Shown: one piece after another, positions 1 through 64,000 of the stretch
Position numbering within the stretch: the stretch's first letter is position 1
How the letters are laid out: every line of letters begins with the position of its first letter
Source: Streptomyces venezuelae
Lineage (GTDB): Bacteria; Actinomycetota; Actinomycetes; Streptomycetales; Streptomycetaceae
Direction: 5' to 3'
NCBI RefSeq assembly: GCF_008642335.1
Contig: NZ_CP029191.1
Span: 1,488,001-1,552,000 of the forward strand
DNA length: 64,000 bases
Position numbers and translations under genes: made by a program
Notes under the pieces: generated by a model
What the model was told of the DNA's origin: nothing
Databases searched by the model: none
The model's input: the letters and a program-made list of their open reading frames with translations, nothing else

Positions 1-76
1 GGAGGTCGGGAGAAACATCGTCGAGGCTGACAAGGATCGCATATGGGAAATAAGCGGGCATTGGGGGCTAGCCTGA

Positions 77-90
77 GAGGGTCAACCCTC
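77..90. promoter_or_regulatory. Short perfect inverted repeat upstream of the His-rich gene
   Basis: GAGGGT, a 2-base spacer (CA) and ACCCTC form a perfect 6-base inverted repeat 26 bases before the likely start at 117. It could be a regulator half-site pair or a small hairpin in the leader. I do not recognise it as a Zur or Nur box, so its role is open. Confidence 0.3.
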
Positions 91-116
91 CCCCGGAGCC
101 CGAGAAGGTGCGCGTC

Positions 117-413
117 ATGACCACCCTCCACCACGAACACCCCGTGCACGACCACGTCCATGGCCCGGCCTGCGGCCACCCCGAGGTGCCGCACGGCGAC
201 CACGTCGACTACGCGCACGACGGCCACATGCACCGTCTGCACACCGACCACTACGACGAGTGCGACCCGACCGGCCACACCGCCCACCAGGGCCACGACC
301 ACCAGCACGGGGACGGCTGCGGCCACGACTCCGTGACGCACGGCGACCACGTCGACTATCTGCACGACGGCCACCGGCACGCGTCGCACGACGGGCACTG
401 GGACGACCACTGA
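117..413 (+). CDS. Histidine-rich putative metal-binding protein
   Basis: A 98-residue soluble protein of very skewed composition, mostly His, Asp and Gly. It is an internal duplication: a CGHP..HGDHVDYAHDGH unit in the first half and CGHD..HGDHVDYLHDGH in the second, each with one Cys and many His. That is what a Zn, Ni or Co store or chaperone would look like, but the metal is inference. There is no signal peptide or membrane segment. I start it at ATG 117; a GTG at 108 would add three residues. It stands alone, 127 bases before the acyl-CoA genes, and nothing suggests an operon with them. Its His-rich character echoes the His loop of the NicO transporter at 41.8 kb, but the two are not linked. 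Confidence 0.8.
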   Translation: MTTLHHEHPVHDHVHGPACGHPEVPHGDHVDYAHDGHMHRLHTDHYDECDPTGHTAHQGHDHQHGDGCGHDSVTHGDHVDYLHDGHRHASHDGHWDDH

Positions 414-465
414 GAGCTCCGCCCGGCCCGCGCCCCACGACGGGGCGCGGTAGCCTCTGGACGGC

Positions 466-483
466 ATACCGACTGGTCGGCAT
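466..483. promoter_or_regulatory. TetR-type operator before the APH/ACAD operon (site A1)
   Basis: ATACCGACTGGTCGGCAT matches its own reverse complement at 14 of 18 positions. It lies 57 bases before the kinase-like gene at 541. Its reverse complement shares the 12-mer ACCAGTCGGTAT with a second site at 6005-6022, upstream of the SDR/ligase/TetR operon. The likely ligand is the TetR encoded at 2906-3511 (inference from position and shared sequence). Confidence 0.65.
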
Positions 484-540
484 CATGTAGGGCAGCCAGC
501 AAGCAGTGGCACGCCACCACCATGCCGATCAGGAGCGAAG

Positions 541-1563
541 ATGAGCTCAGACCATCCGCCGGGCCTCGACCTCGACCAATTGCGCGGCCACCTCGACCGC
601 GAGCGGCCCGGCCTGGTCGGCGGCCCGCTCTCCGCCCGGCTCATCGAGGGCGGCCGGTCCAACCTCACGTACGCCGTCACCGACGGCACCGCGCGCTGGG
701 TGGTCCGGCGCCCCCCGCTGGGCCACGTCCTCGCCACCGCGCACGACATGAAGCGCGAGCACCGGGTGATCGCAGCGCTGCACCCGACGGACGTGCCGGT
801 GCCCGCGCCGGTGCTGCTCTGCGAGGACGAAGCCGTCATCGGGTCGCCGTTCTACGTCATGGAGTTCGTGGACGGAACCCCGTACCGCACCGCCGAGGAG
901 CTCGCGCCGCTCGGCCCCGAGCGCACCCGTGACGCGGTGCTCGGTCTTGTCGACACCCTCGTCGACCTGCACGCCGTCGACCCGGCGGCCGTCGGGCTCG
1001 GCGACTTCGGGCGGCCCGAGGGCTTCCTCGACCGGCAGCTGCGCCGCTGGGGCAAGCAGCTCGACGCGTCCCGCAACCGCGAGCTCGCCGGCATCGACGA
1101 GCTGCACGCGGCGCTCGGCCGCTCGCTCCCCGACTCCCCCGCGCCCACCGTCATCCACGGCGACTACCGCCTGGACAACGTCCTCATAGGCGACGACGAC
1201 CGGATCAAGGCCATCCTCGACTGGGAGATGTCCACGCTCGGCGATCCCCTCACGGACCTGGGCCTGCTCGTGATGTACAGCGCGAAGCTGGAGGTGCCCG
1301 ACTCCCCCGTCAGCACCACCGCGGGCGCGCCCGGCCACCCGGACCCGGCCGAGCTGATCGAGCGGTACGCCGCGCGCTCGGGGCGCGACGTGTCGGCCGT
1401 CTCCTGGTACACGGCGTTCGCGTGGTTCAAGCTCGCCGTGATCCTGGAGGGCATCCACTACCGCTACACGCTGGGCCAGACGGTCGGTGCGGGCTTCGAC
1501 CGGATCGGCGAGCTCGTGCCCGTCTTCATCCAGCACGGTCTGACGACCCTCCAGGAAGGCTGA
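541..1563 (+). CDS. Phosphotransferase family protein (APH fold, acyl-CoA metabolism type)
   Basis: A 340-residue aminoglycoside-phosphotransferase/choline-kinase fold protein. The Brenner-type catalytic loop HGDYRLDN is at residues 206-213 and the metal-binding ILDWEM at 225-230; an N-terminal nucleotide-binding lobe precedes them. Proteins of this kind pair with ACAD10/11 dehydrogenases and are thought to phosphorylate hydroxy-acyl substrates, not antibiotics. The next gene is exactly such a dehydrogenase, only six bases downstream, so the two are almost certainly co-transcribed and functionally coupled. The TetR-like site at 466-483 is the likely control point. Length and motifs are normal. 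Resistance to aminoglycosides is not implied. Confidence 0.9.
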   Translation: MSSDHPPGLDLDQLRGHLDRERPGLVGGPLSARLIEGGRSNLTYAVTDGTARWVVRRPPLGHVLATAHDMKREHRVIAALHPTDVPVPAPVLLCEDEAVIGSPFYVMEFVDGTPYRTAEELAPLGPERTRDAVLGLVDTLVDLHAVDPAAVGLGDFGRPEGFLDRQLRRWGKQLDASRNRELAGIDELHAALGRSLPDSPAPTVIHGDYRLDNVLIGDDDRIKAILDWEMSTLGDPLTDLGLLVMYSAKLEVPDSPVSTTAGAPGHPDPAELIERYAARSGRDVSAVSWYTAFAWFKLAVILEGIHYRYTLGQTVGAGFDRIGELVPVFIQHGLTTLQEG

Positions 1564-1569
1564 GCCGCC

Positions 1570-2784
1570 GTGGACTTCGCATACGACGCGCGTACCGAGG
1601 AACTGCGCGGCAAGCTGCTCGCCTTCATGGACGACCACGTCTACCCCGCTGAGGCCGTCGCCGACGAGCAGCGCGCCGCGCTCGCCTCGCCGTGGGACAC
1701 CCCCGCCGTGGTGGAGGAGTTGAAGGCCGAGGCGCGTCGGCAGGGGCTGTGGAATCTGTTCCTGCCCGATGCCGAGCACGGTGCCGGACTCACCAACCTC
1801 CAGTACGCACCGCTCGCCGAGATCACCGGTCGATCGCCACAGTTGGCGCCCACCGCGTTGAACTGCGCCGCGCCCGACACCGGCAACATGGAGGTGCTCG
1901 CGCAGTTCGGCAGCGGGGCGCAGCGGAAGCAGTGGCTGGAGCCGCTGCTCGCCGGGGAGATCCGCTCGGCGTTCGCGATGACCGAGCCGGACGTCGCCTC
2001 CTCCGACGCCACGAACATCACGACGCACATCGAGCGCGATGGCGACGACTACGTCATCAGCGGCCGCAAGTGGTACATCTCCGGGGCCATGAACCCCGAC
2101 TGCAAGATCTTCATCGTGATGGGCAAGACCGACCCCGAGGGCGCCGACATCCGCCGCCAGCAGTCGATGGTGCTCGTCCCGCGCGACACCCCCGGGCTCG
2201 AAGTCCGGCGCGCCATGCGGGTGTACGGGTACGAGGACCACTACCACGGCGGTCACGCCGAGGTCGTCTTCGACCGCGTCCGCGTCCCCGTGTCGAACCT
2301 GATCGGCGAGGAGGGCGGCGGCTTCGCCATCGCGCAGGCGCGGCTCGGTCCTGGCCGCATCCACCACTGCATGCGGCTGATCGGCATGGCGGAGCGTGCC
2401 ATCGAGCTGATGTGCCGGCGTGCCGTGTCGCGTACGGCGTTCGGGAAGCCGCTCGCCCAGCAGGGCGTCGTGCAGGAGTGGATCGCGGACGCGCGCGTCG
2501 CCGTCGAGCAGCTGCGCCTCCTTGTCCTGAAGACGGCGTGGCTGATGGACACGGTCGGCAACAAGGGCGCGCACACGGAGATCCAGTCCATCAAGATCGC
2601 GACGCCGCGCGCGGTGGTGGACATCCTCGACCGCGCGGTGCAGCTGCACGGGGCGGGCGGCGTCAGCCAGGACTTCCCGCTCGCCGAACTGTGGGCCGCG
2701 GCGCGGACGCTGCGCTTGGCGGACGGCCCGGACGAGGTTCATCTGCGATCGCTGGCCCGCCGCGAACTCAAGCGGTACGTGTAG
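1570..2784 (+). CDS. Acyl-CoA dehydrogenase, ACAD10/11 type
   Basis: A 404-residue FAD-dependent acyl-CoA dehydrogenase starting at GTG 1570. The flavin/substrate signature MTEPDVASSDATNI is at residues 137-150. The C-terminus has the ACAD10/11-like LADGPDEVH segment in place of the YEG motif of short- and medium-chain enzymes, so the catalytic base is probably placed differently from classical ACADs. Second gene of a pair with the APH-fold protein six bases upstream; together they may handle 4-hydroxy or otherwise substituted acyl-CoAs. The gene ends just before a strong inverted repeat that also serves the convergent TetR gene. Confidence 0.93.
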   Translation: MDFAYDARTEELRGKLLAFMDDHVYPAEAVADEQRAALASPWDTPAVVEELKAEARRQGLWNLFLPDAEHGAGLTNLQYAPLAEITGRSPQLAPTALNCAAPDTGNMEVLAQFGSGAQRKQWLEPLLAGEIRSAFAMTEPDVASSDATNITTHIERDGDDYVISGRKWYISGAMNPDCKIFIVMGKTDPEGADIRRQQSMVLVPRDTPGLEVRRAMRVYGYEDHYHGGHAEVVFDRVRVPVSNLIGEEGGGFAIAQARLGPGRIHHCMRLIGMAERAIELMCRRAVSRTAFGKPLAQQGVVQEWIADARVAVEQLRLLVLKTAWLMDTVGNKGAHTEIQSIKIATPRAVVDILDRAVQLHGAGGVSQDFPLAELWAAARTLRLADGPDEVHLRSLARRELKRYV

Positions 2785-2791
2785 CGACCTC

Positions 2792-2906
2792 AGGGGCGCG
2801 GGGAACTGCGCGCTCAGCCCCCACCGGGGCGCGGTCGCGTCTGCCGCGGCAGGTCCTACGGCGGGTGCGGCCCGGCGGGGCCGCTCGCGCAGTTCCCCGC
2901 GCCCCT
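2792..2906. terminator. Bidirectional terminator-like inverted repeat
   Basis: A 21-base arm at 2792-2812 (starting AGGGGCGCGGGG) is perfectly complementary to 2886-2906, with a 73-base GC-rich loop. It fills the gap between the convergent dehydrogenase and TetR genes and touches the TetR stop codon. The GGGGCGCGGGGAACTGCGCG word is a recurrent intergenic sequence in Streptomyces, so this looks like a lineage repeat acting as a two-way terminator. Confidence 0.7.
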
Positions 2907-3511
2907 CAGGGGGCCCGCAGGGCCCTCAGGAGGAGGTCGGCCAAGTGGTCCGCCACCTGTTGAGGGGAGAGCGGGCCCTCCGGGCGGTACCACGTGGACA
3001 GGTGGTGGACGGAGCCGAAGTGGTAGTCCACCACCAGGTCCGCGGGGGTGGCCTTGGAGAAGACGCCCGATTCCTGGCCCTCCTCGATCAGGGCCCGGAA
3101 ACGTTCGTGGTAGCGGCGCCGCTCCGCCCGGACCTGCTTGTTCTTCTCCGGGCCGAGGTGGTGCATGGAGCGGAAGAAGATCGACGCGTCGTCGAGGTTG
3201 TCGATCGTGCTGACCACGACGTCCGCCGCCGCGTCGCGGACCCGGTCGGCGACCGGCGCGTCCGCGTCGGCGATGGCGTCGAGCCGCTCCTGCTGGACGC
3301 GGAGCAGCCGGGCGTAGACCTCGTGGAGCAGGTCGTCCTTGGAGCCGAAGTAGTGGTAGAGCGCGCCCTTGGTGACCCCGGCCGCCTCCACGATCTCCTG
3401 GACCGACGTCCGGTCGTAGCCCTGGTCGGCGAAGAGCCTGGTGGCGGCGGCGAGGAGTCGCTGCGGGACGGGCGTCCCGTCACCGTCCGTCGTTCTGGCC
3501 ACTGCCGCCAC
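2906..3511 (-). CDS. TetR/AcrR family regulator of the adjacent acyl-CoA genes
   Basis: A 201-residue TetR protein. The N-terminal helix-turn-helix region has the typical sequence VQEIVEAAGVTKGALYHYF around residues 37-56, and the ligand-binding C-terminal helices follow. It is the last gene of a minus-strand operon: SDR (5967), ligase (5206), then this gene 12 bases after the ligase stop. GTG 3511 and GTG 3502 are both possible starts. The operator pair at 466-483 and 6005-6022 flanks the region it most plausibly controls, so it probably represses both operons and itself, with an acyl-CoA as ligand (inference). Confidence 0.9.
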   Translation of the reverse strand: MAAVARTTDGDGTPVPQRLLAAATRLFADQGYDRTSVQEIVEAAGVTKGALYHYFGSKDDLLHEVYARLLRVQQERLDAIADADAPVADRVRDAAADVVVSTIDNLDDASIFFRSMHHLGPEKNKQVRAERRRYHERFRALIEEGQESGVFSKATPADLVVDYHFGSVHHLSTWYRPEGPLSPQQVADHLADLLLRALRAP

Positions 3512-3523
3512 CTGCCTTTCGCG

Positions 3524-5206
3524 TCACTTGCTGTCGGTCGGGCGGGAACGCAGTTCCCGCCGGAGGATCTTCCCACTTGTCGTCTTCGGCAACTCCTCCA
3601 GTACCTCGACCTCGCGCGGATACTTGTACGCGGCGAGCCGTTCCTTGCAGTACGCGGTCAGGTCCTCGGGTCCGGTGTCGCTGCCGGGACGCAGGCTGAC
3701 GTACGCCTTCACCGTCTCGCCCCGGTAGCTGTCGGGGACACCGACGACGGCCGCCTCGCGGACGGCGGGGTGGGTGTAGAGGACGTCCTCGACCTCGCGG
3801 GGCCACACCTTGAAGCCGGACGCGTTGATCATGTCCTTCTTGCGGTCGACGACGTAGAGCCAGCCCGCCGGGTCCATGAACCCGATGTCGCCGGTGCGCA
3901 GTTCCCCGTCGGGGAAGGCCTCGGCGGTGGCGTCGGGGCGCTGCCAGTAGCCGGGGACGACCTGGGGGCCGCGGACGACGATCTCGCCGTGCTCCCCGAA
4001 CGGCACCTCTGCGCCGAGGTCGTCCAGGATGCGTACGACCGTCTCGGGGCCCGGAACGCCGACGGCGAGGGTGCCCGAGACCGGGTCGACGGGGGCCTCC
4101 TGGCCGGGCGGCACGGAGGCGCAGGGGGCGGTGCACTCGGTGAGGCCGTACCCGTTGTGGAGGTAGGGGCCGAAGGAGGCGCGGAACTTCTCGACGAGGG
4201 CCGGGGGCAGCGGCGCGCCGCCGGAGGAGATCATCGCGAAGGAGTCGAAGTGGGCGCGGGTCACCGAGGGGTGGGCGGCGAGCGCCATGAAGGCGGTCGA
4301 CGGGCCGACCGTGTAGGCGGGCCGGTGCTCGGTGAATGCGTCGAGGACCACCCCGGCCTCGAAGCGGTAGGCGAGCGCGAGCGTTCCGGCGTTGGCGATG
4401 CAGGCGGCGACCTGCGCGACCATGCCGGTGATGTGGAAGAGCGGCGCCATCGCGAAGTAGCAGGCGCCTTCGGGTATGCCGGACCCGGTGCGCTGGCGTT
4501 CCGCGTTGTAGGTGATGTTGCCGTGGGTGTTCATGGCGCCCTTGGGGGTGCCGCTGGTGCCCGAGGTGTAGCTGATCAGCGCCACGTCGGAGGGGGCGAG
4601 GGCGCGGTCGGCCGGGGCGGGGAGTCCTTGGCGGGCGACGGCGATCAGGTCTTCGGCGTCGTCGGCGACGGGCAGGCGTTCGAAGTCGAGGACCCGGGCG
4701 TCGTTCCGGGTCTGCAGGTCGAGCTGGCAGGCGGTGAGGACGACACGGACCGGTGAGTCGGCGGCGGTGTCGCGCAGGTACGTCTCCCAGGCACGGTCGG
4801 AGCAGACCAGCGCGGTCACTCCGGCGTCGGCGAGGACGTGCCCGACCTCCGCCGTGCGGTACATGGGGTTGACGGGGACGACGGTGGCGCCCGCCTTCCA
4901 GGCGCCGAGGAGCGCGAGCACGAAGTGCGGGGTGTTCTGCAGGAGGATCGCGACGCGGTCGCCGCGGGCGACGCCGCGGGCGGCGAGGTGCCCGGCCACG
5001 GAGTCGCTGAGGGCGTCGGTCTCGCGGTAGGTCAGGCGTCCGTCGAAGTAGGCGAGCGCGGTGTGGTCGGGGGCGCGCTCGACGGCGGCGCGGAACGCGT
5101 CGGGCACGGAGGGCGCGGGGTGCACGGGCGCGCGCTGGGCGTCGTTGAGCCGGGCCAGCCAGGGCTTGGCGGCGTACGGGGACCCGAGGGGCAGGTGGTC
5201 GTTCAC
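3524..5206 (-). CDS. AMP-dependent acyl-CoA synthetase (fatty-acid CoA ligase)
   Basis: A 560-residue class I adenylate-forming enzyme that activates a carboxylic acid to its CoA thioester through an acyl-AMP. The P-loop motif YTSGTSGTPKG lies at 213-223, the GYGLTE motif in the middle, the hinge/ATP motif GELRTGDIGF later, and the catalytic lysine motif KTTSGKILRRELR close to the C-terminus. The start is GTG 5206, whose GTGA overlaps the SDR stop by four bases; reading further upstream gives only frame-shifted SDR sequence. Substrate chain length cannot be told, but the neighbours point to a medium/long-chain or branched acid. Confidence 0.94.
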   Translation of the reverse strand: MNDHLPLGSPYAAKPWLARLNDAQRAPVHPAPSVPDAFRAAVERAPDHTALAYFDGRLTYRETDALSDSVAGHLAARGVARGDRVAILLQNTPHFVLALLGAWKAGATVVPVNPMYRTAEVGHVLADAGVTALVCSDRAWETYLRDTAADSPVRVVLTACQLDLQTRNDARVLDFERLPVADDAEDLIAVARQGLPAPADRALAPSDVALISYTSGTSGTPKGAMNTHGNITYNAERQRTGSGIPEGACYFAMAPLFHITGMVAQVAACIANAGTLALAYRFEAGVVLDAFTEHRPAYTVGPSTAFMALAAHPSVTRAHFDSFAMISSGGAPLPPALVEKFRASFGPYLHNGYGLTECTAPCASVPPGQEAPVDPVSGTLAVGVPGPETVVRILDDLGAEVPFGEHGEIVVRGPQVVPGYWQRPDATAEAFPDGELRTGDIGFMDPAGWLYVVDRKKDMINASGFKVWPREVEDVLYTHPAVREAAVVGVPDSYRGETVKAYVSLRPGSDTGPEDLTAYCKERLAAYKYPREVEVLEELPKTTSGKILRRELRSRPTDSK

Positions 5207-5967
5207 CGCTCGTTCTCCTCCCACTTCTGCTGGATGTGGTTCATGCCCTTGAGCCACTTGTCGGGGGTCTCGGCGCGGGCCCGGTAGAACGCGGCCACCT
5301 CGGGGTGCGGCAGGATCAGGAAGCGGTCCTCCGCCATGCCGGCGAAGAGCGCGGCGGCGACGTCGTCCGGTTCGATGGCGGTGGGGGTGAGCACGAGGTC
5401 GCCCGCGGTGCCGGTGGCGGCGAGCATGTCGGTGCGGACGCCCTGCGGGCAGATCGCGTGGACCTTGATGCCGCGGTGGCGGTACGTGAGGGAGAGCCAC
5501 TCGGCGAACGCGTACGCGCCGTGCTTGGTGACGCTGTAGGGCGCGGCGCCGATCATCGTGAGCAGGCCGGCCGCGGAGACGGTGGAGACGAAGCGGCCGC
5601 TGCCGCGCTCCAGCCAGTCGGGCAGCAGCGCGTGGGCCGCCCGCACGTGCGCCATGACGTTGACGTCCCAGGCGGCGGCCCAGACCTCTTCGGGCGCGGC
5701 CTCACTGCCGCCGGAGCCGAGCCCGGCGTTGGCGCAGTACACGTCGACGGTGCCGCCGAGCGCGTCGCGGGCCTCGGGCACGATCGTGGACGCGTCGCCG
5801 GGCACGGCGATGCCGCCGATCTCGTCGGCGACGGTCTTCGCCTTGGCGGCGTCGAGGTCGTTGACGACGACGCGCGCCCCTTCGGCGGCGAAGCGGCGGG
5901 CGAGCGCGGCCCCGATGCCGCCCCCTCCGCCCGTGACGACGACGCCCTTGTCCAGCAGGGTTTCCAC
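5203..5967 (-). CDS. Short-chain dehydrogenase/reductase
   Basis: A 254-residue classical SDR. The cofactor motif TGGGGGIG is at 12-19, the structural CANAG motif follows, and the catalytic YSVTK motif is preceded by the usual serine. An aspartate in VVVNDLD after beta-2 suggests NAD(H) preference. It heads the minus-strand operon SDR-ligase-TetR, with a 4-base overlap into the ligase. It may oxidise a hydroxyacyl or alcohol intermediate of the same pathway. The TetR-type site A2 lies 38 bases upstream of its start. Confidence 0.92.
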   Translation of the reverse strand: METLLDKGVVVTGGGGGIGAALARRFAAEGARVVVNDLDAAKAKTVADEIGGIAVPGDASTIVPEARDALGGTVDVYCANAGLGSGGSEAAPEEVWAAAWDVNVMAHVRAAHALLPDWLERGSGRFVSTVSAAGLLTMIGAAPYSVTKHGAYAFAEWLSLTYRHRGIKVHAICPQGVRTDMLAATGTAGDLVLTPTAIEPDDVAAALFAGMAEDRFLILPHPEVAAFYRARAETPDKWLKGMNHIQQKWEENER

Positions 5968-6004
5968 GATCGTTCTCCTTCGCCCGCGGCTCGGCTTCGC
6001 TGGC

Positions 6005-6022
6005 AGACTAACCAGTCGGTAT
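6005..6022. promoter_or_regulatory. TetR-type operator before the SDR-ligase-tetR operon (site A2)
   Basis: AGACTAACCAGTCGGTAT, of which the last 12 bases are identical to the reverse complement of site A1 at 466-483. It lies just upstream of the SDR start. The pair brackets the TetR gene and both acyl-CoA operons, so it is probably the autoregulatory site. Confidence 0.62.
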
Positions 6023-6069
6023 GTCGCGGGGAAAGGGGTGCGGAGGCCCGGGTTCAGGGCCCCCGGGCC

Positions 6070-6771
6070 CTACGGCCTGCCGACCATGCTCGCGTGCAGG
6101 ATCCGGGCCAGCTCGCGCGGCTGGGAGAACATCGGCCAGTGCCCGGTGTCCATCTCGACGAGCCGCCAGGGCTCGCTCTTGAGCAGGTCGGCCACGTCGT
6201 CGGACGGCTCTTCGCCGTCGAGCAGGCACTTCACGTACGTCGCGGGCAGTTCGGCCAGCGAGCGCTCCAGGACGGCGGGCTCGGTCAGGGTGGCGCCCGG
6301 GTGCGGTGTCGCGCCGCTCGCGATTCTGGCGACCTGCTCGCTGTCGAGCCCCTGTCCGTCGAACTCCGCCGCGTGGGGGAGCCACCAGCCGTCGCCGTCG
6401 TCGAGGATGCCCTCGAACGCCTGCTGGCCCTGCCACCACAGGGAGGCGAACGACTCGCCGTCGACCGGCACGACGGCGTCCACGAACACGACGCGGGCCA
6501 GCCGGTCGCCGATGCGCTCGGCCGCCTGGCCGACGGGGATGCCCGCGTAGCTGTGCCCGACGAGGACGACGTCGCGCAGGTCGAGACGTTCGACCTCGGC
6601 GACGATGTCGTCCACGTGGGTCCGCTGCCCGGCGGGGACTTCCTGCTTGTCGGCGAGGCCGGAGAGGGTCAGGGGGTGGGCGCCGTGTCCGGCGGCCCGC
6701 AGGTCCCGTGCCACGTCCTCCCATGCCCAGGAGCCGAGCCACGCGCCTGCCACCAGTATGTATTCCGCCAT
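6070..6771 (-). CDS. Alpha/beta hydrolase (esterase, plant MES/HNL-like fold)
   Basis: A 233-residue single-domain alpha/beta hydrolase starting MAEYILVAGAWLGSW, with the oxyanion region at the N-terminus. The nucleophile elbow GHSYAG sits at about residue 80, and an MDTGHWPM segment near the C-terminus supplies the catalytic His. This pattern matches EstC/salicylate-esterase type hydrolases. No signal peptide. It is transcribed away from the SDR operon's promoter region and divergently from the hydrolase gene at 6889, with 117 bases between. Substrate unknown. Confidence 0.88.
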   Translation of the reverse strand: MAEYILVAGAWLGSWAWEDVARDLRAAGHGAHPLTLSGLADKQEVPAGQRTHVDDIVAEVERLDLRDVVLVGHSYAGIPVGQAAERIGDRLARVVFVDAVVPVDGESFASLWWQGQQAFEGILDDGDGWWLPHAAEFDGQGLDSEQVARIASGATPHPGATLTEPAVLERSLAELPATYVKCLLDGEEPSDDVADLLKSEPWRLVEMDTGHWPMFSQPRELARILHASMVGRP

Positions 6772-6888
6772 GGCGGAGAACGTACACGCTCGGGGCGAAA
6801 CGGGGCAGACCCCTCCGGTGGCCGTCGTCGCACACGCGTCCCTGCCGCACATCTGGTCAGGTGCCCCGGGCGGCAGGACCATACCGGC

Positions 6889-8154
6889 GTGGAGCCCTAC
6901 TGGGAATTGACCTTCGACGCCGACGGCGACGTCGACACCGCTCAGCGCGCGCAGCTGCTGGCCGGCGCGGAACGTGAACGCGTCACCGATCTGCTGGTCT
7001 TCGCGCACGGCTGGAACAACGAGAAGAAGGACGCCCGGAAGCTGTACGGGCGTTTCTTCACCCCCTGCCAGGATCTCGCCGGGACGGGGGTGCGCCTCGG
7101 CTACGTGGGAGTGATGTGGCCCGCGATCCGCTTCCCCGACGAGCCCATCCCCGACTTCGACCCGTCGGCCGCGCCCGTCGCCGCCACCCCGCCGGGCGAG
7201 CCCGTGCTCGACGCGACCACACGGGAGGTGCTCGACCGCGCCTTCCCCGACCACGCGGCGACCCTCGACCGGATCGCCGAACTGCTCGCCGAACGCTCCG
7301 AAGTACCGACCCGCATCTATGAGTTCGGGCGGCACGTGCGTGAGCTGGTGTCCCTGCGCGAGACCCATCCGGCCCGCCACTTCGGGCAGGACACCGGGGC
7401 GGGCGAGCCCGCCATGCTCACCGACGACGCGGTCAAGGTCTGCGAGGTGTTCGCCGCCGCGCGCGCCGACACCGGCGAGCCCCTCCTCCTCAGCGACCTG
7501 CGCAACCGTCTGTGGGACGGCGCGTACGAACTGCTGCGCCAAGGCACGTACTACGCGATGAAGCGCCGTGCGGGCGCCGTCGGACAGCTGGGGCTCGGGC
7601 CCGCGATCGGCCTGCTCGCCGCGGACGTGCCGAGGGTGCGGGTGCACCTCATCGGGCACAGCTTCGGCGGCAGGCTCGTGTCGTACGCGCTGCGCGGCAT
7701 GCCTGCCGACGTGCGCGCGGTGAAGTCGGTGACCCTCCTTCAAGGCGCCTTCTCGCACTACACGTTCGCGGAACGGCTGCCTCACGACACGTCGCGCGGC
7801 GGAGCGCTGCACGGGATGCAGAAGCGCATCGACGGGCCGCTGGTCTCCTGCTACTCGCACCACGACGACGCGCTCGGCCGGCTGTACCCCCTCGCGTCGA
7901 AGCTGGCCGGGGACTCCTCCAGCTTCCTCAACCTGTGGGAGCGGTGGGGCGCCGTCGGCTACAACGGCATCCGGTCCGTGACCGGCACCAAACGCATCAA
8001 GCTCGGCGAGAAGGTGCCGGTCACGGGCTGTGTGAGCATCGACGCGGCGTCGGTGGTGCGCCGGGGCGGTCCGCCCTCCGGCGCGCACAGCGACGTGTGC
8101 CACGAGGAGCTGGCACGCGTCGTGTTCGCGGCGGGGCGGATCGCCCGGTCGTAG
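6889..8154 (+). CDS. Uncharacterised alpha/beta serine hydrolase
   Basis: A 421-residue protein starting at GTG 6889, with AGGAC about 8 bases upstream. An oxyanion-type FAHGWNN motif is near residue 40 and a clear GHSFGGRLVSYAL nucleophile elbow near residue 260. A HSDVCHEELA segment near the C-terminus may carry the catalytic His. The long stretch between the two motifs is not a family I recognise. No signal peptide or membrane segment. It ends 26 bases before the convergent acylase gene. Probably an intracellular esterase or lipase; the substrate cannot be read from the sequence. Confidence 0.82.
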   Translation: MEPYWELTFDADGDVDTAQRAQLLAGAERERVTDLLVFAHGWNNEKKDARKLYGRFFTPCQDLAGTGVRLGYVGVMWPAIRFPDEPIPDFDPSAAPVAATPPGEPVLDATTREVLDRAFPDHAATLDRIAELLAERSEVPTRIYEFGRHVRELVSLRETHPARHFGQDTGAGEPAMLTDDAVKVCEVFAAARADTGEPLLLSDLRNRLWDGAYELLRQGTYYAMKRRAGAVGQLGLGPAIGLLAADVPRVRVHLIGHSFGGRLVSYALRGMPADVRAVKSVTLLQGAFSHYTFAERLPHDTSRGGALHGMQKRIDGPLVSCYSHHDDALGRLYPLASKLAGDSSSFLNLWERWGAVGYNGIRSVTGTKRIKLGEKVPVTGCVSIDAASVVRRGGPPSGAHSDVCHEELARVVFAAGRIARS

Positions 8155-8180
8155 GAGCCCGTCCTTGCGGGCGGCCCGGC

Positions 8181-11018
8181 CTACCGGTGGCGGGGGAACT
8201 CGACGACCTGCTGGTACGTCGGGCGGTTCTGCCACTGGATCGGCTTGTGCGTGATGCCGCCGAGCGCCCGGTGGATGACGGAGTCCGCGCACCACTGGTC
8301 GCCCGCCTTGCACGCGTCGTCACCGGGGTAGACCTCGGTGGCGGGCTTCGCGGCGGCCTGCCCGAGGGTGGTGAGCAGGGCGTCGCGGCAGGCGTCGAGC
8401 TCGCCGCCGCCGCAGTAGGTGTCGGCGAGCTCGCCCTTCACCGGCTGTCCGAGGACCTTGCGCAGATCCTTGTCGGCGTAGCCCCACCAGCCGTACTGGA
8501 AGGCCGATCCGGCGTGCGCCCCCGTCGGCCCGTGCCCGGCGGACGGCGCCTCGTCGGTGGCGAGCTGGGAGGTGAGGGCGTCGTAGAGCTCCTTGCCGAG
8601 GCCCGGCTTGAACTCGGCCTCGATCAGCCGCGGCCACCAGGCGTCCATGATGCGTACGGCGTCGGGGTGTGCGTACGTCTTGGCGCCCGCCGCCGTCTGG
8701 TTGCGCTGGGCGCCGGCCTTGCCCCACGCCTCCAACTGCTCGACGGCTTTGGCCTGTTGCGGGTCGGTGATCGGCTTGCTGCGCAGCACCTTCAGGAGCT
8801 CGGGCAGCACCTGTTCGCCGCGCAGGTCGGTGACGGCGGCCTCGGACATGGCCCGGGTGAGCGAGGCGCGGGTGACACCGCCCTGTTCGGTGAGCTTCTT
8901 GACGCGTCCGTCGAGCAGATCGCCGCGGTGCACGGCGCTGACACCGAAGCCCGCCGTGCTGAAGTCCTTGGCCTGCTTGTTGTTCCAGGAGATGTAGTAG
9001 TCCTGGTTGACGGACTGCGGGTGCTGGGCGGGCGGTGTCTGCGCGGAGGTGTTGTCCGCCGGGTCGAAGTCCCGCCATTCGAGGTCCTGTTGGGCCTTGA
9101 CGGGCAGGGCCGGGTCGACGCTTTCGGCACGCTCGGGGTTGGCGCCGCTGTTGTAGTACGCGATGTCGCGCGAGTCGACGTAGAACCAGTTGAAGGCGTA
9201 GCTGATGTTCTGCGCGGCCTTCTTGAACGTCGCGGAGTCCTTGACGTACGTGGGGTCGTTCAGCATCTGGAAGCCGATGATGGAGTCGGCCTCATGGCGG
9301 TAGGTGGAGCGCAGCGAGACGTACGCGACGGGCTTGCCGTCGATGCTCGCGCGGTGCGTCACGATGCCGTACTTCGTGCGGAAGACCTGCATGCGGTAGG
9401 AGCCCGCGGCCGTGGAGTCGGCGACGGTCGGCTTCCAGGCGTTCTTGCGCTCCATCTTCTCCATGGGGGTGCAGGTGCCGCGGTACAGGTAACCGGCCGA
9501 CTGCTTGGTGGGGGCTCCCCCGCCCGGCTCGCACAGCTCCACGGCGTACGTGTCGGTGATGTCCTGTCCCGCGGAGGTGGCCGACCAGGCGTAGTCCTGG
9601 CCGCGCCCCAGCTGGACGTACATGCCGACGCCCGCGAAGGAGACGCCGCGCGCGCTGATGCCGGGGCCCTGGAGTTCCTGCTGCATGAGGAGCTGGGGTG
9701 CGAAGTAGCCGGTCTGCGGGCCGAAGACGGCGACGGGGTTGCCGCTCGCGGTGTGCTTCCCGGAGACGAGCAGGGCGTTGGACATGCCCTTCTTGTGGCC
9801 GTCGGCCCGGAACAGGTCCGGGGGCAGGACGCCCTTGTCGTACATGCCCTGCGCGGGCCTCAGCTTCTTCGGCGCCTTCACGGGGTCCTTGGCGCCGGTC
9901 CTGGCGCCGCCCTCGCGGTCGTACACGAGCTGTTCGCGCTCGACCGAGCCCGGGTCGGGCAGGGCGGTGCCACGCGCCTTCTCCGGCTTGCCCGCGTAGG
10001 GGAAGCCCGTGCCGTCGTGGATGGTCTGGACGGCCTCGGGGTCGTTGCGGGCGCGGAAGGACTCCCAGACCTTCGTGCCCTTCTCGACGCCGTACTTCTT
10101 CTGGGACTCCAGGAGGGAGAGGGCGGACTCGACCTCTCCGCCGCCGCCGTTGCCGAAGAGCCCGCCGACCACCGAGGCCAGCGCGATCATGTCGGTGATC
10201 TTGAAGGGTTCTATCTCGCCGACGTTGGTGATCGCGTCTATCTTGCCGGTCAGGACGTACTCGCCGGGGAAGTAGCGGCCGTTCTTCGACTTCGTGCGGT
10301 ACGCGTTGAGGCCGTCGATGTAGGCCTGCGCGTCCTCCATCGCCTGCTTGCCGCGCTCGCCCTGGGTCGTCCTGATGTACTCGACCTGTTTCTCCAGGTC
10401 CTTCTCCGTGTACGGGGCCTGCGGCCAGAACTGCTGCTCCAGGCCCTGGTTGGCGGGGGCGCCGCCCGCGAACGAGGTGAGCTGGCCGCGCCCGATGTGC
10501 CGGAACAGGTCGATGAGCCAGAGCCGGTCCTGCCCGGCGGCGAAGCCCGCGCCGAACTCGGTGCCGTAGCGCGTGGTGCCCTTGATGTGCGGGACGCCGT
10601 ACTTCTTGTCCCGGGTGATCGTCACGTCGTCGCGCGGCTTCGTGACGGAGTCGACCTGGTCGCCGGGCACCCCGAAGGAGGCATCATTGAAGAACTCGGT
10701 GAGCTTGTCGTCGGTGAGCGACGGATAGCCGGAGGACAGCGCGTCGTACGGACCCAACTGGTCGTCGGCGTGCTTGGGCTGAGTGCCGAGGACACGGTGG
10801 GCGAGGATCTCGGCGAGCGTGGCGTTGCCGCTTGCGCCGGGCGGCAGGACGTCGGCGCACTGGCCCCCGCAGTAGTCGGTGTCCTCGGCGGAGCGCTCCT
10901 TCGGGGCCGGCTCCCGGGGGCCGGCGACGGCGCCCGGCAGGGGCGCGAGCAGGGAGGCGCCGAGCGCGAGCGCCGCCCCCGCGGTGAGTGTTCTGAGCCT
11001 GACGATGCGTCGTCGCAT
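8181..11018 (-). CDS. Secreted penicillin acylase family (Ntn hydrolase) protein
   Basis: A 945-residue precursor of the penicillin G acylase/AHL acylase family. Residues 1-32 form a signal peptide (arginine-rich start, hydrophobic core, AVAG). The alpha chain follows, then a spacer. The autocatalytic processing site is GMSNALLVSG, with Ser413 as the expected new N-terminal nucleophile of the beta chain. Length and order match secreted actinobacterial acylases. A strong GGAGGAG lies just before ATG 11018. Known members cleave amide-linked acyl chains (penicillins, acyl-homoserine lactones, echinocandin-type lipopeptides); which one applies here is not visible. Convergent with the hydrolase at 6889. 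Confidence 0.93.
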   Translation of the reverse strand: MRRRIVRLRTLTAGAALALGASLLAPLPGAVAGPREPAPKERSAEDTDYCGGQCADVLPPGASGNATLAEILAHRVLGTQPKHADDQLGPYDALSSGYPSLTDDKLTEFFNDASFGVPGDQVDSVTKPRDDVTITRDKKYGVPHIKGTTRYGTEFGAGFAAGQDRLWLIDLFRHIGRGQLTSFAGGAPANQGLEQQFWPQAPYTEKDLEKQVEYIRTTQGERGKQAMEDAQAYIDGLNAYRTKSKNGRYFPGEYVLTGKIDAITNVGEIEPFKITDMIALASVVGGLFGNGGGGEVESALSLLESQKKYGVEKGTKVWESFRARNDPEAVQTIHDGTGFPYAGKPEKARGTALPDPGSVEREQLVYDREGGARTGAKDPVKAPKKLRPAQGMYDKGVLPPDLFRADGHKKGMSNALLVSGKHTASGNPVAVFGPQTGYFAPQLLMQQELQGPGISARGVSFAGVGMYVQLGRGQDYAWSATSAGQDITDTYAVELCEPGGGAPTKQSAGYLYRGTCTPMEKMERKNAWKPTVADSTAAGSYRMQVFRTKYGIVTHRASIDGKPVAYVSLRSTYRHEADSIIGFQMLNDPTYVKDSATFKKAAQNISYAFNWFYVDSRDIAYYNSGANPERAESVDPALPVKAQQDLEWRDFDPADNTSAQTPPAQHPQSVNQDYYISWNNKQAKDFSTAGFGVSAVHRGDLLDGRVKKLTEQGGVTRASLTRAMSEAAVTDLRGEQVLPELLKVLRSKPITDPQQAKAVEQLEAWGKAGAQRNQTAAGAKTYAHPDAVRIMDAWWPRLIEAEFKPGLGKELYDALTSQLATDEAPSAGHGPTGAHAGSAFQYGWWGYADKDLRKVLGQPVKGELADTYCGGGELDACRDALLTTLGQAAAKPATEVYPGDDACKAGDQWCADSVIHRALGGITHKPIQWQNRPTYQQVVEFPRHR

Positions 11019-11321
11019 GGGTGCTCCTCCGGTTGCTGCGGAAGACCGATGCGGCGGAGGCTACTGGCGGGTTGCCCAACGTGAAAGATGAACAAGCGTC
11101 GCCTTTTCCGAATCACCACAACGCGCCCCCCATGCGCCTGCATCACCACAGCTCGTGCGGGCAGGCGAAAAACGGTCGCGCGATGAGGGAGCCGAATCGC
11201 GTGTCGATACGTCTACTCGGCGACGTCGTGACGAACTCGATGGACTCGACTCGACATCGACGCCGGCGAATGCGGAACACGGGTACCAGTACGGAAGTAC
11301 GTGTGACGGAGGTGCAGGGCG
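11019..11321. other. Intergenic region between divergent genes
   Basis: These 303 bases separate the acylase gene (-) from the zinc-ribbon-like gene (+) and should hold both promoters. I see a GGAGG for each gene at its edges and a repeated ATCACCACA word (about 11114 and 11141). No convincing -35/-10 pair, hairpin or small ORF with a ribosome site was found. Confidence 0.5.
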
Positions 11322-11930
11322 ATGGCCGGATTCCGGAGTCTCGCGAGACAGGTGCGTGATCCGAAGAGCGACCTGGCACTGCGGCGGTACTCGCTGCGCA
11401 AGTGCCTGGAGAGGTTCGCCCCCTACGGTCACCGGGCGACCTGGGACCATCTGTGCGCCCGGGCGGGGTTCGGGCCCGAGGACAGGTCGCCCGACCCGGT
11501 GCGGCTGGTGGCGGCACTGAACGAACTGGAGGCGGCTCGGGCGGTGTGGCTCGCCTATGAGGCGGACTTCGCCGAACGCCGCCGCAAGGAGAAGCACGAC
11601 GGGCTCAGGCGCCCCGGCAGCGTCGACGACTGGCACCGCTGCACGTGGGGCGGGTGCGGCGTGGCCTGGTGCGACGACCCCGACATCCACCCGGACGAAC
11701 CCCTCGCCGAGGTCCTGCGCCGGCTCATCGCGGCGCTGGAGCGGGAGCCGGGCACGAGCTGCCCCGTCTGTGCGGACACCACTCTCACCTGGAAGCACGG
11801 CCTGGCGCACGAGCCGTCGTCGGGAGCGGTCTGCACGGGCTGCGGCATCGTCGTGCCCGGCCCGGTCCTCACGGCCGACGCCGTGGACCGGGCGCGCGCG
11901 AGGCGGCTGCGTCCCCTGGTGTCGGCGTGA
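11322..11930 (+). CDS. Hypothetical protein with Cys pairs (possible zinc ribbon)
   Basis: A 202-residue protein I cannot assign. The first half is Arg-rich and helical. The middle carries CTWGGCGVAWC, and the C-terminal third has CPVC followed about 30 residues later by CTGC, a spacing that fits a zinc ribbon. A ribosome site GGAGGT sits about 8 bases before ATG 11322. No signal peptide or membrane segment. It converges on the unknown gene at 11943 with only 12 bases between stops. A DNA- or RNA-binding role would suit the zinc ribbon, but that is a guess. Confidence 0.75.
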   Translation: MAGFRSLARQVRDPKSDLALRRYSLRKCLERFAPYGHRATWDHLCARAGFGPEDRSPDPVRLVAALNELEAARAVWLAYEADFAERRRKEKHDGLRRPGSVDDWHRCTWGGCGVAWCDDPDIHPDEPLAEVLRRLIAALEREPGTSCPVCADTTLTWKHGLAHEPSSGAVCTGCGIVVPGPVLTADAVDRARARRLRPLVSA

Positions 11931-11942
11931 GGAACGGTGCGG

Positions 11943-12461
11943 TCAGGGCGTGACCACATCCGTGTGGATCGCCAGCTTGAACTGGGCGTGGATCAGCGGC
12001 GTGCGGAGCTTCACGTCTCCCACGCCGCGTGCCGAGATCTTCAGGCCCAGCGGTGTGCCCGGGTGCACGAACATCTGCCAGAGGTAGGTCCTGTACTGCC
12101 CTCCCCTGGTCGGCGCGGAGTCGGTCGTCGCGGTCGAGTCGTACCCCGTCGAGTGGTTCAGCGGGTCACGGACGTACCGCGAGCGGTACTCGATCGCCTT
12201 CGCGTCCGCCTCCCAGAAGACCATCGCGGACAGCAGGCCCCACCCCTCGTGGCTGGGCCATATCAGCCCCGAGCGGGCGTCCGGGTACTCCGAAGGGCTC
12301 GTGAGGCCCTTCGCCGGGTCGTGCATGCGCCACGGGTCGTAGGACTCGGCCCCGGCGCTGTACGGGAAGCGCACCAGGTGGTAGCCGTCACTGTCGTACT
12401 TGACGGTCTGCTTCCCGTGGCGTGCGGCGTCCCACAGCAATGAGCAAACGACGACGGACAT
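11943..12461 (-). CDS. Hypothetical protein downstream of soxR
   Basis: A 172-residue protein of unknown family, rich in Tyr, Trp, Ser and His and without a signal peptide or membrane helix. The composition and short beta-prone segments suggest a compact beta fold. The start ATG 12461 has GGGGGAGAG close upstream, which supports it. It follows soxR on the same strand after an 84-base gap filled mostly by a hexamer repeat, so it may be co-transcribed with soxR, but a redox role is only a hint from position. Confidence 0.7.
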   Translation of the reverse strand: MSVVVCSLLWDAARHGKQTVKYDSDGYHLVRFPYSAGAESYDPWRMHDPAKGLTSPSEYPDARSGLIWPSHEGWGLLSAMVFWEADAKAIEYRSRYVRDPLNHSTGYDSTATTDSAPTRGGQYRTYLWQMFVHPGTPLGLKISARGVGDVKLRTPLIHAQFKLAIHTDVVTP

Positions 12462-12477
12462 CGACTCTCCCCCGTTC

Positions 12478-12525
12478 TGTGCCTGTGGCTGTGACTGTGC
12501 CTGTGTCTGTGTCTGTGTCTGTGTC
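12478..12525. repeat. Hexanucleotide tandem repeat, eight copies of TGTGNC
   Basis: Eight contiguous 6-base units: TGTGCC, TGTGGC, TGTGAC, TGTGCC, then four perfect TGTGTC. The tract sits between the soxR stop (12546) and the start of the next minus-strand gene (12461), ending 16 bases before that start codon. Such tracts change length by slippage and could tune expression of the downstream gene. Confidence 0.9.
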
Positions 12526-12545
12526 GACGGTCTCGCTTCCTACTC

Positions 12546-13016
12546 CTACTGCTTGCGGGGTTTGCGGTCCACCAGCAGGCGGGAGCCACTGTGCCGCTCG
12601 CCGAAGACGTCGTCGGGGTTGGAGAGCACACAGGTGTCCAGGGACAGGCAGCCGCAGCCGATGCAGTCGGTCAGGTGGTCGCGGAGCCTGCCCAGCTGTT
12701 TGATGCGCTTGTCCAGCTCCGAGCGCCAGCCCTCGGAGAGCCGGGCCCAGTCCTCGCGGGTGGGCGTGCGCTCCTCGGGGAGCGAGTCGAGGGCCTCGCG
12801 AATCGTGGAGAGCGGGATGCCGACGCGCTGGGAGGCGCGGACGAAGGCGACGCGGCGGAGCGTGTCCCGGTGGTAGCGGCGCTGGTTGCCGGAGGTGCGG
12901 CGGCTGGTGATGAGGCCCTTGGACTCGTAGAAGTGCAGGGCGGACACGGCGACGCCGCTGCGGTCGGCGAGCTGGCCGACGGTGAGTTCGTGGACGTTCT
13001 CCGGTATCTGGGGCAC
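12546..13016 (-). CDS. soxR: Redox-sensitive MerR-family activator SoxR
   Basis: A 156-residue MerR-type regulator. The winged helix-turn-helix lies at about residues 11-75, a dimerisation helix follows, and the [2Fe-2S] ligands are in [12 protein letters not shown] with Cys118, 121, 123 and 129, the diagnostic SoxR spacing. In actinomycetes SoxR senses redox-active metabolites such as phenazines or actinorhodin-like quinones and activates a few reductases and exporters, not the SoxS regulon of enterics. It is divergent from the MaoC gene at 13111. I see no obvious SoxR box in the intergenic region, so its targets are probably elsewhere. Confidence 0.95.
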
Positions 13017-13040
13017 AGCACAAACCTAATGGCTGGTCCG

Positions 13041-13069
13041 TTGACACGCGTCGACCCACGCACCATGCT
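13041..13069 (+). promoter_or_regulatory. Candidate promoter of the MaoC gene
   Basis: TTGACA at 13041-13046 is a perfect -35 element; 17 bases later CATGCT (13064-13069) is a weak -10. Transcription would start around 13077, inside the operator at 13069-13083, giving a leader of roughly 34 bases. Confidence 0.45.
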
Positions 13070-13083
13070 GAGCAAGCGCTTAG
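13069..13083. promoter_or_regulatory. TetR-type operator before the MaoC gene (site B1)
   Basis: TGAGCAAGCGCTTAG, built around the perfect palindrome AAGCGCTT. The identical 15-mer occurs at 14283-14297 upstream of the TetR gene at 13600-14238. It overlaps the predicted transcription start of the MaoC gene, as expected for a repressor site. Confidence 0.72.
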
Positions 13084-13110
13084 TCTGCATACGTCTAGGA
13101 GGCCAGGGAC

Positions 13111-13575
13111 ATGGCGGAGCCGAGGATCTTCACGTCGCCCGAGGAGCTGCGCGCCGGTGTCGGCGAGCAGCTCGGATACAGCGACTGGCTGGAGATCGAC
13201 CAGAAGCGGATCGACCTCTTCGCGGAGGCGACCGGCGATCACCAGTGGATCCACGTGGACGCCGAGAAGGCGGCGCAGGGCCCCTTCGGGACGACCATCG
13301 CGCACGGCTATCTGACGCTGTCGCTGCTGCCGATCCTGGTGCCGCAGACGCTGCGCGTCGAGGGCATGAAGATGGGCCTCAACTACGGCACGGAGAAGGT
13401 CCGCTTCCCCTCCCCCGTGCCGGTCGGCTCGCGGCTGCGCGCGACCACCGTGCTCACGGACGTCACGCCGACCAAGGACGGCGGCGTACAGGTGACGGCG
13501 AAGGTCACCGTGGAGCGCGAGGGCGGCGACAAGCCGGCGTGCGTGGCGGAGTCGGTGTCGCGCTACTACTTCTGA
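13111..13575 (+). CDS. MaoC family (R)-specific enoyl-CoA hydratase
   Basis: A 154-residue single hot-dog domain. The hydratase-2 signature ATGDHQWIHVD contains the catalytic Asp43 and His48, and the AHGYLTLSLLP segment that follows is typical of MaoC/PhaJ-like proteins. It would hydrate trans-2-enoyl-CoA to (R)-3-hydroxyacyl-CoA. A ribosome site AGGAGG lies before ATG 13111. It stands alone on the plus strand, converging with the TetR gene (24 bases between stops) whose operator it appears to share. It probably works with the ACAD at 14311. Confidence 0.93.
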   Translation: MAEPRIFTSPEELRAGVGEQLGYSDWLEIDQKRIDLFAEATGDHQWIHVDAEKAAQGPFGTTIAHGYLTLSLLPILVPQTLRVEGMKMGLNYGTEKVRFPSPVPVGSRLRATTVLTDVTPTKDGGVQVTAKVTVEREGGDKPACVAESVSRYYF

Positions 13576-13599
13576 GGTTCCACCGCTCCTGAAGTTCCG

Positions 13600-14238
13600 C
13601 TACTTCTGGAGGTCGGTGGGCCGTGCGCCCACCATGCGCAGCACGAGGTCGGCGTAGAGCGCGCCGACCTCGTCGGGCGTCCGGTGTCCCGCCGCGTTGA
13701 ACCAGCGGGCGACGTCGATGCAGAGCGACAGGACGGCGAGCGTGGTGCCCGGCACGTCGGGGACGTCGAACTCCCCCGTCCGCACGCCGTCGTTGATGAT
13801 GTCGCGCACGGCCGCGTCCGACTTGCGGCGCAGCGCGACGATCTCCGTGCGGTGCTCGTCGCCGAGCGCGTCCAGCTCGTACTGCACGACCCGCGCGGTC
13901 GTGTGGTGGGCGGCGTGCCAGCCGACGAAGGAGCGCACGGCCTCCTGGAGCCGTTCGGCGGGGCCGCCGTCGCCGTCCGCAGCGGTCCGCAGGATCGTCA
14001 GGGCCTTGTCGTGGCCGATCCGGCTGATGCGGTGGAGCAGCTCTTCCTTCGTCTTGTAGTGGATGTAGAGCGCGGCGGGGCTCATTCCGGCGCGGCCCGC
14101 GATGTCCCGGGTCGTCGTCGCGTGGTACCCGCGCTCGGCGAAGGCCTCGACGGCGGCGACCAGCAGCCGCCTGGCCGCGTCGGGGCTGACCTCGCCCCAC
14201 GGCTGCTCCTCGCCGGGCGTCTCCTCCGCCGTACCCAT
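13600..14238 (-). CDS. TetR family regulator (site B operators)
   Basis: A 212-residue TetR protein with a helix-turn-helix RDIAGRAGMSPAALYIHYKTK around residues 42-62 and a helical ligand domain. I start it at ATG 14238, where GAAGGAG sits 5 bases upstream; a longer reading from 14289 would run into its own operator. The 15-base site at 14283-14297 lies just upstream, and the same site covers the MaoC promoter. It therefore most likely represses itself and the MaoC gene in response to an acyl-CoA (inference). It follows the ACAD gene on the same strand but has its own promoter region. Confidence 0.9.
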   Translation of the reverse strand: MGTAEETPGEEQPWGEVSPDAARRLLVAAVEAFAERGYHATTTRDIAGRAGMSPAALYIHYKTKEELLHRISRIGHDKALTILRTAADGDGGPAERLQEAVRSFVGWHAAHHTTARVVQYELDALGDEHRTEIVALRRKSDAAVRDIINDGVRTGEFDVPDVPGTTLAVLSLCIDVARWFNAAGHRTPDEVGALYADLVLRMVGARPTDLQK

Positions 14239-14282
14239 GTCCACTCCTTCACCGTTCGGGAGGGACACCATACCCCTGACGG

Positions 14283-14297
14283 TGAGCAAGCGCTTAG
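14283..14297. promoter_or_regulatory. TetR-type operator before tetR (site B2)
   Basis: TGAGCAAGCGCTTAG, identical over 15 bases to the site at 13069-13083. It lies 45 bases upstream of the TetR start and 14 bases past the ACAD stop, so it separates control of the regulator from that of the ACAD. Confidence 0.72.
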
Positions 14298-14310
14298 CGT
14301 GCGGGGCAGG

Positions 14311-15462
14311 TCAGAAGGCCGAAACCCCCGTCAGCGCGCGCCCGATGACGAGTTTCTGTATCTGGCTGGTGCCTTCGTAGAGGGTCATCACGCGGGCGTC
14401 GCGGAGCAGCTTGCCCGCCGGGTACTCGTCGATGTAGCCGTACCCGCCGAAGACCTGGAGCGCGTTGTTCGCGGCGCGCACCGCCGCCTCGGAGGCGAAC
14501 AGCTTGGCCTTCGAGGACTCCGTGGCGAACGGCTGCCCGCGGTCGATGAGGTCGGCGACCCGCCAGGTCAGGAGGCGCGCGGCGTCCACGTCGACCGCGA
14601 TGTCGCTGATCAGCTCCTGCACCAGCTGGTGGTGGGCGATGGTCTTGCCGAACTGCTCGCGCTCGCCTGCGTACCGCACCGCCGCGTCCAGGGCGGCCCG
14701 CGCGATGCCCACACAGCCCGCCGCCACCGACATGCGGCCCTTCGCGAGGGCCGACATGGCGACGGAGAAGCCCTTGCCCTCGGGCGCCATCATGGCCGAC
14801 GCGGGCACGCGCACGTCCTCAAGGACGAGTTCGGCGGTGGCCTGACCGCGCAGGCCGAGCTTGCCGTGCAGGGTGCGGCGGGTGAGGCCGGGGGTGTCGG
14901 TGGGGACGAGGAAGGCGGAGACGCCCTTGTGGCCGGGCGCGTCGCCGGTGCGGGCGAAGAGGAGCACGACGTCGGCCCAGGTGCCGTTCGTGATGAACAT
15001 CTTGGTGCCGTTGACGACGTACGCGTCGCCGTCGCGCACCGCCCTGGTGGTGAGGTTGCCCGCGTCGGATCCGGTGCCCGGTTCGGTGAGCCCGAAGCAT
15101 CCGACGTACTCGCCGGAGGTGAGCCCCGGCAGCCACTGCCGCTTCTGCTCCTCGCTGCCCCAGTGCGCGATGGTCTTGGCGACAAGACCGAGCGAGACGG
15201 AGACGATGCCGCGCACGGAGGAGTCCCCGCGTCCGAGTTCCTCGGTCACCAGGCAGTACGCGAGGTGGTCGCCGCCCGAGCCGCCGTACTCCTCGTCGAT
15301 GGTGAGCCCGAGGAAGCCGACCTCGCCGAGCTTCTTCACGAGGCCGCGGTCGACGCTCTCCGCGCGGTCCCACTCGACGACGTGCGGTGCGATCTCGCGC
15401 GCGACGAAGTCCTCGGCCAGCTCCCGGACGGCGGTCTGCTCGTCGCTGAGCTCCAGGTTCAT
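14311..15462 (-). CDS. Acyl-CoA dehydrogenase (short/medium-chain type)
   Basis: A 383-residue acyl-CoA dehydrogenase with all usual parts: N-terminal helical domain, LTEPGTGSDAGN flavin/substrate motif, FGGYGYIDEYP in the C-terminal domain and MTLYEGTSQIQ, whose Glu is the expected catalytic base. It forms trans-2-enoyl-CoA and passes electrons to ETF. ATG 15462 is chosen because GGAGAGG lies 8 bases before it; a GTG at 15471 would sit right on that sequence. It is divergent from the TetR gene at 15570, with the site C1 operator between them. Confidence 0.95.
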   Translation of the reverse strand: MNLELSDEQTAVRELAEDFVAREIAPHVVEWDRAESVDRGLVKKLGEVGFLGLTIDEEYGGSGGDHLAYCLVTEELGRGDSSVRGIVSVSLGLVAKTIAHWGSEEQKRQWLPGLTSGEYVGCFGLTEPGTGSDAGNLTTRAVRDGDAYVVNGTKMFITNGTWADVVLLFARTGDAPGHKGVSAFLVPTDTPGLTRRTLHGKLGLRGQATAELVLEDVRVPASAMMAPEGKGFSVAMSALAKGRMSVAAGCVGIARAALDAAVRYAGEREQFGKTIAHHQLVQELISDIAVDVDAARLLTWRVADLIDRGQPFATESSKAKLFASEAAVRAANNALQVFGGYGYIDEYPAGKLLRDARVMTLYEGTSQIQKLVIGRALTGVSAF

Positions 15463-15524
15463 CGGGGGCACCTCTCCGGTCGGGGTCGTGACGGCGGGGC
15501 CGTCTCCGCGTGACGTCGAATTTT

Positions 15525-15544
15525 AAATTAGCACTGCTAGTTTG
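15525..15544. promoter_or_regulatory. TetR-type operator between ACAD and tetR (site C1)
   Basis: AAATTAGCACTGCTAGTTTG; the first 19 bases match their reverse complement at 16 positions. It sits between the divergent ACAD (15462) and TetR (15570) starts. A related 19-mer at 20962-20980 lies before the aldehyde dehydrogenase gene. It is also AT-rich compared with its surroundings. Confidence 0.7.
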
Positions 15545-15569
15545 TTCCGGCAGCCCTACTATGTGCCGC

Positions 15570-16217
15570 ATGGCCCGACCGCGCAAGCCCCTCCTGAGCC
15601 GAGAACGCATCGTCGACACGGCGCGCGCACTCGTGGACGCCGAGGGTCTCGCGGCCGTCTCGACGCGCCGCCTCGCCGCCGAACTCGGCGTCAGCGGGCC
15701 CTCCCTCTACAACCACTTCCGCACCAAGGACCAGATCCTGGAGGCCGTCGCCGACTCGGTGAGCGCACAGGTCGACCTGTCGATGTTCGAGCCCGACGAC
15801 GCGCGGGACTGGCGCACGGCCCTGCACGACTGGGCGGTCTCCTACCGGGCCGCCCTCACCCTGCACCCGAACATCGTGCCGGTGCTCGCGCGCGGCCCCG
15901 GGCGCAGGCCGGCCGGGCTGCGGCTCGCGGACGCGGTGTTCGGCGCGATGGTCGACGCGGGCTGGCCCGCCGCGCAGGCCACGTCGATCGGCGCGCTGAT
16001 GCGGTACTTCGTCATGGGCTCCGCGATCGGCTCGTTCGCCGGGGGCTTCGTGGACGACGAGGCGGCGTACGACCCCGCCGACTACCCGCACCTCGGCCAG
16101 GCCCACCTGCTCGCCGACCGCCAGCAGGTCATCGACGAGCGGGCCTTCGAGGCGGGCCTGCGGGCGCTGCTCGACGGCCTTGCGCTGCAGTACGAGCAGG
16201 TGGCGGCGCGAGCGTAA
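15570..16217 (+). CDS. TetR family regulator with TetR_C_1-like domain
   Basis: A 215-residue regulator. The helix-turn-helix STRRLAAELGVSGPSLYNHF lies at about residues 29-48, and the C-terminal part with DYPHLGQA resembles the tetracycline-repressor type ligand domain. ATG 15570 and ATG 15561 are both possible. The operator C1 is immediately upstream, shared with the divergent ACAD, and a near-copy sits before the aldehyde dehydrogenase 5.4 kb away. It probably controls all three. Confidence 0.9.
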   Translation: MARPRKPLLSRERIVDTARALVDAEGLAAVSTRRLAAELGVSGPSLYNHFRTKDQILEAVADSVSAQVDLSMFEPDDARDWRTALHDWAVSYRAALTLHPNIVPVLARGPGRRPAGLRLADAVFGAMVDAGWPAAQATSIGALMRYFVMGSAIGSFAGGFVDDEAAYDPADYPHLGQAHLLADRQQVIDERAFEAGLRALLDGLALQYEQVAARA

Positions 16218-16253
16218 GGGGGGGCCTGCCTGCGCGTTCGCCGCGTACCCCGG

Positions 16254-16279
16254 CATCGACGGCCTCGGCGCCGTCGATG
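16254..16279. terminator. Hairpin between convergent TetR genes
   Basis: CATCGACGGC, a 6-base loop, and GCCGTCGATG form a perfect 10-base stem between the stops of the TetR genes at 16217 and 16295. No T-run follows, which is usual in such GC-rich genomes. It probably acts as a two-way terminator. Confidence 0.65.
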
Positions 16280-16294
16280 GCCTGAAGGGTCGCG

Positions 16295-16870
16295 TCACTC
16301 CGTGACGATGCGGTCCACGGCGGCCGTGACCAGGGCGTCGCGCTCGGCGTCGGTGAGGAAGTCGGGCAGGGTGAGCTGTTCGACGATGAGCCAGTTGAAG
16401 GCGAGGTAGAGGAGCTTGACGGCGGTGGCGTCGCCGGGCAGCCCCGACGCCTCGTGGTACGAGAGGTTCGCCTCCAGGTCGGCCCGGACCCGCTCGGTGA
16501 GGACGGCGCGGAGCTCCGGGCGGCGGGTGGCCTCCAGGCGCAGTTCGAGCAGCGCCAGATAGCCCGTACGGAAGCCGCTGACGCGGCCGACGACCTCCCG
16601 CATCAGCTCGACGTAGGTCTCCTTGTCCCGCTTGGCGGCACGCTGCCGTTCGACCTCGGCGGGTTCGGGCGTCAGGCGCTCGTAGACCCGGGCGCCGGCC
16701 TGGGTGAGCAGGTCGTCGCGGTTGGCGAAGTAGTTGGACGCGGTCCCGGTGGGAACGCCCGCCTCGGTGTCCACGGACCGGAAGGTCAGCCCGCGCGCAC
16801 CGTCCCTGGCGAGCACCTCGATGGCGCCGTCGACCAGAGCCGCCCGCCGCCCGTCATTCCTGCGCACCAT
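16295..16870 (-). CDS. TetR family regulator, divergent from a decayed DHFR-family gene
   Basis: A 191-residue TetR protein with VDTEAGVPTGTASNYFANRDDL as its recognition region (about residues 35-57) and a C-terminal domain carrying AFNWLIVEQL. ATG 16870 has GGAG 8 bases upstream. Related regulators sit divergently next to a dihydrofolate-reductase-like protein, as here, but that partner is now a pseudogene. Two AGTACTAC words in the 69-base gap between the genes are its likely operator. The regulator itself looks intact. Confidence 0.88.
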   Translation of the reverse strand: MVRRNDGRRAALVDGAIEVLARDGARGLTFRSVDTEAGVPTGTASNYFANRDDLLTQAGARVYERLTPEPAEVERQRAAKRDKETYVELMREVVGRVSGFRTGYLALLELRLEATRRPELRAVLTERVRADLEANLSYHEASGLPGDATAVKLLYLAFNWLIVEQLTLPDFLTDAERDALVTAAVDRIVTE

Positions 16871-16888
16871 TGACACCACTCCATTCGC

Positions 16889-16924
16889 AGTACTACGTTC
16901 CGACCACTACAGCTTGAGTACTAC
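16889..16924. promoter_or_regulatory. Paired AGTACTAC repeats, probable TetR operator
   Basis: AGTACTAC at 16889-16896 and again at 16917-16924, 28 bases apart, in the short gap between the divergent TetR gene and the decayed DHFR-family gene. A GTAGT-like half-site also lies between them in inverted form (CACTAC). Position and symmetry suggest the binding site of the adjacent TetR. Confidence 0.5.
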
Positions 16925-16939
16925 AGGGGGAGTAACGGA

Positions 16940-17270
16940 ATGCGCAAGCTGGTCTACTACATCGGCGCCTCGGTCGACGGGTACATCGCGGGCCCCAGGG
17001 AGTTCGACTCCGCTTCGACACGGTCCTGATGGGTCACGGAACCTCTCTCAAACAGCGGCCGGGCAGGACATCTGGCTGTGCGGCGGCGGACGGGTCGCGG
17101 CCGCGCCGCTCCCCGACATCGACGAGCTGATCGTCAAGAGTTACCCCGTCGTCGCGGGCGACGGAATCCCCGTCTTCGGCGGGAAGTCCGACCCGACGCG
17201 GTTCCGCGTGACGGCTCGCGAGGCGTTCGACAACGACGTCCTGATGACGTGGTTCGAAGCGGCCCGGTAG
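16940..17270 (+). pseudogene. Decayed dihydrofolate reductase family (RibD C-terminal-like) gene
   Basis: Three pieces of one family are readable in order but not in one frame. ATG 16940 starts RKLVYYIGASVDGYIAGP (frame 2), which stops at 17027. A second frame reads FDTVLMGHGT around 17011-17042. The third reads GQDIWLCGGGRVAAAPLPD to a natural end at 17270. An intact member is about 180-190 residues; here roughly 110 residues of it survive, so at least two internal deletions with frame changes have occurred. The tail retains good family sequence, which suggests recent decay. Its divergent TetR neighbour is still intact. Confidence 0.85.
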
Positions 17271-17300
17271 ATGTAATCTGCATCCGTCTCGTCGGGCGGT

Positions 17301-18368
17301 ATGGGCCGGACGGTTGAGGGACGTGGGGTGGGGGTGGCCGTGGGGCACGCGACGGATGCGGTGGATGCCGGTGGTTCGGTCGGCGGACCGGAGGACTCGG
17401 CCGGGGGCCGGGGCCGGGCGCACACCCCGGCCCGCCTCAGGGACTTCGCGGCGCAGGTGCTGCGCGGTCAGGGCCAGGTCACGTTTCTGCCGAACGCTGC
17501 CACCGGCGCCCTCTTCGCCGTTGCGCTGTTCGCGGCGGGCTGGGAGTACGGGGTGTACGGCCTGGCCGGCACCGCCGTCGGGACGGCCACCGCACGGCTC
17601 CTCGGCGTGGACCACGACCGCGTCGCGGCCGGGCTCGAGGGCTTCAACGCCTGCCTGACGGCGCTCTGTTTCGCGGTCTTCCTCGGCGCGGCCCACATGT
17701 CGACGGCGCTGCTCGCGGTCGCGGGCTGTGTGGTCGTGACGGTCGTGACGGCGGCCGTCGTCCGGGGGCTCGGCGTCTGGGGCCTGCCCTCGCTCACGCT
17801 CCCCTACTGCCTGCTCGCCACCGCCGTGACCATCGCCGCACCCGGCTTCGGACGGCTCTGGCACACCGGACAGGGCGTGGCCGCGCTCCCGCTGCCCGCG
17901 TCGGGCACGACCTCCGTCGAAGCGGGCGAGCTGGCGCGCGGTTTCCTCGCCGGTTTCGCCCAGATCTTCTTCATGCCGCAGTGGTACGTGGGCGCCCTGC
18001 TGTTGCTCGGCCTGCTCGTCGCGGGCCCCCGCACGGCCGCCGTCGCATGCCTCGGCAACGCCGTGGGCGTCGCCACCGCGTGGGCCCTCGGCGCGCCCGC
18101 GGCACGGATCGCCGACGGCACGATGGGCTACAACGCCGTGCTCGTCGCCCTCGCCCTGTGCGGCGTCTTCCTGCCCGCCCGCGCGGCGACCCTCACGTAC
18201 GCACTCGTGGCGGCCGCCGCCGCGACGGCGCTCGGACCCGCGGTCTCGGCCCTCTTCGCGCCGTCCGGCGGCCACGCCTTCACCTGGCCGTTCGTCCTGA
18301 CGACGTTCGTGTTCCTGGCGGCGGCCAAGTCCTTCCCCCGGCTGACCGGTTCGGACCACGCGGACTAG
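17301..18368 (+). CDS. Urea transporter (UT family)
   Basis: A polytopic membrane protein of 355 residues, with about ten hydrophobic segments arranged as two similar halves, the classic UT layout. Motifs include LPNAATGALFAVALF in the first half and a HAFTWPFVLTTFVFLAAAK stretch near the end that matches the urea-channel signature. It would let urea in passively. The start is uncertain: ATG 17301 has no clear ribosome site, while GTG 17328 has GAGGGA 6 bases upstream and would still keep all membrane segments. No urease genes are in this window. It converges on the alcohol dehydrogenase gene. Confidence 0.88.
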   Translation: MGRTVEGRGVGVAVGHATDAVDAGGSVGGPEDSAGGRGRAHTPARLRDFAAQVLRGQGQVTFLPNAATGALFAVALFAAGWEYGVYGLAGTAVGTATARLLGVDHDRVAAGLEGFNACLTALCFAVFLGAAHMSTALLAVAGCVVVTVVTAAVVRGLGVWGLPSLTLPYCLLATAVTIAAPGFGRLWHTGQGVAALPLPASGTTSVEAGELARGFLAGFAQIFFMPQWYVGALLLLGLLVAGPRTAAVACLGNAVGVATAWALGAPAARIADGTMGYNAVLVALALCGVFLPARAATLTYALVAAAAATALGPAVSALFAPSGGHAFTWPFVLTTFVFLAAAKSFPRLTGSDHAD

Positions 18369-18385
18369 TCGGGGACGGGCGTCGG

Positions 18386-19465
18386 TCAGAAGATGACCAG
18401 CGCCCGACCCCCCTTGCCCGCCAGCATGTTCTCGAACGCCGCCGGGATGCCGTCGAGTCCGATGCGGTCGGTCACGAGGGCGCCCAGGTCCAGGCGGCCC
18501 GCCCTGACGTGTTCCGCGAGGACCGGCAGGTCGACCGTCGGGTCGCAGTTGCCGTACACGCAGCCGGAGAGGGTCCTGCCCCAGTGGAAGAGCTCCAGGG
18601 CGTTGAACGTGACCTGCTGGTCCTTGCCGCCGATGCCGACGACCGTGGTGCGGCCGCCGCGCCGCGTCGACTCCCAGGCCGTACGGATCGTCACCGCGCG
18701 GCCCACGCACTCCACCGCCACGTCGACGCCCTGGCCACCGGTGAGTTTGCGGATCTCGCGGGCCGTCGTGTCCGAGGCGACCACGTAGTCCGTGGCGCCC
18801 GCCGAGCGGGCCAGCTCCTCCTTCTCCGGGGAGACGTCGACGGCGACGATCGGCCCGGCGCCCGCGATCCGCGCCGCCTGCAGCGTGGCGAGGCCGACGC
18901 CGCCGACGCCGAAGACGGCGACGCTCTCGCCCTCGCGGACCCGCGCCGAGTGGTGCACCGCGCCGTACCCGGTCAGGACGGCGCAGCCGAGCAGCGCCGC
19001 GTCGGTCAGCGGGACGCCGTCCGGCACCGGCAGGACGCAGTTGGCGGCGACCACCGTCTCCTCGGCGAACGCGGCGACGTTCAGGCCGGGGTGGAGGTCG
19101 CTGCCGTCCGGGCGCCGGGCGTAGACGTCCGCGGCGCCCGCGAGGGCGTTGCCGCAGAGCCACACCTCGCCGATCGAGCAGGCGTGGCAGCCGCCGCAGG
19201 ACGGCGCCCAGTTGAGGACGACCCCATCGCCGGGCGCGACGTGCGTGACGCCCTCGCCGACGGAGACCACGGTGCCCGCCCCCTCGTGGCCGAGGACCGC
19301 GGGCACCGGCACCCGCATCGTGCCGTTGGACAGGGACAGGTCGGAGTGGCAGACCCCGGCGGCTGCGAGACGCACCCGGACCTGGCCGGGGCCCGGCTCC
19401 GGGAGGTCGATCTCCGCGATCTCCAGCGGGGAGCCGACGGCGGGCAGGATGGCGGCGCGGACCAC
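18386..19465 (-). CDS. Zinc-dependent alcohol dehydrogenase (MDR family)
   Basis: A 359-residue medium-chain dehydrogenase. Catalytic zinc ligands are visible in GVCHSD (Cys39) and LGHEGAG (His60, Glu61); structural zinc Cys residues are in PSCGGCHACSIGEVWLC, and the Rossmann motif VFGVGGVGLA follows. It fits NAD-dependent, class III-like alcohol dehydrogenases such as those acting on aryl or long-chain alcohols or mycothiol adducts. GTG 19465 is favoured because AAGGAG is 9 bases upstream; GTG 19471 is only 3 from it. It lies 61 bases after the aldehyde dehydrogenase, so the two probably form an operon oxidising an alcohol to its acid. Confidence 0.92.
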   Translation of the reverse strand: MVRAAILPAVGSPLEIAEIDLPEPGPGQVRVRLAAAGVCHSDLSLSNGTMRVPVPAVLGHEGAGTVVSVGEGVTHVAPGDGVVLNWAPSCGGCHACSIGEVWLCGNALAGAADVYARRPDGSDLHPGLNVAAFAEETVVAANCVLPVPDGVPLTDAALLGCAVLTGYGAVHHSARVREGESVAVFGVGGVGLATLQAARIAGAGPIVAVDVSPEKEELARSAGATDYVVASDTTAREIRKLTGGQGVDVAVECVGRAVTIRTAWESTRRGGRTTVVGIGGKDQQVTFNALELFHWGRTLSGCVYGNCDPTVDLPVLAEHVRAGRLDLGALVTDRIGLDGIPAAFENMLAGKGGRALVIF

Positions 19466-19526
19466 GTTCACGTACTCCTTGGGTCGGGGGGCGGGGCGGG
19501 ATGGCGCTGACGTACGGGGTGGGGTG

Positions 19527-20921
19527 TCAGAACTGCAGGGACTTCGTCTGGAGGTACTCGGTCAGGCCGTGCGCGCCCAGTTCGCGGCCGACGCCCGACT
19601 GCTTGTACCCGCCGAAGGGGGCGAGCGGGTTGAAGCTGCCGCCGTTGATGTCGACCTGGCCGGTGTCCATGCGGCGGGCGAACGCCACGGCCTCCGCGTC
19701 GTCGGCCGCCCACACCGCGCCCGCGAGCCCGTACACGGTGCCGTTGGCGATGCGCAGGGCGTCGTCCTCGTCCTCGTACCGGATGACGGAGACCACCGGG
19801 CCGAAGATCTCCTCCTGGGCGATGGTCATCCCGGGCGTGACGTCGGCGAAGACGGTGGGCTGGACGTAGTAGCCCTTGTCCTTGCCCTCGGGCGCCTCGG
19901 GGCCGCCCGCGACGATGCGTGCGCCCTCCTCGACGCCCTTCTCGATGTAGCCGCGCACGCGCTCCCGCTGCTTGGCGTTGACGACGGGGCCGATGCGGTC
20001 GCCGTACTTGGCGGCGGCCGCCGCGGCGAGCTCCACCGCCTCGTCGTACCGGTCGGTGTGGACCAGCATGCGGGTCCACGCGCTGCACGTCTGGCCGGAG
20101 TTGGACATGACGTTGGCGACGCCCACGTTGACGGCCTTGGCGAGGTCCGCGCTCGGCAGGATGACGTTGGCGGACTTGCCGCCGAGCTCCAGGGCGACGC
20201 GCTTGACGGCCGCGCCCGCGGTCGCGCCGATCCGCTTGCCGACCGCCGTCGACCCGGTGAACGAGACGAGGTCGACGCCCTCGTGCTCGGCGAGTGCCTG
20301 TCCGGCGACCGGGCCGAGCCCGGTGACGAGGTTGAACACGCCCGCGGGCACGCCCGCCTCGTCGACCGCCTCGGCGAAGAGCTGGGCGGTGAGGGGGGTG
20401 TCCTCGGCGGGCTTGAGGACGACGGTGCAGCCCGCGGCGAGCGCGGGGGCCACCTTGTTGACGATCTGGTGGAGGGGATAGTTCCAGGGGGTGATCGCGC
20501 CGACCACGCCGACCGGCTCCAGGTAGACGGTGGAGTTGCCGACCTTCTCCTGGAAGGGGTGCGTCGCGGCGAGTTCGGCGTACGAACCGGAGACCAGGAT
20601 CGGTACGCCCGCGTGCACGGCCTGCGAGAAGGGCAGCGGCGCCCCCAGCTCGGCGGTGACGGTCTCGGCGACCTCGTCCTTGCGGGCGACGAGGCGGTCA
20701 CGGAGCGCGCCGATCAGGGCGGCGCGTTCGGCGGGCGGGGTGGCGGCCCAGCCGGGCAGGGCGGCGCGGGCGGCACGGACCGCGGCGTCGACGTCCTCGG
20801 CGGTGCCGGCGGGGACCTGGCCGACGGGCTGTTCGTCGGCGGGGTTCAGGACCGTGATGGTGTCGGTGCCCGCGGCCGGCCGCCAGGCACCGTCGATGTA
20901 CATCCCGTCGTGGGCCTTCAT
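19527..20921 (-). CDS. Aldehyde dehydrogenase (NAD(P)+)
   Basis: A 464-residue aldehyde dehydrogenase. The catalytic Cys is in [13 protein letters not shown], the general-base Glu in [11 protein letters not shown], and the cofactor region in [13 protein letters not shown]. Length is normal. ATG 20921 has GGAGGAA just upstream; readings from further up would cross the operator. First gene of a pair with the alcohol dehydrogenase downstream. The site C2 operator (20962-20980) lies 41 bases upstream, suggesting control by the TetR at 15570 together with the ACAD, so alcohol, aldehyde and acyl-CoA steps may belong to one regulon. Confidence 0.95.
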
Positions 20922-20961
20922 GGCATTCCTCCAGGTGGACGACCGGTAGACGACCGCATAC

Positions 20962-20980
20962 AAACTAGCGCTGATAGTTT
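20962..20980. promoter_or_regulatory. TetR-type operator before aldehyde dehydrogenase (site C2)
   Basis: AAACTAGCGCTGATAGTTT, with perfect outer arms AAACTA/TAGTTT. Compared with the reverse complement of site C1 it shares AAACTAGC and most of the other half. It lies 41 bases before the aldehyde dehydrogenase start. Confidence 0.66.
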
Positions 20981-21094
20981 TCCGGCACCAGGGGCATCTG
21001 GTGCGGGGCGCTCGGCTGTGCTGAGGTGCGGGGACGGCACGCCTGTGCCGACCGCATCCGGCACGCCCGCGCCACGCGCCCCAGGAGAGTGACC

Positions 21095-22144
21095 TTGCGC
21101 AATCTGACCTTCGTCATCGGCACCGGCCGCAGCGGCTCCACCGCGCTGTCCCGCATCCTCAACGGCCACCCCGACGTGCTCAGCCTCAACGAATACATGG
21201 CCTCGGTCGGCGACGCGGCCTTCCCCGAAGGGGTGCTGTCGGGCGAGGAGTTCTGGGAGACGCTCTTCCGGCCCACGCCGTACTTCGCGGGGATGCTCCG
21301 CAGCGGGGTGCCGATGCCGGAGTTCCTCTACACCCGCACTCCCGGCGGCCGGTACGCCCCGGAGACGACCGGCATCCCCGCCCTCTCCCTCATGGTGCTG
21401 CCCCACCTCACGGACGACCCCGACGGTCTGCTCGACGAGGTCCGCACGGCGGTCGTCGAGTGGCCCGTCCGCGCCGCCGCGGCGCACCACGAGGCGCTCT
21501 TCGACTTCCTGGCCGCCCGGTTCGGCCGCTCCGCCGTCGTGGAGCGCTCCGGCTACTCGACGGGCTGGGCGCCGCGGCTGCGCGCCGCCTTTCCGTACGC
21601 GAAGTTCGTGCACCTCTTCCGGAACGGGCCGGACTGCGCGCTGTCCATGAGCCGCCATCCCGGGTACCGCGTGATCACACTCATGCGGGAGATCGCGGAG
21701 CGGACGGGTGTCGAGAGCCTCGGCGACCTCACGGAGGAGCAGGTGCGCTCCCTGCCGCCGGATCTCGCGCCGCTGCTCGGCGAACGCTTCGATCCGGCTC
21801 TCGTGCGGGACCGCGCGTTTCCGGTGCGGCCGTTCGGCGACCTGTGGTCCGAACTCGTCCTCGACGGCGTACGTTTCCTCGACGACCTGCCGACGGGCCG
21901 GCGCATGACGCTCGCCTACGAGGACCTGCTCGACGCCCCGCACGACGAGCTGACCCGGCTCGCCGCCTTCGTCGGGGTCGAGCCGGACCCGCGCTGGCTG
22001 AAGGACGCGAGCACCCGACTCGACCACGGCCGCCGCGACTCGGCCCGCAAACAACTCCCGCCCACGGAGTACGACGCCTTGCGGGAGGCGTGTACGAAGG
22101 GCACCCGTGCCCTGTCCCAGACGAATCCACGCACAGGCGGGTGA
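21095..22144 (+). CDS. Sulfotransferase family protein
   Basis: A 349-residue PAPS-dependent sulfotransferase-like protein. The 5'-phosphosulfate loop [17 protein letters not shown] is at the N-terminus and the 3'-phosphate motif [17 protein letters not shown] in the middle. TTG 21095 is chosen because AGGAGAG ends 5 bases upstream; the GTG at 21089 sits too close. No signal peptide. The acceptor is unknown; actinobacterial members modify glycolipids, trehalose or secondary metabolites. It stands alone on the plus strand, divergent from the aldehyde dehydrogenase. Confidence 0.9.
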
Positions 22145-22190
22145 GCCGCACCCCCCCACCCCGGGCAGGCCACGCCGCTCCACCCCGCGG

Positions 22191-22240
22191 CGTTCCGGTT
22201 GTGCCCCGTCTCACGGCCCCCGCGCCGTTCCGGTTGTGCC
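22191..22240. repeat. 15-base direct repeat, two copies
   Basis: CGTTCCGGTTGTGCC at 22191-22205 recurs exactly at 22226-22240, 35 bases on. It lies downstream of the sulfotransferase stop and about 400 bases before the protease start. Function unknown. Confidence 0.75.
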
Positions 22241-22529
22241 GCGTCGGCAGGCTCGGCGCGGGCGACACCGGCCGCCGTCTCCAGCCCGCGTCGAGCGCCG
22301 CTCCAACCCGCCTTCAGGCCTGCGCAAGGCCTCCGACCAGCGATTTGTCCGGTCAGCGGACATCGCGGCGCGCGTGCGCGGCGCACGCACCCCGCTTCGT
22401 CCCGCGCTGTTTTCCGGACACACCCCACCGATTCCGCCCGTATTCGATTTCAGAAACGTGAAAGTGGCATGACAAGGCGTCAACTCTCTTGCCCGGGACG
22501 GGTGGAGCGGCCACGCTACTGATCGCGAC

Positions 22530-22551
22530 GGGAGCGGCACACACCGCTCCC
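22530..22551 (+). promoter_or_regulatory. Hairpin in the leader of the subtilisin gene
   Basis: GGGAGCGG, loop CACACA, CCGCTCCC: a perfect 8-base GC-rich stem 86 bases before ATG 22638. It may be a leader structure that stabilises or attenuates the message, or a terminator for upstream transcripts. Confidence 0.5.
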
Positions 22552-22637
22552 ATCTGTGTGTGCGAACCCGCGCGCACCCCCCACAGTCGCGTCGCCCACC
22601 CCCCGGGCACGCCGCCTATGAGGAGGACTCCCTCGTA

Positions 22638-23852
22638 ATGGCCATGCTCCGCAGCAAGAAGACCGTGATCGCCGCCGCGATCTCGACCGCCACCGCCGCC
22701 GCCGTCCTCGGTGCGGTCACCGCCCTGCCCGCCCAGGCCGCGCCTGCCGAGGGCCACGTGATCACGGCGGGTTCCGCCGACGCGGTCAAGGGCAGCTACC
22801 TCGTCACGCTGAAGGACGGCTCCGGCCTCAAGGCCGCCTCGAGCCAGGGCAAGGACCTCATAGCCGAGTACGGCGGCTCCGTGCAGAAGACCTTCAAGTC
22901 CGCGCTCAACGGCTACTCCGCGAAGCTGAGCGCGGCGGAGGCCCGCAGACTCGCCGCCGACCCCGCCGTCGCCTCGGTCGAGCAGAACCAGAGACTCCAC
23001 GTCGCCGCGACCCAGTCCAACGCGCCCTGGGGCCTGGACCGCATCGACCAGGCGAAGCTGCCGCTGTCCGGCACCTACACCTACCCGGACAGCGCCGGAT
23101 CCGGCGTCACCGCGTACGTCATCGACACCGGCGTGCGCATCACGCACTCCGAGATCAGCGGCCGCGCGGTGAACGGCTACGACGCCGTGGACGGCGACAA
23201 CACCGCCCAGGACGGCAACGGCCACGGCACGCACGTCGCCACGACCATCGCGGGCACGACGTACGGCGTCGCGAAGAAGGCCAAGATCGTGGCCGTCCGC
23301 GTCCTCGACAACAACGGCTCCGGCACCACCGCCGGCGTCGTCGCGGGCATCGACTGGGTGACGAGCAACCACGCCGCGGGCGCCCCCGCCGTGGCCAACA
23401 TGTCGCTCGGCGGCGGCGCGTCCACCACGCTCGACAACGCGGTGAAGAAGTCCATCGCCGACGGCGTCACCTACGCGGTCGCGGCGGGCAACTCCAACAC
23501 CAACGCCGCCAACACCTCCCCGGCCCGCGTGCCGGAGGCCGTCACCGTGGGCGCCACCAGCAACACGGACGCCCGCGCCAGCTTCTCCAACTACGGTTCG
23601 GTCCTGGACATCTTCGCGCCCGGCGTGAACATCAAGGCGGGCTGGAACACCGGCGACACGGCGACCAACACCATCTCCGGTACGTCGATGGCCACCCCGC
23701 ACGTCGCGGGCGCCGCCGCCGTCTACCTCGCGGGCCACACCTCGGCCACGCCCGCGCAGGTCTCCTCGGCGCTGGTGAACGGTGCCACGCCGAACGTGGT
23801 GACCAGCCCCGGCTCGGGTTCGCCGAACAAGCTGCTCAAGATCGTTCAGTAA
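22638..23852 (+). CDS. Secreted S8 family serine peptidase (subtilisin/proteinase K type)
   Basis: A 404-residue preproenzyme. Residues 1-36 are a signal peptide ending ALPAQAAPA. An I9-type inhibitory propeptide follows (about 50-125, with YLVTLKDG and NGYSAKLS). The mature domain has the triad Asp163 (VIDTGV), His196 (GHGTHVA) and Ser350 ([11 protein letters not shown]), plus the oxyanion Asn of AAGNSN. This is the proteinase K/SAP subgroup that streptomycetes export during growth arrest. AGGAGGA is about 10 bases before ATG 22638. Its last 17 bases overlap the end of the convergent MFS gene. Confidence 0.96.
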
Positions 23853-25095
23853 CTCTCCGCTCAGGACGGTCGGTACCGTCAGTACGGCCAGTTGCGCCCC
23901 GGGGGGTTTCCGCGTCCCCGGGGCGCTTCCGCTTCCGTACGCCCAGCGCCGCCGCCGCGAACAACAGCCCGCCCAGCATCACGAACGGCGCGGCCACACC
24001 CGCGACCCCCGCGATCAGGCCCGCCGCCGCGGGCGCGGCGACCTGCCCGAGCCGGTTGCCGGTGAGCCGCAGCGCGAGCGCCGTGGAGCGGGCGCCGTCC
24101 GGTGCCGCCTGGACGACCGTCGTCATGGACAGCGGCTGGCCGACGCCGAGGCAGAACCCGAGCACCGCGAGCACGAGCGCGAGACCCCACACCGGCAGGG
24201 GCAGCGCGATGCCCGCGCAGAGCAGCCCGGCGACGAGGCAGGTGGTGGTCAGCAGCGCCGTCCTGCCCAGGAGCCGGATCAGCGGCGTCATCACGAGGCG
24301 GCACGCGATGGTCGCCGCCGCCCGCAGGGACAGGAGCAGCCCCACCGTGGCGGGCGCGATGCCCCGGTGCTCGCCGACCACCGGCAGGTACGCCGTGAGG
24401 ATGTCCGTCGCGGAGAGCACGGCGAGGCTGATGAAGATGCCCGCGGGCACGCCCCGCGTGCGCAGGATGCCGAGAACCGGGACGCGCTCGGCGCGCGCCG
24501 GGGCGGTCGGCTTCGGCCGCTTGTGCTCGATGCGCCACAGCGAGCCTAGGGAGACCGCGGCGACCGCCGCCGACACGAGCAGGGCGAGCGCGCTGGTGCG
24601 GTCCATGTCGGCGCCGATCAGCGCACCGGCGGCGATCGGTCCGATCAGCTGGCCGAGGGAGGCGCCGATGGTGAAGTGACCGAAGTTGCGGTCCTGTTCG
24701 GCGGGTGCGGACTGCCGGGCGACGATCGACTGCGCGCCGATCACGAAGCAGAGGTGGCCGAGCCCCATGACACCGCTCCAGGCCGCCATCGCGGCGAGCG
24801 AGCCCGCGATGCCGCTGAGGGCACAGCCCCCGGAGATCAGGACGACGCCGACGGGCAGGAGCGGCGCGCACCGGCCGTGGTCCGTCCTGCGCCCGAGCGG
24901 CACGGCGGCGAAGAGCGGAAGCAGCGCGTAGACGCCCGCGATGACGCCGATGGCCCGCTCGTCGGCGCCGAGCGCGAGGGCCCGGTAGGAGACGGCGGGC
25001 CGCGCCATGGACACCGCCCCCTGCGCGAAGCTGAAGGCGATGACGAGACGGAGCAGCCAGCCCCTGCCACCGGGCCCGGATGACGCGTGTGGCAT
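23836..25095 (-). CDS. MFS transporter
   Basis: A 419-residue major facilitator with about twelve hydrophobic segments and the inter-helix loop motif GRRTDHGR near residue 65. The sugar-phosphate/drug-efflux style sequence does not reveal a substrate. ATG 25095 shares one base with the stop of the citrate transporter gene (TGATG), so translation of the two is coupled. Its C-terminal tail, a hydrophilic Arg/Thr-rich stretch, is encoded across the end of the opposite-strand subtilisin gene. Confidence 0.9.
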   Translation of the reverse strand: MPHASSGPGGRGWLLRLVIAFSFAQGAVSMARPAVSYRALALGADERAIGVIAGVYALLPLFAAVPLGRRTDHGRCAPLLPVGVVLISGGCALSGIAGSLAAMAAWSGVMGLGHLCFVIGAQSIVARQSAPAEQDRNFGHFTIGASLGQLIGPIAAGALIGADMDRTSALALLVSAAVAAVSLGSLWRIEHKRPKPTAPARAERVPVLGILRTRGVPAGIFISLAVLSATDILTAYLPVVGEHRGIAPATVGLLLSLRAAATIACRLVMTPLIRLLGRTALLTTTCLVAGLLCAGIALPLPVWGLALVLAVLGFCLGVGQPLSMTTVVQAAPDGARSTALALRLTGNRLGQVAAPAAAGLIAGVAGVAAPFVMLGGLLFAAAALGVRKRKRPGDAETPRGATGRTDGTDRPERRVTERS

Positions 25096-26516
25096 CAGAT
25101 GATGCCGAAGAGGATGCCGGAGCCGAGCACCACCAGCGAGGTGAGCACGGCCCATTTGACGGTGAACTTGGTGTGGTCGCCGAACTCGACCTTGGCCATG
25201 CCGACGAGGACGTACACGGCGGGCACGAGCGGGCTCGACATGTGCAGGGCCTGGCCGGCGATGGAGGCGCGGGCGATCTCCAGGGTGCCGACGCCGTGCG
25301 CCTGGCCGGCCTCGGCGAGGACGGGCAGGACGCCGAAGTAGAAGCCGTCGTTGGACATGAAGTACGTGAGCGGGATGGAGAGCAGCCCGGTGACCAGGCC
25401 CATCTGCGGTCCCATGCCCTCGGGGATGGCGTCGACGAGCCAGTCGGCCATGTGGTCGACCATGCCGGTGCCCTGGAGCACGCCGGTGAAGACGGCGGCC
25501 GCGAAGACCATGCCGGTGACGTTGAGGACGTTCTCGGCGTGGGCGCCGATGCGGGCCTTCTGGTCGGGCATGTGCGGGAAGTTGACGGTGAGGGCGAGCG
25601 CGGCGCCGAGCAGGAAGAGGACCGGGATCGGCAGCCACTCCATGATCATGGCGGTGAGCAGGAGGACGGTGAGGGCCGCGTTGAACCAGTAGAGCTTGGG
25701 GCGCAGGGTGGGCCGGTCGGGGTCGAGCCCCAGGAACCCGTCGTCGTCGGTGTCGCTGTCGGGTGCGTCGGTGCCGTCGCCCGCGCCCCCGGTGGCCTTC
25801 TTCGTGAGCGACGTACGGCTGTCGCCGTCGCCCCCCGCGCCGACGAGGACCGTCTCGTCGGCCGTCTCCGTCTCCTTCTCCAGGACCTCGTCCAGCGAGA
25901 GGATGCCGAGCCGCTTGCGCTCGCGCAGACCCAGGGCGTACGCGAGGAGGAAGACGGCGACGAGCCCCATGGCGAGTGCCGGGATCATCGGTACGAAGAT
26001 GTCGGCGGCGTCGACCTTGAGCGCGGTCGCGGCGCGGGCGGTCGGGCCGCCCCAGGGCAGGGTGTTCATGACGCCGTTGGCGGTCGCGGCGACACCCGTC
26101 ATCACGACGAGGCTCATCTTGAGGCGCTTGTACAGCGGATACATCGCCGAGACCGTGATCATGAAGGTCGTCGAGCCGTCGCCGTCGAGGGAGACGATCG
26201 CGGCGAGCACGGCGGTGCCGACCACGATGCGCACCGGGTCCGCCTTGCAGAAGCGCAGGATGCCCCGGACGATCGGGTCGAAGAGGCCGACGTCGATCAT
26301 GACGCCGAAGTACACGATGGCGAACATGAGCATGGCCGCCGTGGGCGCGAGATTGCCGACGCCTTCGAGGACGTAGTCCCCGAGATGGGCTCCCTTTCCT
26401 ACGAACACGCAGAAGAGCGCGGGGATCAGCACCAGTGCCGCGATCGGCGACATCTTCTTCATCATGATCAGCACCAGGAAGGTGGCGATCATGACGAATC
26501 CGAGGATTGTCAGCAT
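25095..26516 (-). CDS. CitMHS family citrate/metal:proton symporter
   Basis: A 473-residue carrier with about twelve membrane segments, starting MLTILGFVMIATFLVLIMMKK and containing SLDGDGSTTFMIT and MNTLPWGGPTARAA, both characteristic of the CitM/CitH family that imports citrate complexed with divalent metal. An acidic cytoplasmic loop around residues 215-270 (many Asp, Glu, Gly) joins the two halves. It is the first gene of a two-gene unit with the MFS protein. No two-component system for citrate is adjacent, so regulation is unclear. Confidence 0.93.
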   Translation of the reverse strand: MLTILGFVMIATFLVLIMMKKMSPIAALVLIPALFCVFVGKGAHLGDYVLEGVGNLAPTAAMLMFAIVYFGVMIDVGLFDPIVRGILRFCKADPVRIVVGTAVLAAIVSLDGDGSTTFMITVSAMYPLYKRLKMSLVVMTGVAATANGVMNTLPWGGPTARAATALKVDAADIFVPMIPALAMGLVAVFLLAYALGLRERKRLGILSLDEVLEKETETADETVLVGAGGDGDSRTSLTKKATGGAGDGTDAPDSDTDDDGFLGLDPDRPTLRPKLYWFNAALTVLLLTAMIMEWLPIPVLFLLGAALALTVNFPHMPDQKARIGAHAENVLNVTGMVFAAAVFTGVLQGTGMVDHMADWLVDAIPEGMGPQMGLVTGLLSIPLTYFMSNDGFYFGVLPVLAEAGQAHGVGTLEIARASIAGQALHMSSPLVPAVYVLVGMAKVEFGDHTKFTVKWAVLTSLVVLGSGILFGII

Positions 26517-26637
26517 GGGGGCTACCTAACGTTCACCATCGAACTCCCACCAGGTCTGGCGGTCCGGACGACGTTAGGACTCGCCATCAGCCGTTAACAA
26601 GATGTTGACGCGCGAGCAATAAGCGCAAAACTCCTGG

Positions 26638-29600
26638 TCACGGCGGGGTGTCGGGGATGTCGACAAGGATGACGCCGTTGCGGGTGGCGACGGCGAGCTC
26701 GCCCTCCGGTCCCGTGGCCAGGCCCGTACAGACGGAGGGGAGCTCGACCCGGACGTGGACGGCGCCGTCGAGGACTCCGGCGACGACGAGTGCACGGCCG
26801 CCCACCGTCGCGTACGTCCGGGCTCCGGGGAGCACGACGGCGTGGCGCCCGGGGATCGGGGACTCGTGCTCGGTCACGGTACGCACGTGGAGCCGCTGCA
26901 CGCGCCCGACCGGGCCGTCGAGCCCGGCCAGGATGGGGGCGACGGGCACCACGGCGGTCCTGCGCTCGCCGACGAGCACCAGTGCGTCCTCGGGTCCGCC
27001 CGGGAACGGGGCCAGGGCCCGTACGTCGCCCCGGCCGGGCAGCAACAGTCGGTGCCAGGTCTCCACGTCGATGAGGTAGAGGCCCAGGGAGGCCGGGACG
27101 GCCAGAAACCACCGGCCTCCACAGCACACCGATGCCGAGCCGCCGGCGAGCAGGAGCCGAGGGGCGGCGATCAGCAGCCCTTCGCGGAGCGGGCCGCGGT
27201 CGACGTCGTGCACGGCGAGCGAGAAGGGGGGCCGCCAGTAGTCGAGCGCCAGCGCCACATCCCTGTCGTACGCGGACCGCCCCGGCAGGCGCGCCAACGA
27301 CGACAGCGTGCCGTTGCCGCTCAGCACGACGCCGCGCCGCACCTGCCTGGCCGGATGCGCGCCCGCCGGGCCACCGAGCCCCCAGCTCTCCACCACCCCC
27401 TGCTCGCTGCGGGTGAAGAGCATGCGCTGCGGCGGCTCACCGGGCCCGGCCCCCCGCGCCGCCATCAGCTCGACGACCGCGCTCTGGCAGGCGGGCCGCA
27501 GCTGGTGGAGCAGCGCGCCATCCCTGCCGTCCCGCACCTGGACCGTCCCGTCGGACCCGCCGACCGCGACGGCGGTGCCCCCGTCCACGGCGAACGCCGC
27601 GACGGCCGTGGCGCTCGGCACGGCGTCCAGCGCCTCGGTCAGTTTCCAGCCCCCGGCGCGCTCGGCACGCTCGTCCAGCCGCCACAGCGTGCCCCGCTCG
27701 TCACCGCAGAGCAGCCCGCCACCGGCCGCCTCCCCCATGGACCGCAGGGGCAACGGAAGCCGACGTTCCCACGCGCCATCGCCACCGGTCAGCGCGACGA
27801 GACGGCGGTCACCACCCGCGCTGAAGGCCCGCGTGCCGCGCGTCCCCCGGGCGAAGGCGAGGGTGTGCACAGGCGCGTCGTGCACGCGGCGCGGCGCGCC
27901 GAGCGGGCGGCAGGCGGGCAGCGTCCATTCCCGTACGGTGCCGTCGTCCGTGCCCGCGAACAGGCGCCCCGAGCCGTCGGGGTCGAGGGCCAACGCCGTC
28001 ACCCAGGAGGGCCGTTCGGGCTCGGGGCCGAGCCCGTACCACCGGCCGTGCGTGACGTCCCAGCAGGCGACGCGCCCGGTACCGGTGGCGGCCACCACCA
28101 CGTCACGGCCGCACACCGTCCCCGTCGTCACGGCGGTGACGATGCCGGGGACGGCGAACTCCCCCTCACCCAGCGGCACTCCACCCGGCAGCGTCACCAC
28201 CGACACCCGGCCGCTGACCTCCCCCGTCACCACCAGACCGTGCCCCTCGCGGGTGCGCCCGACCGTCGCGCAGGTCACCAGCGAGTACGTCCACGGCTGC
28301 GCGTGCCGCAGCTCCCTGCGCCACAGCTCCCGCTGCTGCACGAGATCCCAGCAGCGGATCCGGTGGTCCCGCCCGACGCTCACCAGGGCGCTGCCCGCGT
28401 CCCGGCCCTGCACCGCGCCGACGGCAATCACCGGCGCCTCGTGCGCGTCGATCCGCGTGGAGTCGGCGGCGTGCACGCCGGACCAGAGCCGGATCACCCC
28501 GTCGTCCCCGCCGATCACCGCCGTATCGCCCACCGCGCACACGGCCGCCGCCTCGTGCAGCCCCTCCTGCCCGCCGACGCGGTCCCCGGTGACCAGGTCG
28601 TACAGCTGGAGTCCCCGCCCCGAACCCTGCACGCTCACACACTCGGCCGAGCCGAGCCGGAACGTCGCGAGCCGCACCCGGCCGTCGCTCCCGATCCGCA
28701 GCGGCAGGCCCACGGGGCGTCCGCTGTCCAGGTCGAGGCGGTGCAGCAGGCCGTCCGAGGTGGCGACGGCGACGATCCACTGGCGGCCCACCCGGTGCAC
28801 GGCGAACGTGCGGGGCAGCGGGACGTGTTCGAGCAGCGTGCGCACGGGAACCTCGCCGGTCAGCGAAGTCAGACGGACCGTGCCGTCGGCGCCCAGGGTG
28901 ACGACGAGTTCGCCCTGCGCGTGCCCGGGGACGTGGGCGAGGGCGAGGATGTCGCCGTGGTGCGCGGTCTGCACGGCCGGGCCGAACTCTTCGAGGTCGG
29001 TGATCCGTACGGTGGCGTCCGAGTACCCCGTGAGCATCTTGTGGCCGTACTCCGAGGGCAGGGCGGCCAGTGCGGTGATCCGTTCCGCCGTCCCCGAACG
29101 CGCGTCGCCCGGCTCGGAACGGCCCGTACACGACGACTCGAGCTGCAGCTCCAGCCGCTCCAGCCGTTCCCTCTCGTAATCGAGCAGAGCACGTCGACGG
29201 CGCCGCGACATCCGGGGCTCGGAACTCTTCCGGTTCAGCGTGTACGTGAGACAGTCGCCGTCGCCGAAGCGCAGGACCACGTGGGTCGGCGGGCCCGCCC
29301 ATTCCGCGTCGCGCCACACATGTATGTGCTCGGGCAGGCGTAGCCCCCGGCGTTCGTGCCCGGCATCGGCCGCGTGGTGGGGCAGCAGACGCCAGCACCA
29401 GTAGCGGTTCCGTGTCGCGTCGAAGACGTGCAGCAGCCGCCACTGCCGGGAGCGCAGTTCACCCTCTCCGAAAGTCACGTGCCGGTCGTTCGACAGCGCC
29501 ACCGCGTAGCCCGGCAGTTGAGGCGGCGCCGTCCACGTGGAGCCGAAGACGAACTCGGCGGTGGCCCGCTGGTCCGATAGATCACCGGTGTCCAGGTCCC

Positions 29601-32061
29601 GGACCACGGCCCTGTTCCAGTACGACCGCTTCTCCAGGAAATACGCCCCCTCCCCCACCGGCACCACGACCCCACTCCCCGGCCCCGCCTCCATCCCCTC
29701 GTACCGTCGCGCACCCCCATGCGGATTCCACGCCGCCCACCGCGCCCGCCACGGCAGATCCCCCCGGTCGCACGACGCGGCCAGCGCGGTCGCCTTGCGG
29801 CAGACGGCGGCGAGCCGGAGCCTGGCCCGGCTCCCGGGGTCGGCGGTGCGCACCCGGCGGCTCCGCAGCACCTCCTCCACGTCCCGAACGGCCCGCCCGG
29901 CCCGCCGCCCGTCCGCCGTGCGCAGGCGGGGCAGCGCGGCGAGGAGCTGGTCCGGGTCGGCGGTCAGGACGAAGTCCGCGTCCTCCACCAGCGGGTCGAG
30001 GACGCCGCCCTCCGCCGCGTGCAGCGCGAGATACCGGCGTACGTAGGCGTGATCCAGATCCTTCAGCACACCCGCGACCACGGCCTGCACCCGCTGGACG
30101 CTCCGGCTCTCCCGCAGGTACTCCACCAGCGCCCGGTGGTAGATCCGGTAGACGGACCCGCCGTCCTCCGCGTGCTCGATGTCCTCGACCACGTACGACC
30201 CGGCGGCCTGCGTCAGCCAGACCACGTCCTCGTCCCCGTACACCCGTCCGCTGATCGCCGTCGCGAGCCGCGGCCACACCCCGCCCCACGGCAGACCCAC
30301 GCCCTGCGCGAAGGCGAGCGGCCGCAGGAGATCGCGTGCCCGGTCCGCCAGCGGGCCGAGGCGCTGCTCCAGGTCGCGTTCCATCGCCTCGCCGGGCAGG
30401 CGGGGCAGTTCGTCGCGCCAGTGGCGGTCGTCCGGGTCGGGCACGCGCGTCTCGCGGGCGGTGGTGCGTGCGGTGATGCGGGCGACCAGGAAGGAGCGGC
30501 CCGCCGCTTCGGCGATGGCCCCGGCGACGGCGTCCACGCGGTCGGGCGGCGCCGTGCACAGCACGGACCCCGGCGTGGTGAGCAGCTTGCGGGTGTAGGC
30601 ACGGACGGCCTGCGGGTCGCCGTGCCGCTCGTCGTCCAGGTCGATGCGGCTCGCCGACGCGGGCAGCAGGCGGGCGATGTGGGGGCGGGCGCCGACGAGG
30701 AGGCGCAGCGGGAGCTGGCGTCTGGGGTCGATGAGCGGGGCGATGAGTTCCTCGACGGTGTCGTGCGGGTCGAGCGCCTCGTCGAGGGAGTCCATGAGGA
30801 CGACGAGCGGCTCGGTGCGTGCCTGGAGGTGGGCGGCGAGCGCGCCGAGGGACGCGGCCGCGCAGCCGGAGGCGGCGGCGAGCGCGTCGAGGAGCTGTCG
30901 TTTCGTCTTGTGGGACGCGTTGACGGCGACGTCCACGGCGCCCGGTTCGGGGAGGCGTGCGGGCAGGCCCGCGCGGACCACGGCGGCGGCGTGGGCCGCG
31001 TCGGTGAGCACGGTGACCATGCCGAGCAGGGAGGACTTGCCGGAGCCGGGGTCCCCGGTGACCACGCACAGGCGGTCGGCCGCGCGATGGGGCGCGAGCC
31101 AGTCGGTGATGTCGGTCAGGGCGGTGTGCCGTCCTGTGAAGTCCCAGACCTCTTCGGTGGGTACGTCGGTGCCGCGCGCCCTGGGCAGGAAGAACCCGGT
31201 CAACTCGGCGGTCCGGGCGCGACGTTCGCGTGCGGTGAGGTCGATGATCCGGTCGATCTCCTCCAGCTTCAGGCCGGAGGCGCCGGGGACGTGGCGGGGG
31301 TTGGACAGGAAGTCGGGAATGTCGGCGACGGCGTGGGTCACGGACCAGTTGGCCCGCTGGGTCGGTGGGACGAGGGGGTCTTCCCTGATGGCGCGCATGA
31401 CCTGGCCGATGCCGATGTGGGCGGGCGCGTGCCCCGCGGTGGCCTGGCTGCGGACCGCCCGGTCGAACGCGGCCGACAGGGCCCCGGCGACCGCCTCCTC
31501 CTTGCGCCGGGAGGCTGCGATGATCACCAGGCCGGTGCTGGTGGGGTCGGTGACGGAGTTCCCGGTGCGGCGCGCTTCGAGGGCGGTGCGCAGCGCGCTG
31601 TCGGCGCCCTCCTCGGCGTAGCAGGCGTCGATGAGCACGAGGAGCCGCGCCACGGGGGTGTCCTCCCACAGCAGGCCGACGAGGTCCTCGGTGGGGAGGG
31701 CGGTGCCGCGCAGGTCGCGGGTGTCGCTGTCGGCGAGCAGCAGGTAGTGGCGGCCGCTGTGTTCGGCGGTGACTCCGTGGCAGGCGAGGTAGAGGACGAC
31801 GTAGTCGTCGGGGGCGCGGTCGGGGGCGGTGGCGAATGCGCGCAGGGTTTTGATGAGTTGTTCGCGGGTCGGGTTCAGGGCCAGGTCCGCGCCCCTGCGG
31901 TAGCCGAGTTCGCCGAGGAAGAGCCGGTCGATGCGGGCCGCGTCGTCGGCGAGCTCGGGGCGTGCGGCCTCCGGGTGGGCGTGGACGTCCGTGACCGCCG
32001 TCGACAGGAGGAAGCGCCGCGCCGACGCGGGCGGCGGAGTGAGGGTGCCGTCAGCCGTCAC
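26638..32061 (-). CDS. Caspase-like peptidase fused to a STAND NTPase and WD40 beta-propellers
   Basis: A 1807-residue multidomain protein. Residues 1-250 are a caspase-like (C14) domain with the dyad His95 (LACHGV) and Cys147 (IDACYAE). Residues about 300-600 are a STAND/NACHT-like P-loop NTPase: Walker A GDPGSGKS at 336-343, Walker B VVLMDSLDEA at 420-429. A helical region (600-800) follows, and then WD40-like repeats from about 900 to the end, with repeating GxDGTVRxWxL-type units. This is the sensor-switch-effector order of STAND conflict systems: the propeller senses, the NTPase oligomerises, and the caspase cleaves. GTG 32061 overlaps the upstream hydrolase by 11 bases. The trigger and the caspase target are unknown. 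Confidence 0.93.
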   Translation of the reverse strand: MTADGTLTPPPASARRFLLSTAVTDVHAHPEAARPELADDAARIDRLFLGELGYRRGADLALNPTREQLIKTLRAFATAPDRAPDDYVVLYLACHGVTAEHSGRHYLLLADSDTRDLRGTALPTEDLVGLLWEDTPVARLLVLIDACYAEEGADSALRTALEARRTGNSVTDPTSTGLVIIAASRRKEEAVAGALSAAFDRAVRSQATAGHAPAHIGIGQVMRAIREDPLVPPTQRANWSVTHAVADIPDFLSNPRHVPGASGLKLEEIDRIIDLTARERRARTAELTGFFLPRARGTDVPTEEVWDFTGRHTALTDITDWLAPHRAADRLCVVTGDPGSGKSSLLGMVTVLTDAAHAAAVVRAGLPARLPEPGAVDVAVNASHKTKRQLLDALAAASGCAAASLGALAAHLQARTEPLVVLMDSLDEALDPHDTVEELIAPLIDPRRQLPLRLLVGARPHIARLLPASASRIDLDDERHGDPQAVRAYTRKLLTTPGSVLCTAPPDRVDAVAGAIAEAAGRSFLVARITARTTARETRVPDPDDRHWRDELPRLPGEAMERDLEQRLGPLADRARDLLRPLAFAQGVGLPWGGVWPRLATAISGRVYGDEDVVWLTQAAGSYVVEDIEHAEDGGSVYRIYHRALVEYLRESRSVQRVQAVVAGVLKDLDHAYVRRYLALHAAEGGVLDPLVEDADFVLTADPDQLLAALPRLRTADGRRAGRAVRDVEEVLRSRRVRTADPGSRARLRLAAVCRKATALAASCDRGDLPWRARWAAWNPHGGARRYEGMEAGPGSGVVVPVGEGAYFLEKRSYWNRAVVRDLDTGDLSDQRATAEFVFGSTWTAPPQLPGYAVALSNDRHVTFGEGELRSRQWRLLHVFDATRNRYWCWRLLPHHAADAGHERRGLRLPEHIHVWRDAEWAGPPTHVVLRFGDGDCLTYTLNRKSSEPRMSRRRRRALLDYERERLERLELQLESSCTGRSEPGDARSGTAERITALAALPSEYGHKMLTGYSDATVRITDLEEFGPAVQTAHHGDILALAHVPGHAQGELVVTLGADGTVRLTSLTGEVPVRTLLEHVPLPRTFAVHRVGRQWIVAVATSDGLLHRLDLDSGRPVGLPLRIGSDGRVRLATFRLGSAECVSVQGSGRGLQLYDLVTGDRVGGQEGLHEAAAVCAVGDTAVIGGDDGVIRLWSGVHAADSTRIDAHEAPVIAVGAVQGRDAGSALVSVGRDHRIRCWDLVQQRELWRRELRHAQPWTYSLVTCATVGRTREGHGLVVTGEVSGRVSVVTLPGGVPLGEGEFAVPGIVTAVTTGTVCGRDVVVAATGTGRVACWDVTHGRWYGLGPEPERPSWVTALALDPDGSGRLFAGTDDGTVREWTLPACRPLGAPRRVHDAPVHTLAFARGTRGTRAFSAGGDRRLVALTGGDGAWERRLPLPLRSMGEAAGGGLLCGDERGTLWRLDERAERAGGWKLTEALDAVPSATAVAAFAVDGGTAVAVGGSDGTVQVRDGRDGALLHQLRPACQSAVVELMAARGAGPGEPPQRMLFTRSEQGVVESWGLGGPAGAHPARQVRRGVVLSGNGTLSSLARLPGRSAYDRDVALALDYWRPPFSLAVHDVDRGPLREGLLIAAPRLLLAGGSASVCCGGRWFLAVPASLGLYLIDVETWHRLLLPGRGDVRALAPFPGGPEDALVLVGERRTAVVPVAPILAGLDGPVGRVQRLHVRTVTEHESPIPGRHAVVLPGARTYATVGGRALVVAGVLDGAVHVRVELPSVCTGLATGPEGELAVATRNGVILVDIPDTPP

Positions 32062-32908
32062 CGCATCCCTCCCCCACCGCTCTCCCCGCCTCCTCGGTGC
32101 ACAGGTAGCGGGTCACGTCGTGTGCCCTGGAGCCGTTGTGGACCAGGTGGCCGCGGACCCGGTCGCCGAACAGGGGGCGCAGGTCCTTGACGAGGGCGAC
32201 GACGTCCCCCGCGTCGGCGATGTTGGTCCAGTGCTCGACGCGGCCCGGCCAGTCCCCCGGGCTTCCGTCCTCGCCCACGCGCAGCCGGTCGAAGACGAGG
32301 TGCCGGATGCCCAGCGGCGAGCCGAGCGTCAGGAGGGCGCGGGCGGGCCATTCGGGGTGGGCACAGAGCGCTTCGTAGGCGACGACGCTGCCCAGGGAGT
32401 GGCCGATGACGACCCGCGTGTCGTCGGTGACGGCGGCCGCGACCCGACACTGGACCTCGGCGCGGACGGCCGGGTCCGTGAGGTAGGCGCGCACCTGCTT
32501 GAGGTCGAGCACCAGGGAGCGCAGCGCGACGTCGGCGAAGAACCGGGAGCGGCTCAGTGCGTTCAGCGCGCGCTGCACGGTGCGTGGGGTACGGGCGAGG
32601 GTGCGGGCGTCGGGCGGCAGGACGGCGGGGTCGGTGCGGGCCGCCTCCGCCCACCACTGGAGGAGCAGCTCGCTCTCCAGGCCCTCGGCGACGTCGGAGG
32701 CGTCAAGGGGCGGGTCCTGGACGCTCAGGGTGCGGCCCGGGGGACGGAACAGGTCGCCGTAGAAGACGCAGGTCACGTCCGTGGCGGCCAGCGGCGGGGC
32801 GGCGGCGCGGGTCAGTCCGTCGGCGAGCGCGGGGCGCCAGGCGGCGTACAACTGGCTTTCGCCCACGTGCTGCTGCCCGATCCCGTGGACGCACACCACC
32901 CGCGCCAT
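32051..32908 (-). CDS. Alpha/beta serine hydrolase coupled to the caspase gene
   Basis: A 285-residue lipase-like hydrolase starting MARVVCVHGIGQQ, the oxyanion strand of PGAP1/lipase-type enzymes. The nucleophile is Ser171 in VVIGHSLGSVVAYEAL. Asp232 or Asp235 (NIADAGDVVA) and His263 (SRAHDVTRYL) fit the rest of the triad. No signal peptide, so it acts inside the cell. Its stop lies 11 bases inside the caspase-STAND-WD40 gene, so the two are translated together and probably act together, either as a second effector (membrane lipid or ester cleavage) or as a substrate of the caspase. Function is inference. Confidence 0.9.
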   Translation of the reverse strand: MARVVCVHGIGQQHVGESQLYAAWRPALADGLTRAAAPPLAATDVTCVFYGDLFRPPGRTLSVQDPPLDASDVAEGLESELLLQWWAEAARTDPAVLPPDARTLARTPRTVQRALNALSRSRFFADVALRSLVLDLKQVRAYLTDPAVRAEVQCRVAAAVTDDTRVVIGHSLGSVVAYEALCAHPEWPARALLTLGSPLGIRHLVFDRLRVGEDGSPGDWPGRVEHWTNIADAGDVVALVKDLRPLFGDRVRGHLVHNGSRAHDVTRYLCTEEAGRAVGEGCGDG

Positions 32909-32966
32909 GGTCCCCCTCGGCCCGCCGATGACTTCGATCGCCTCAGTGTCGAGCCCGGCGCCCGCC

Positions 32967-33617
32967 TCAGTCCAGGGACAGCGCGAAGTAGGCGTGCAGC
33001 AGGATCCGTGCCTCGTCGACGAGTGCCGGGTCCCCCGACGGGTCGGCGCGGAAGGCGAGTTGGAGGACCGCGTCGACCGCTTCGACGCCGACGAGGATGG
33101 TGCGGCGCAGGGCGGCGTCCAGCGGGCGGTTGAGGTGGAGGGCGAGGAGGGCGGCCACCCGGTCGGCGACCTGCGAGTTGGCGTCCGGCATCGCGTCCGG
33201 CGCGGAGGGGACGCCGAAGTCGACGAGGCCGAAGCCGGGGACGGTGCGCATCATCACCAGGTACTCGTCGAAGGCCGCGTCGACGGCGCCGCGCCAGTCG
33301 CCGTGCTCGATGCCGGTCACGCGGGCGGCCACCCGTTCCGCGTACGCGTCGAGGTTGCGGTGGGCCAGCGCGTCCGTGAGGGCCCTCTTGTTGCCGAAGA
33401 AGCGGTAGACCGAGCCGATGGGGACGCCGGCGCGCTGGGCGACGGCGCGGGTGGTGAGGCCGTCGTAGCCGGTCTCGTCCAGGACGGCGGCGCAGGCGTC
33501 GAGGATCCGCGTCAGGCGCTCGGCGCTGCGCTCCTGCACGGGGAGGCGGCGCATGGAGGACGGGACTCGTGGACCCTCGGGCGGGTTCGGGTGGGACATT
33601 CCGGGAGAGTAGAGCAT
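32967..33617 (-). CDS. TetR family regulator next to homogentisate dioxygenase
   Basis: A 216-residue TetR protein with the helix-turn-helix TTRAVAQRAGVPIGSVYRFF at about residues 55-74 and a C-terminal helical domain. ATG 33617 has AAGGTGA upstream; ATG 33599 lacks one. It is 58 bases upstream of the hydrolase-caspase genes on the same strand and divergent from the homogentisate dioxygenase gene, so it could control either. Two GCTTCCTCTT repeats just upstream may be its operator. Confidence 0.86.
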   Translation of the reverse strand: MLYSPGMSHPNPPEGPRVPSSMRRLPVQERSAERLTRILDACAAVLDETGYDGLTTRAVAQRAGVPIGSVYRFFGNKRALTDALAHRNLDAYAERVAARVTGIEHGDWRGAVDAAFDEYLVMMRTVPGFGLVDFGVPSAPDAMPDANSQVADRVAALLALHLNRPLDAALRRTILVGVEAVDAVLQLAFRADPSGDPALVDEARILLHAYFALSLD

Positions 33618-33630
33618 CGCTCACCTTGCC

Positions 33631-33651
33631 GCTTCCTCTTCGCTTCCTCTT
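33631..33651. repeat. Tandem GCTTCCTCTT repeat between tetR and hmgA
   Basis: GCTTCCTCTT at 33631-33640 and 33642-33651, 11 bases apart (one helical turn), immediately upstream of the TetR start. An inverted GGAAG follows. Spacing on one face of the helix suggests a protein-binding site, likely for the TetR. Confidence 0.5.
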
Positions 33652-33678
33652 GCGGAAGGAAAACGTGAATCCTACGGT
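33650..33678 (+). promoter_or_regulatory. Candidate hmgA promoter
   Basis: TTGCGG at 33650-33655 and TACGGT at 33673-33678 are separated by 17 bases. An inverted pair TCCTA/TAGGA (33670-33674 and 33685-33689) overlaps the -10 and may be an operator. Start would be near 33685, 28 bases before ATG 33713. Confidence 0.45.
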
Positions 33679-33712
33679 GTCCCATAGGAATCAATGATGA
33701 GGGAGCGGTGTG

Positions 33713-35062
33713 ATGAGCGGGCACCACGCAGACAACGCGGGCCGAGCGGACACGGGCGACGCACGCAAGATCGCCGAAGGGCTGGCCTACCTCTCCGGCT
33801 TCGGCAACGAACACAGCTCCGAAGCCGTGCCCGGCGCCCTGCCGCACGGCCGCAACTCCCCGCAGCGCGCTCCCCTCGGGCTCTACGCCGAGCAGCTGAG
33901 CGGCAGCGCCTTCACCGAGCCCCGCGCGCACAACCGCCGCTCGTGGCTGTACCGCATCCGCCCCTCGGCCGCGCACCCGCAGTTCACGCGCGCCGACAAC
34001 GGCGCGCTCCGCACGGCCCCCTTCACGGAGTCGGTGCCCGACCCGAACCGGCTGCGCTGGAACCCGCTTCCCGATCCCGCGCCCGGCACGGACTTCCTCG
34101 CAGGCCTGTGGACGCTGGGCGGCAACGGCGACGCGACGCAGCGCACCGGCATGGGCATCCACCTCTACCACGCCAACTCCTCGATGCGGGACCGGGTGTT
34201 CAGCGACGCCGACGGCGAGCTGCTGATCGTGCCCGAGCGCGGCGGGCTGCTCCTGCGCACCGAGTTCGGGCTGCTGCACGCCGAGCCGGGCGAGGTCGCG
34301 CTGATCCCGCGCGGCGTCCGCTTCCGCGTGGAGCTCCTCGACGAGACCGCCCGCGGCTATGTGTGCGAGAACTACGGCGCGCCGTTCCAGCTCCCCGACC
34401 TCGGCCCGATCGGCGCCAACGGGCTCGCCAACGCGCGCGACTTCCGGGCGCCCGTCGCGGCGTACGAGGACGTCGAGGGCCCGGTCGAGGTGGTGAACAA
34501 GTTCTGCGGCAACCTGTGGCGCGCCACGTACGACCACTCGCCGCTCGACGTGGTCGCCTGGCACGGCAACCACGTCCCGTACGTCTACGACCTGCACCGC
34601 TTCAACGTGATCGGCTCGATCAGCTACGACCACCCGGACCCCTCGATCTTCACCGTGCTCACCTCGCCGTCCGACACCCCGGGCCTCGCGGGCGTCGACT
34701 TCGTGGTGTTCGCGCCGCGCTGGCTGGTGGGCGAGGACACCTTCCGTCCGCCGTACTTCCACCGGAACGTGATGAGCGAGTACATGGGCCTGATCGAGGG
34801 TGCGTACGACGCGAAGGCGGAAGGTTTCGTGCCCGGCGGCGGCTCGCTGCACAACATGATGTCGGCGCACGGCCCGGACCGCGAGACGTTCGAGAAGGCG
34901 TCCGCCGCCGAGCTGAAGCCGCAGAAGATCGACGACGGCCTCGCCTTCATGTTCGAGACGCGGTGGCCGGTGACGGCGACGGAACAGGCGGCCGGGGCGT
35001 CCCACCTGCAGCGCGGCTACGACGACGTATGGCAGGGTCTGGAGCGTCACTTCCGCAACTGA
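33713..35062 (+). CDS. hmgA: Homogentisate 1,2-dioxygenase
   Basis: A 449-residue Fe(II) dioxygenase that opens the ring of homogentisate to maleylacetoacetate in tyrosine/phenylalanine catabolism. It starts with [16 protein letters not shown], a family signature. The iron ligands lie in [12 protein letters not shown] (His and Glu) and [12 protein letters not shown] (His). Length is normal. ATG 33713 has GAGGGAG 7 bases upstream. The rest of the pathway (maleylacetoacetate isomerase, fumarylacetoacetase) is not in this window, so the gene is solitary here. Next comes a GntR gene 27 bases on, possibly in the same transcript. Confidence 0.97.
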
Positions 35063-35089
35063 CGCGACACCACCTGATTCGGAGAGATT

Positions 35090-35839
35090 GTGACCGCTTT
35101 CGCCCCGGACTCGATCGTCCTGAATCGGAAGCTTCCCCTCTGGTATCAGGTGTCGCAGTCCTTGCGCGCTTCGATACTGGGCCGCTCCCCCGATGCCCCG
35201 CTCCGGCTGCCCACCGAGGAGCAGCTGGCGGGGCATTACGGGGTGAGCGTGCTGACCATGCGGCAGGCGCTCAAGGAGCTGGAGGACGAGGGGCTGATCA
35301 CCCGCCACCGGCGGCGCGGCACCTTCATCGAGCCGAGCGCGCGGCGCGGCGCCCCCGTCCGCCTGCTCGGCTCGGTCGACGCGATCGTGGCCCAGCAGTC
35401 GGGCATGACCACCCGCCTCCTCGACCACGGCGCCGGCCTGCCCCCCGCCGATCTGGCCGCGCACTTCCCGGGTTCGGCGGAGGTCGCGACGTACCACCGG
35501 CTGCGCTGCGACGAGAAGACGGGCGAGCCCACCAACCACGCCCGCAACTACATCCGGCCCGAACTGGCGTCCCGCATCGACCTGGACGACCTGGTGCGCT
35601 GGCCCATGACGAAGGTCCTGCGCGACGTGGTGGGCGTCCGCATCAGCCGGATCACGGACACCGTCGAGGCCACCCTCGCCGACCCGGAGACCGCGCGGCT
35701 CCTCGAAGTGCCGCTGCTCAGCCCGATCCTGCACTACACCGGCATCACGTACGACGAGGACGGCCGCACGCTGGACGTGGCCCGCATCCACTACCGCGGC
35801 GACCGCTTCTCGTTCTCGGTCACGCTCGACGCGACGTGA
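35090..35839 (+). CDS. GntR family regulator with UTRA domain
   Basis: A 249-residue HutC-subfamily regulator: an N-terminal winged helix with LPTEEQLAGHYGVSVLTMRQAL (about residues 42-63) and a C-terminal UTRA ligand domain ending LLSPILHYTGITYDEDGRTLDVARIHYRGDRFSF. GTG 35090 follows GGAGAG by three bases. It is 27 bases downstream of hmgA, so it may sense an aromatic catabolite, but UTRA ligands are varied (sugars, histidine, fatty acids) and the link is positional only. Confidence 0.92.
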   Translation: MTAFAPDSIVLNRKLPLWYQVSQSLRASILGRSPDAPLRLPTEEQLAGHYGVSVLTMRQALKELEDEGLITRHRRRGTFIEPSARRGAPVRLLGSVDAIVAQQSGMTTRLLDHGAGLPPADLAAHFPGSAEVATYHRLRCDEKTGEPTNHARNYIRPELASRIDLDDLVRWPMTKVLRDVVGVRISRITDTVEATLADPETARLLEVPLLSPILHYTGITYDEDGRTLDVARIHYRGDRFSFSVTLDAT

Positions 35840-35864
35840 CGGGACCGGGCGGACACGTCGTACG

Positions 35865-37067
35865 ATGCCGGGCGTGACGCACGACGAAGCGCCGCTGCTC
35901 GCGGACCTCATGCCGTGGTCCGTCGCACCGCTCCGGCCGGGCCGCGGGTGGCCGATGGGCCCGGACCCGGCTTCCCTGCGGGCCCGTTGGAGCGCGTTCG
36001 TCCGCGCCGAGGGACCGGACCGCGAGGCCCTCTTCCGCCCCACCCGCGCCCGCACCCTGCACACGGCGGTCGCCCAGCTGCCCGGCCACGGCGGCGGAAC
36101 GGGCCGACTGGCCAGGGAGGCGGGGCCCTGCCCCGAGCCCGTGCGCGTCCTGCACGGCCCCTTCGACGAGCAGTGGCTGATCCCCGACCACCGCCTCATC
36201 GACGTCGCCCGCCCCGAGCTGTGGCGGGTGGCGGGCGAGGGCCAGCTCTTCGCGGTCGAGCAGGGGTACGTCCCCGGGGCCCCGGGACCCGCCGTCCTCG
36301 CGTCGGGGGTGCTGCCGGACGGCCGCTCCCCGGCCGGGCGCCCGGGACGTATACGCCCCCTGTTCCGGCGCCCCGGAGGCCGGGAGCCCAATGTGGCCCC
36401 GGGTCTGCTCGCCCACCTGACGGACCTCCTCGGCCAGGAGGTCACCGCACGCGACCTCCTCGCATGGGTCCTCGCGGCCGGCACCGGCTCCGCGGCGGGC
36501 TGCCGGGTACCGCTCACCCGCGACACCGACGTCTGGACGCGTGGCGTGGAGCTCGGCCGACGGCTGCTCCGTCTTCAACTCCGCGGCGACGGCGAGCGCC
36601 CGAAGCTCCCCGGCGGCCGCAGGCCGTACGTCCGCGCACCGCTCCCCGCCCGGCCCGCCGTCCTGTCGTACGACACCGACGAGGAGATCCTCCACGTCGG
36701 CGAAGAGGGCGTCATCTCGCCGGTGCCGCGGGAGGCGTGGGAGTACGAGGTGAGCGGGGTACGGGTCGTGGAGCGCTGGTTCGCGCTGCGCACGGAGGCG
36801 GGCGAGAGGGGCACGCTGGAGGCGATCCGCCCCACGACGTGGCCCCAGACATGGACGTCCGAGCTCCTCGAACTCATCACGGTGCTGGCGCTGCTCGCCG
36901 AACTGCGACCCGAGCAGGAGGCGTTGCGGTCGGCGCCGGGAGCCGGGGTCAGCGGGGGCGAGCTGCACGACGCGGGCATCCTGCCCGTCCCCGACGCGGC
37001 GCGGCGCCCCGCCTCCGTCCTCGACCACCACGAAGAGGGCCCGGACGGCCAGTTCGCCCTGCTCTAG
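35865..37067 (+). CDS. Stand-alone protein resembling the C-terminal domain of Type ISP restriction enzymes
   Basis: A 400-residue protein without helicase, nuclease or methylase motifs. Its C-terminal half (about 230-400) resembles the specificity end of single-polypeptide Type ISP restriction-modification enzymes, notably EYEVSGVRVVERWFALR near residues 295-311. The N-terminal half contains LMPWSVAPLRPGRGWP and HGPFDEQWLIPDHRLID, which I associate with a Streptomyces-conserved orphan of this kind. It is therefore unlikely to restrict DNA on its own. ATG 35865 and GTG 35874 both lack an obvious ribosome site. It could be a reused DNA-binding domain. It lies 25 bases after the GntR gene. Confidence 0.7.
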   Translation: MPGVTHDEAPLLADLMPWSVAPLRPGRGWPMGPDPASLRARWSAFVRAEGPDREALFRPTRARTLHTAVAQLPGHGGGTGRLAREAGPCPEPVRVLHGPFDEQWLIPDHRLIDVARPELWRVAGEGQLFAVEQGYVPGAPGPAVLASGVLPDGRSPAGRPGRIRPLFRRPGGREPNVAPGLLAHLTDLLGQEVTARDLLAWVLAAGTGSAAGCRVPLTRDTDVWTRGVELGRRLLRLQLRGDGERPKLPGGRRPYVRAPLPARPAVLSYDTDEEILHVGEEGVISPVPREAWEYEVSGVRVVERWFALRTEAGERGTLEAIRPTTWPQTWTSELLELITVLALLAELRPEQEALRSAPGAGVSGGELHDAGILPVPDAARRPASVLDHHEEGPDGQFALL

Positions 37068-37293
37068 GGCCTGTGTCTCCCGAGGGGAGCAAGTACGGCA
37101 AAACCGCACCGACCGGGGGAGTTTGGGCGGCTCGGCCCAGCGGTCGATGCGGTTCTGGCTGAAACTTTTCGGTTCAACGGGTGCACGCGGCACGGGTGAT
37201 GCGTGCGGGGGTGTTGGGTGACTGGGGGGCGGAGCGGAGTGGGGGGAAAGATCCGCCGCGGAGCGGCGGTTCAGTCCCGGGGACCACCCGCGG

Positions 37294-37563
37294 TCAGCGT
37301 CCGCCGAACAGCGAACGCCGCAACCGGCGCAGCGGCGCGAAGAGCGAGACGCGGCTCACTCGGGCACCCCTGCTGCTGCGGGCGTGCGCGGCGTCACGTG
37401 AGGTCAGCTCACGCATCAGCAGCGTCGCCTCGTGCGCCTCGCGCTGCGGGACGGCGGGACCGCCCAGCACCGAGAGGTGACGATCGAGACGCGAACTGCT
37501 CGCGCTGCTGCCACAAGTGATCGCAGGGACACGCGCCCTGCTGCGCACTGTTATCTGTTCCAT
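37294..37563 (-). CDS. Small conserved hypothetical protein
   Basis: An 89-residue basic protein starting MEQITVRSRARVPAITCGSS and ending in an Arg-rich tail (LFAPLRRLRRSLFGGR). GGGGAG lies 5 bases before ATG 37563, which favours this start over the longer reading from 37656. No signal peptide or membrane segment; the C-terminal basic amphipathic stretch could touch membrane or nucleic acid. I recognise it only as a Streptomyces-type small protein of unknown role. It lies alone between two spacious intergenic regions. Confidence 0.7.
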   Translation of the reverse strand: MEQITVRSRARVPAITCGSSASSSRLDRHLSVLGGPAVPQREAHEATLLMRELTSRDAAHARSSRGARVSRVSLFAPLRRLRRSLFGGR

Positions 37564-38045
37564 GTCACTCCCCACCCGTACGAGGGCACCCGGCCCAGGG
37601 CAGGTTAACCCTATCGCCCCATCGGTACACGCGTGTATCCCGGTCACAGGATTCACCTACCCCGCAAGGAGGTTGACGATTACTCTCCGAATCCAACTGA
37701 TTCCAGGGCGAGTTGGACAAAGGGTTCGACAGTGGGTCGGAGGGCGTCCGATCGCCCCGCGGGAGCGGGTGGAGAGCGGTCGGCCGATACGTTTCGGCGG
37801 ATCGGGACGTGGGCTATCTCACGTGCGGATTCCGCCCCCTCACGGCGCGCCGACGATGACGGACACGGGGAGCGGGGACCGGTCCGGGCACGCACAGCTG
37901 CCGGGGCCCTCCCGGAGCGTTCGGCGTACGGCAGCCCGCCCCCGTTCCCGCAGGGCGGGCGGCGCCGGGGCGGAGGCCGCGCACGCCAGGCGTACGGCGG
38001 GCCGCCCGCCCCCTCGGCCCCCTTCGCCCTCCTCACCGGGCCGCC
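37564..38045. other. Intergenic region between the 89-residue gene and the sigma gene
   Basis: These 482 bases contain a 12-base perfect palindrome (37626-37637), a CCAACT/AGTTGG inverted pair (37693-37698 and 37711-37716) and an ACGTG/CACGT pair (37807-37811 and 37820-37824). ORFs crossing it lack ribosome sites and family character. I see no RNA gene. Confidence 0.5.
37626..37637. promoter_or_regulatory. Perfect 12-base palindrome
   Basis: TACACGCGTGTA, 63 bases upstream of the 89-residue gene's start at 37563. It is in the right place for an operator of that gene. Confidence 0.45.
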
Positions 38046-38588
38046 TCACAGGACGGTCTCCAGGCAGGCCCGCAGCCTCAGCAGCCCGTCACGCATCCGG
38101 GTCTTGACCGTGCCGAGCGGCACGGACAGGCGCCGGGCCACCTCGCGGTAGGTGCAGCCGTCGTAGTACGCGAGCACGACCGCCTGGCGCTGCAGGTCGG
38201 TGAGGCTGCCGAGGCAGCCGCGCACCCACTCGCGCTCCAGACCCGCCTCGACCGCCTCGGCGACCTGGTCGAAGGCGGGGCCCTCGCCGCGCCGCGCCGC
38301 CCGCGCCTCCCGCTCGGTCGCGGCCCGCACGCTGCGCACCCGGTCCACTGCCCTGCGATGCGCGAGCGTGAGGATCCACGGCAGGGCGCGGCCGCGCGCC
38401 GGGTCGAACCGGGGAGCGGAACGCCAGAGTTCGACGAGCACTTCCTGGGTCACCTCCTCGGACTGCGCGTGGTCGCGCAGGACTCTGCGCACCAGGCCGA
38501 ACACCTGCCCCGACACCAGGCCGTACAGCTCCTCGAACGCCTCCTGGTCCCCTGTCGCGACCCTCGGCAGCAGTTCGTCCGCTTCCAT
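38046..38588 (-). CDS. ECF RNA polymerase sigma factor, SigK-like
   Basis: A 180-residue group 4 sigma factor. Region 2 spans about residues 12-85 (EELYGLVSGQVFGLVRRVLRD, then VTQEVLVELWRSAPRFDP with the -10 contacts). Region 4 has YYDGCTYREVARRLSVPLGTVKTRM, the -35 binding helix-turn-helix. The overall sequence resembles the SigK/ECF19 group. ATG 38588 is chosen for its GGGGG upstream; the longer reading to 38756 crosses the promoters. No anti-sigma gene is adjacent. It is divergent from the DUF4331 gene with a matching promoter on each side, so it likely drives itself and the metal-transport block. Confidence 0.93.
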   Translation of the reverse strand: MEADELLPRVATGDQEAFEELYGLVSGQVFGLVRRVLRDHAQSEEVTQEVLVELWRSAPRFDPARGRALPWILTLAHRRAVDRVRSVRAATEREARAARRGEGPAFDQVAEAVEAGLEREWVRGCLGSLTDLQRQAVVLAYYDGCTYREVARRLSVPLGTVKTRMRDGLLRLRACLETVL

Positions 38589-38638
38589 CCGTTCCCCCGT
38601 CCCCCGACGTCCGGCGGCCGCTCGTGCGGCTGCCCGGC

Positions 38639-38665
38639 ATTCGGCGCGGGGGCCGCGGCGGATGG
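38639..38665 (-). promoter_or_regulatory. SigK-type ECF promoter of the sigma gene
   Basis: On the minus strand CCATCC (38665-38660), a 15-base spacer, then CCGAAT (38644-38639). Expected start near 38632, about 44 bases before ATG 38588. The plus-strand promoter 11 bases away has almost the same boxes and the same spacer. Confidence 0.68.
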
Positions 38666-38675
38666 AAATCCGCGC

Positions 38676-38702
38676 CAATCCGCCTGTGCGGCAGCCCCGA
38701 AT
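38676..38702 (+). promoter_or_regulatory. SigK-type ECF promoter of the DUF4331 operon
   Basis: CAATCC at 38676-38681 and CCGAAT at 38697-38702 with a 15-base spacer; it differs from the sigma gene's promoter by one base in the -35. Start expected near 38709, a 70-base leader to ATG 38779. Confidence 0.66.
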
Positions 38703-38778
38703 GGGCTGTGTCAGTCGGCCCGTGCGCACCAGTCGGCCGGGTCGGATCGAGTGCATCGGACACGCAAGGACGGATGCG

Positions 38779-40332
38779 ATGACAGCACATGCCAGGAGCC
38801 GGCAGGGGCGTCGCGGCCTCGCCGCGCTGGTCTGCGGCGCACTCGCCGCCGGGGGGCTCGCAGCCGCCGGGGTGAGTGCGCTGGAGCCCGGCTCCGCGCG
38901 GGCCTCCAGTCACCGGGAGGCCCCGCTGATCTCGGGTCAGCCGCAGTACGACAACACGGACGTGTACGCGTTCGTGAGCCCGGACAAGCCGGACACCACG
39001 ACCCTCGTGGCGAACTGGACCCCGTTCGAGGAGCCCGCGGGCGGGCCCAACTTCTATCCCTTCCCCGAGGACGCCCAGTACGACATCCACATCGACAGCG
39101 ACGGCGACGCGCAGGGCGATCTGGTCTACCGCTGGACGTTCGACAGCAAGGTCAAGAACGGCAACACCTTCCTGTACAACACCGGCCAGGTGACGAGCCT
39201 CGACGACCCCGACCTCAACTTCACGCAGACGTACGACATCGACCTGCTGAAGCTGAAGGACCAGAAGGTCGTCTCCACGAAGAAGCTCGCGAACAACCTG
39301 CCGGTCGCGCCGTCGCGGGTGGGCGACGCCTCGATGCCCGACTACAAGAAGCTCCGCGACCAGGCGGTGCGGAAGGTCGCGGGCGGCGGCACGTCGTACG
39401 TCGGGCAGGCCGACGACCCGTTCTTCCTCGATCTGCAGGTGTTCGACTCGCTGTACGGCGGCGACCTCTCGCAGGTCGGCGACGACACCCTCAAGGGGTA
39501 CAGCGTGAACTCGGTCGCGCTGCAGGTCCCGACCGCCGAGATACGCCAGTCGGAGAAGCAGCCGACGGTCGGCGTCTGGTCGACGACCCAGCGCAAGAAC
39601 GCCAAGGGCGACTACACGCAGGTGTCGCGGCTCGGCAACCCGCTGGTCAACGAGCTCGTGGTGCCGTTGCGCGACAAGGACAAGTTCAACGCGTCCTCGC
39701 CGTGGAACGACGCGGACTTCCTGCAGTACGTGCAGAAGCCCGAGCTGGCGAGGCTCCTGGAGAAGGTCTACGGCATCAAGGCGGCGCCCGAGCCCAGGAA
39801 GGACCTGGTCTCCGTCTTCCTGACCGGCGTGAAGGACCTCAACCAGCCGCCGAACGTGCGTCCGGCGGAGGCGCTGCGGCTCAACACCTCCATCAAGCCG
39901 TCGGACGACCCGAAGCGGCTCGGCGTCCTCGACGGGGACACCGCGGGATTCCCGAACGGGCGGCGGCTCGCCGACGACGTCGTCGACATCGAGCTGCAGG
40001 CCGTCGCGGGTGAACTCGTGGGCAACAAGAACGACCTGGGCGACGCGGTCGACACGAACGACATGGCGTTCGGCAAGACGTTCCCGTACCTGGCACTGCC
40101 CACGTCCCCGACGCACGCGCCGGCGACCAAGGGCGGCGGCGACAACACCTCGATGCGCGGCGCGCTCGGGGGCGGGGCGAAGGTCCAGGGCCCGTCGGCG
40201 TCCGACGGGTCCGGCGGATCCGACGCGGTGCTGATCGCCTCCGCGGCGGCCGGGGCCGCGGGTGTCCTCCTCGTCGGGCTCGGGCTCGCGTGGTGGCGGG
40301 CGCGGAGGCGGGGTGTCGGCGGGGTCCTCTGA
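38779..40332 (+). CDS. DUF4331 secreted, membrane-anchored protein
   Basis: A 517-residue DUF4331 protein. Residues 1-40 are a signal peptide (basic start, AALVCGALAAGGLAAAG). The body has the family's SSHREAPLISGQPQYDNTDV opening, several conserved Asp/Asn-rich motifs, and LDVVDIELQAVAGELVGNKN-like sequence near the end. A single membrane helix at about 482-503 with a short basic tail keeps it on the cell surface. Function of DUF4331 is unknown; beta-rich and extracellular, perhaps binding metal or surface polymer. First gene of a sigma-controlled run with TPR and NicO genes. Confidence 0.93.
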   Translation: MTAHARSRQGRRGLAALVCGALAAGGLAAAGVSALEPGSARASSHREAPLISGQPQYDNTDVYAFVSPDKPDTTTLVANWTPFEEPAGGPNFYPFPEDAQYDIHIDSDGDAQGDLVYRWTFDSKVKNGNTFLYNTGQVTSLDDPDLNFTQTYDIDLLKLKDQKVVSTKKLANNLPVAPSRVGDASMPDYKKLRDQAVRKVAGGGTSYVGQADDPFFLDLQVFDSLYGGDLSQVGDDTLKGYSVNSVALQVPTAEIRQSEKQPTVGVWSTTQRKNAKGDYTQVSRLGNPLVNELVVPLRDKDKFNASSPWNDADFLQYVQKPELARLLEKVYGIKAAPEPRKDLVSVFLTGVKDLNQPPNVRPAEALRLNTSIKPSDDPKRLGVLDGDTAGFPNGRRLADDVVDIELQAVAGELVGNKNDLGDAVDTNDMAFGKTFPYLALPTSPTHAPATKGGGDNTSMRGALGGGAKVQGPSASDGSGGSDAVLIASAAAGAAGVLLVGLGLAWWRARRRGVGGVL

Positions 40333-40385
40333 GCCCCTCCGAGGCCCTTCGGGGTCTCCTTGCCCACTCCTCCCTCCCTGAACGG

Positions 40386-40420
40386 GCGCGGTCCGCACCT
40401 GATCCCCCCGCGGACCGCGC
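40386..40420 (+). terminator. 11-base perfect hairpin between DUF4331 and TPR genes
   Basis: GCGCGGTCCGC (40386-40396), a 13-base loop, GCGGACCGCGC (40410-40420), then a long pyrimidine tract (CTCCTCCCTCTCCC). It looks like a rho-independent-type terminator or attenuator that would lower expression of the TPR and transporter genes relative to DUF4331. Confidence 0.65.
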
Positions 40421-40479
40421 CTCCTCCCTCTCCCGCTTCTCCCGCTTCTTTCGCTTCTCCCGAACGATTGGTTCTCTCC

Positions 40480-41823
40480 ATGGCACGCATGTCCGTACGG
40501 AGCGCCGTGGCCGCCGTCGCGCTGGCCCTCGCGCTCACCTCGGGCGCCGTCATCGTCAGCGGCGGTGGCGGCGACAGCGACGACGGGGCGGGGCGGTCGA
40601 CGCCCGTCGCGGTCGGGCCCGCGGCGCCGCTCGACGGTTTGCGCGGCGGCGACCTGGACCGGGGCGTGGAGGCGCTCAGGACCCGGCTGCGCGATCAGCC
40701 GAAGGACTTCAAGTCCTGGGCCACGCTCGGCACGGCCTACGTCGAACAGGCCCGCACCCGCGGCGACCCGGCCCTCTACCGCGCGGCCGACCGCGCCCTG
40801 GACCGCTCGCTGGAGCTGCGGCCCCGTTACGACGCGGCGCTCGCGGGGCGCGCCGCCGTCGCCGCCGCCCGGCACGACTTCCGCGGCGCGCTGCGCCACG
40901 CCGAGGCCGCCCTCGCCGAGAACCCGTACGGCGAACGGGCCCTGGCCACCCGCATCGACGCCCTCGTCGAACTCGGGCGCTACGGCGCGGCGTCCCGGGC
41001 GGCCGACGAGGCGGACGCTCGGCGCCCCGGCATCCCCGTCTTCACGCGGTACGCGTACGTACGCGAGCTGCGCGGCGACACGGCGACCGCGCGGCGCGTC
41101 CTGGAGCGGGCGCTCGACGGGGCGACCGCACGCGGCGATGTCGCGTACGTGGCGACCGCCCTCGGGCAACTGGCCTGGCGGCAGGGCGAGTACAAGACCG
41201 CGCTGCGCCGCTGCGGGGCCGCGCTGCGGGCGGATTCCACGTACCTGCCCGCCCTGGAGTGCCGGGCCAGGGCGCGGGCGGCACGGGGCGGAAGGGCCGC
41301 GGCGGTGGCCGGGCTGCGCGATGTCGTCGGACGGCAGCCGCTGCCCGGTCCTGTCGTCGCGCTCGGCGAGCTGTACGAGGCGAAGGGCGACCTGGCGCGG
41401 GCCCGTGAGCAGTACCGGCTCGTGGACGTGTGGGCCGCGCTGGCCCGGGCCAACGGAGTCGACCCCGACCTGGACACGGCTCTCGCGGAGGCCGACCACG
41501 GGGACAGGGCGGAGGCGCTGCGGGCGGCGCGCGCCGAGTGGGGACGGCGCAGGACCGTCCACACGGCGGACGCGCTGGGGTGGGCGCTGCACGTGAACGG
41601 GCGGGACGAGGAGGCGCTGCCGTACGCGCGGCGCGCGACGGCCACGGGGTTCAAGGAGGCGGCGTTCCGCTACCACCGCGGGATGATCGAACGGGCCGTG
41701 GGCGACAAGGAGGCGGCGCGCGGGTCGCTGGCGTCGGCCTTGAAGCTGAACCCCGGTTTCTCGCCGGTGGGTGCGCGCGAGGCGCGGGAGGCGTTGCGGT
41801 CGCTCGGGGGTGACGCGTCGTGA
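40480..41823 (+). CDS. Secreted or membrane-anchored TPR repeat protein
   Basis: A 447-residue protein with an N-terminal signal or anchor segment (AVAAVALALALTSGAVIVSGG), then helix pairs of TPR type: ATLGTAYVEQARTRGDPALY, RHDFRGALRHAEAALAENPYG, YKTALRRCGAALRAD and others, running to the C-terminus. Very rich in Ala and Arg. It probably scaffolds a protein at the outer membrane face. It follows DUF4331 after 147 bases and overlaps the NicO gene by four bases (GTGA), so it is co-expressed with the transporter. ATG 40480 is preferred; ATG 40489 is possible. Confidence 0.9.
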   Translation: MARMSVRSAVAAVALALALTSGAVIVSGGGGDSDDGAGRSTPVAVGPAAPLDGLRGGDLDRGVEALRTRLRDQPKDFKSWATLGTAYVEQARTRGDPALYRAADRALDRSLELRPRYDAALAGRAAVAAARHDFRGALRHAEAALAENPYGERALATRIDALVELGRYGAASRAADEADARRPGIPVFTRYAYVRELRGDTATARRVLERALDGATARGDVAYVATALGQLAWRQGEYKTALRRCGAALRADSTYLPALECRARARAARGGRAAAVAGLRDVVGRQPLPGPVVALGELYEAKGDLARAREQYRLVDVWAALARANGVDPDLDTALAEADHGDRAEALRAARAEWGRRRTVHTADALGWALHVNGRDEEALPYARRATATGFKEAAFRYHRGMIERAVGDKEAARGSLASALKLNPGFSPVGAREAREALRSLGGDAS

Positions 41824-43292
41824 GGCGCCGGAAGCTGTGGGCGTGCTGGGCCTGCCTCGTGCTCGGGGTGATCGTCGCGCTCGGCGGGCTCGGCGGCACC
41901 GCGCACGCGCATCCGCTGGGCAACTTCACCGTCAGCCGGTACGACGGACTCGTCGCCGGGCCGGGTCGCCTCACGGTCGACCACGTGGAGGACCTCGCCG
42001 AGATCCCCGCCGCGCAGGCCGCCCCGCGCATCCGTGAGGTCGGCCGCGCCCGCTGGGCCGGGCAGCGCTGCCGGGCCGCCGCCGACGACGCCCGTGTCAC
42101 CGTGGCCGGACGGGACGCGGAGCTGACCGTGGGCGCCGCGCGGGCGCTCGACCGGCCGGGGCAGGCGGGGCTCGACACGCTCCGCGTCGAATGCGCCTTC
42201 ACCGCTCCGCTGCCACGGAAGGACGGAGTGACCGTCGAATTCCGCAGCGGCACGCGGGACGGCACCGGCTGGCGCGAGATCACCGCACGCGGCGACCGGA
42301 TGACCCTCGCCCGCTCCGACGTGCCGGAGACGTCCGCGTCGGTACGGCTCACCCGCTATCCGAAGCAGCGGCGCTCCGCCCCGCCCGACACCGCGTCCGC
42401 GTCGCTGCGGATCACACCGGGCGGCCCCGCCCTCGCGGACACCCGCCCCGGGGAGAGCGAGAGCGGCGTGACCTCCGTGCTGCCCCGTGGCGCCGACCGC
42501 TGGGCGCAGGCCCTCACCGGTCTCGTCGGCCGGCACGCACTCACCCCGGCCTTCGCGGCGCTCGCCCTCGGCACCGCCGTGCTCCTCGGCGCCCTGCACG
42601 CGCTCGCGCCGGGCCACGGCAAGACCCTCATGGCCGCCACCGCCGCCGCCCGCGGCCGTGCCTCCGTGCGGGACGTGCTGCCGCTCGCCGCGTCCGTGAC
42701 CGTCACGCACACCCTGGGCGTGCTCGCCCTCGGGCTGCTGGTGAGCGGGGGCTCCGCCGCGGCCCCGTCGGTGGTCGCCTGGCTCGGCGTGGTCAGCGGG
42801 CTGCTCGTCACGGGCGCGGGGGTGCTGCTCGTGCGCAGGGCGTGGCTGCGACGGCGCGGGACGGACCACGAGCACACACATGACCACGGTCATACGCACG
42901 ACCACGGCCATCACCACCACGCCCACGGCCACCACCACGCGCACAGCCATCGCCACTCCCCCGGCACCGGCCTGCGCGGCACGCTGTTCCTCGGTTTCGC
43001 CGGGGGGCTCGTGCCGAGTCCGTCCGCCGTCGTCGTGCTGGTCGGCGCCGCCGCGCTCGGGGAGGCGTGGTTCGGGCTGCTGCTCGTGGCGGCGTACGGG
43101 GTGGGGCTCGCGGCCACGCTGACGGCCGCCGGGTTCCTCGTCGTGCGCGTGGGGTCGTTCGCGGGGCGGCGCGTGGGCCCGGAGTGGGTGCGCCGGGGCA
43201 CGCGGCGGTTCCTCCCGCTCGGTTCGGCCTGCGTGGTTCTCGCCCTTGGGTGCGGATTGGTGTTCAAGGGGGCTGCAACAGCGCTCGGTTGA
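41820..43292 (+). CDS. NicO/RcnA-type nickel/cobalt transporter
   Basis: A 490-residue membrane protein. An N-terminal signal-like segment and a large extracellular domain (residues 1-235) with a HAHPLGNFTVSRY opening come first. The transport domain has HALAPGHGKT (from His260), the NicO/RcnA signature. A His cluster at about 350-380 (many HDH, HGH, HHH runs) is followed by GFAGGLVPSPSAVVVL, the second transport motif. It starts at GTG 41820, overlapping the TPR stop. Direction (uptake or efflux) cannot be told; RcnA exports and HoxN imports. Confidence 0.92.
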   Translation: MRRRKLWACWACLVLGVIVALGGLGGTAHAHPLGNFTVSRYDGLVAGPGRLTVDHVEDLAEIPAAQAAPRIREVGRARWAGQRCRAAADDARVTVAGRDAELTVGAARALDRPGQAGLDTLRVECAFTAPLPRKDGVTVEFRSGTRDGTGWREITARGDRMTLARSDVPETSASVRLTRYPKQRRSAPPDTASASLRITPGGPALADTRPGESESGVTSVLPRGADRWAQALTGLVGRHALTPAFAALALGTAVLLGALHALAPGHGKTLMAATAAARGRASVRDVLPLAASVTVTHTLGVLALGLLVSGGSAAAPSVVAWLGVVSGLLVTGAGVLLVRRAWLRRRGTDHEHTHDHGHTHDHGHHHHAHGHHHAHSHRHSPGTGLRGTLFLGFAGGLVPSPSAVVVLVGAAALGEAWFGLLLVAAYGVGLAATLTAAGFLVVRVGSFAGRRVGPEWVRRGTRRFLPLGSACVVLALGCGLVFKGAATALG

Positions 43293-43336
43293 GCTACTTT
43301 TGTGGAGAATCGCACCGCTGCGGATGGGGGGCGCCC

Positions 43337-45010
43337 GTGAGCCGGCCAGAGCGCGTGATCGCCGGACGGTACCGCCTCCTTGCCCCGTTGGGCGAGGGCG
43401 GCATGGGCACCGTGTGGCGTGCCAGGGACGAGGTGCTCGGCCGCGAGGTGGCCGTCAAGGAAGTGCGCGCCCCCGCCGGGCTCCCGGCGCCCGACGTGGA
43501 CCGCCTGTACGCGCGCCTGGAGCGGGAGGCCTGGGCCGCGGCCCGCATCCCGCACCGGAACGTGGTGACGGTCTACGACGTCGCGAGCGAGCACGGCCGC
43601 CCCTGGATCGTCATGGAGCTGGTGCGCGGCCTGTCCCTCTCCGACGTGCTGGAGGCCGAGGGCGCGCTCACCCCGCAGCGGACCGCCGAGATCGGCGCCG
43701 AGGTCCTCGGCGCCCTGCGCGCCGCGCACGACGCCGGTGTCCTGCACCGCGACGTGAAGCCCGGCAACGTACTGATCGCGAACGACGGCCGTGTCGTCCT
43801 GACGGACTTCGGGATCGCGCTGGTCGAGGGGAGTTCGGCGCTGACGATGACCGGCGAGGTCGTCGGATCGCCCGAATTCCTCGCGCCGGAGCGGGCGTTG
43901 GGGCAGCGGCCGGGGCCCGCGTCCGACCTGTGGTCGCTCGGCGTGCTGCTGTACGCCGCGGTGGAGGGCAGCTCGCCGTTCCGTCAGGACACGCCGTTGA
44001 GCACGTTGCGTGCGGTGGTGGACGAGGAGTTGCCGCCCGCCCGCCGTGCCGGTCCTCTCGCGTCGGTCATCGAGGGGCTGCTCCGGAAGAACCCGGACGA
44101 GCGGATGTCCGCCGCCGAGGCCGAGCGCGATCTGCGGATCGTGGCCGGGGGCGGCACCCCCCGCACGGAGGCGGCGTTCCCCTACATGCCGACGACGACG
44201 GCCGAGGCGACGCCGCCCGCGCCCTACCCGGCTCCGCCGCCGGGTCCTGCCACGGTGGTCGGCACCCCGGCGGACGAACCGCACAAGGACCGCCGGGCGA
44301 GGGTCGCCCTGATCGCGGGTCTCGTCGCGCTGGCGCTGGCGCTGGGCGGCATCACGTACGCCCTGGTCGGCCGGGACGACGGCGGCGGGGGCGGCGGCTC
44401 CGAGGGGAGCCAGAACAACGGCGCGGGGACGAACGGGTCCACGGGCGGCAAGGACGGGGGCGGGTCGGGCGGGTCCACGGGCGGGAAGGACGACGGCGGC
44501 TCCACGGGCGGCGGCAGCGGAGGCGACGGCGGGAGCAGCGGGGGCGGCGGCGACAACGGCGGGAGCACCGGAAACAACGGCAATGGCGGCAGCAGCGGCG
44601 GCAGCGGTGGCAGCACCAAACCGCCCGCCCAGAGCGTGAAGGTGCACGTCGTGGGTGCCCACACGCAGTACGACGGCGCATGCCCGCCGGCGGCCGGTCA
44701 GGCGCCGTCGTTCACCGCGACGTTCACGGTGGGGCGCGTCCCCACCACGGTCGAGTACCGCTGGGTCACGACGTCCGGCGAGTCCGGCGACCCGGGCTGG
44801 AAGACGCTGTCCTTCTCGTCGGGCGGCGGGAAGACCCGGCAGGTGAACCACGTGGAGACCGCGTACGACGAGGGCGGCGGGACGTATGAGAACTCCGTCC
44901 ACGTCCAGGTGCGCAAGCCGGTGTCGGCGACGTCGAACTCGGTCGCGTACATGGTGACGTGCGAGGAGGAGACCCCGACGGGCGGGGCCTCCTACACGCC
45001 GAACGGGTAG
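43337..45010 (+). CDS. Membrane Ser/Thr protein kinase with extracellular domain
   Basis: A 557-residue Hanks-type kinase. The Gly-rich loop GEGGMG is at 19-24, the ATP Lys41 in VAVKEV, HRDVKPGN at 137-144 and DFG at 157-159, so it should be active. One membrane helix lies at about 322-345. A long Gly/Ser/Asp linker (348-435) leads to a C-terminal extracellular domain of about 115 residues with two Cys (ACPP near 452 and VTCEE near 541) that is neither PASTA nor beta-propeller. GTG 43337 is the likely start. It is 44 bases after the transporter; whether it belongs to that operon is unclear. Confidence 0.94.
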   Translation: MSRPERVIAGRYRLLAPLGEGGMGTVWRARDEVLGREVAVKEVRAPAGLPAPDVDRLYARLEREAWAAARIPHRNVVTVYDVASEHGRPWIVMELVRGLSLSDVLEAEGALTPQRTAEIGAEVLGALRAAHDAGVLHRDVKPGNVLIANDGRVVLTDFGIALVEGSSALTMTGEVVGSPEFLAPERALGQRPGPASDLWSLGVLLYAAVEGSSPFRQDTPLSTLRAVVDEELPPARRAGPLASVIEGLLRKNPDERMSAAEAERDLRIVAGGGTPRTEAAFPYMPTTTAEATPPAPYPAPPPGPATVVGTPADEPHKDRRARVALIAGLVALALALGGITYALVGRDDGGGGGGSEGSQNNGAGTNGSTGGKDGGGSGGSTGGKDDGGSTGGGSGGDGGSSGGGGDNGGSTGNNGNGGSSGGSGGSTKPPAQSVKVHVVGAHTQYDGACPPAAGQAPSFTATFTVGRVPTTVEYRWVTTSGESGDPGWKTLSFSSGGGKTRQVNHVETAYDEGGGTYENSVHVQVRKPVSATSNSVAYMVTCEEETPTGGASYTPNG

Positions 45011-45026
45011 CGGGAGCCGGCGGGGG

Positions 45027-45848
45027 TCAGGCCGCGGCGGTGAACACCGGGAGGTAGCCACCGGACTGACCGGCGGCGGTGGGGTGGTAGGACTCGCCGA
45101 TGTTGGTCCAGTTCACGCTGTGCAGCCAGGGGCTGCCCGAGCAGATCTCGTGCCCGGAGAAGGCCGACGTGACGTTGCCGAAAGCGAAGCCGTGGTCGGC
45201 GGCGCGCTTGGCGGTGGCCGTGTTGAGGTAGTCGGATGCGTCGTTGATGGCGGCCCGCTCGCGCTCGGAGAGGCCGGCGATACAGCTGCCGTTCAGCTTG
45301 TAGAAGCGGGGGTAACCGAGCACGACGACGCGGGCGGAGGGCGCCTTCGCGCTGATCGCGTCGTACACCTTGTCGAGGTTGCCGGGGAGCGTGGAGTCCA
45401 CGTACTGACGGGCCTTGTCGACGCGGGCGATGCAGTTGCTCTCGGACTGCAGGACGCACGTGGTCATGACGTCGGCGAAGCCCGCGTCGTTGCCGCCGAT
45501 GGAGATCGAGACGAGTCCGGTGCCGCTGCCGAGCGGGCCCAGCTGGTTCGCCAGAACATCACCCGTACGAGCACCCGAGCACGCCGTGAAGTTGAAGCTG
45601 GAGGGTGAGTGGGCGGCGGCCCAGAGCGCCGGATAGGCGCGGGTGCTGCGCTTGCAGTTGCCGCTTCCGCCGTCGTAGCTGCCCGCGCCGACACCCGAGG
45701 AGTAGGAGTCGCCGAGGGCCACGTAACCGGTGGCTGCGGCCTTCTGGTCGGCCGCCTGGTCCGCGTGGGCCGCTGCCGCGCCGGTGAGCGCGAAGGCGGC
45801 CGCAAGGAGGAGCGAGGACATGTATGCCGTGATTCTGGACAATTTCAT
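45027..45848 (-). CDS. Secreted SGNH/GDSL esterase (lipase)
   Basis: A 273-residue secreted enzyme. Signal peptide about 1-30 (SSLLLAAAFALTGAAAAHA). Block I is YVALGDSYSSGVG with the nucleophilic Ser; block III GGNDAGF supplies oxyanion residues; SYHPTAAGQ near the end supplies the catalytic His. Six Cys can pair as in the Streptomyces GDSL lipases, such as that of S. rimosus. Convergent with the kinase gene with 16 bases between stops. Confidence 0.95.
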   Translation of the reverse strand: MKLSRITAYMSSLLLAAAFALTGAAAAHADQAADQKAAATGYVALGDSYSSGVGAGSYDGGSGNCKRSTRAYPALWAAAHSPSSFNFTACSGARTGDVLANQLGPLGSGTGLVSISIGGNDAGFADVMTTCVLQSESNCIARVDKARQYVDSTLPGNLDKVYDAISAKAPSARVVVLGYPRFYKLNGSCIAGLSERERAAINDASDYLNTATAKRAADHGFAFGNVTSAFSGHEICSGSPWLHSVNWTNIGESYHPTAAGQSGGYLPVFTAAA

Positions 45849-46083
45849 GGAACCTCCCTTAGCAGGGTTTCTGCCTCGACCGTGGTAGCACCGCTCCCCC
45901 GGCCGCCGATAGTGTCCATGTCAATGAATTCCTCAACAATTCCCTTTCCCACGTGGGAAGTTCATCTACCGCGCAGGGGGGTGGCAGGGAACATCTGCAC
46001 ACAGCCTCCGCATCTTGACGGGCCGCCGCGGACTGCGCGACATTGAGGCCCGGCATCCGGTGCGTCGGGGGGCAAAGTCACCA

Positions 46084-46527
46084 ATGCAGACCATCAGGAT
46101 CAAGGCCCTGACAGCAGACACGGGGCAACAGACCGGACAGGGCTCGGCGAAGGACCCACAGCTGGCGAAGGACCTGCTGCCGCTGCTCGCCGGGGCGGCC
46201 GTCGCCGTGGGCGGCGTCGGCGCGGCGCTCGCGCTCGTCGACCTGAGCTCACCGCTGCGCGCCCCCTTCACCCTCTTCTTCCTGCTCGCCGCGCCGGGCG
46301 CCGCGATCGGCGCCGCGCTGGGCGCCCTCACACCGTGGGGCCGGGCCGTGGTCTCCGTCGCCGGGGCGATGGCCCTCGACCTGCTCGTCGCCCAGACGAT
46401 GCTGGCGCTGCACGCGTGGTCGGTGCGGGGCGGGGTCGCCACGGTCGCGGCGCTCAGCTCGCTCATCCTCCTGCTGACCGCGGGACAGCGGCTGCGCCAC
46501 CGCACGGCGACGCGGCGGACCTCCTGA
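46084..46527 (+). CDS. Small membrane protein at the head of the polysaccharide cluster
   Basis: A 147-residue protein with a hydrophilic N-terminus and about four hydrophobic segments (LLPLLAGAAVAVGGVGAALAL, FTLFFLLAAPGAAIGAALGAL, AVVSVAGAMALDLLVAQ, ATVAALSSLILLL). No enzyme motif. ATG 46084 is the best start; the codon at 46015 has no ribosome site. One base separates its stop from the next gene, so they are coupled. It may be a membrane accessory of glycan assembly. Confidence 0.8.
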   Translation: MQTIRIKALTADTGQQTGQGSAKDPQLAKDLLPLLAGAAVAVGGVGAALALVDLSSPLRAPFTLFFLLAAPGAAIGAALGALTPWGRAVVSVAGAMALDLLVAQTMLALHAWSVRGGVATVAALSSLILLLTAGQRLRHRTATRRTS

Positions 46528-46528
46528 C

Positions 46529-47650
46529 GTGGACATCACCGTGCACCGTGCCGGTGAACTCACCGCGGCCGACCGGGCGGCGTGGACCGCGCTGCAGTCC
46601 AAGGCGCACCTCGACGGCGCGCCCGAGCTCGGCAACCCCTTCCTCTCCCCCGAATTCGCACTCGCGATCGGGCACGAGCGGCGCGGCGTGCGGATCGCCG
46701 TCGTGCGCGAGGAGGGCGAGCGGGCCGCGTTCCTGCCCTTCCAGCGCTCCGTCACCGGTGTCGGCCGCGCCATCGGCCTCGGCGTCTCGGACTGCCAGGG
46801 CCTGGTCCACCGGCCGGGTCTCGACTGGGACGCGCGTGACCTGCTGCGGGCCTGCGGCCTCTCGGTGTGGGAGTTCGACCACCTGGTGGGCGGGCAGGCA
46901 CCGTTCGAGGCGAGCGCGTCCGGCTCCTTCCCGTCCCCCGTCATGGACGTCGACCGGGGCTATGCGGCCTATCTGAGCCAACTTCGCACGTGCGCACCGA
47001 AGTTCACTCGCACCACACTGGCCAAGGAGCGCAGGCTCGGCCGCGACCACGGTCCGGTGCGCTATGTGCACGACGAGCGCGACCCCGCGGTCCTGACGAC
47101 GCTGATGGGCTGGAAGTCCGCGCAGTACCGCAGGACCGGCCGCAGCGACCGCTTCGCCCATCCGTGGATCGCCCACCTGGTGCGCCGGCTCTTCCACACC
47201 CGCTCCGACTCGTTCGCCGGAGTCCTCTCGGTCCTCTACGCCGGGGACGCGCCGGTCGCCGCGCACTTCGGGCTGCGCTCCGAACGGATCCTCGCCTGCT
47301 GGTTTCCCGCGTACGACCCGGCGTTCGCCAAGTACTCGCCCGGCCTGGTCCTGCATCTGCGGATGGCCGAGGCCGCGGCGGCCGACGGCATCGCGTATCT
47401 CGATCTCGGGCGCGGCCAGAAGGCGTACAAGGACTCCCTCAAGACCCGTGATCTCACCGTCTCCGAGGGATGGGTGGCGCTCCGGCACCCGGTGGCGTTC
47501 GGACACCTCGCGCGGCGCGCACCGGTCAGGGCGGTGCGGAACACTGTGCAATCACGACCGGAATTCTTCGAACCGGCCGACAAACTGCTCAAGCGGCTGG
47601 GGAGAATTCGATCTAGCGGCGGGGAATTTCGATCTAGGGGCCAGGAATAA
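46529..47650 (+). CDS. GNAT/FemAB-like acyltransferase (CelD/BioF2-like)
   Basis: A 373-residue protein with two GNAT-like halves; the C-terminal one carries VAAHFGLRSERILACWFPAYDPAFAKYSPGL and YLDLGRGQKAYKDSLK, typical of CelD/BcsL-like N-acyltransferases encoded in cellulose or exopolysaccharide clusters. It would acylate an amino sugar or other amine during glycan building. GTG 46529 starts one base after the preceding stop. The next glycosyltransferase is 362 bases away and probably has its own promoter. Confidence 0.86.
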   Translation: MDITVHRAGELTAADRAAWTALQSKAHLDGAPELGNPFLSPEFALAIGHERRGVRIAVVREEGERAAFLPFQRSVTGVGRAIGLGVSDCQGLVHRPGLDWDARDLLRACGLSVWEFDHLVGGQAPFEASASGSFPSPVMDVDRGYAAYLSQLRTCAPKFTRTTLAKERRLGRDHGPVRYVHDERDPAVLTTLMGWKSAQYRRTGRSDRFAHPWIAHLVRRLFHTRSDSFAGVLSVLYAGDAPVAAHFGLRSERILACWFPAYDPAFAKYSPGLVLHLRMAEAAAADGIAYLDLGRGQKAYKDSLKTRDLTVSEGWVALRHPVAFGHLARRAPVRAVRNTVQSRPEFFEPADKLLKRLGRIRSSGGEFRSRGQE

Positions 47651-47692
47651 GGCAGTCCGAATGTGATCGCACAGATTACTCAAATCATGTGA

Positions 47693-47708
47693 AACGTGGG
47701 ACCACGTT
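47693..47708. promoter_or_regulatory. Palindromic operator candidate
   Basis: AACGTGG, GA, CCACGTT: two perfect 7-base arms, just upstream of the promoter candidate at 47716-47745. The TGTG-ATCG-CACA palindrome at 47662-47673 lies 20 bases further up. Confidence 0.5.
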
Positions 47709-47715
47709 CCAGGTC

Positions 47716-47745
47716 TTGCCATACAGTCTCAATCATCAATACCGT
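47716..47745 (+). promoter_or_regulatory. Candidate promoter of the glycan operon
   Basis: TTGCCA at 47716-47721 and TACCGT at 47740-47745 with an 18-base spacer. It would give a long leader to the glycosyltransferase at 48013. Confidence 0.4.
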
Positions 47746-48012
47746 CGTACATCCACCCGCAACGGTCCATCACGCAATGCGATCCGGGGGAGGGCTCAGG
47801 ATCGCGGTGGCACCCGAGCGGGGCGCGGTAGGGGGGTGCCGTGCTCGGTGACCGCTCTTCGGCCGAGTCACGTCCCGCGCAATGCCAGCTCACTCGGCAT
47901 GCACGGAGATCCATTTCGGCATGCTCAGGTGTGAACCCCCCTTTCGAACCGGATCAATTGCCGGACCGCCCGGGGGCGGGCGGTCCACCGGACGAGAGGG
48001 ACCACCGGACTC

Positions 48013-48846
48013 ATGAGTTCGTTTGTGCGCCCGGCAGATGCCGGACAAGACCCGTTGAAAGAGATCTCGGGAAACTACCGTCCGATCTCGACGCATTTGG
48101 CGATCACGCCGCCGGTCAGTGTGGTCATACCCGCCATGAACGAAGCGGAGAATCTTCCGTACGTCTTCAAGACGCTGCCCGACTGGATCCATGAGGTCGT
48201 CCTCGTGGACGGCAACTCCACCGACGACACGGTGGCCGTGGCCCGCGACCTGTGGCCGGACGTCAAGGTCGTCCGCCAGCTCGGCAAGGGCAAGGGCGAC
48301 GCGCTCATCACCGGCTTCGCCGCGTGCACGGGCGACATCATCGTGATGGTCGACGCGGACGGCTCGGCCGACGGCCAGGAGATCGTCTCCTACGTCTCCG
48401 CCCTCGTCTCGGGCGCCGACTTCGCCAAGGGCTCCCGCTTCGCCAACGGCGGCGGCACGGACGACATGACGCCGATCCGCAAGCTCGGCAACCACGTCCT
48501 GTGCTCCGTCGTGAACACCAAGTTCGGGGCCCGCTACACCGACCTGTGCTACGGCTACAACGCCTTCTGGCGGCACTGCCTCGACAAGATCGAGCTCGAC
48601 TGCACCGGCTTCGAGGTCGAGACCCTGATGAACATCCGGGTCGTCAAGGCGGGGCTGAAGGTCCAGGAGATACCGAGCCACGAGTACCTGCGGATCCACG
48701 GCGCCAGCAACCTCAGGGCCGTCCGTGACGGCATCCGCGTACTGAAGGTGATCCTCTCGGAGCGCTCCAACCGCGACAGACGCGGCGGGCGGCGCAAGGC
48801 CGCCCGCGCCCTGCCCCTCCCGTCGGGGCGGGGAGAAACGTCTTGA
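48013..48846 (+). CDS. GT2 glycosyltransferase (dolichol-phosphate-sugar synthase-like)
   Basis: A 277-residue GT-A enzyme: PPVSVVIPAMNEAENLP opens the nucleotide-sugar domain, DGNSTDDT follows, and the metal-binding DXD is in MVDADGSADG. The sequence up to GYNAFW resembles polyprenyl-phosphate glucosyl/mannosyl transferases. There are no membrane helices. It would transfer a sugar to a lipid carrier for export. It overlaps the next glycosyltransferase by four bases (TTGA). Confidence 0.93.
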   Translation: MSSFVRPADAGQDPLKEISGNYRPISTHLAITPPVSVVIPAMNEAENLPYVFKTLPDWIHEVVLVDGNSTDDTVAVARDLWPDVKVVRQLGKGKGDALITGFAACTGDIIVMVDADGSADGQEIVSYVSALVSGADFAKGSRFANGGGTDDMTPIRKLGNHVLCSVVNTKFGARYTDLCYGYNAFWRHCLDKIELDCTGFEVETLMNIRVVKAGLKVQEIPSHEYLRIHGASNLRAVRDGIRVLKVILSERSNRDRRGGRRKAARALPLPSGRGETS

Positions 48847-49883
48847 GCACGGAGACCGGCGCCGGGTTCTCCGTCGTCATCTGCGTGTACACGGAGGACC
48901 GCTGGGAGGACATCCTCGCGGCGGTCTCCTCCGTCCGCGCGCAGTCGCTGACGGCCCGCGAGACGCTCCTCGTGGTCGACCACAACCCCACGCTCCTGGC
49001 ACGGCTCACCACGGAGTACGCGGCCACCGCGGGCGTGCGGGTACTCGCCAACGCGGGCCCGCGCGGCCTCTCGGCGGGACGCAACACCGGGATCGCCGCG
49101 GCCCGCGGCGACCTCATCGCCTTCCTCGACGACGACGCCGTCGCCGAACGGGACTGGCTGCGGTACTTCGCCGAGGGGTTCGACGACCCGCGGGTCCTCG
49201 CCGTCGGCGGCCGCACCCTGCCCGCCTGGGAGTCCGGCGGGCGGCCCGCCTGGTTCCCCGAGGAGTTCGACTGGGTCGTCGGCTGTACGTACAAGGGGCT
49301 CCCCCGCGGCCGGGTGCGGGTGCGCAACGTCCTCGGCGGCAACGCCTCGTTCCGGCGCGCCGCGTTCGACGCGGCGGGCGGCTTCGCCACGGGCATCGGA
49401 CGGGACGGCGACAAGCGTCCGCTGGGCTGCGAGGAGACGGAGTTCTGCATCCGCCTCACCCATGCCGTCCCGGACGCGGTCCTGCTCATCGACGACCGCT
49501 CGGTGATCCACCACCGGGTGCCCGCCGCCCGGGAACGGTTCGGCTACTTCCGTACGAGGACGTACGCGGAAGGCCTCTCCAAGGCGCTCGTCGCCCGCAG
49601 CGTCGGCGCGGCGAAGGGCCTCGAGTCCGAGCGCCGTTACACCACGCGCGTGCTGCCCTCCGGCGTCGGCCGCGGCCTGCGCGACGCCCTGCTCGGGCGG
49701 CCCGGCGGTGCGGGCCGGGCGGGGGCCATCGTGGCGGGAGTGCTCGCCGCGACGGGAGGGTACGTACTCGGGAGCGTCCGCGCGCGCAGGGGAGGCGCGG
49801 CGTTCTCGGCAGCGCCGGTCGGCGACACCGACGGGCGTGCCGGGGGCGTGCGGAGCACGGGTGGCGAGGGGGCTGCCGCATGA
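48843..49883 (+). CDS. GT2 glycosyltransferase
   Basis: A 346-residue GT-A protein: FSVVICVYTEDRWEDI, RGLSAGRNTGIAAARGDLIAFLDDDA (DDD metal site) and LGCEETEFCIRL (the general-base EE region). A weak hydrophobic stretch AGAIVAGVLAATGGYVLG near the end may anchor it. TTG 48843 overlaps the previous gene's stop; its own stop overlaps the deacetylase start (ATGA). The first 15 bases after its start codon's first letter recur at the deacetylase start. Confidence 0.93.
   Translation: MSTETGAGFSVVICVYTEDRWEDILAAVSSVRAQSLTARETLLVVDHNPTLLARLTTEYAATAGVRVLANAGPRGLSAGRNTGIAAARGDLIAFLDDDAVAERDWLRYFAEGFDDPRVLAVGGRTLPAWESGGRPAWFPEEFDWVVGCTYKGLPRGRVRVRNVLGGNASFRRAAFDAAGGFATGIGRDGDKRPLGCEETEFCIRLTHAVPDAVLLIDDRSVIHHRVPAARERFGYFRTRTYAEGLSKALVARSVGAAKGLESERRYTTRVLPSGVGRGLRDALLGRPGGAGRAGAIVAGVLAATGGYVLGSVRARRGGAAFSAAPVGDTDGRAGGVRSTGGEGAAA
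48844..48858. repeat. 15-base repeat at two gene starts (copy 1)
   Basis: TGAGCACGGAGACCG here recurs at 49881-49895. Both copies overlap a start codon (TTG, ATG) and a stop codon of the gene before, and both encode the N-terminus STET. It suggests duplication of a junction during cluster assembly, or chance plus codon bias. Confidence 0.6.
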
Positions 49884-50683
49884 GCACGGAGACCGTGCCG
49901 ATCCTGATGTACCACTCCGTGGCGCGCGTGCCGAGCGCGGCGACCCACGCGCTTTCGGTGTCGCCCGACGCGTTCGCGCGCCAGATGGAGGTGCTCGGCG
50001 AGCAGGGGTTCACCCCGCTCACGACCGCCCAGCTGGCCGCCGTCTGGCGGTCGCCGGGGAAGGCGCTGCCCGAGCGGCCCGTCCTGATCACCTTCGACGA
50101 CGGCTACGAGGGCGTGCACCGGTACGCGCTGCCCGTCCTCGCCAAGCACGGTTTCGCGTCGACCCTGTTCGTCTCCACCGGCTGGCTGCGCGGCGAGTAC
50201 GACACCGGCGGCGGCCTCGACCGCATGCTCGACTGGGACCAGGTCCGCGAACTCGCCGCCGACGGCGCGGAGATCGGCGGGCACAGCCACACGCACCCCG
50301 AGCTCGACCAGCTGGACGAGGGCGCGCTCCGGTACGAACTGCGGCGCTGCCGCGACATCGTCGCCGACCAGCTGGGCACACGACCCGTTTCGTTCGCGTA
50401 CCCCTACGGCTACTCCAGCCGGCGGGTCCGTGAGCGGGTCCGCGAGACGGGGTTCCGGCAGGCGCTCGCCGTCGGCAACGGCCTGGCCCGCCGCGCCCAG
50501 GGGCCGTACGCCCTGCGGCGCGTCACCGTGCGTCGCGCCACCGGGGCCGACGAGTTCGAGCGTCTGGTGACAGGACGCGCGCTCGGCCGCGCCTTCGCCA
50601 AGGACCGCGCCCTGACCAAGGGGTACGCCCTGGTCCGCAGAGCCCGACAGATCCGCCGGAAGGCAATCGGTTCCCGTGTCTGA
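49880..50683 (+). CDS. Polysaccharide deacetylase (CE4/NodB)
   Basis: A 267-residue NodB-type deacetylase. Motif 1 LITFDDGYEG has the base and metal Asp; motif 2 GGHSHTHPELDQL has the metal His pair; motif 3 VSFAYPYGYSSRRVRE follows. No signal peptide, so it may act on a lipid-linked intermediate inside the cell. It is within the operon, with ATGA overlap upstream and 8-base overlap into the flippase gene. Removing N-acetyl groups gives cationic or cross-linkable glycan. Confidence 0.94.
   Translation: MSTETVPILMYHSVARVPSAATHALSVSPDAFARQMEVLGEQGFTPLTTAQLAAVWRSPGKALPERPVLITFDDGYEGVHRYALPVLAKHGFASTLFVSTGWLRGEYDTGGGLDRMLDWDQVRELAADGAEIGGHSHTHPELDQLDEGALRYELRRCRDIVADQLGTRPVSFAYPYGYSSRRVRERVRETGFRQALAVGNGLARRAQGPYALRRVTVRRATGADEFERLVTGRALGRAFAKDRALTKGYALVRRARQIRRKAIGSRV
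49881..49895. repeat. 15-base repeat at two gene starts (copy 2)
   Basis: Second copy of TGAGCACGGAGACCG (see 48844-48858), at the start of the deacetylase gene. Confidence 0.6.
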
Positions 50684-53600
50684 CACGACCACGGCCCATA
50701 CCGGCGTCTCCGGACCCGGTTCCGGGGACTCCGGGAAGCGGACGCCGGCCGGTACGTCCGGCGGGCGCCGCGGAATGCGCCTGCCCGGCCGCGGCGGCGG
50801 CAACAGCCCGCTGTTCCGCAACGCGTACGCGCTGATGCTCAACACCGGCATCTCCGGCGTGCTCGGCGTCGGCTTCTGGCTCGCGGCCGCCCGCTACTAC
50901 TCGGAGTCGGCGGTCGGCCAGGGATCGGCGGCGATCGCGGCCATGAAGCTCCTCGCGGGGCTCACCGCCGTGACGCTGACGGGCGCCCTCGCACGGTTCA
51001 TCCCCATCGCCGGGCGCGCCACGGGCAGGCTCATCTTCCGGACGTACGCGGGCAGTTCCGTGGCGGTGGCGCTCGCCGCCGCCGTCTTCCTCCTCACGCT
51101 CGACCTGTGGGGGCCCTCGTACCGCTTCCTGGACGGGCCCGTCCACGGCATCGGGTTCATCCTCGCCGTCGTGGCCTGGTCGGTCCTGACGCTGCAGGAC
51201 GGTGTCCTGACCGGGTTGCGCAGCGCGCTCTGGGTGCCCGTCGGCAACACCGTCTTCTCCGTCGCCAAGCTGGGCCTGCTCATCGCGATCGCCGCGGCGA
51301 TCCCCACCGCCGGGGTCTTCGTCTCCTGGGTCGCCTCGATCCTCGTGTCGGTGATCCCGCTCGGCTGGCTGGTCTTCCGGCGGCTGGTGCCGCGCCACGT
51401 GAAGGCCACGGACGGGAAGGCGCGTCCGCCGACGCTGCGCGAGATCGGCCGCTTCCTGGCCGGCGACTACACCGGCTCGCTCTTCTCGCTCGCCGTGGTC
51501 TACCTCGTCCCGGTCATCGTCGCCTCGCAGGTCAGCTCGGTCGACAACGCGTACTTCTACATCACCACCACCATCGGCGGCACCGTCAACCTCCTCGCCA
51601 TCAACATGGGCGCCTCCCTGACCGTGGAGGGCGCGCACGATCCGGCGCTGCTCGCCGCCAACACCCGCGCGGCGCTGCGCCGCATGGCGACGATCATGCT
51701 GCCGGTCTGCGGGATCCTCTTCCTCGCGGCGCCGCTGATCCTGCGCATGTTCGGCCAGGGGTACGCGGACGCGGCCACTCCCCTGCTGCGCTGGTTCGCG
51801 GTGGGCGCGCTGCTGCGCGTCGTCATGGAGACGTACTTCGCGGTGCAGCGCGCGCAGAGCAGGACCTCCGGGATCGCCTGGCTGCAGGGCCTGCTGTGCG
51901 TCCTGGTGCTCGGCCTCACGCTGCTCCTGCTGCCGCGCATGGGGCTGACCGGCGCGGGCATCGCGGAGATCTCCAGCCTCGCCGTGATCGTGGCCGTCGC
52001 GGCGCCGAAGCTGTACCGCGTGGTGCGGGCCGCGCCCGCGGCGAAGGCGGAACGCGCCGCACCCGACGGGGACCTGGCCGACCTGGGGACGCCGGACGCG
52101 CCCACGGTGCGGATGCGGGTGCGCGAGTCGCTCGACTCGCCGACCCTCCAGCTCGCCGTGCAGCTCGACTTCGACCACCAGGAGCGGCGGCCGGACGTGC
52201 GGCCGGGTCCTGGCACGCCTGCCGCTGACACATCTGCCCGCACGGGGCCCGCGGCGCGGAGCGAGGGGGACGACATGGAGCACCGGCCGACCTGGGCACT
52301 GAGATCCCCTGCCGGACCCGAGACCGCGGAGCCCGTGGAGCCGGTCGAGCCGGTCGAGGCCGTGGAGCCGGTGGAGCTCGCCGAGCCCGTGGAGCCTGCG
52401 GAACCCGTCCGGCCCAAGGCGCCGGAGGCGCCCGAGGCACCCGCCGAGCCCGAGGCGCCCGCCGAACCCGAGGACCAGCCCACCCCCCGCCACAACGTCC
52501 TCATCATGGCGATGCTCCTCACCGCCGCGCTCGTCCTCTATTGGCTGCCGACCCTCCGCCTCGGCGAGCAGGACCTGGACGGCATGGGCGGGCTCGGGCT
52601 CATCTCCGTGCTGCCCACGCCGACACTGATCGGCGCCGCCCTCCTCGTCGTCGTGTTCACCGCGCTGCTCTGGATGGACCGGCCGGTCAAGAGCCTCCTC
52701 CTGGTCACCCTGCTCGCGACCGTGGTGTCCTTGCACGCGCTGCCCGCCGTCATCGAGACCGAACCGCGGTTCGCCACGGCCTGGCAGCACCTGGGGTTCC
52801 TGGAGTACATCGACAGGACCGGCACCGCCGTGCCCGACCTGGACGCGCGCTGGAGCTGGCCCGGGTTCTTCGCCGCGGCCGCCTTCGTCGCGAAGGCGTG
52901 CGGCGTCTCGGACCTGACCGAGGTGATCCGCTGGTGGCCGACGGCCGTCCAACTCCTCTACCTGGCGCCGATGTTCCTGCTCGTGCGCTCCATGCGGGCG
53001 TCCTGGCGCGCCAAGTGGACGGGCCTGTGGATCTTCGTCCTGAGCGGCTGGGTGGGGCAGGACTACTTCTCGCCGCAGGGCTTCACCTTCCTGCTCTACA
53101 TCGCCTTCGTCGCCGTCCTGATGGTGTGGTTCCGTGCGCCGCGCATGCTGTGGGCCAAGCGGCGGCCCGGCGAGACCGAGGTCGAGCCGGCGGGCCGCAA
53201 GGAGCGCGCCGTGCTGCTCCTGGTCCTCATGGGCCTCTTCGCCGCGACGGTCCCCGCCCACCAGCTCACGCCCTTCGTGATGCTCGGCGTCCTCACCGTC
53301 CTCGTCCTGGTCGGCCGGTCCGAGCTGCGCGGGCTGCCGATCCTGTTCGGCGTGCTCGTCGCCGTCTGGCTCGGCTTCCTCGCCGAACCGTACTGGTCGG
53401 GCCATTTCGACGAGCTGTTCGGCGGGGTCGGCGGCGTCGGCGGCAATGTGTCGTCATCGGTCTCCGGGCGCATCGAGGGCGGCAGTTCGACCCATCAGCT
53501 GGTGCTGTACGTGCGGGTGGCGATGGCGGGCGCCGTGCTGGCGTTCGCGTGCTGGGGCTGGTGGCGGCGGCACTTCTGCAAGTACAGCGAGCGCTCGCTG

Positions 53601-54494
53601 CTCGTCCTGACCTTCGTGCCGTTCCTGGGCTTCGGCATGCAGTCGTACGGCGGCGAGATGGCCCTGCGCGTCTTCATGTTCGCGCTGCCGGGCGCCGCCC
53701 TGCTCGCCGGACTCGCGCTGTTCCCGCGCGCGGGCATCACCCCGGACGAGCGCGACCGCGACCGGGTGAGCCTCGCGCCGCTGGCCGCGCTGCTGGCCGG
53801 GCTCGTCCTGATGGGCGGATTCCTGGTGGCCCGCTGGGGCAACGAGCCCTTCGAGCGCATCCGGCCCGGCGAGGTCGCGGCGATGGAGTACGTGTACGCG
53901 CACGACCACCCGACGGCTCGGCTGCTGTGGATGAGCGACGACCCGGTCGAGAACGTCACCCCGTCGATGCCGTGGGGCGCCCGCGACATGGAGAGGATGG
54001 AGTACGTCCCCACGCTCGCGCCCGCCGACCCGGTCCTGGTGTCGGGCCTGGTGAAGGCGCTCAAGGACGCGGGCCCCAACTCGTATCTGATGGTCAACCG
54101 GAGCCAGACGACCTATCTGCAACTGGACGCCGGCTACGCGAAGTCCTGGGAACCGCGGCTGCTCCGCAACCTGAACGACCGCGAGGACCTCAGGAAGGTC
54201 TACTCCAACGCCGACGCGACCCTCTACACCCTGAGCGAGCGGCCGGACGGCGGGGCCGCGCAGCCCGACCCCGGTCCCGCGGGGCCCAAGGTGACGTGGA
54301 CGCCGTGGTCGGTCGTGGGCGGGCTCGCCGCGGTGGCGCTCATCCTGCTGCTCGGGGCGCGCGAGCTGGTGCGGGTCGCGGCGGCGCCGAGCGTGCGGCA
54401 GCAGCGGTGGCTGCAGGGCAGCTTCTGGTTCTCGCTGCCGCTGCTCGCGGTGCTGCTCGCCTCGCTGATCCAGCGGTTCGTGACGATGGCGTGA
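50676..54494 (+). CDS. Polysaccharide flippase fused to a second multi-span membrane domain
   Basis: A 1272-residue membrane protein starting at GTG 50676. Residues about 45-460 have twelve or more helices of Wzx/PST-type flippase character (NAYALMLNTGISGVLGVGFWLAAARYY; FRTYAGSSVAVALAAAVFLL). Then comes a hydrophilic linker with an EPVEPVEP repeat at about 550-600. Residues about 607-1265 have another ten or so helices with periplasmic loops (WGWWRRHFCKYSERSLLV, and a soluble part around 1070-1180), resembling integral-membrane glycosyltransferases or polymerases. Transport and polymerisation may thus be in one chain. Its end lies in a triplicated 18-base repeat. Confidence 0.87.
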   Translation: MSDTTTAHTGVSGPGSGDSGKRTPAGTSGGRRGMRLPGRGGGNSPLFRNAYALMLNTGISGVLGVGFWLAAARYYSESAVGQGSAAIAAMKLLAGLTAVTLTGALARFIPIAGRATGRLIFRTYAGSSVAVALAAAVFLLTLDLWGPSYRFLDGPVHGIGFILAVVAWSVLTLQDGVLTGLRSALWVPVGNTVFSVAKLGLLIAIAAAIPTAGVFVSWVASILVSVIPLGWLVFRRLVPRHVKATDGKARPPTLREIGRFLAGDYTGSLFSLAVVYLVPVIVASQVSSVDNAYFYITTTIGGTVNLLAINMGASLTVEGAHDPALLAANTRAALRRMATIMLPVCGILFLAAPLILRMFGQGYADAATPLLRWFAVGALLRVVMETYFAVQRAQSRTSGIAWLQGLLCVLVLGLTLLLLPRMGLTGAGIAEISSLAVIVAVAAPKLYRVVRAAPAAKAERAAPDGDLADLGTPDAPTVRMRVRESLDSPTLQLAVQLDFDHQERRPDVRPGPGTPAADTSARTGPAARSEGDDMEHRPTWALRSPAGPETAEPVEPVEPVEAVEPVELAEPVEPAEPVRPKAPEAPEAPAEPEAPAEPEDQPTPRHNVLIMAMLLTAALVLYWLPTLRLGEQDLDGMGGLGLISVLPTPTLIGAALLVVVFTALLWMDRPVKSLLLVTLLATVVSLHALPAVIETEPRFATAWQHLGFLEYIDRTGTAVPDLDARWSWPGFFAAAAFVAKACGVSDLTEVIRWWPTAVQLLYLAPMFLLVRSMRASWRAKWTGLWIFVLSGWVGQDYFSPQGFTFLLYIAFVAVLMVWFRAPRMLWAKRRPGETEVEPAGRKERAVLLLVLMGLFAATVPAHQLTPFVMLGVLTVLVLVGRSELRGLPILFGVLVAVWLGFLAEPYWSGHFDELFGGVGGVGGNVSSSVSGRIEGGSSTHQLVLYVRVAMAGAVLAFACWGWWRRHFCKYSERSLLVLTFVPFLGFGMQSYGGEMALRVFMFALPGAALLAGLALFPRAGITPDERDRDRVSLAPLAALLAGLVLMGGFLVARWGNEPFERIRPGEVAAMEYVYAHDHPTARLLWMSDDPVENVTPSMPWGARDMERMEYVPTLAPADPVLVSGLVKALKDAGPNSYLMVNRSQTTYLQLDAGYAKSWEPRLLRNLNDREDLRKVYSNADATLYTLSERPDGGAAQPDPGPAGPKVTWTPWSVVGGLAAVALILLLGARELVRVAAAPSVRQQRWLQGSFWFSLPLLAVLLASLIQRFVTMA

Positions 54495-54530
54495 TCCATG
54501 ACGACGGCATAATTCGTGACGGTGGCGTAA
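54477..54530. repeat. Three tandem 18-base units, each ending in an in-frame stop
   Basis: Units at 54477-54494, 54495-54512 and 54513-54530 share the pattern TTCGTGACGATGGCGTGA (variants in the others) and end in TGA, TAA and TAA. The first encodes the natural end FVTMA of the flippase fusion; the other two stay in frame and read SMTTA-stop and FVTVA-stop. This is a local duplication of the gene's 3' end. Confidence 0.9.
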
Positions 54531-54535
54531 GAGGG

Positions 54536-55957
54536 TTACCTCTTCAGCCACTTCACCTCGTACCCCGCCAGGTCGAGGCGCCGTCCGTCGACCTTCGCGC
54601 TGGTCCGCCGGTCGAGGGTGTTGACCACGAGGACGGCCTTGTCGTCGGCGAGGACGCGGACGTGCGGCCGGTCGGCGGCGGCGACGGACACCTTCTCGTA
54701 CGTCGTGCCGGGCCCGAACTCCTCGCCGAACCGCCCGATGAGCCCGAGCATCGGCAGCCCGGTCCCTCCGTCGGGCAGCTCGGTCGAGGTCCAGAGGCAG
54801 CCCGCGCATTTCTTGCCGCGTTTCTGCGGGTTCCAGTAGAAGCCGCTCGTGGCGCCGCCGCGGACCATCGCCATCAGACCGGTCGCCTGGACGGCGACGC
54901 GGTGCGCCTCGGACCAGTCGTCGCGGTTGTCCTGGCTGTCGCCCGGCTCCACGTAGTACTCGGCCCACCACAGCGGCAGGTCGCCGGTCCGCTCCCGCAG
55001 CCACTTGCCGACGTCCGTGAACTTCTGGGTGGCCCCGAACTCGTCGGGGAGCAGTTCGTCGTCCGCGGTGTAGCTGGAGCCGTCGACGACGACGAAGTCG
55101 GCGCCCGCCTTGTTCTTGTTCCAGTGGTCGAAGGCGTCGAGGATCCGCTGGTCCATGCGGCCCCAGGGGCCCTTCGGCTCCTTGGCGACGCCGTGGGTCT
55201 GGCGCGGGTCGACGCTGTTCATCACCAGGTAGGGGCCGCCGACCATGATGTCCTCGTCGACCTTCTTGAGCTCTCGGTAGACGAGGTTGTAGAGCTCGGT
55301 GTACCCCTCGTAGTCCCAGCGGCCCCGCTCGTCGTTCCAGAAGCCCTTGAACTCGTTCCAGACGACGAAGTGCCGCACGTCGGGGTAGCGCTTCGCGACG
55401 GTCGCGGCGAGCTTCGCGAAGTCCTTGTAGTGCGCGCGCTCGGGGGCGGTCTCAAGGGAGCGCCGGCTCCAGTCCGTGTTGTCGGCGCCGGGCTCGCCGC
55501 CCTTCATCCAGTCGGGCGCGCAGCACAGCGTGACGACGGGGGTGCCCTCGCTCGCCCGGACGAAATCCATCCGGCGGTCCATGGCCGAGAAGTCGTAACG
55601 CCCCTTCACCGGCTCGGGGTTGCCCGCGCCCCAGCCCATGATGTGCTGGATCTGCGGGACGGACCCGAGGTCCGCGAGCTCGGTGCGGACGCGCTCGACG
55701 GCCTTGTCGCCGCCCTCGTCCGCGCTGTACTGGGTGTGGGTGAAGCCCCAGCCCACCTGCGGCTCGGCCGCGCCGGGCGGGACGACGGGCGTGCCGTGCA
55801 CCTTGTCCCCGTCCGGGGTGGTGCCCGCGGTGCTGCCCCGGTCGCCGGGCACCGTGTTGACCAGCGTGATCACCAGGGCCAGTGCGGTCAGACCGACGCC
55901 GAGGAGAGCGGTGAGACGCCACCGCCGTGCGGTCGAATTCCACTCATGTCGTCCCAT
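54536..55957 (-). CDS. Membrane-anchored GH39-like glycoside hydrolase
   Basis: A 473-residue protein with an N-terminal membrane anchor (LTALLGVGLTALALVITLVNTV), then a TIM-barrel type domain. VVWNEFKGFWN carries the expected acid/base Glu and LWWAEYYV the nucleophile Glu, as in GH39/clan A enzymes. A small C-terminal beta domain follows. It would face outside and trim or process the glycan made by the neighbouring operon, with which it converges. ATG 55957 has no good ribosome site; no better start was found. Confidence 0.88.
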   Translation of the reverse strand: MGRHEWNSTARRWRLTALLGVGLTALALVITLVNTVPGDRGSTAGTTPDGDKVHGTPVVPPGAAEPQVGWGFTHTQYSADEGGDKAVERVRTELADLGSVPQIQHIMGWGAGNPEPVKGRYDFSAMDRRMDFVRASEGTPVVTLCCAPDWMKGGEPGADNTDWSRRSLETAPERAHYKDFAKLAATVAKRYPDVRHFVVWNEFKGFWNDERGRWDYEGYTELYNLVYRELKKVDEDIMVGGPYLVMNSVDPRQTHGVAKEPKGPWGRMDQRILDAFDHWNKNKAGADFVVVDGSSYTADDELLPDEFGATQKFTDVGKWLRERTGDLPLWWAEYYVEPGDSQDNRDDWSEAHRVAVQATGLMAMVRGGATSGFYWNPQKRGKKCAGCLWTSTELPDGGTGLPMLGLIGRFGEEFGPGTTYEKVSVAAADRPHVRVLADDKAVLVVNTLDRRTSAKVDGRRLDLAGYEVKWLKR

Positions 55958-56063
55958 CGTCGGCCAGGCTAGCGGGGCCGGTCGGCGGCGGAACAGGTTC
56001 CGGACGCGGGCGCACGGCGGAAAACGGGTGCACAACGGCGCACACGTGCCGGATCATGTCGGC

Positions 56064-57158
56064 ATGCCCGCGAACCCGCAGGACGCCCTGCCGATCCGGC
56101 TCACCGTCGACGACAGCGACTCCCCCACGGATGTCGTGGACGCCCTCTTCCTCGGCCGCTTCGCCACCGGCGAGCAGCCCTTCTCGCACAGCGCCAACAT
56201 CGACCGCGTCAAGTCCGGTTCCACGCTGCTGCCGCCCGGCGCGAAGGTGCTGCGCGCCGCCCGCGACGACGACCGCAGCGCCACGCTCGCCGAGGGCGAC
56301 GGCTGGACGCTGCTGGTCTCGCGCTGGAACCGCGGCGCGGACGTCACGGTGACGGCGACCACGGCCGAACTCGCCGAGACGGTCCTCGGGCAGGCCACGG
56401 ACGGCGCGCAGGACGAGCCGGAACCCCAGCCGGAGAACGTGACGATGGGCTTCTGGTACGTCTCGCCGCGGCGCGGCCCGCACCGCACCACCCGCCAGAT
56501 CTCGGCCGGCACGTGGGACGAGGTGCGGGCCAACTACACGGCGCCGGTCGCCGACGCCATGGACACGCTGATGAAGACGACCCCCGAGGACATCTCGGGG
56601 CGTCTGCTGCTGCTCCACGGGCCGCCGGGCACCGGCAAGACGTCGGCGCTGCGGACGCTCGCGCGCTCGTGGCGCGACTGGTGCCAGGTGGACTGCGTGC
56701 TTGACCCGGAGCGCCTGTTCAGCGACGTCGGCTACCTCATGGACATCGCGATCGGCGAGGACGACGGGACGGCGAAGGGCCGCTGGCGGCTGCTGCTCCT
56801 GGAGGACTGCGACGAACTGATCCGTGGCGAGGCCAAGCACACGGCGGGCCAGGCCCTGTCGCGGCTGCTCAACCTGACGGACGGCCTGCTCGGCCAGGGC
56901 AGGAACGTTCTGGTGGGCGTCACGACCAACGAGGACCTGGAGCGCCTGCACCCCGCGGTGGTCCGCCCCGGCCGCTGCCTGGCCCGCGTCGAGGTGGGAC
57001 CGCTGACCCGCCCCGAGGCGGTGGAGTGGCTCGGCACGGAGGAGGGTGTGCCCCGCGAGGGGGCGACCCTCGCGGAGCTGTTCGCCCTGCGCAGGGGGAC
57101 GTCGCCGACGTCGGTGCCGGGGCAGCGGGAGGGAGCGGACGCGGGGCTGTACCTGTAG
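56064..57158 (+). CDS. AAA family ATPase with DUF5925-type N-terminal domain
   Basis: A 364-residue protein. The N-terminal 150 residues (PIRLTVDDSDSPTDVVDALF) form a conserved actinobacterial domain of unknown role. The AAA module has Walker A GPPGTGKT at 186-193, Walker B LLLLEDCDELI and a sensor/arginine-finger region VGVTTNEDLERLHPAVVRPGR. It resembles cell-division-cycle-48-like remodelers. Partner unknown. ATG 56064 is the start. It is divergent from the GH39 gene with 106 bases between. Confidence 0.92.
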   Translation: MPANPQDALPIRLTVDDSDSPTDVVDALFLGRFATGEQPFSHSANIDRVKSGSTLLPPGAKVLRAARDDDRSATLAEGDGWTLLVSRWNRGADVTVTATTAELAETVLGQATDGAQDEPEPQPENVTMGFWYVSPRRGPHRTTRQISAGTWDEVRANYTAPVADAMDTLMKTTPEDISGRLLLLHGPPGTGKTSALRTLARSWRDWCQVDCVLDPERLFSDVGYLMDIAIGEDDGTAKGRWRLLLLEDCDELIRGEAKHTAGQALSRLLNLTDGLLGQGRNVLVGVTTNEDLERLHPAVVRPGRCLARVEVGPLTRPEAVEWLGTEEGVPREGATLAELFALRRGTSPTSVPGQREGADAGLYL

Positions 57159-57180
57159 ACGCGCGTGGGCTCTACGGTCT

Positions 57181-57561
57181 CTACCCGGAGTTCCCGTACG
57201 CCGCGCGCAGCGCGTCCCGCACCGCCGCGAGTGCGGCGTCCTCCGTGAGGCCGATCCTGCGGGCCCGCTCGGCGTATGCCTGCGCCTCGGCCGACGCGGC
57301 CCGTGCGGCCGCGTCCCCCGCCGCCGCGACGAACGTTCCGTTGCGCCCCCGGGTCTCGATGACCCCGTCGGCCTCCAGCGCCCGGTAGGCCTTGGCCACC
57401 GTGTTCGGGGCGAGTCCGAGGGATTCGGCGAGCCCGCGCACGGTGGGCAGCTTGTAGCCGGCGGGCAGCGCTCCGGACCTGGCCTGTTCGGCGATCCGGG
57501 CGCGCACCTGCTCGTACGGCGCGTCGCTCGCGCCCCCATCGATGTCGATCTTCAGCGTCAC
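57181..57561 (-). CDS. GntR family regulator (YtrA-type, short)
   Basis: A 126-residue regulator: an N-terminal winged helix with LPTVRGLAESLGLAPNTVAKAYRALEADGVIETRGRNGTFV and only about 50 helical residues after it, as in the YtrA subfamily. It starts at GTG 57561; longer readings overlap the divergent GNAT promoter. YtrA regulators often sit next to ABC transporters, none of which is here; the divergent GNAT gene is the obvious neighbour. Confidence 0.9.
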   Translation of the reverse strand: MTLKIDIDGGASDAPYEQVRARIAEQARSGALPAGYKLPTVRGLAESLGLAPNTVAKAYRALEADGVIETRGRNGTFVAAAGDAAARAASAEAQAYAERARRIGLTEDAALAAVRDALRAAYGNSG

Positions 57562-57658
57562 GGGGTGATTGTCCCGCACGGCGGCGGAAAACGAGGGGTG
57601 GAGCACCCCGCGAAAAATGAGGAGCGACACAGCGCCGCCCGCCCGTACCGTGCCGCGC

Positions 57659-58597
57659 ATGACAGTGATCGTCCGAGCCCTCGACGACGACGGGCCGACC
57701 ACCGCCGCGGACGACGCGGGTTTCGCCGCCGTGCGCCGGGCCTGTGTGCCCGCCATGCTCGCGACGCCCGCGTCGGTCGCCTTCGACCGCGCCCACGCCC
57801 ATCCGGACGCCGGTTACCGGCAGTTGATCGCGGAGTCCGGGGGCGAGGTCATCGGCACGGCGCAGGTCGGCGTCGCCCACGACAGCCCCGAGCCGGGCCA
57901 GGGCTTCGCCAACATCTACGTACATCCCGAGCGGCTCGGCCTGGGCGCGGGGACGCTGCTCCTGCGCACGGCGGAGGAGTATCTCGCCGACGCGGGCGTG
58001 CGGGACGTCTACTCATGGGTCCTCGACGGGCCCGCCAACCTCGCCTTCGCCGCCCGCCATGGCTACCGGTCGCGGCGCAGCGCGCACTTCCTCCGCCTCG
58101 ACCTGGCGCAGGGCACGCTGCCGCTCCGCAGCGAGCCTCCGGCCGGGGTCGAGCTGGTGCCGGGCTCGGTGTTCGCGGACGACGCGCGCCCGCTCTTCGC
58201 GCTGGACGCGGAGACGGTGGCGGACGAACCGAGCGATGTGGGCGCCGAGTTCACGGACTACGAGCACTGGCTCGCCGAGACCTGGCGCCACCCGTTGATC
58301 AGCCAGGAGCTCACCACGGTGGCCCTCGTCGACGGGCGTCCGGCCGCGTTCAGCCTGGCCCGCACGGACGGCGCGGGGCGCTACGCGTCCAACATGACCG
58401 GCACCGCGCGTGCCCACCGCGGCCGCGGCCTGGCCAAGCTCGCCAAGAACGACTCTCTGCACCGGGCCCGCGCGGCGGGCTGCACGGAGGCGTTCACGGG
58501 CAACGACGCGGGGAACGAGCCGATGCTGGCGATCAACAAGTGGTTCGGTTACGAGATCTGCGCGACGGAGGTCCGCCATGTCCGCACCCTCGGCTGA
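57659..58597 (+). CDS. Tandem GNAT N-acetyltransferase
   Basis: A 312-residue protein with two GNAT domains. The first has IYVHPERLGLGAGTLLLRTAEEYL (motif A for CoA binding), the second TGTARAHRGRGLAKLAKNDSLHRA and FTGNDAGNEPMLAINKWFGYE. Such double-domain proteins include MshD-like and aminoglycoside-modifying-like enzymes, but substrate is not deducible. Its end overlaps the DUF402 gene by 20 bases. Divergent from the short GntR gene. Confidence 0.92.
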   Translation: MTVIVRALDDDGPTTAADDAGFAAVRRACVPAMLATPASVAFDRAHAHPDAGYRQLIAESGGEVIGTAQVGVAHDSPEPGQGFANIYVHPERLGLGAGTLLLRTAEEYLADAGVRDVYSWVLDGPANLAFAARHGYRSRRSAHFLRLDLAQGTLPLRSEPPAGVELVPGSVFADDARPLFALDAETVADEPSDVGAEFTDYEHWLAETWRHPLISQELTTVALVDGRPAAFSLARTDGAGRYASNMTGTARAHRGRGLAKLAKNDSLHRARAAGCTEAFTGNDAGNEPMLAINKWFGYEICATEVRHVRTLG

Positions 58598-59063
58598 CGG
58601 CGTGGAGGTCGCGCTCGTCAAGGCGGGCCGTACGAAGATCCGTTACCCCGCGGCGCTGCTGCGCGACGACGGCAACCACCTGACCGTCCGGGCACCGTGG
58701 GCGGCTCCCGGGGTCCGCGACTTCGGCTTCGTGCGCTTCGAGCCGGGCGACGTCTTCGTGGAGCACTACTGGCGCGACCGCTGGTACGCGATCAAGGAGG
58801 TGTACGCCGCGGACGGCACCCTCAAGGGCTGGTACTGCGACGTGACCCGCCCCGCCGTCCGCGACGGCGCCGTCCTCACGGTCGAGGACCTGGACCTGGA
58901 CCTGTGGGTCTCGGCCGACCGCGACTCGGTACTGCGCCTGGACGAGGACGAGTTCGCGGAGAGCGGCCTGGCCGCCACGGACCCGGAGGCGGCAGCCGCG
59001 GCGGTCCGCGCCCTGGACGAGCTGGAGGCACTGGCGCTGGGCGACGGGTTCGACCTGAGCTGA
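58578..59063 (+). CDS. DUF402 family protein
   Basis: A 161-residue protein. The core RDRWYAIKEVYAADGTLKGWYCDVTRP and DLDLDLWVSADRD stretches are the DUF402 hallmarks; members are nucleoside di/triphosphate phosphatases or RNase G-like metal-binding domains. GGAGG sits just before ATG 58578. It overlaps the GNAT gene by 20 bases, so the two are co-translated. Confidence 0.9.
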   Translation: MSAPSADGVEVALVKAGRTKIRYPAALLRDDGNHLTVRAPWAAPGVRDFGFVRFEPGDVFVEHYWRDRWYAIKEVYAADGTLKGWYCDVTRPAVRDGAVLTVEDLDLDLWVSADRDSVLRLDEDEFAESGLAATDPEAAAAAVRALDELEALALGDGFDLS

Positions 59064-59095
59064 GACGGCCCGCCCGGCCCGAGCCAGGGTGTGGG

Positions 59096-59452
59096 CTATT
59101 CGGCGACCAGCTCCACCTCATACCCCCACGCGTCCTCCAGGTACGCCGCGTACCGGCCCTCGCCGCCCGCGTGCGGGTGGCGGTCCGCGAAGAGGAGGGA
59201 CCAGCCGTGGTCGGGTGCGGCGGTCACGAGCCGGTCGAGCTCGGCCCGGCCCGACACGTGGAACGCCAGGTGGTTGAGGCCGGGGCGGTGCCGGTCGTGG
59301 CCGCCGGGCCGCAGGTCCGGGGAGCGTTCGAGGACGACGTACGTCTCGTCGCGCCGCCAGCTCCTGCCGTGGCCCCAGCTCTGGAACGGCACATGGCCCA
59401 GCGCGCCGAGCAGCCACCCCCACGGACCTTCGGCCGCCGTCAGATCGGGCAC
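59096..59452 (-). CDS. VOC (glyoxalase/bleomycin-resistance) domain, N-terminus cut off
   Basis: 118 readable residues starting from GTG 59452 with VPDLTAAEGPWGWLLG, then LNHLAFHVSGRAELD (metal His) and YAAYLEDAWGYEVELVAE (metal Glu). The missing first strand, GGIHHVEL, is encoded directly upstream in the same frame, separated only by TGA (59455-59453) where relatives would have Trp. So this is the broken half of a VOC domain, not a normal short gene. If translation restarts at GTG 59452, the product lacks the first metal ligand strand. Confidence 0.8.
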   Translation of the reverse strand: MPDLTAAEGPWGWLLGALGHVPFQSWGHGRSWRRDETYVVLERSPDLRPGGHDRHRPGLNHLAFHVSGRAELDRLVTAAPDHGWSLLFADRHPHAGGEGRYAAYLEDAWGYEVELVAE

Positions 59453-60601
59453 TCACAGCTCCACGTGGTGGATCCCGCCCGTCCGCGTCACGGGGGCAAG
59501 GGATTCCGGCGCCGTGGTGCGTCCGCCCTCATAGCCCACGGCTTCTCCGTCGGACTGCCAGTGCACGAGGAACCGCTCGCCCGCGCGCCAGGCGGCCAGG
59601 CCCGCCCTGCAGTACGCCACCATGTCGTGCGGCAGCGCGGACAGGGGATGCCAGACGAGCTCGGCGCACTTGTCCGGCTCGGCGTTCACCGGTTCGCCGC
59701 CCGCGCCGTGCTCCGCCGAGAAGAACCAGCCGGTGCGCGGCGCCCCGCCGGGGCCGCGGTGCTGGACGACCGCCTCCATGCGCAGGTCGGCGGGGTCGAG
59801 GTCGAGCCCGATCTCCTCGCGCGCCTCCCGGATCATGGCCGCGCGGACGTCCTCGCCGTCCTCCACATGGCCGGAGGGCAGGTGCAGGAGGCCGTCCCCG
59901 TACCCCGTACCGGCGCGGCGGGCGAGCAGCACGTCGGCGCCGCGGCGCAGGATCAGGTGGACGTCGACGACCTCGGTGTGCCGGGCCGGGGCGTCCGGCA
60001 CCACGCCCACCAGCGCGTACCGCTCGTCGTCGACGCGTCTGCCCCACAGCCGGGCGTCCCCCGAGAGCCGCTCGGAGTGGATCCGGGCGACGAGCGGGGT
60101 GAGGGCTTCGACCAGGCGGGACAGGGGAAGCCCGGACGGGCTCACGGTCCCCCACACGCCCTCGACGAGGATCAGTCGCCCGCCGGGCCGCAGCAGGCCG
60201 CGCCAGTGCCGCAGGGTCGCCTCGGGGTCCGGGAAGGTCCACAGGACGTGGCGGGCCAGCACGACGTCGAACCGCCGTCCCTGGACGGGCGGCCGGTCCG
60301 CGTCGCCGACCAGCACCTCGGCGTCCCGGCCCGCCAGCTTCTCGCGGGCGAGGTCCACCATGTCCGGCGACAGGTCGACGCCCGTGATCCGGTGCCCCTC
60401 CTCGGCGGCGAGCAGGGCGAGGCTGCCGGTGCCGCAGCCCAGGTCGAGGACGTCGCCGGGGGTGTCCGGCAGCCAGTCCCGCAGCCGGTCCGCCCAGGCC
60501 GCGCGCACCGTGTCGTCGCGCAGACCGTGGTCCGGTTCGTCGTCGAAGGTGGCCGCCGCGGCATCCCAATCGATGGGCCCCGGCACCTCGTTGCTCGTCA
60601 T
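59453..60601 (-). CDS. Bifunctional SAM methyltransferase / NUDIX hydrolase
   Basis: A 382-residue fusion. Residues about 10-200 are a class I methyltransferase (VLDLGCGTG at 51-59, then GDADRPP and the LRPGGRLILVEG motif). Residues about 205-350 are a NUDIX domain with the full box GHVEDGEDVRAAMIREAREE from 244 (ending at IGL 266). The last dozen residues, TRTGGIHHVEL, are not NUDIX but the first strand of a VOC domain that continues in frame after the TGA. So the ancestral frame may have been a three-domain protein. ATG 60601 is the start. Confidence 0.9.
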   Translation of the reverse strand: MTSNEVPGPIDWDAAAATFDDEPDHGLRDDTVRAAWADRLRDWLPDTPGDVLDLGCGTGSLALLAAEEGHRITGVDLSPDMVDLAREKLAGRDAEVLVGDADRPPVQGRRFDVVLARHVLWTFPDPEATLRHWRGLLRPGGRLILVEGVWGTVSPSGLPLSRLVEALTPLVARIHSERLSGDARLWGRRVDDERYALVGVVPDAPARHTEVVDVHLILRRGADVLLARRAGTGYGDGLLHLPSGHVEDGEDVRAAMIREAREEIGLDLDPADLRMEAVVQHRGPGGAPRTGWFFSAEHGAGGEPVNAEPDKCAELVWHPLSALPHDMVAYCRAGLAAWRAGERFLVHWQSDGEAVGYEGGRTTAPESLAPVTRTGGIHHVEL

Positions 60602-60723
60602 GCCCCGATGGTCGCAGCTGCCACTGACATTCGGCCCTCGATCAGAAAGCGGGCGCCAAGAGGTCTACGACAGGCCTTGGATGGACATCGGTAAGTCAGG
60701 AAGCAGAAGGCAGGGAGGCCGCG

Positions 60724-60864
60724 ATGCGCCGAGTGACCACGCACAAACCCGCCGCCAAGACCGTCAGCCGTCAGGTGCGGGAGCGTCAGGAGGCGGAGTC
60801 CCGGCCGCAGGAGAGGCCCGAGGTCCGCAAGGACGTCCAGCGGACGTGGTGGCCGGACGGCTGA
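60724..60864 (+). CDS. Small charged protein, 46 residues
   Basis: An ORF starting MRRVTTHKPAAKTVSRQ and ending RTWWPDG, rich in Arg, Gln, Glu and Lys. A good ribosome site AGGGAGG lies 5 bases before ATG 60724, and codon use follows the genome's GC3 bias. No membrane segment. It sits between the divergent methyltransferase gene and the convergent GNAT gene. It may be a small regulatory or RNA-binding protein; I do not recognise it. Confidence 0.6.
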   Translation: MRRVTTHKPAAKTVSRQVRERQEAESRPQERPEVRKDVQRTWWPDG

Positions 60865-60903
60865 GATGCCGCGGGTGCCGCCCGGTCGTCGCGGCCGCGC
60901 CGG

Positions 60904-61377
60904 TCAGCGGTCCCGGAGGCGCTTGCGGTAGTGGACGCGGTCGTACGGGCCGTCCACGCGTCGCTCGACGACCTCGTACCCGTACCGTTCGTAGATCTTC
61001 TGGTTCTCCCACATGAGCGCGTTGGTGTAGAGCCGGATCTCGGGAAGGCCCAGCTCGCGCGCGTGGGCTTCGACGAAGGAGAGCAGACGGCGGCCCACCC
61101 CCTGCCCCGCGGCATCGGGGTGGACCGCGATCGATTCCAGGAGGAGGCGTCCTTCGTAGGGGCGCGGGACGAGCACCAGGAGCCCCACCACGGGGTCCCC
61201 GGTGACGTACACGAAACCCGCCGCCACATCGGCCGCGTGGTCGGCCTCCATCGGGCGGGGGACGAGCCCGATGCGTTCGATGTAGTGGTGGTAGGCCGCG
61301 TCGGTGACCGCCCGCACGGCGGGCACGTCGGCGGCGGTGGCGAGGCGGATGTCCGTGGGGCCCTCGGTGGTGGTCAT
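60904..61377 (-). CDS. GNAT N-acetyltransferase coupled to the tct operon
   Basis: A 157-residue single GNAT domain: [25 protein letters not shown] (CoA motif), then [28 protein letters not shown] 61377 overlaps the tctA stop by four bases (ATGA), so it is translated with the transporter. It may acetylate the imported acid's downstream product or the transporter's regulator; nothing in the sequence decides. Confidence 0.92.
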
Positions 61378-62879
61378 GCCTCTACGTCTACGGCACGGCG
61401 TCGCGCCCGCACCACCGCCTTCTTCAACAAGGGCCAGGCCACGATCAGGACGATGAGGCCATAGACCGTGACGGAGAACGGCGTGAGGAGGCCGCCGGCG
61501 TCTCCGTCGCTGATCTGCAGGGCGCGGCGCAGCTGTTGCTCGGCGTTCGGGCCGAGGATGACGCCGATGACGGCGGGCAGCACCGGCAGTCCGTAGCGCC
61601 GCATGCCGAAGCCGATGAGGCCGATGACGAGGAGGACGACGAGGTCGAGCGCCTCGCCGCCGACCGCGTAGGCGCCGACGGCCGCGAAGAAGAGGATGCC
61701 CGCGTAGAGGTAGGGGCGCGGGATGCGCAGGAGCTTCGCCCAGACCGGGGCGAGCGGCAGGTTGAGGGCCAGCAGGAGCATCATGCCGACGAACAGGGAG
61801 GCGATGAGGCCCCAGACGAGGTCCGCCTCGCGTTCGAAGAGGAGCGGGCCCGGCTGGATGCCGTACTGCTGGAACGCGGCGAGCATCACGGCGGCGACGG
61901 CGGTCGTGGGCAGGCCGAGCGTGAGCATGGAGACGAGGGTGCCCGCCGCCGACGCGGAGGCCGCCGACTCCGGGCCCGCGACGCCCTCGATGGCGCCCTT
62001 GCCCCACTCGTCCTTGTGCTTCGACAGCCGCTTCTCCGTCACGTACGACAGGAACGTCGGGATCTCCGCGCCGCCCGCCGGGATCGCGCCGAACGGGAAG
62101 CCGATGAGGGGGCCGCGCAGCCAGGACTTCCAGGTGCGCTTCACGTCGTCCCCGCCGAGCCAGGGGCGCCCGACGGGGATCGCCTGTCCGCTGGTGCGGC
62201 GCAGGTGGGCGGCGACCCACAGGGCCTCACCGATGGCGAAGAGGCCCACCGCGACGATGACGACGTCGATGCCGTCGGCGAGTTGGAGCGAGCCGAAGGT
62301 GAGCCGCTGCTGGCCCGTCATCTGGTCGAGGCCGACCAGGCCGATGGTCAGGCCGATGAGGAGCGAGGCGAGGCCGCGGATGCGGGACGAGCCCAGCACG
62401 GAGGTGACGGCGATGAACGCGAGCACCATGATGGCGAAGTAGTCGGGCGCGCCGATGTCGACGGCGAGGTCGGCGACGGTGGGGGCGAGCGCGACCAGGA
62501 GCAGCGTGCCGATCATGCCGCCGGCGAAGTGCCCGATGGCGGCGGCCGCGAGGGCCTGCGCCCCACGCCCCGCCTTGGCCATCGGGTGGCCTTCCATGGC
62601 GGCGACGACGGCGGCGCTCTCGCCGGGCGTATTGAGCAGGATGGAGGTCGTCGAGCCGCCGAACATCGCGCCGTAGTAGATGCCGGCGAACATGATGAAG
62701 GCGCCGGTCGGTTCGAGTCCGTACGTCACGGGGAGCAGCAGGGCGACGGCCATGGCGGGCCCGATGCCGGGAAGCACGCCGATCGCGGTGCCGAGGAGCA
62801 CGCCGACGGCGGCCCACAGGAGGTTGATGGGGGTCAGGGCCGTGCCGAAGCCGTCCATGAGGGAGGTGAAGGCGTCCAT
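61374..62879 (-). CDS. tctA: Tripartite tricarboxylate transporter permease, large subunit
   Basis: A 501-residue protein with about twelve hydrophobic segments. [23 protein letters not shown] near the N-terminus and the internal repeat with [26 protein letters not shown] are TctA signatures. It forms the channel of the TTT system. One base separates it from tctB; the GNAT gene follows with overlap. Confidence 0.95.
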
Positions 62880-62880
62880 G

Positions 62881-63429
62881 TCACAGCACTCCCATCAGGG
62901 GGCCGCCCGGCAGGGGCACGCCGAGCAGGTTGTTGAAGACTTCGTACGTGACGACGGACAGCCCGGCGGCGATGAGCGGGTCGCGGTCGAGGTGGCGGCT
63001 GCCGAGGGCGTAGGCCGCGCCCCAGAAGAGCAGCGCCCCGGCGATGGGGAAGCCGGCCGGTTCGATGAGGACGGCGGCGGCGAGGAAGACACCGGCGAGC
63101 AGCAGTACGGTGCGCCAGTCGGCGGGTTCGGACAGGTCGACGTCCTCGCCGCCCTCGGCCTCGCCGCGCCCGCCGCGCAGCACGTCGACGGCGAGCAGCA
63201 GCGCGACGACGAGCAGCCCGGCCCCGACCACGATCGGCACGGTCTTCGGGCCGATGGGGCCGCGCTGGGCGATCTCGACGTCCATGGTGAGGGCGTCGGT
63301 GAGGACGAGGGTGCCGAGCGCGAGGAGCAGGACGCACACGCCGAGTTCGGAGTGTTCGCGCAGCCAGGCGCGGCGGCCGCGCGGCGCGTCGGGGCTGTCG
63401 GGGCGGTCGGGAACTTCGGTCGTGGTCAC
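62881..63429 (-). CDS. tctB: Tripartite tricarboxylate transporter, small permease subunit
   Basis: A 182-residue protein with four hydrophobic segments ([67 protein letters not shown]). GTG 63429 overlaps the tctC stop by four bases. Small TctB subunits diverge strongly; position between tctC and tctA makes the call secure. Confidence 0.9.
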
Positions 63430-64000
63430 AGTCCCAGCTCCTTCAGTACGGAGACGACGCGCTGGTCCTGGGCTTTCAGGAAGTCGCCGAAGTCGTCGCC
63501 GGTCAGGAAGGCGTCGTCCCATCCGTTCTTCTTCAGGGACTCCCGCCACTCCTTGGAGGCGTGCAGTTTCCTGACGAGCCCGGTGAGCTTCTTGCGCTCG
63601 GCGTCGCTGAGGCCCGGCGGGGCGACGATGCCGCGCCAGTTGGTGAAGTCCACGTCGTAGCCGGACTCCTTGAGGGTGGGGCCGTCCAGGCCCTTGACCC
63701 GCGCGGGCCCGGTGACGGCGAGCAGCCGGAGCTCCCCCGACTTGATCTGGTCCAGGTACTCACCGACCCCCGAGACCCCGAAGGCGACCTTGCTCCCGAG
63801 GATGGAGGCGAGAAGTTCACCACCCCCGTCGAAGGGGACGTAGTTGACCTTTTTCGGGTCGATGCCGGCGGCGCGGGCCATGAGCATCGGTGCGAGGTGG
63901 TCGGGCCCACCGGGCGAGGACCCCCCACCTACGGGCACCTTCCCCGGATCCTCCTTCCAGGCGTCGACGAGCTGCTTGATGGTCTTGTACGGGGAGTTCT
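63426..64000 (-). CDS. tctC: Tripartite tricarboxylate transporter substrate-binding protein (partial)
   Basis: The last 190 or so codons of a TctC/BUG-type periplasmic-style binding protein; the gene continues past the window end. Visible: PVGGGSSPGGPDHLAPMLMARAAGIDP, NYVPFDGGGELLASILG and GIVAPPGLSDAERKKL, all family motifs. The signal peptide and ligand-contact N-lobe are outside the window. First gene of tctC-tctB-tctA-GNAT. Substrate is a carboxylate such as citrate or a related acid. Confidence 0.93.
   Translation of the reverse strand, partial: NSPYKTIKQLVDAWKEDPGKVPVGGGSSPGGPDHLAPMLMARAAGIDPKKVNYVPFDGGGELLASILGSKVAFGVSGVGEYLDQIKSGELRLLAVTGPARVKGLDGPTLKESGYDVDFTNWRGIVAPPGLSDAERKKLTGLVRKLHASKEWRESLKKNGWDDAFLTGDDFGDFLKAQDQRVVSVLKELGL

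Follow-up and report, generated by a model that had tools for sequence, protein, structure and literature searches.

Caspases encoded next to alpha/beta-hydrolase genes have already been described in bacteria. According to the sections of Kaur et al. 2020 (PMC7159879) considered here, caspase VMAPs always occur with a neighbouring alpha/beta-hydrolase gene, and the effectors of GAP1-N1 systems include a caspase and a related hydrolase. The coupling of these two enzymes, which the original prediction for the present locus had called unusual, had thus been reported for both systems, and the pairing itself is not new. The same sections describe an EACC1-caspase system of two genes, in which a caspase-X giant lies downstream of the gene for the membrane protein EACC1. 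In Canu, Hachiman and AVAST, as presented in the portions of PMC12799240 used, a protease is found with an effector enzyme, an MBL nuclease, encoded in an adjacent and typically upstream gene, and in Hachiman and AVAST the protease is fused to the switch.

The window examined in this study is a 64,000-nucleotide stretch of Streptomyces venezuelae DNA, covering positions 1488001-1552000 of an 8.05-Mb single-contig genome. Re-reading its open reading frames (ORFs) bore out the two predicted genes and their 11-base overlap, both on the minus strand, with the following features:

32051..32908, minus strand: alpha/beta-hydrolase (lipase-like), 285 aa; Ser171 in GHSLGS, acid Asp235 (or Asp232), His263
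26638..32061, minus strand: caspase-STAND NTPase-WD40 giant, 1807 aa; GTG start, 11-bp overlap with the hydrolase
31312..32028, minus strand: caspase (C14) domain, about residues 12-250 of the giant; dyad His95/Cys147, invariant Asp145
29962..31164, minus strand: STAND/APAF-1-like NTPase, about residues 300-700 of the giant; P-loop 336-343, Asp424 in Walker B
26641..29094, minus strand: C-terminal WD40/beta-propeller sensor region, about residues 990-1807 of the giant; degenerate repeats

The hydrolase gene is the upstream partner; the 11 bp common to the hydrolase and giant ORFs read GTGACGGCTGA, and the stretch GGGGGAGGGA lies 5' of the giant's GTG start.

Like the VMAP (MoxR-vWA) ternary and GAP1-N1 systems, as far as the sections of PMC7159879 considered describe them, the window has a caspase adjoining an alpha/beta-hydrolase gene, the pairing that is a VMAP trait. 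VMAP-C occurs in 84 of 150 relatives, and a hydrolase-caspase pair was present in seven of the 20 VMAP regions read (L161-L167), a count that gives no rate; six of the 20 were chosen for a nearby weak hydrolase match, L166 not being one of them. The hydrolases and caspases of these loci are homologous to those of the window, the hydrolases belonging to the same family (HMM E 7e-16 to 1e-12). Four of the seven pair loci share the window's gene order, the hydrolase and a stand-alone caspase overlapping by 4 bp (L162, L164, L165, L166), and in the three others the hydrolase adjoins or overlaps a stand-alone caspase. The window differs from the VMAP systems in that its caspase forms one chain with a STAND NTPase and WD40 region, and an insertion of approximately 110 residues in the hydrolase is a VMAP feature. 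No VMAP, vWA or MoxR domain was found by Pfam in the two genes or in three flanking genes (CitMHS, TetR, HgmA), and the window's genome holds a single weak VMAP-C match (E 9.4e-4). One VMAP region, L177, additionally holds a caspase-STAND gene.

The other described systems are less similar. The giant's best NCBIfam match is the EACC1-type caspase model (53 bits, below the cut-off of 140) and the layout of two genes with the giant downstream is shared, but the 5' gene encodes an alpha/beta-hydrolase instead of EACC1, which places the pair outside that system as the source sections define it. The window resembles Canu, Hachiman and AVAST in its protease with an effector gene upstream, and the latter two in the fusion of protease and switch, but the effector is an alpha/beta-hydrolase and not an MBL nuclease. 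No gating-loop site of the kind described in the portions of PMC12799240 used was recognised in the window pair, and the Canu domains (Ig-like fold, MBL-fold nuclease) were absent from the hydrolase and from the best 25 of 26 Pfam families matching the giant. With the APAF-1/CED-4 apoptosome the giant shares the closest NTPase fold, a WD40 sensor and a caspase output, whereas its caspase lies in the same chain instead of being CARD-recruited, and a lipase-like enzyme is co-encoded with the giant, whose assembly is putative.

The domain assignments of the original prediction were largely upheld. Peptidase_C14 was matched at residues 32-190 of the giant (E 1.5e-8, above the cut-off), along with AAA_16 (E 1.3e-6) and, below their cut-offs, nSTAND1 (5.8e-6) and NACHT (3.6e-4). 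In an alignment of 42 giants, both residues of the predicted dyad (H95, C147), D145, the P-loop residues G336, G339, G341 and K342 and the Walker B residue D424 are invariant, so the dyad and P-loop 336-343 had been placed correctly. Nor are His95 and Cys147 substituted in most homologues: among rows aligned to the caspase HMM, duplicates and short copies included, the histidine is present in 120/120 and the cysteine in 118/120. The model of residues 1-740 (pLDDT 92) has APAF-1 as its first PDB match (E 2.4e-10), followed by yeast metacaspase, MALT1, CED-4 and plant resistosomes. The giant thus has the P-loop, Walker B and STAND-type fold of a STAND NTPase and the fold and His-Cys dyad of the caspase superfamily (C14). 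The aspartate two residues before the catalytic cysteine is a putative S1 acid of the paracaspase/metacaspase kind, which would mean cleavage after Arg/Lys. The predicted WD40 region was recovered (Pfam E 3e-13), but its extent of about 900 residues of repeats was not: the repeats are degenerate, WD40-type matches span about residues 992-1524, a single WD40 (PF00400) stretch passes alone, and the rest is partly extrapolation. Compared with L031, this sensor region is conserved at 41%, below the values for the core (68% for the NTPase and 60% for the caspase).

The prediction of a complete serine hydrolase also proved right, with S171, D235 and H263 invariant among 41 aligned hydrolases; because D232 is conserved only at 90% or more, D235 is the better candidate for the acid. 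The model (pLDDT 92) is an alpha/beta-hydrolase fold in which the first strand begins at residue 4, leaving no room for a signal peptide. Its structural matches include lipases, esterases, thioesterases and dienelactone hydrolases, tied in score. Among the matches listed, the DDHD domains of Nir1/Nir2 align over the greatest length (202-211 residues), and Nir2 again heads the profile matches, at a non-significant E of 0.11. The fold gives no preference for a phospholipase over other alpha/beta-hydrolases. No conserved cleavage site was found in the 41 sequences: the flexible loop 101-110 contains no invariant Arg/Lys (R106 is present in 17/41), leaving no sign of one shared activating cut, and R55, found in 39/41, merely borders a loop.

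The association between the two genes was examined from both sides. Scanning one genome per species yielded 50 hydrolase loci in named genomes, including Nitrosospira, Methylomonas and Microcoleus/Lyngbya (the Lyngbya protein being a caspase-STAND-TPR). A same-strand ORF matching the caspase HMM lies beside the hydrolase in 48 of these, within 150 bp in 46, the gap being 186 bp in L045 and 607 bp in L039, where a second hydrolase lies directly upstream of the giant. In L071, near a contig end, there is only a short caspase-like match (E 3e-6), and no caspase match was found beside the partial hydrolase of L080. Effector swapping was considered for nine hydrolase loci lacking a first-pass caspase (L045, L057, L059, L066, L070, L074, L075, L076, L078) and rejected, as an iterated HMM found diverged caspases there. 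Eight of 40 further hydrolase regions in relatives (L087, L088, L090, L091, L093, L095, L118, L119) have no caspase or NTPase nearby; because these hydrolases are distant (151-222 HMM bits), the pairing rule is limited to the close hydrolase family.

As a test independent of the hydrolase, 199 relatives were searched with the NTPase segment of the window, giving 93 places, of which 68 were read; the other 25, the window's own among them, are outside the counts, as are the unclassified L110 (frame-broken) and L159, and also L112, which has a hydrolase but lacks the caspase part in its ORF. Counting as adjacent a gene at most 400 bp away on the same strand or 600 bp away if divergent, an alpha/beta-hydrolase gene adjoins 44 of 49 proteins with an HMM-detected caspase and a STAND NTPase. 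Of these partners, 25 are window-type and eight LCAT-type on the same strand, while four window-type and seven LCAT-type are divergent. By comparison, none of 14 STAND proteins with a trypsin-like domain (six) or no detected protease (eight) has an adjacent hydrolase (Fisher p 3e-10); in one of the latter, L158, an LCAT-type ORF lies on the opposite strand at a distance of 3.7 kb and was not counted. Five of the six trypsin-like STAND proteins, whose protease domains rest on motifs read by eye and a local HMM, are instead accompanied by a Trypco1 gene (three confirmed by Pfam), a swap confined to loci found through the NTPase. In L128, only WD40 models appear among the best 25 of 45 Pfam families. 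L142 and L149, missed by the caspase HMM, show caspase-like motifs by eye and have LCAT partners. The two genes are therefore far from rarely found together (48/50 hydrolase-driven, 44/49 NTPase-driven), and an effector-switch-sensor unit coupled to a lipase-like partner, as the original prediction had it, is well supported.

Among the five caspase-STAND proteins without a partner, two have lost the catalytic cysteine (to Y in L130 and to S in L154) and three retain the dyad (L121, L122, L124); dead dyads thus occur in 2/5 unpartnered versus 0/44 partnered proteins of the NTPase-driven set (p 0.0085), and the dyad is missing in none of the 82 partnered caspase-STAND proteins across all loci read. 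The LCAT partners match PF02450 at E 1e-8 to 4e-14 or better (seven proteins scanned) and fall in two separate supported clades of the 93-row caspase tree, whose starred branches force three label changes. L130, which has neither the cysteine nor a partner, branches from within the first LCAT clade. Long-branch warnings apply to L155, L156, L097, L154, L041 and L086; the tree includes both L155 and L156, which lie in the first LCAT clade and whose join may be false. The occupation of the same place by a different lipase family argues for lipid hydrolysis as the retained function of the partner. In a mirror-tree comparison, hydrolase distances follow those of the caspase slightly more than those of the NTPase (partial rho 0.40 versus 0.35).

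The pair is also found in other settings. Two-gene versions occur on a Hymenobacter (Bacteroidota) plasmid, with the caspase followed by the hydrolase, and on a Sinorhizobium plasmid, where the hydrolase overlaps a CHAT gene by 4 bp. On a Rhodococcus megaplasmid, a hydrolase is followed by a caspase-STAND-WD40 giant, with integrase and recombinase genes and an IS close by, and in Leptolyngbya (Cyanobacteriota) the hydrolase and caspase giant overlap by 4 bp. The pair thus spans four phyla: Actinomycetota, Pseudomonadota, Bacteroidota and Cyanobacteriota. The hydrolase family is large: when 7997 candidates were scored, 4217 proteins reached E 1e-10 or better, and many of the best 120 listed are annotated "hypothetical protein".

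These patterns support a caspase-lipase unit under APAF-1-like control. We consider it about an even chance (roughly 0.5) that the locus is a two-gene, sensor-gated self-destruct system for biological conflict, in which the caspase acts on or licenses a membrane-attacking hydrolase. The WD40 region, whose lower conservation counts in favour of this explanation, would sense a trigger, possibly a phage; the STAND NTPase would then assemble an APAF-1-like ring that could activate the fused caspase by proximity; the caspase would act on, or license, the co-made hydrolase, which in turn may attack membrane lipids and kill or arrest the cell. If the protease-nuclease pairs of Hachiman, AVAST and Canu, as presented in the portions of PMC12799240 used, are taken as a guide, cutting of the hydrolase by the caspase would be the simplest link. 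A lipid-attacking end point is plausible because phospholipases stand in for gasdermin in CARD-NLR systems, according to the part of PMC13236601 considered. Several results count against this explanation, namely the lack of a conserved cut in the hydrolase, the intact but unpartnered caspases of L121, L122 and L124, the eight caspase-free hydrolase regions, the unspecific fold, the near-equal mirror-tree correlations and the lack of a recognised defence island (see below). A bolder version is more tentative: a one-chain bacterial apoptosome whose caspase would proteolytically fire the lipase, making it a lipolytic analogue of pyroptosis, as part of a mobile protease-partner cassette (caspase-lipase, trypsin-Trypco1) set in an interchangeable sensor chassis (STAND-WD40, STAND-TPR, VMAP-vWA-MoxR or none) and spread over at least four phyla.

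There are several potential alternatives. It is possible, if rather unlikely, that the caspase is the sole effector and that the hydrolase serves to restrain or mature it, acting as an esterase or thioesterase that is an off-switch or acyl-mark recycler. The fold is equally near to the acyl-protein thioesterases APT1 and TesA, the hydrolase gene comes first in 53 of 63 same-strand window-type pairs, and both dead-caspase loci have no partner, as would be expected of a restraint no longer needed; however, the longer LCAT-family replacements in separate clades are better explained by a lipid chemistry common to both partner types than by restraint through a specific protein-protein contact, and three intact caspases exist without an adjacent partner. 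Equally doubtful is a scheme in which the STAND assembly recruits or switches on hydrolase and caspase as parallel effectors, the hydrolase not being proteolysed. Such a scheme would account for the missing cleavage-site signature and for the invariance of both active sites, but the partner rule tracks the type of protease and not the STAND chassis (hydrolase in 0/6 trypsin-STAND loci, Trypco1 in five), and hydrolase-caspase pairs exist without any STAND.

The genomic setting bears on the proposed role in conflict. The window pair is bordered by a TetR gene on one side and a CitMHS transporter on the other, and the flanking genes scanned by Pfam (CitMHS transporter, TetR regulator, HgmA homogentisate dioxygenase) are metabolic or regulatory. 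Of eight relatives picked for close spacing of the TetR and CitMHS genes, six carry other genes in the slot, and in two the slot has shrunk to about 145-220 bp; a molybdopterin-oxidoreductase-like protein is clear by eye in three of the six otherwise-filled slots. The same slot in Streptomyces atriruber NRRL B-24165 (L034/L102) holds a frame-broken hydrolase and a giant lacking about residues 733-1755; a full-length hydrolase exists in another S. atriruber record. The association with defence islands that the original prediction had raised as a check was not found, either in the three flanking genes scanned in the window or among 97 of the 123 listed flanking genes of related loci, where PADLOC recognised few defence models. 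As raw counts, 32 PADLOC families matched flanking genes at E 1e-10 or better; among the best 25 of these were mad2 (three genes), mad3 (three) and mad8 (two), while every other family matched a single gene; most of these were type I methyltransferase models, and SspA, DndA, a type II methyltransferase and GlgB also appeared. The pair itself matched no PADLOC model beyond mad8 for the giant at E 0.074, the hydrolase matching none. A programmed-death or development circuit (hyphal lysis, sporulation) in place of phage defence would suit these metabolic or regulatory flanks and the 45 of 50 named loci in Actinomycetota (mostly in mycelial genera) and three in cyanobacteria, but is improbable given that a housekeeping developmental gene would be more constant than one with any hydrolase match in only 71 of 199 relatives, a slot empty or otherwise filled in the eight picked relatives, and copies on plasmids and in Nitrosospira, Methylomonas and Hymenobacter.

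In a non-exhaustive literature search that included the sections of PMC7159879 considered, no description of a STAND-WD40 caspase/hydrolase pair was found; what is added here to the known pairing is the apoptosome-like STAND-WD40 chassis, the two-gene plasmid versions, the span of four phyla and the swapping of lipases. A giant built like an animal cell-death machine, together with a lipase-like partner, suggests a self-destruct circuit. The compact, expressible two-gene system joins the parts of an apoptosome (sensor, APAF-1-like switch and caspase) to a candidate membrane-attacking enzyme, so that a handful of point mutants could be used to ask what the caspases of such bacterial conflict systems cleave or activate. 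In addition, the pairing of caspase with lipase and of trypsin with Trypco1 predicts partners for numerous proteins currently annotated as hypothetical.

The interval between the TetR and CitMHS genes is a variable slot, which holds the hydrolase/caspase-STAND pair in the window and either other genes or nothing in eight relatives (L181-L188), selected for having these two flanking genes close together; a molybdopterin-oxidoreductase-like protein, recognised by eye, is encoded there in three of these relatives. The copy in Streptomyces atriruber NRRL B-24165, found in the same slot, has a frame-broken hydrolase and a giant without the WD40 part; the hydrolase is full-length in another S. atriruber record. 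Minimal two-gene forms without STAND were found on two plasmids.

Window, 25095-33617: TetR-CitMHS slot with the hydrolase/caspase-STAND pair
L102 (= L034), 6054-9308: S. atriruber NRRL B-24165 copy
L191, 5498-7503: hydrolase and CHAT genes, Sinorhizobium fredii plasmid
L190, 3713-6379: caspase and hydrolase genes, Hymenobacter plasmid

Three loci (L121, L122 and L124) encode caspase-STAND proteins with an intact His-Cys dyad and no hydrolase partner in the adjoining genes. L121 and L122 share a neighbouring gene, identified by eye as acyl-CoA-dehydrogenase-like. In L151, L152 and L193 the region downstream of the NTPase is a separate ORF adjoining the caspase-NTPase gene, and in L193 this ORF is WD40. 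Short STAND proteins (648-780 aa), starting almost at the NTPase, occur in L137, L139, L140, L146 and L148, which possibly represent another system. An NTPase-like gene lies upstream in L137 and L139, and a conserved gene of 443-457 aa (motif RWLNPEG...EFDLGWVVWA) lies downstream in L140, L146 and L148.

STAND proteins of the window's NTPase family carry a trypsin-like N-terminus, called from motifs by eye and a local HMM, in six loci (L123, L127, L128, L136, L138 and L144). A Trypco1 gene (PF19493; Pfam-confirmed in three) lies upstream in five of the six, and the small upstream ORF of L123 had no Pfam match. The trypsin-STAND gene with upstream Trypco1 is a STAND counterpart to the trypsin-Trypco rule of VMAP (MoxR-vWA ternary conflict) systems.
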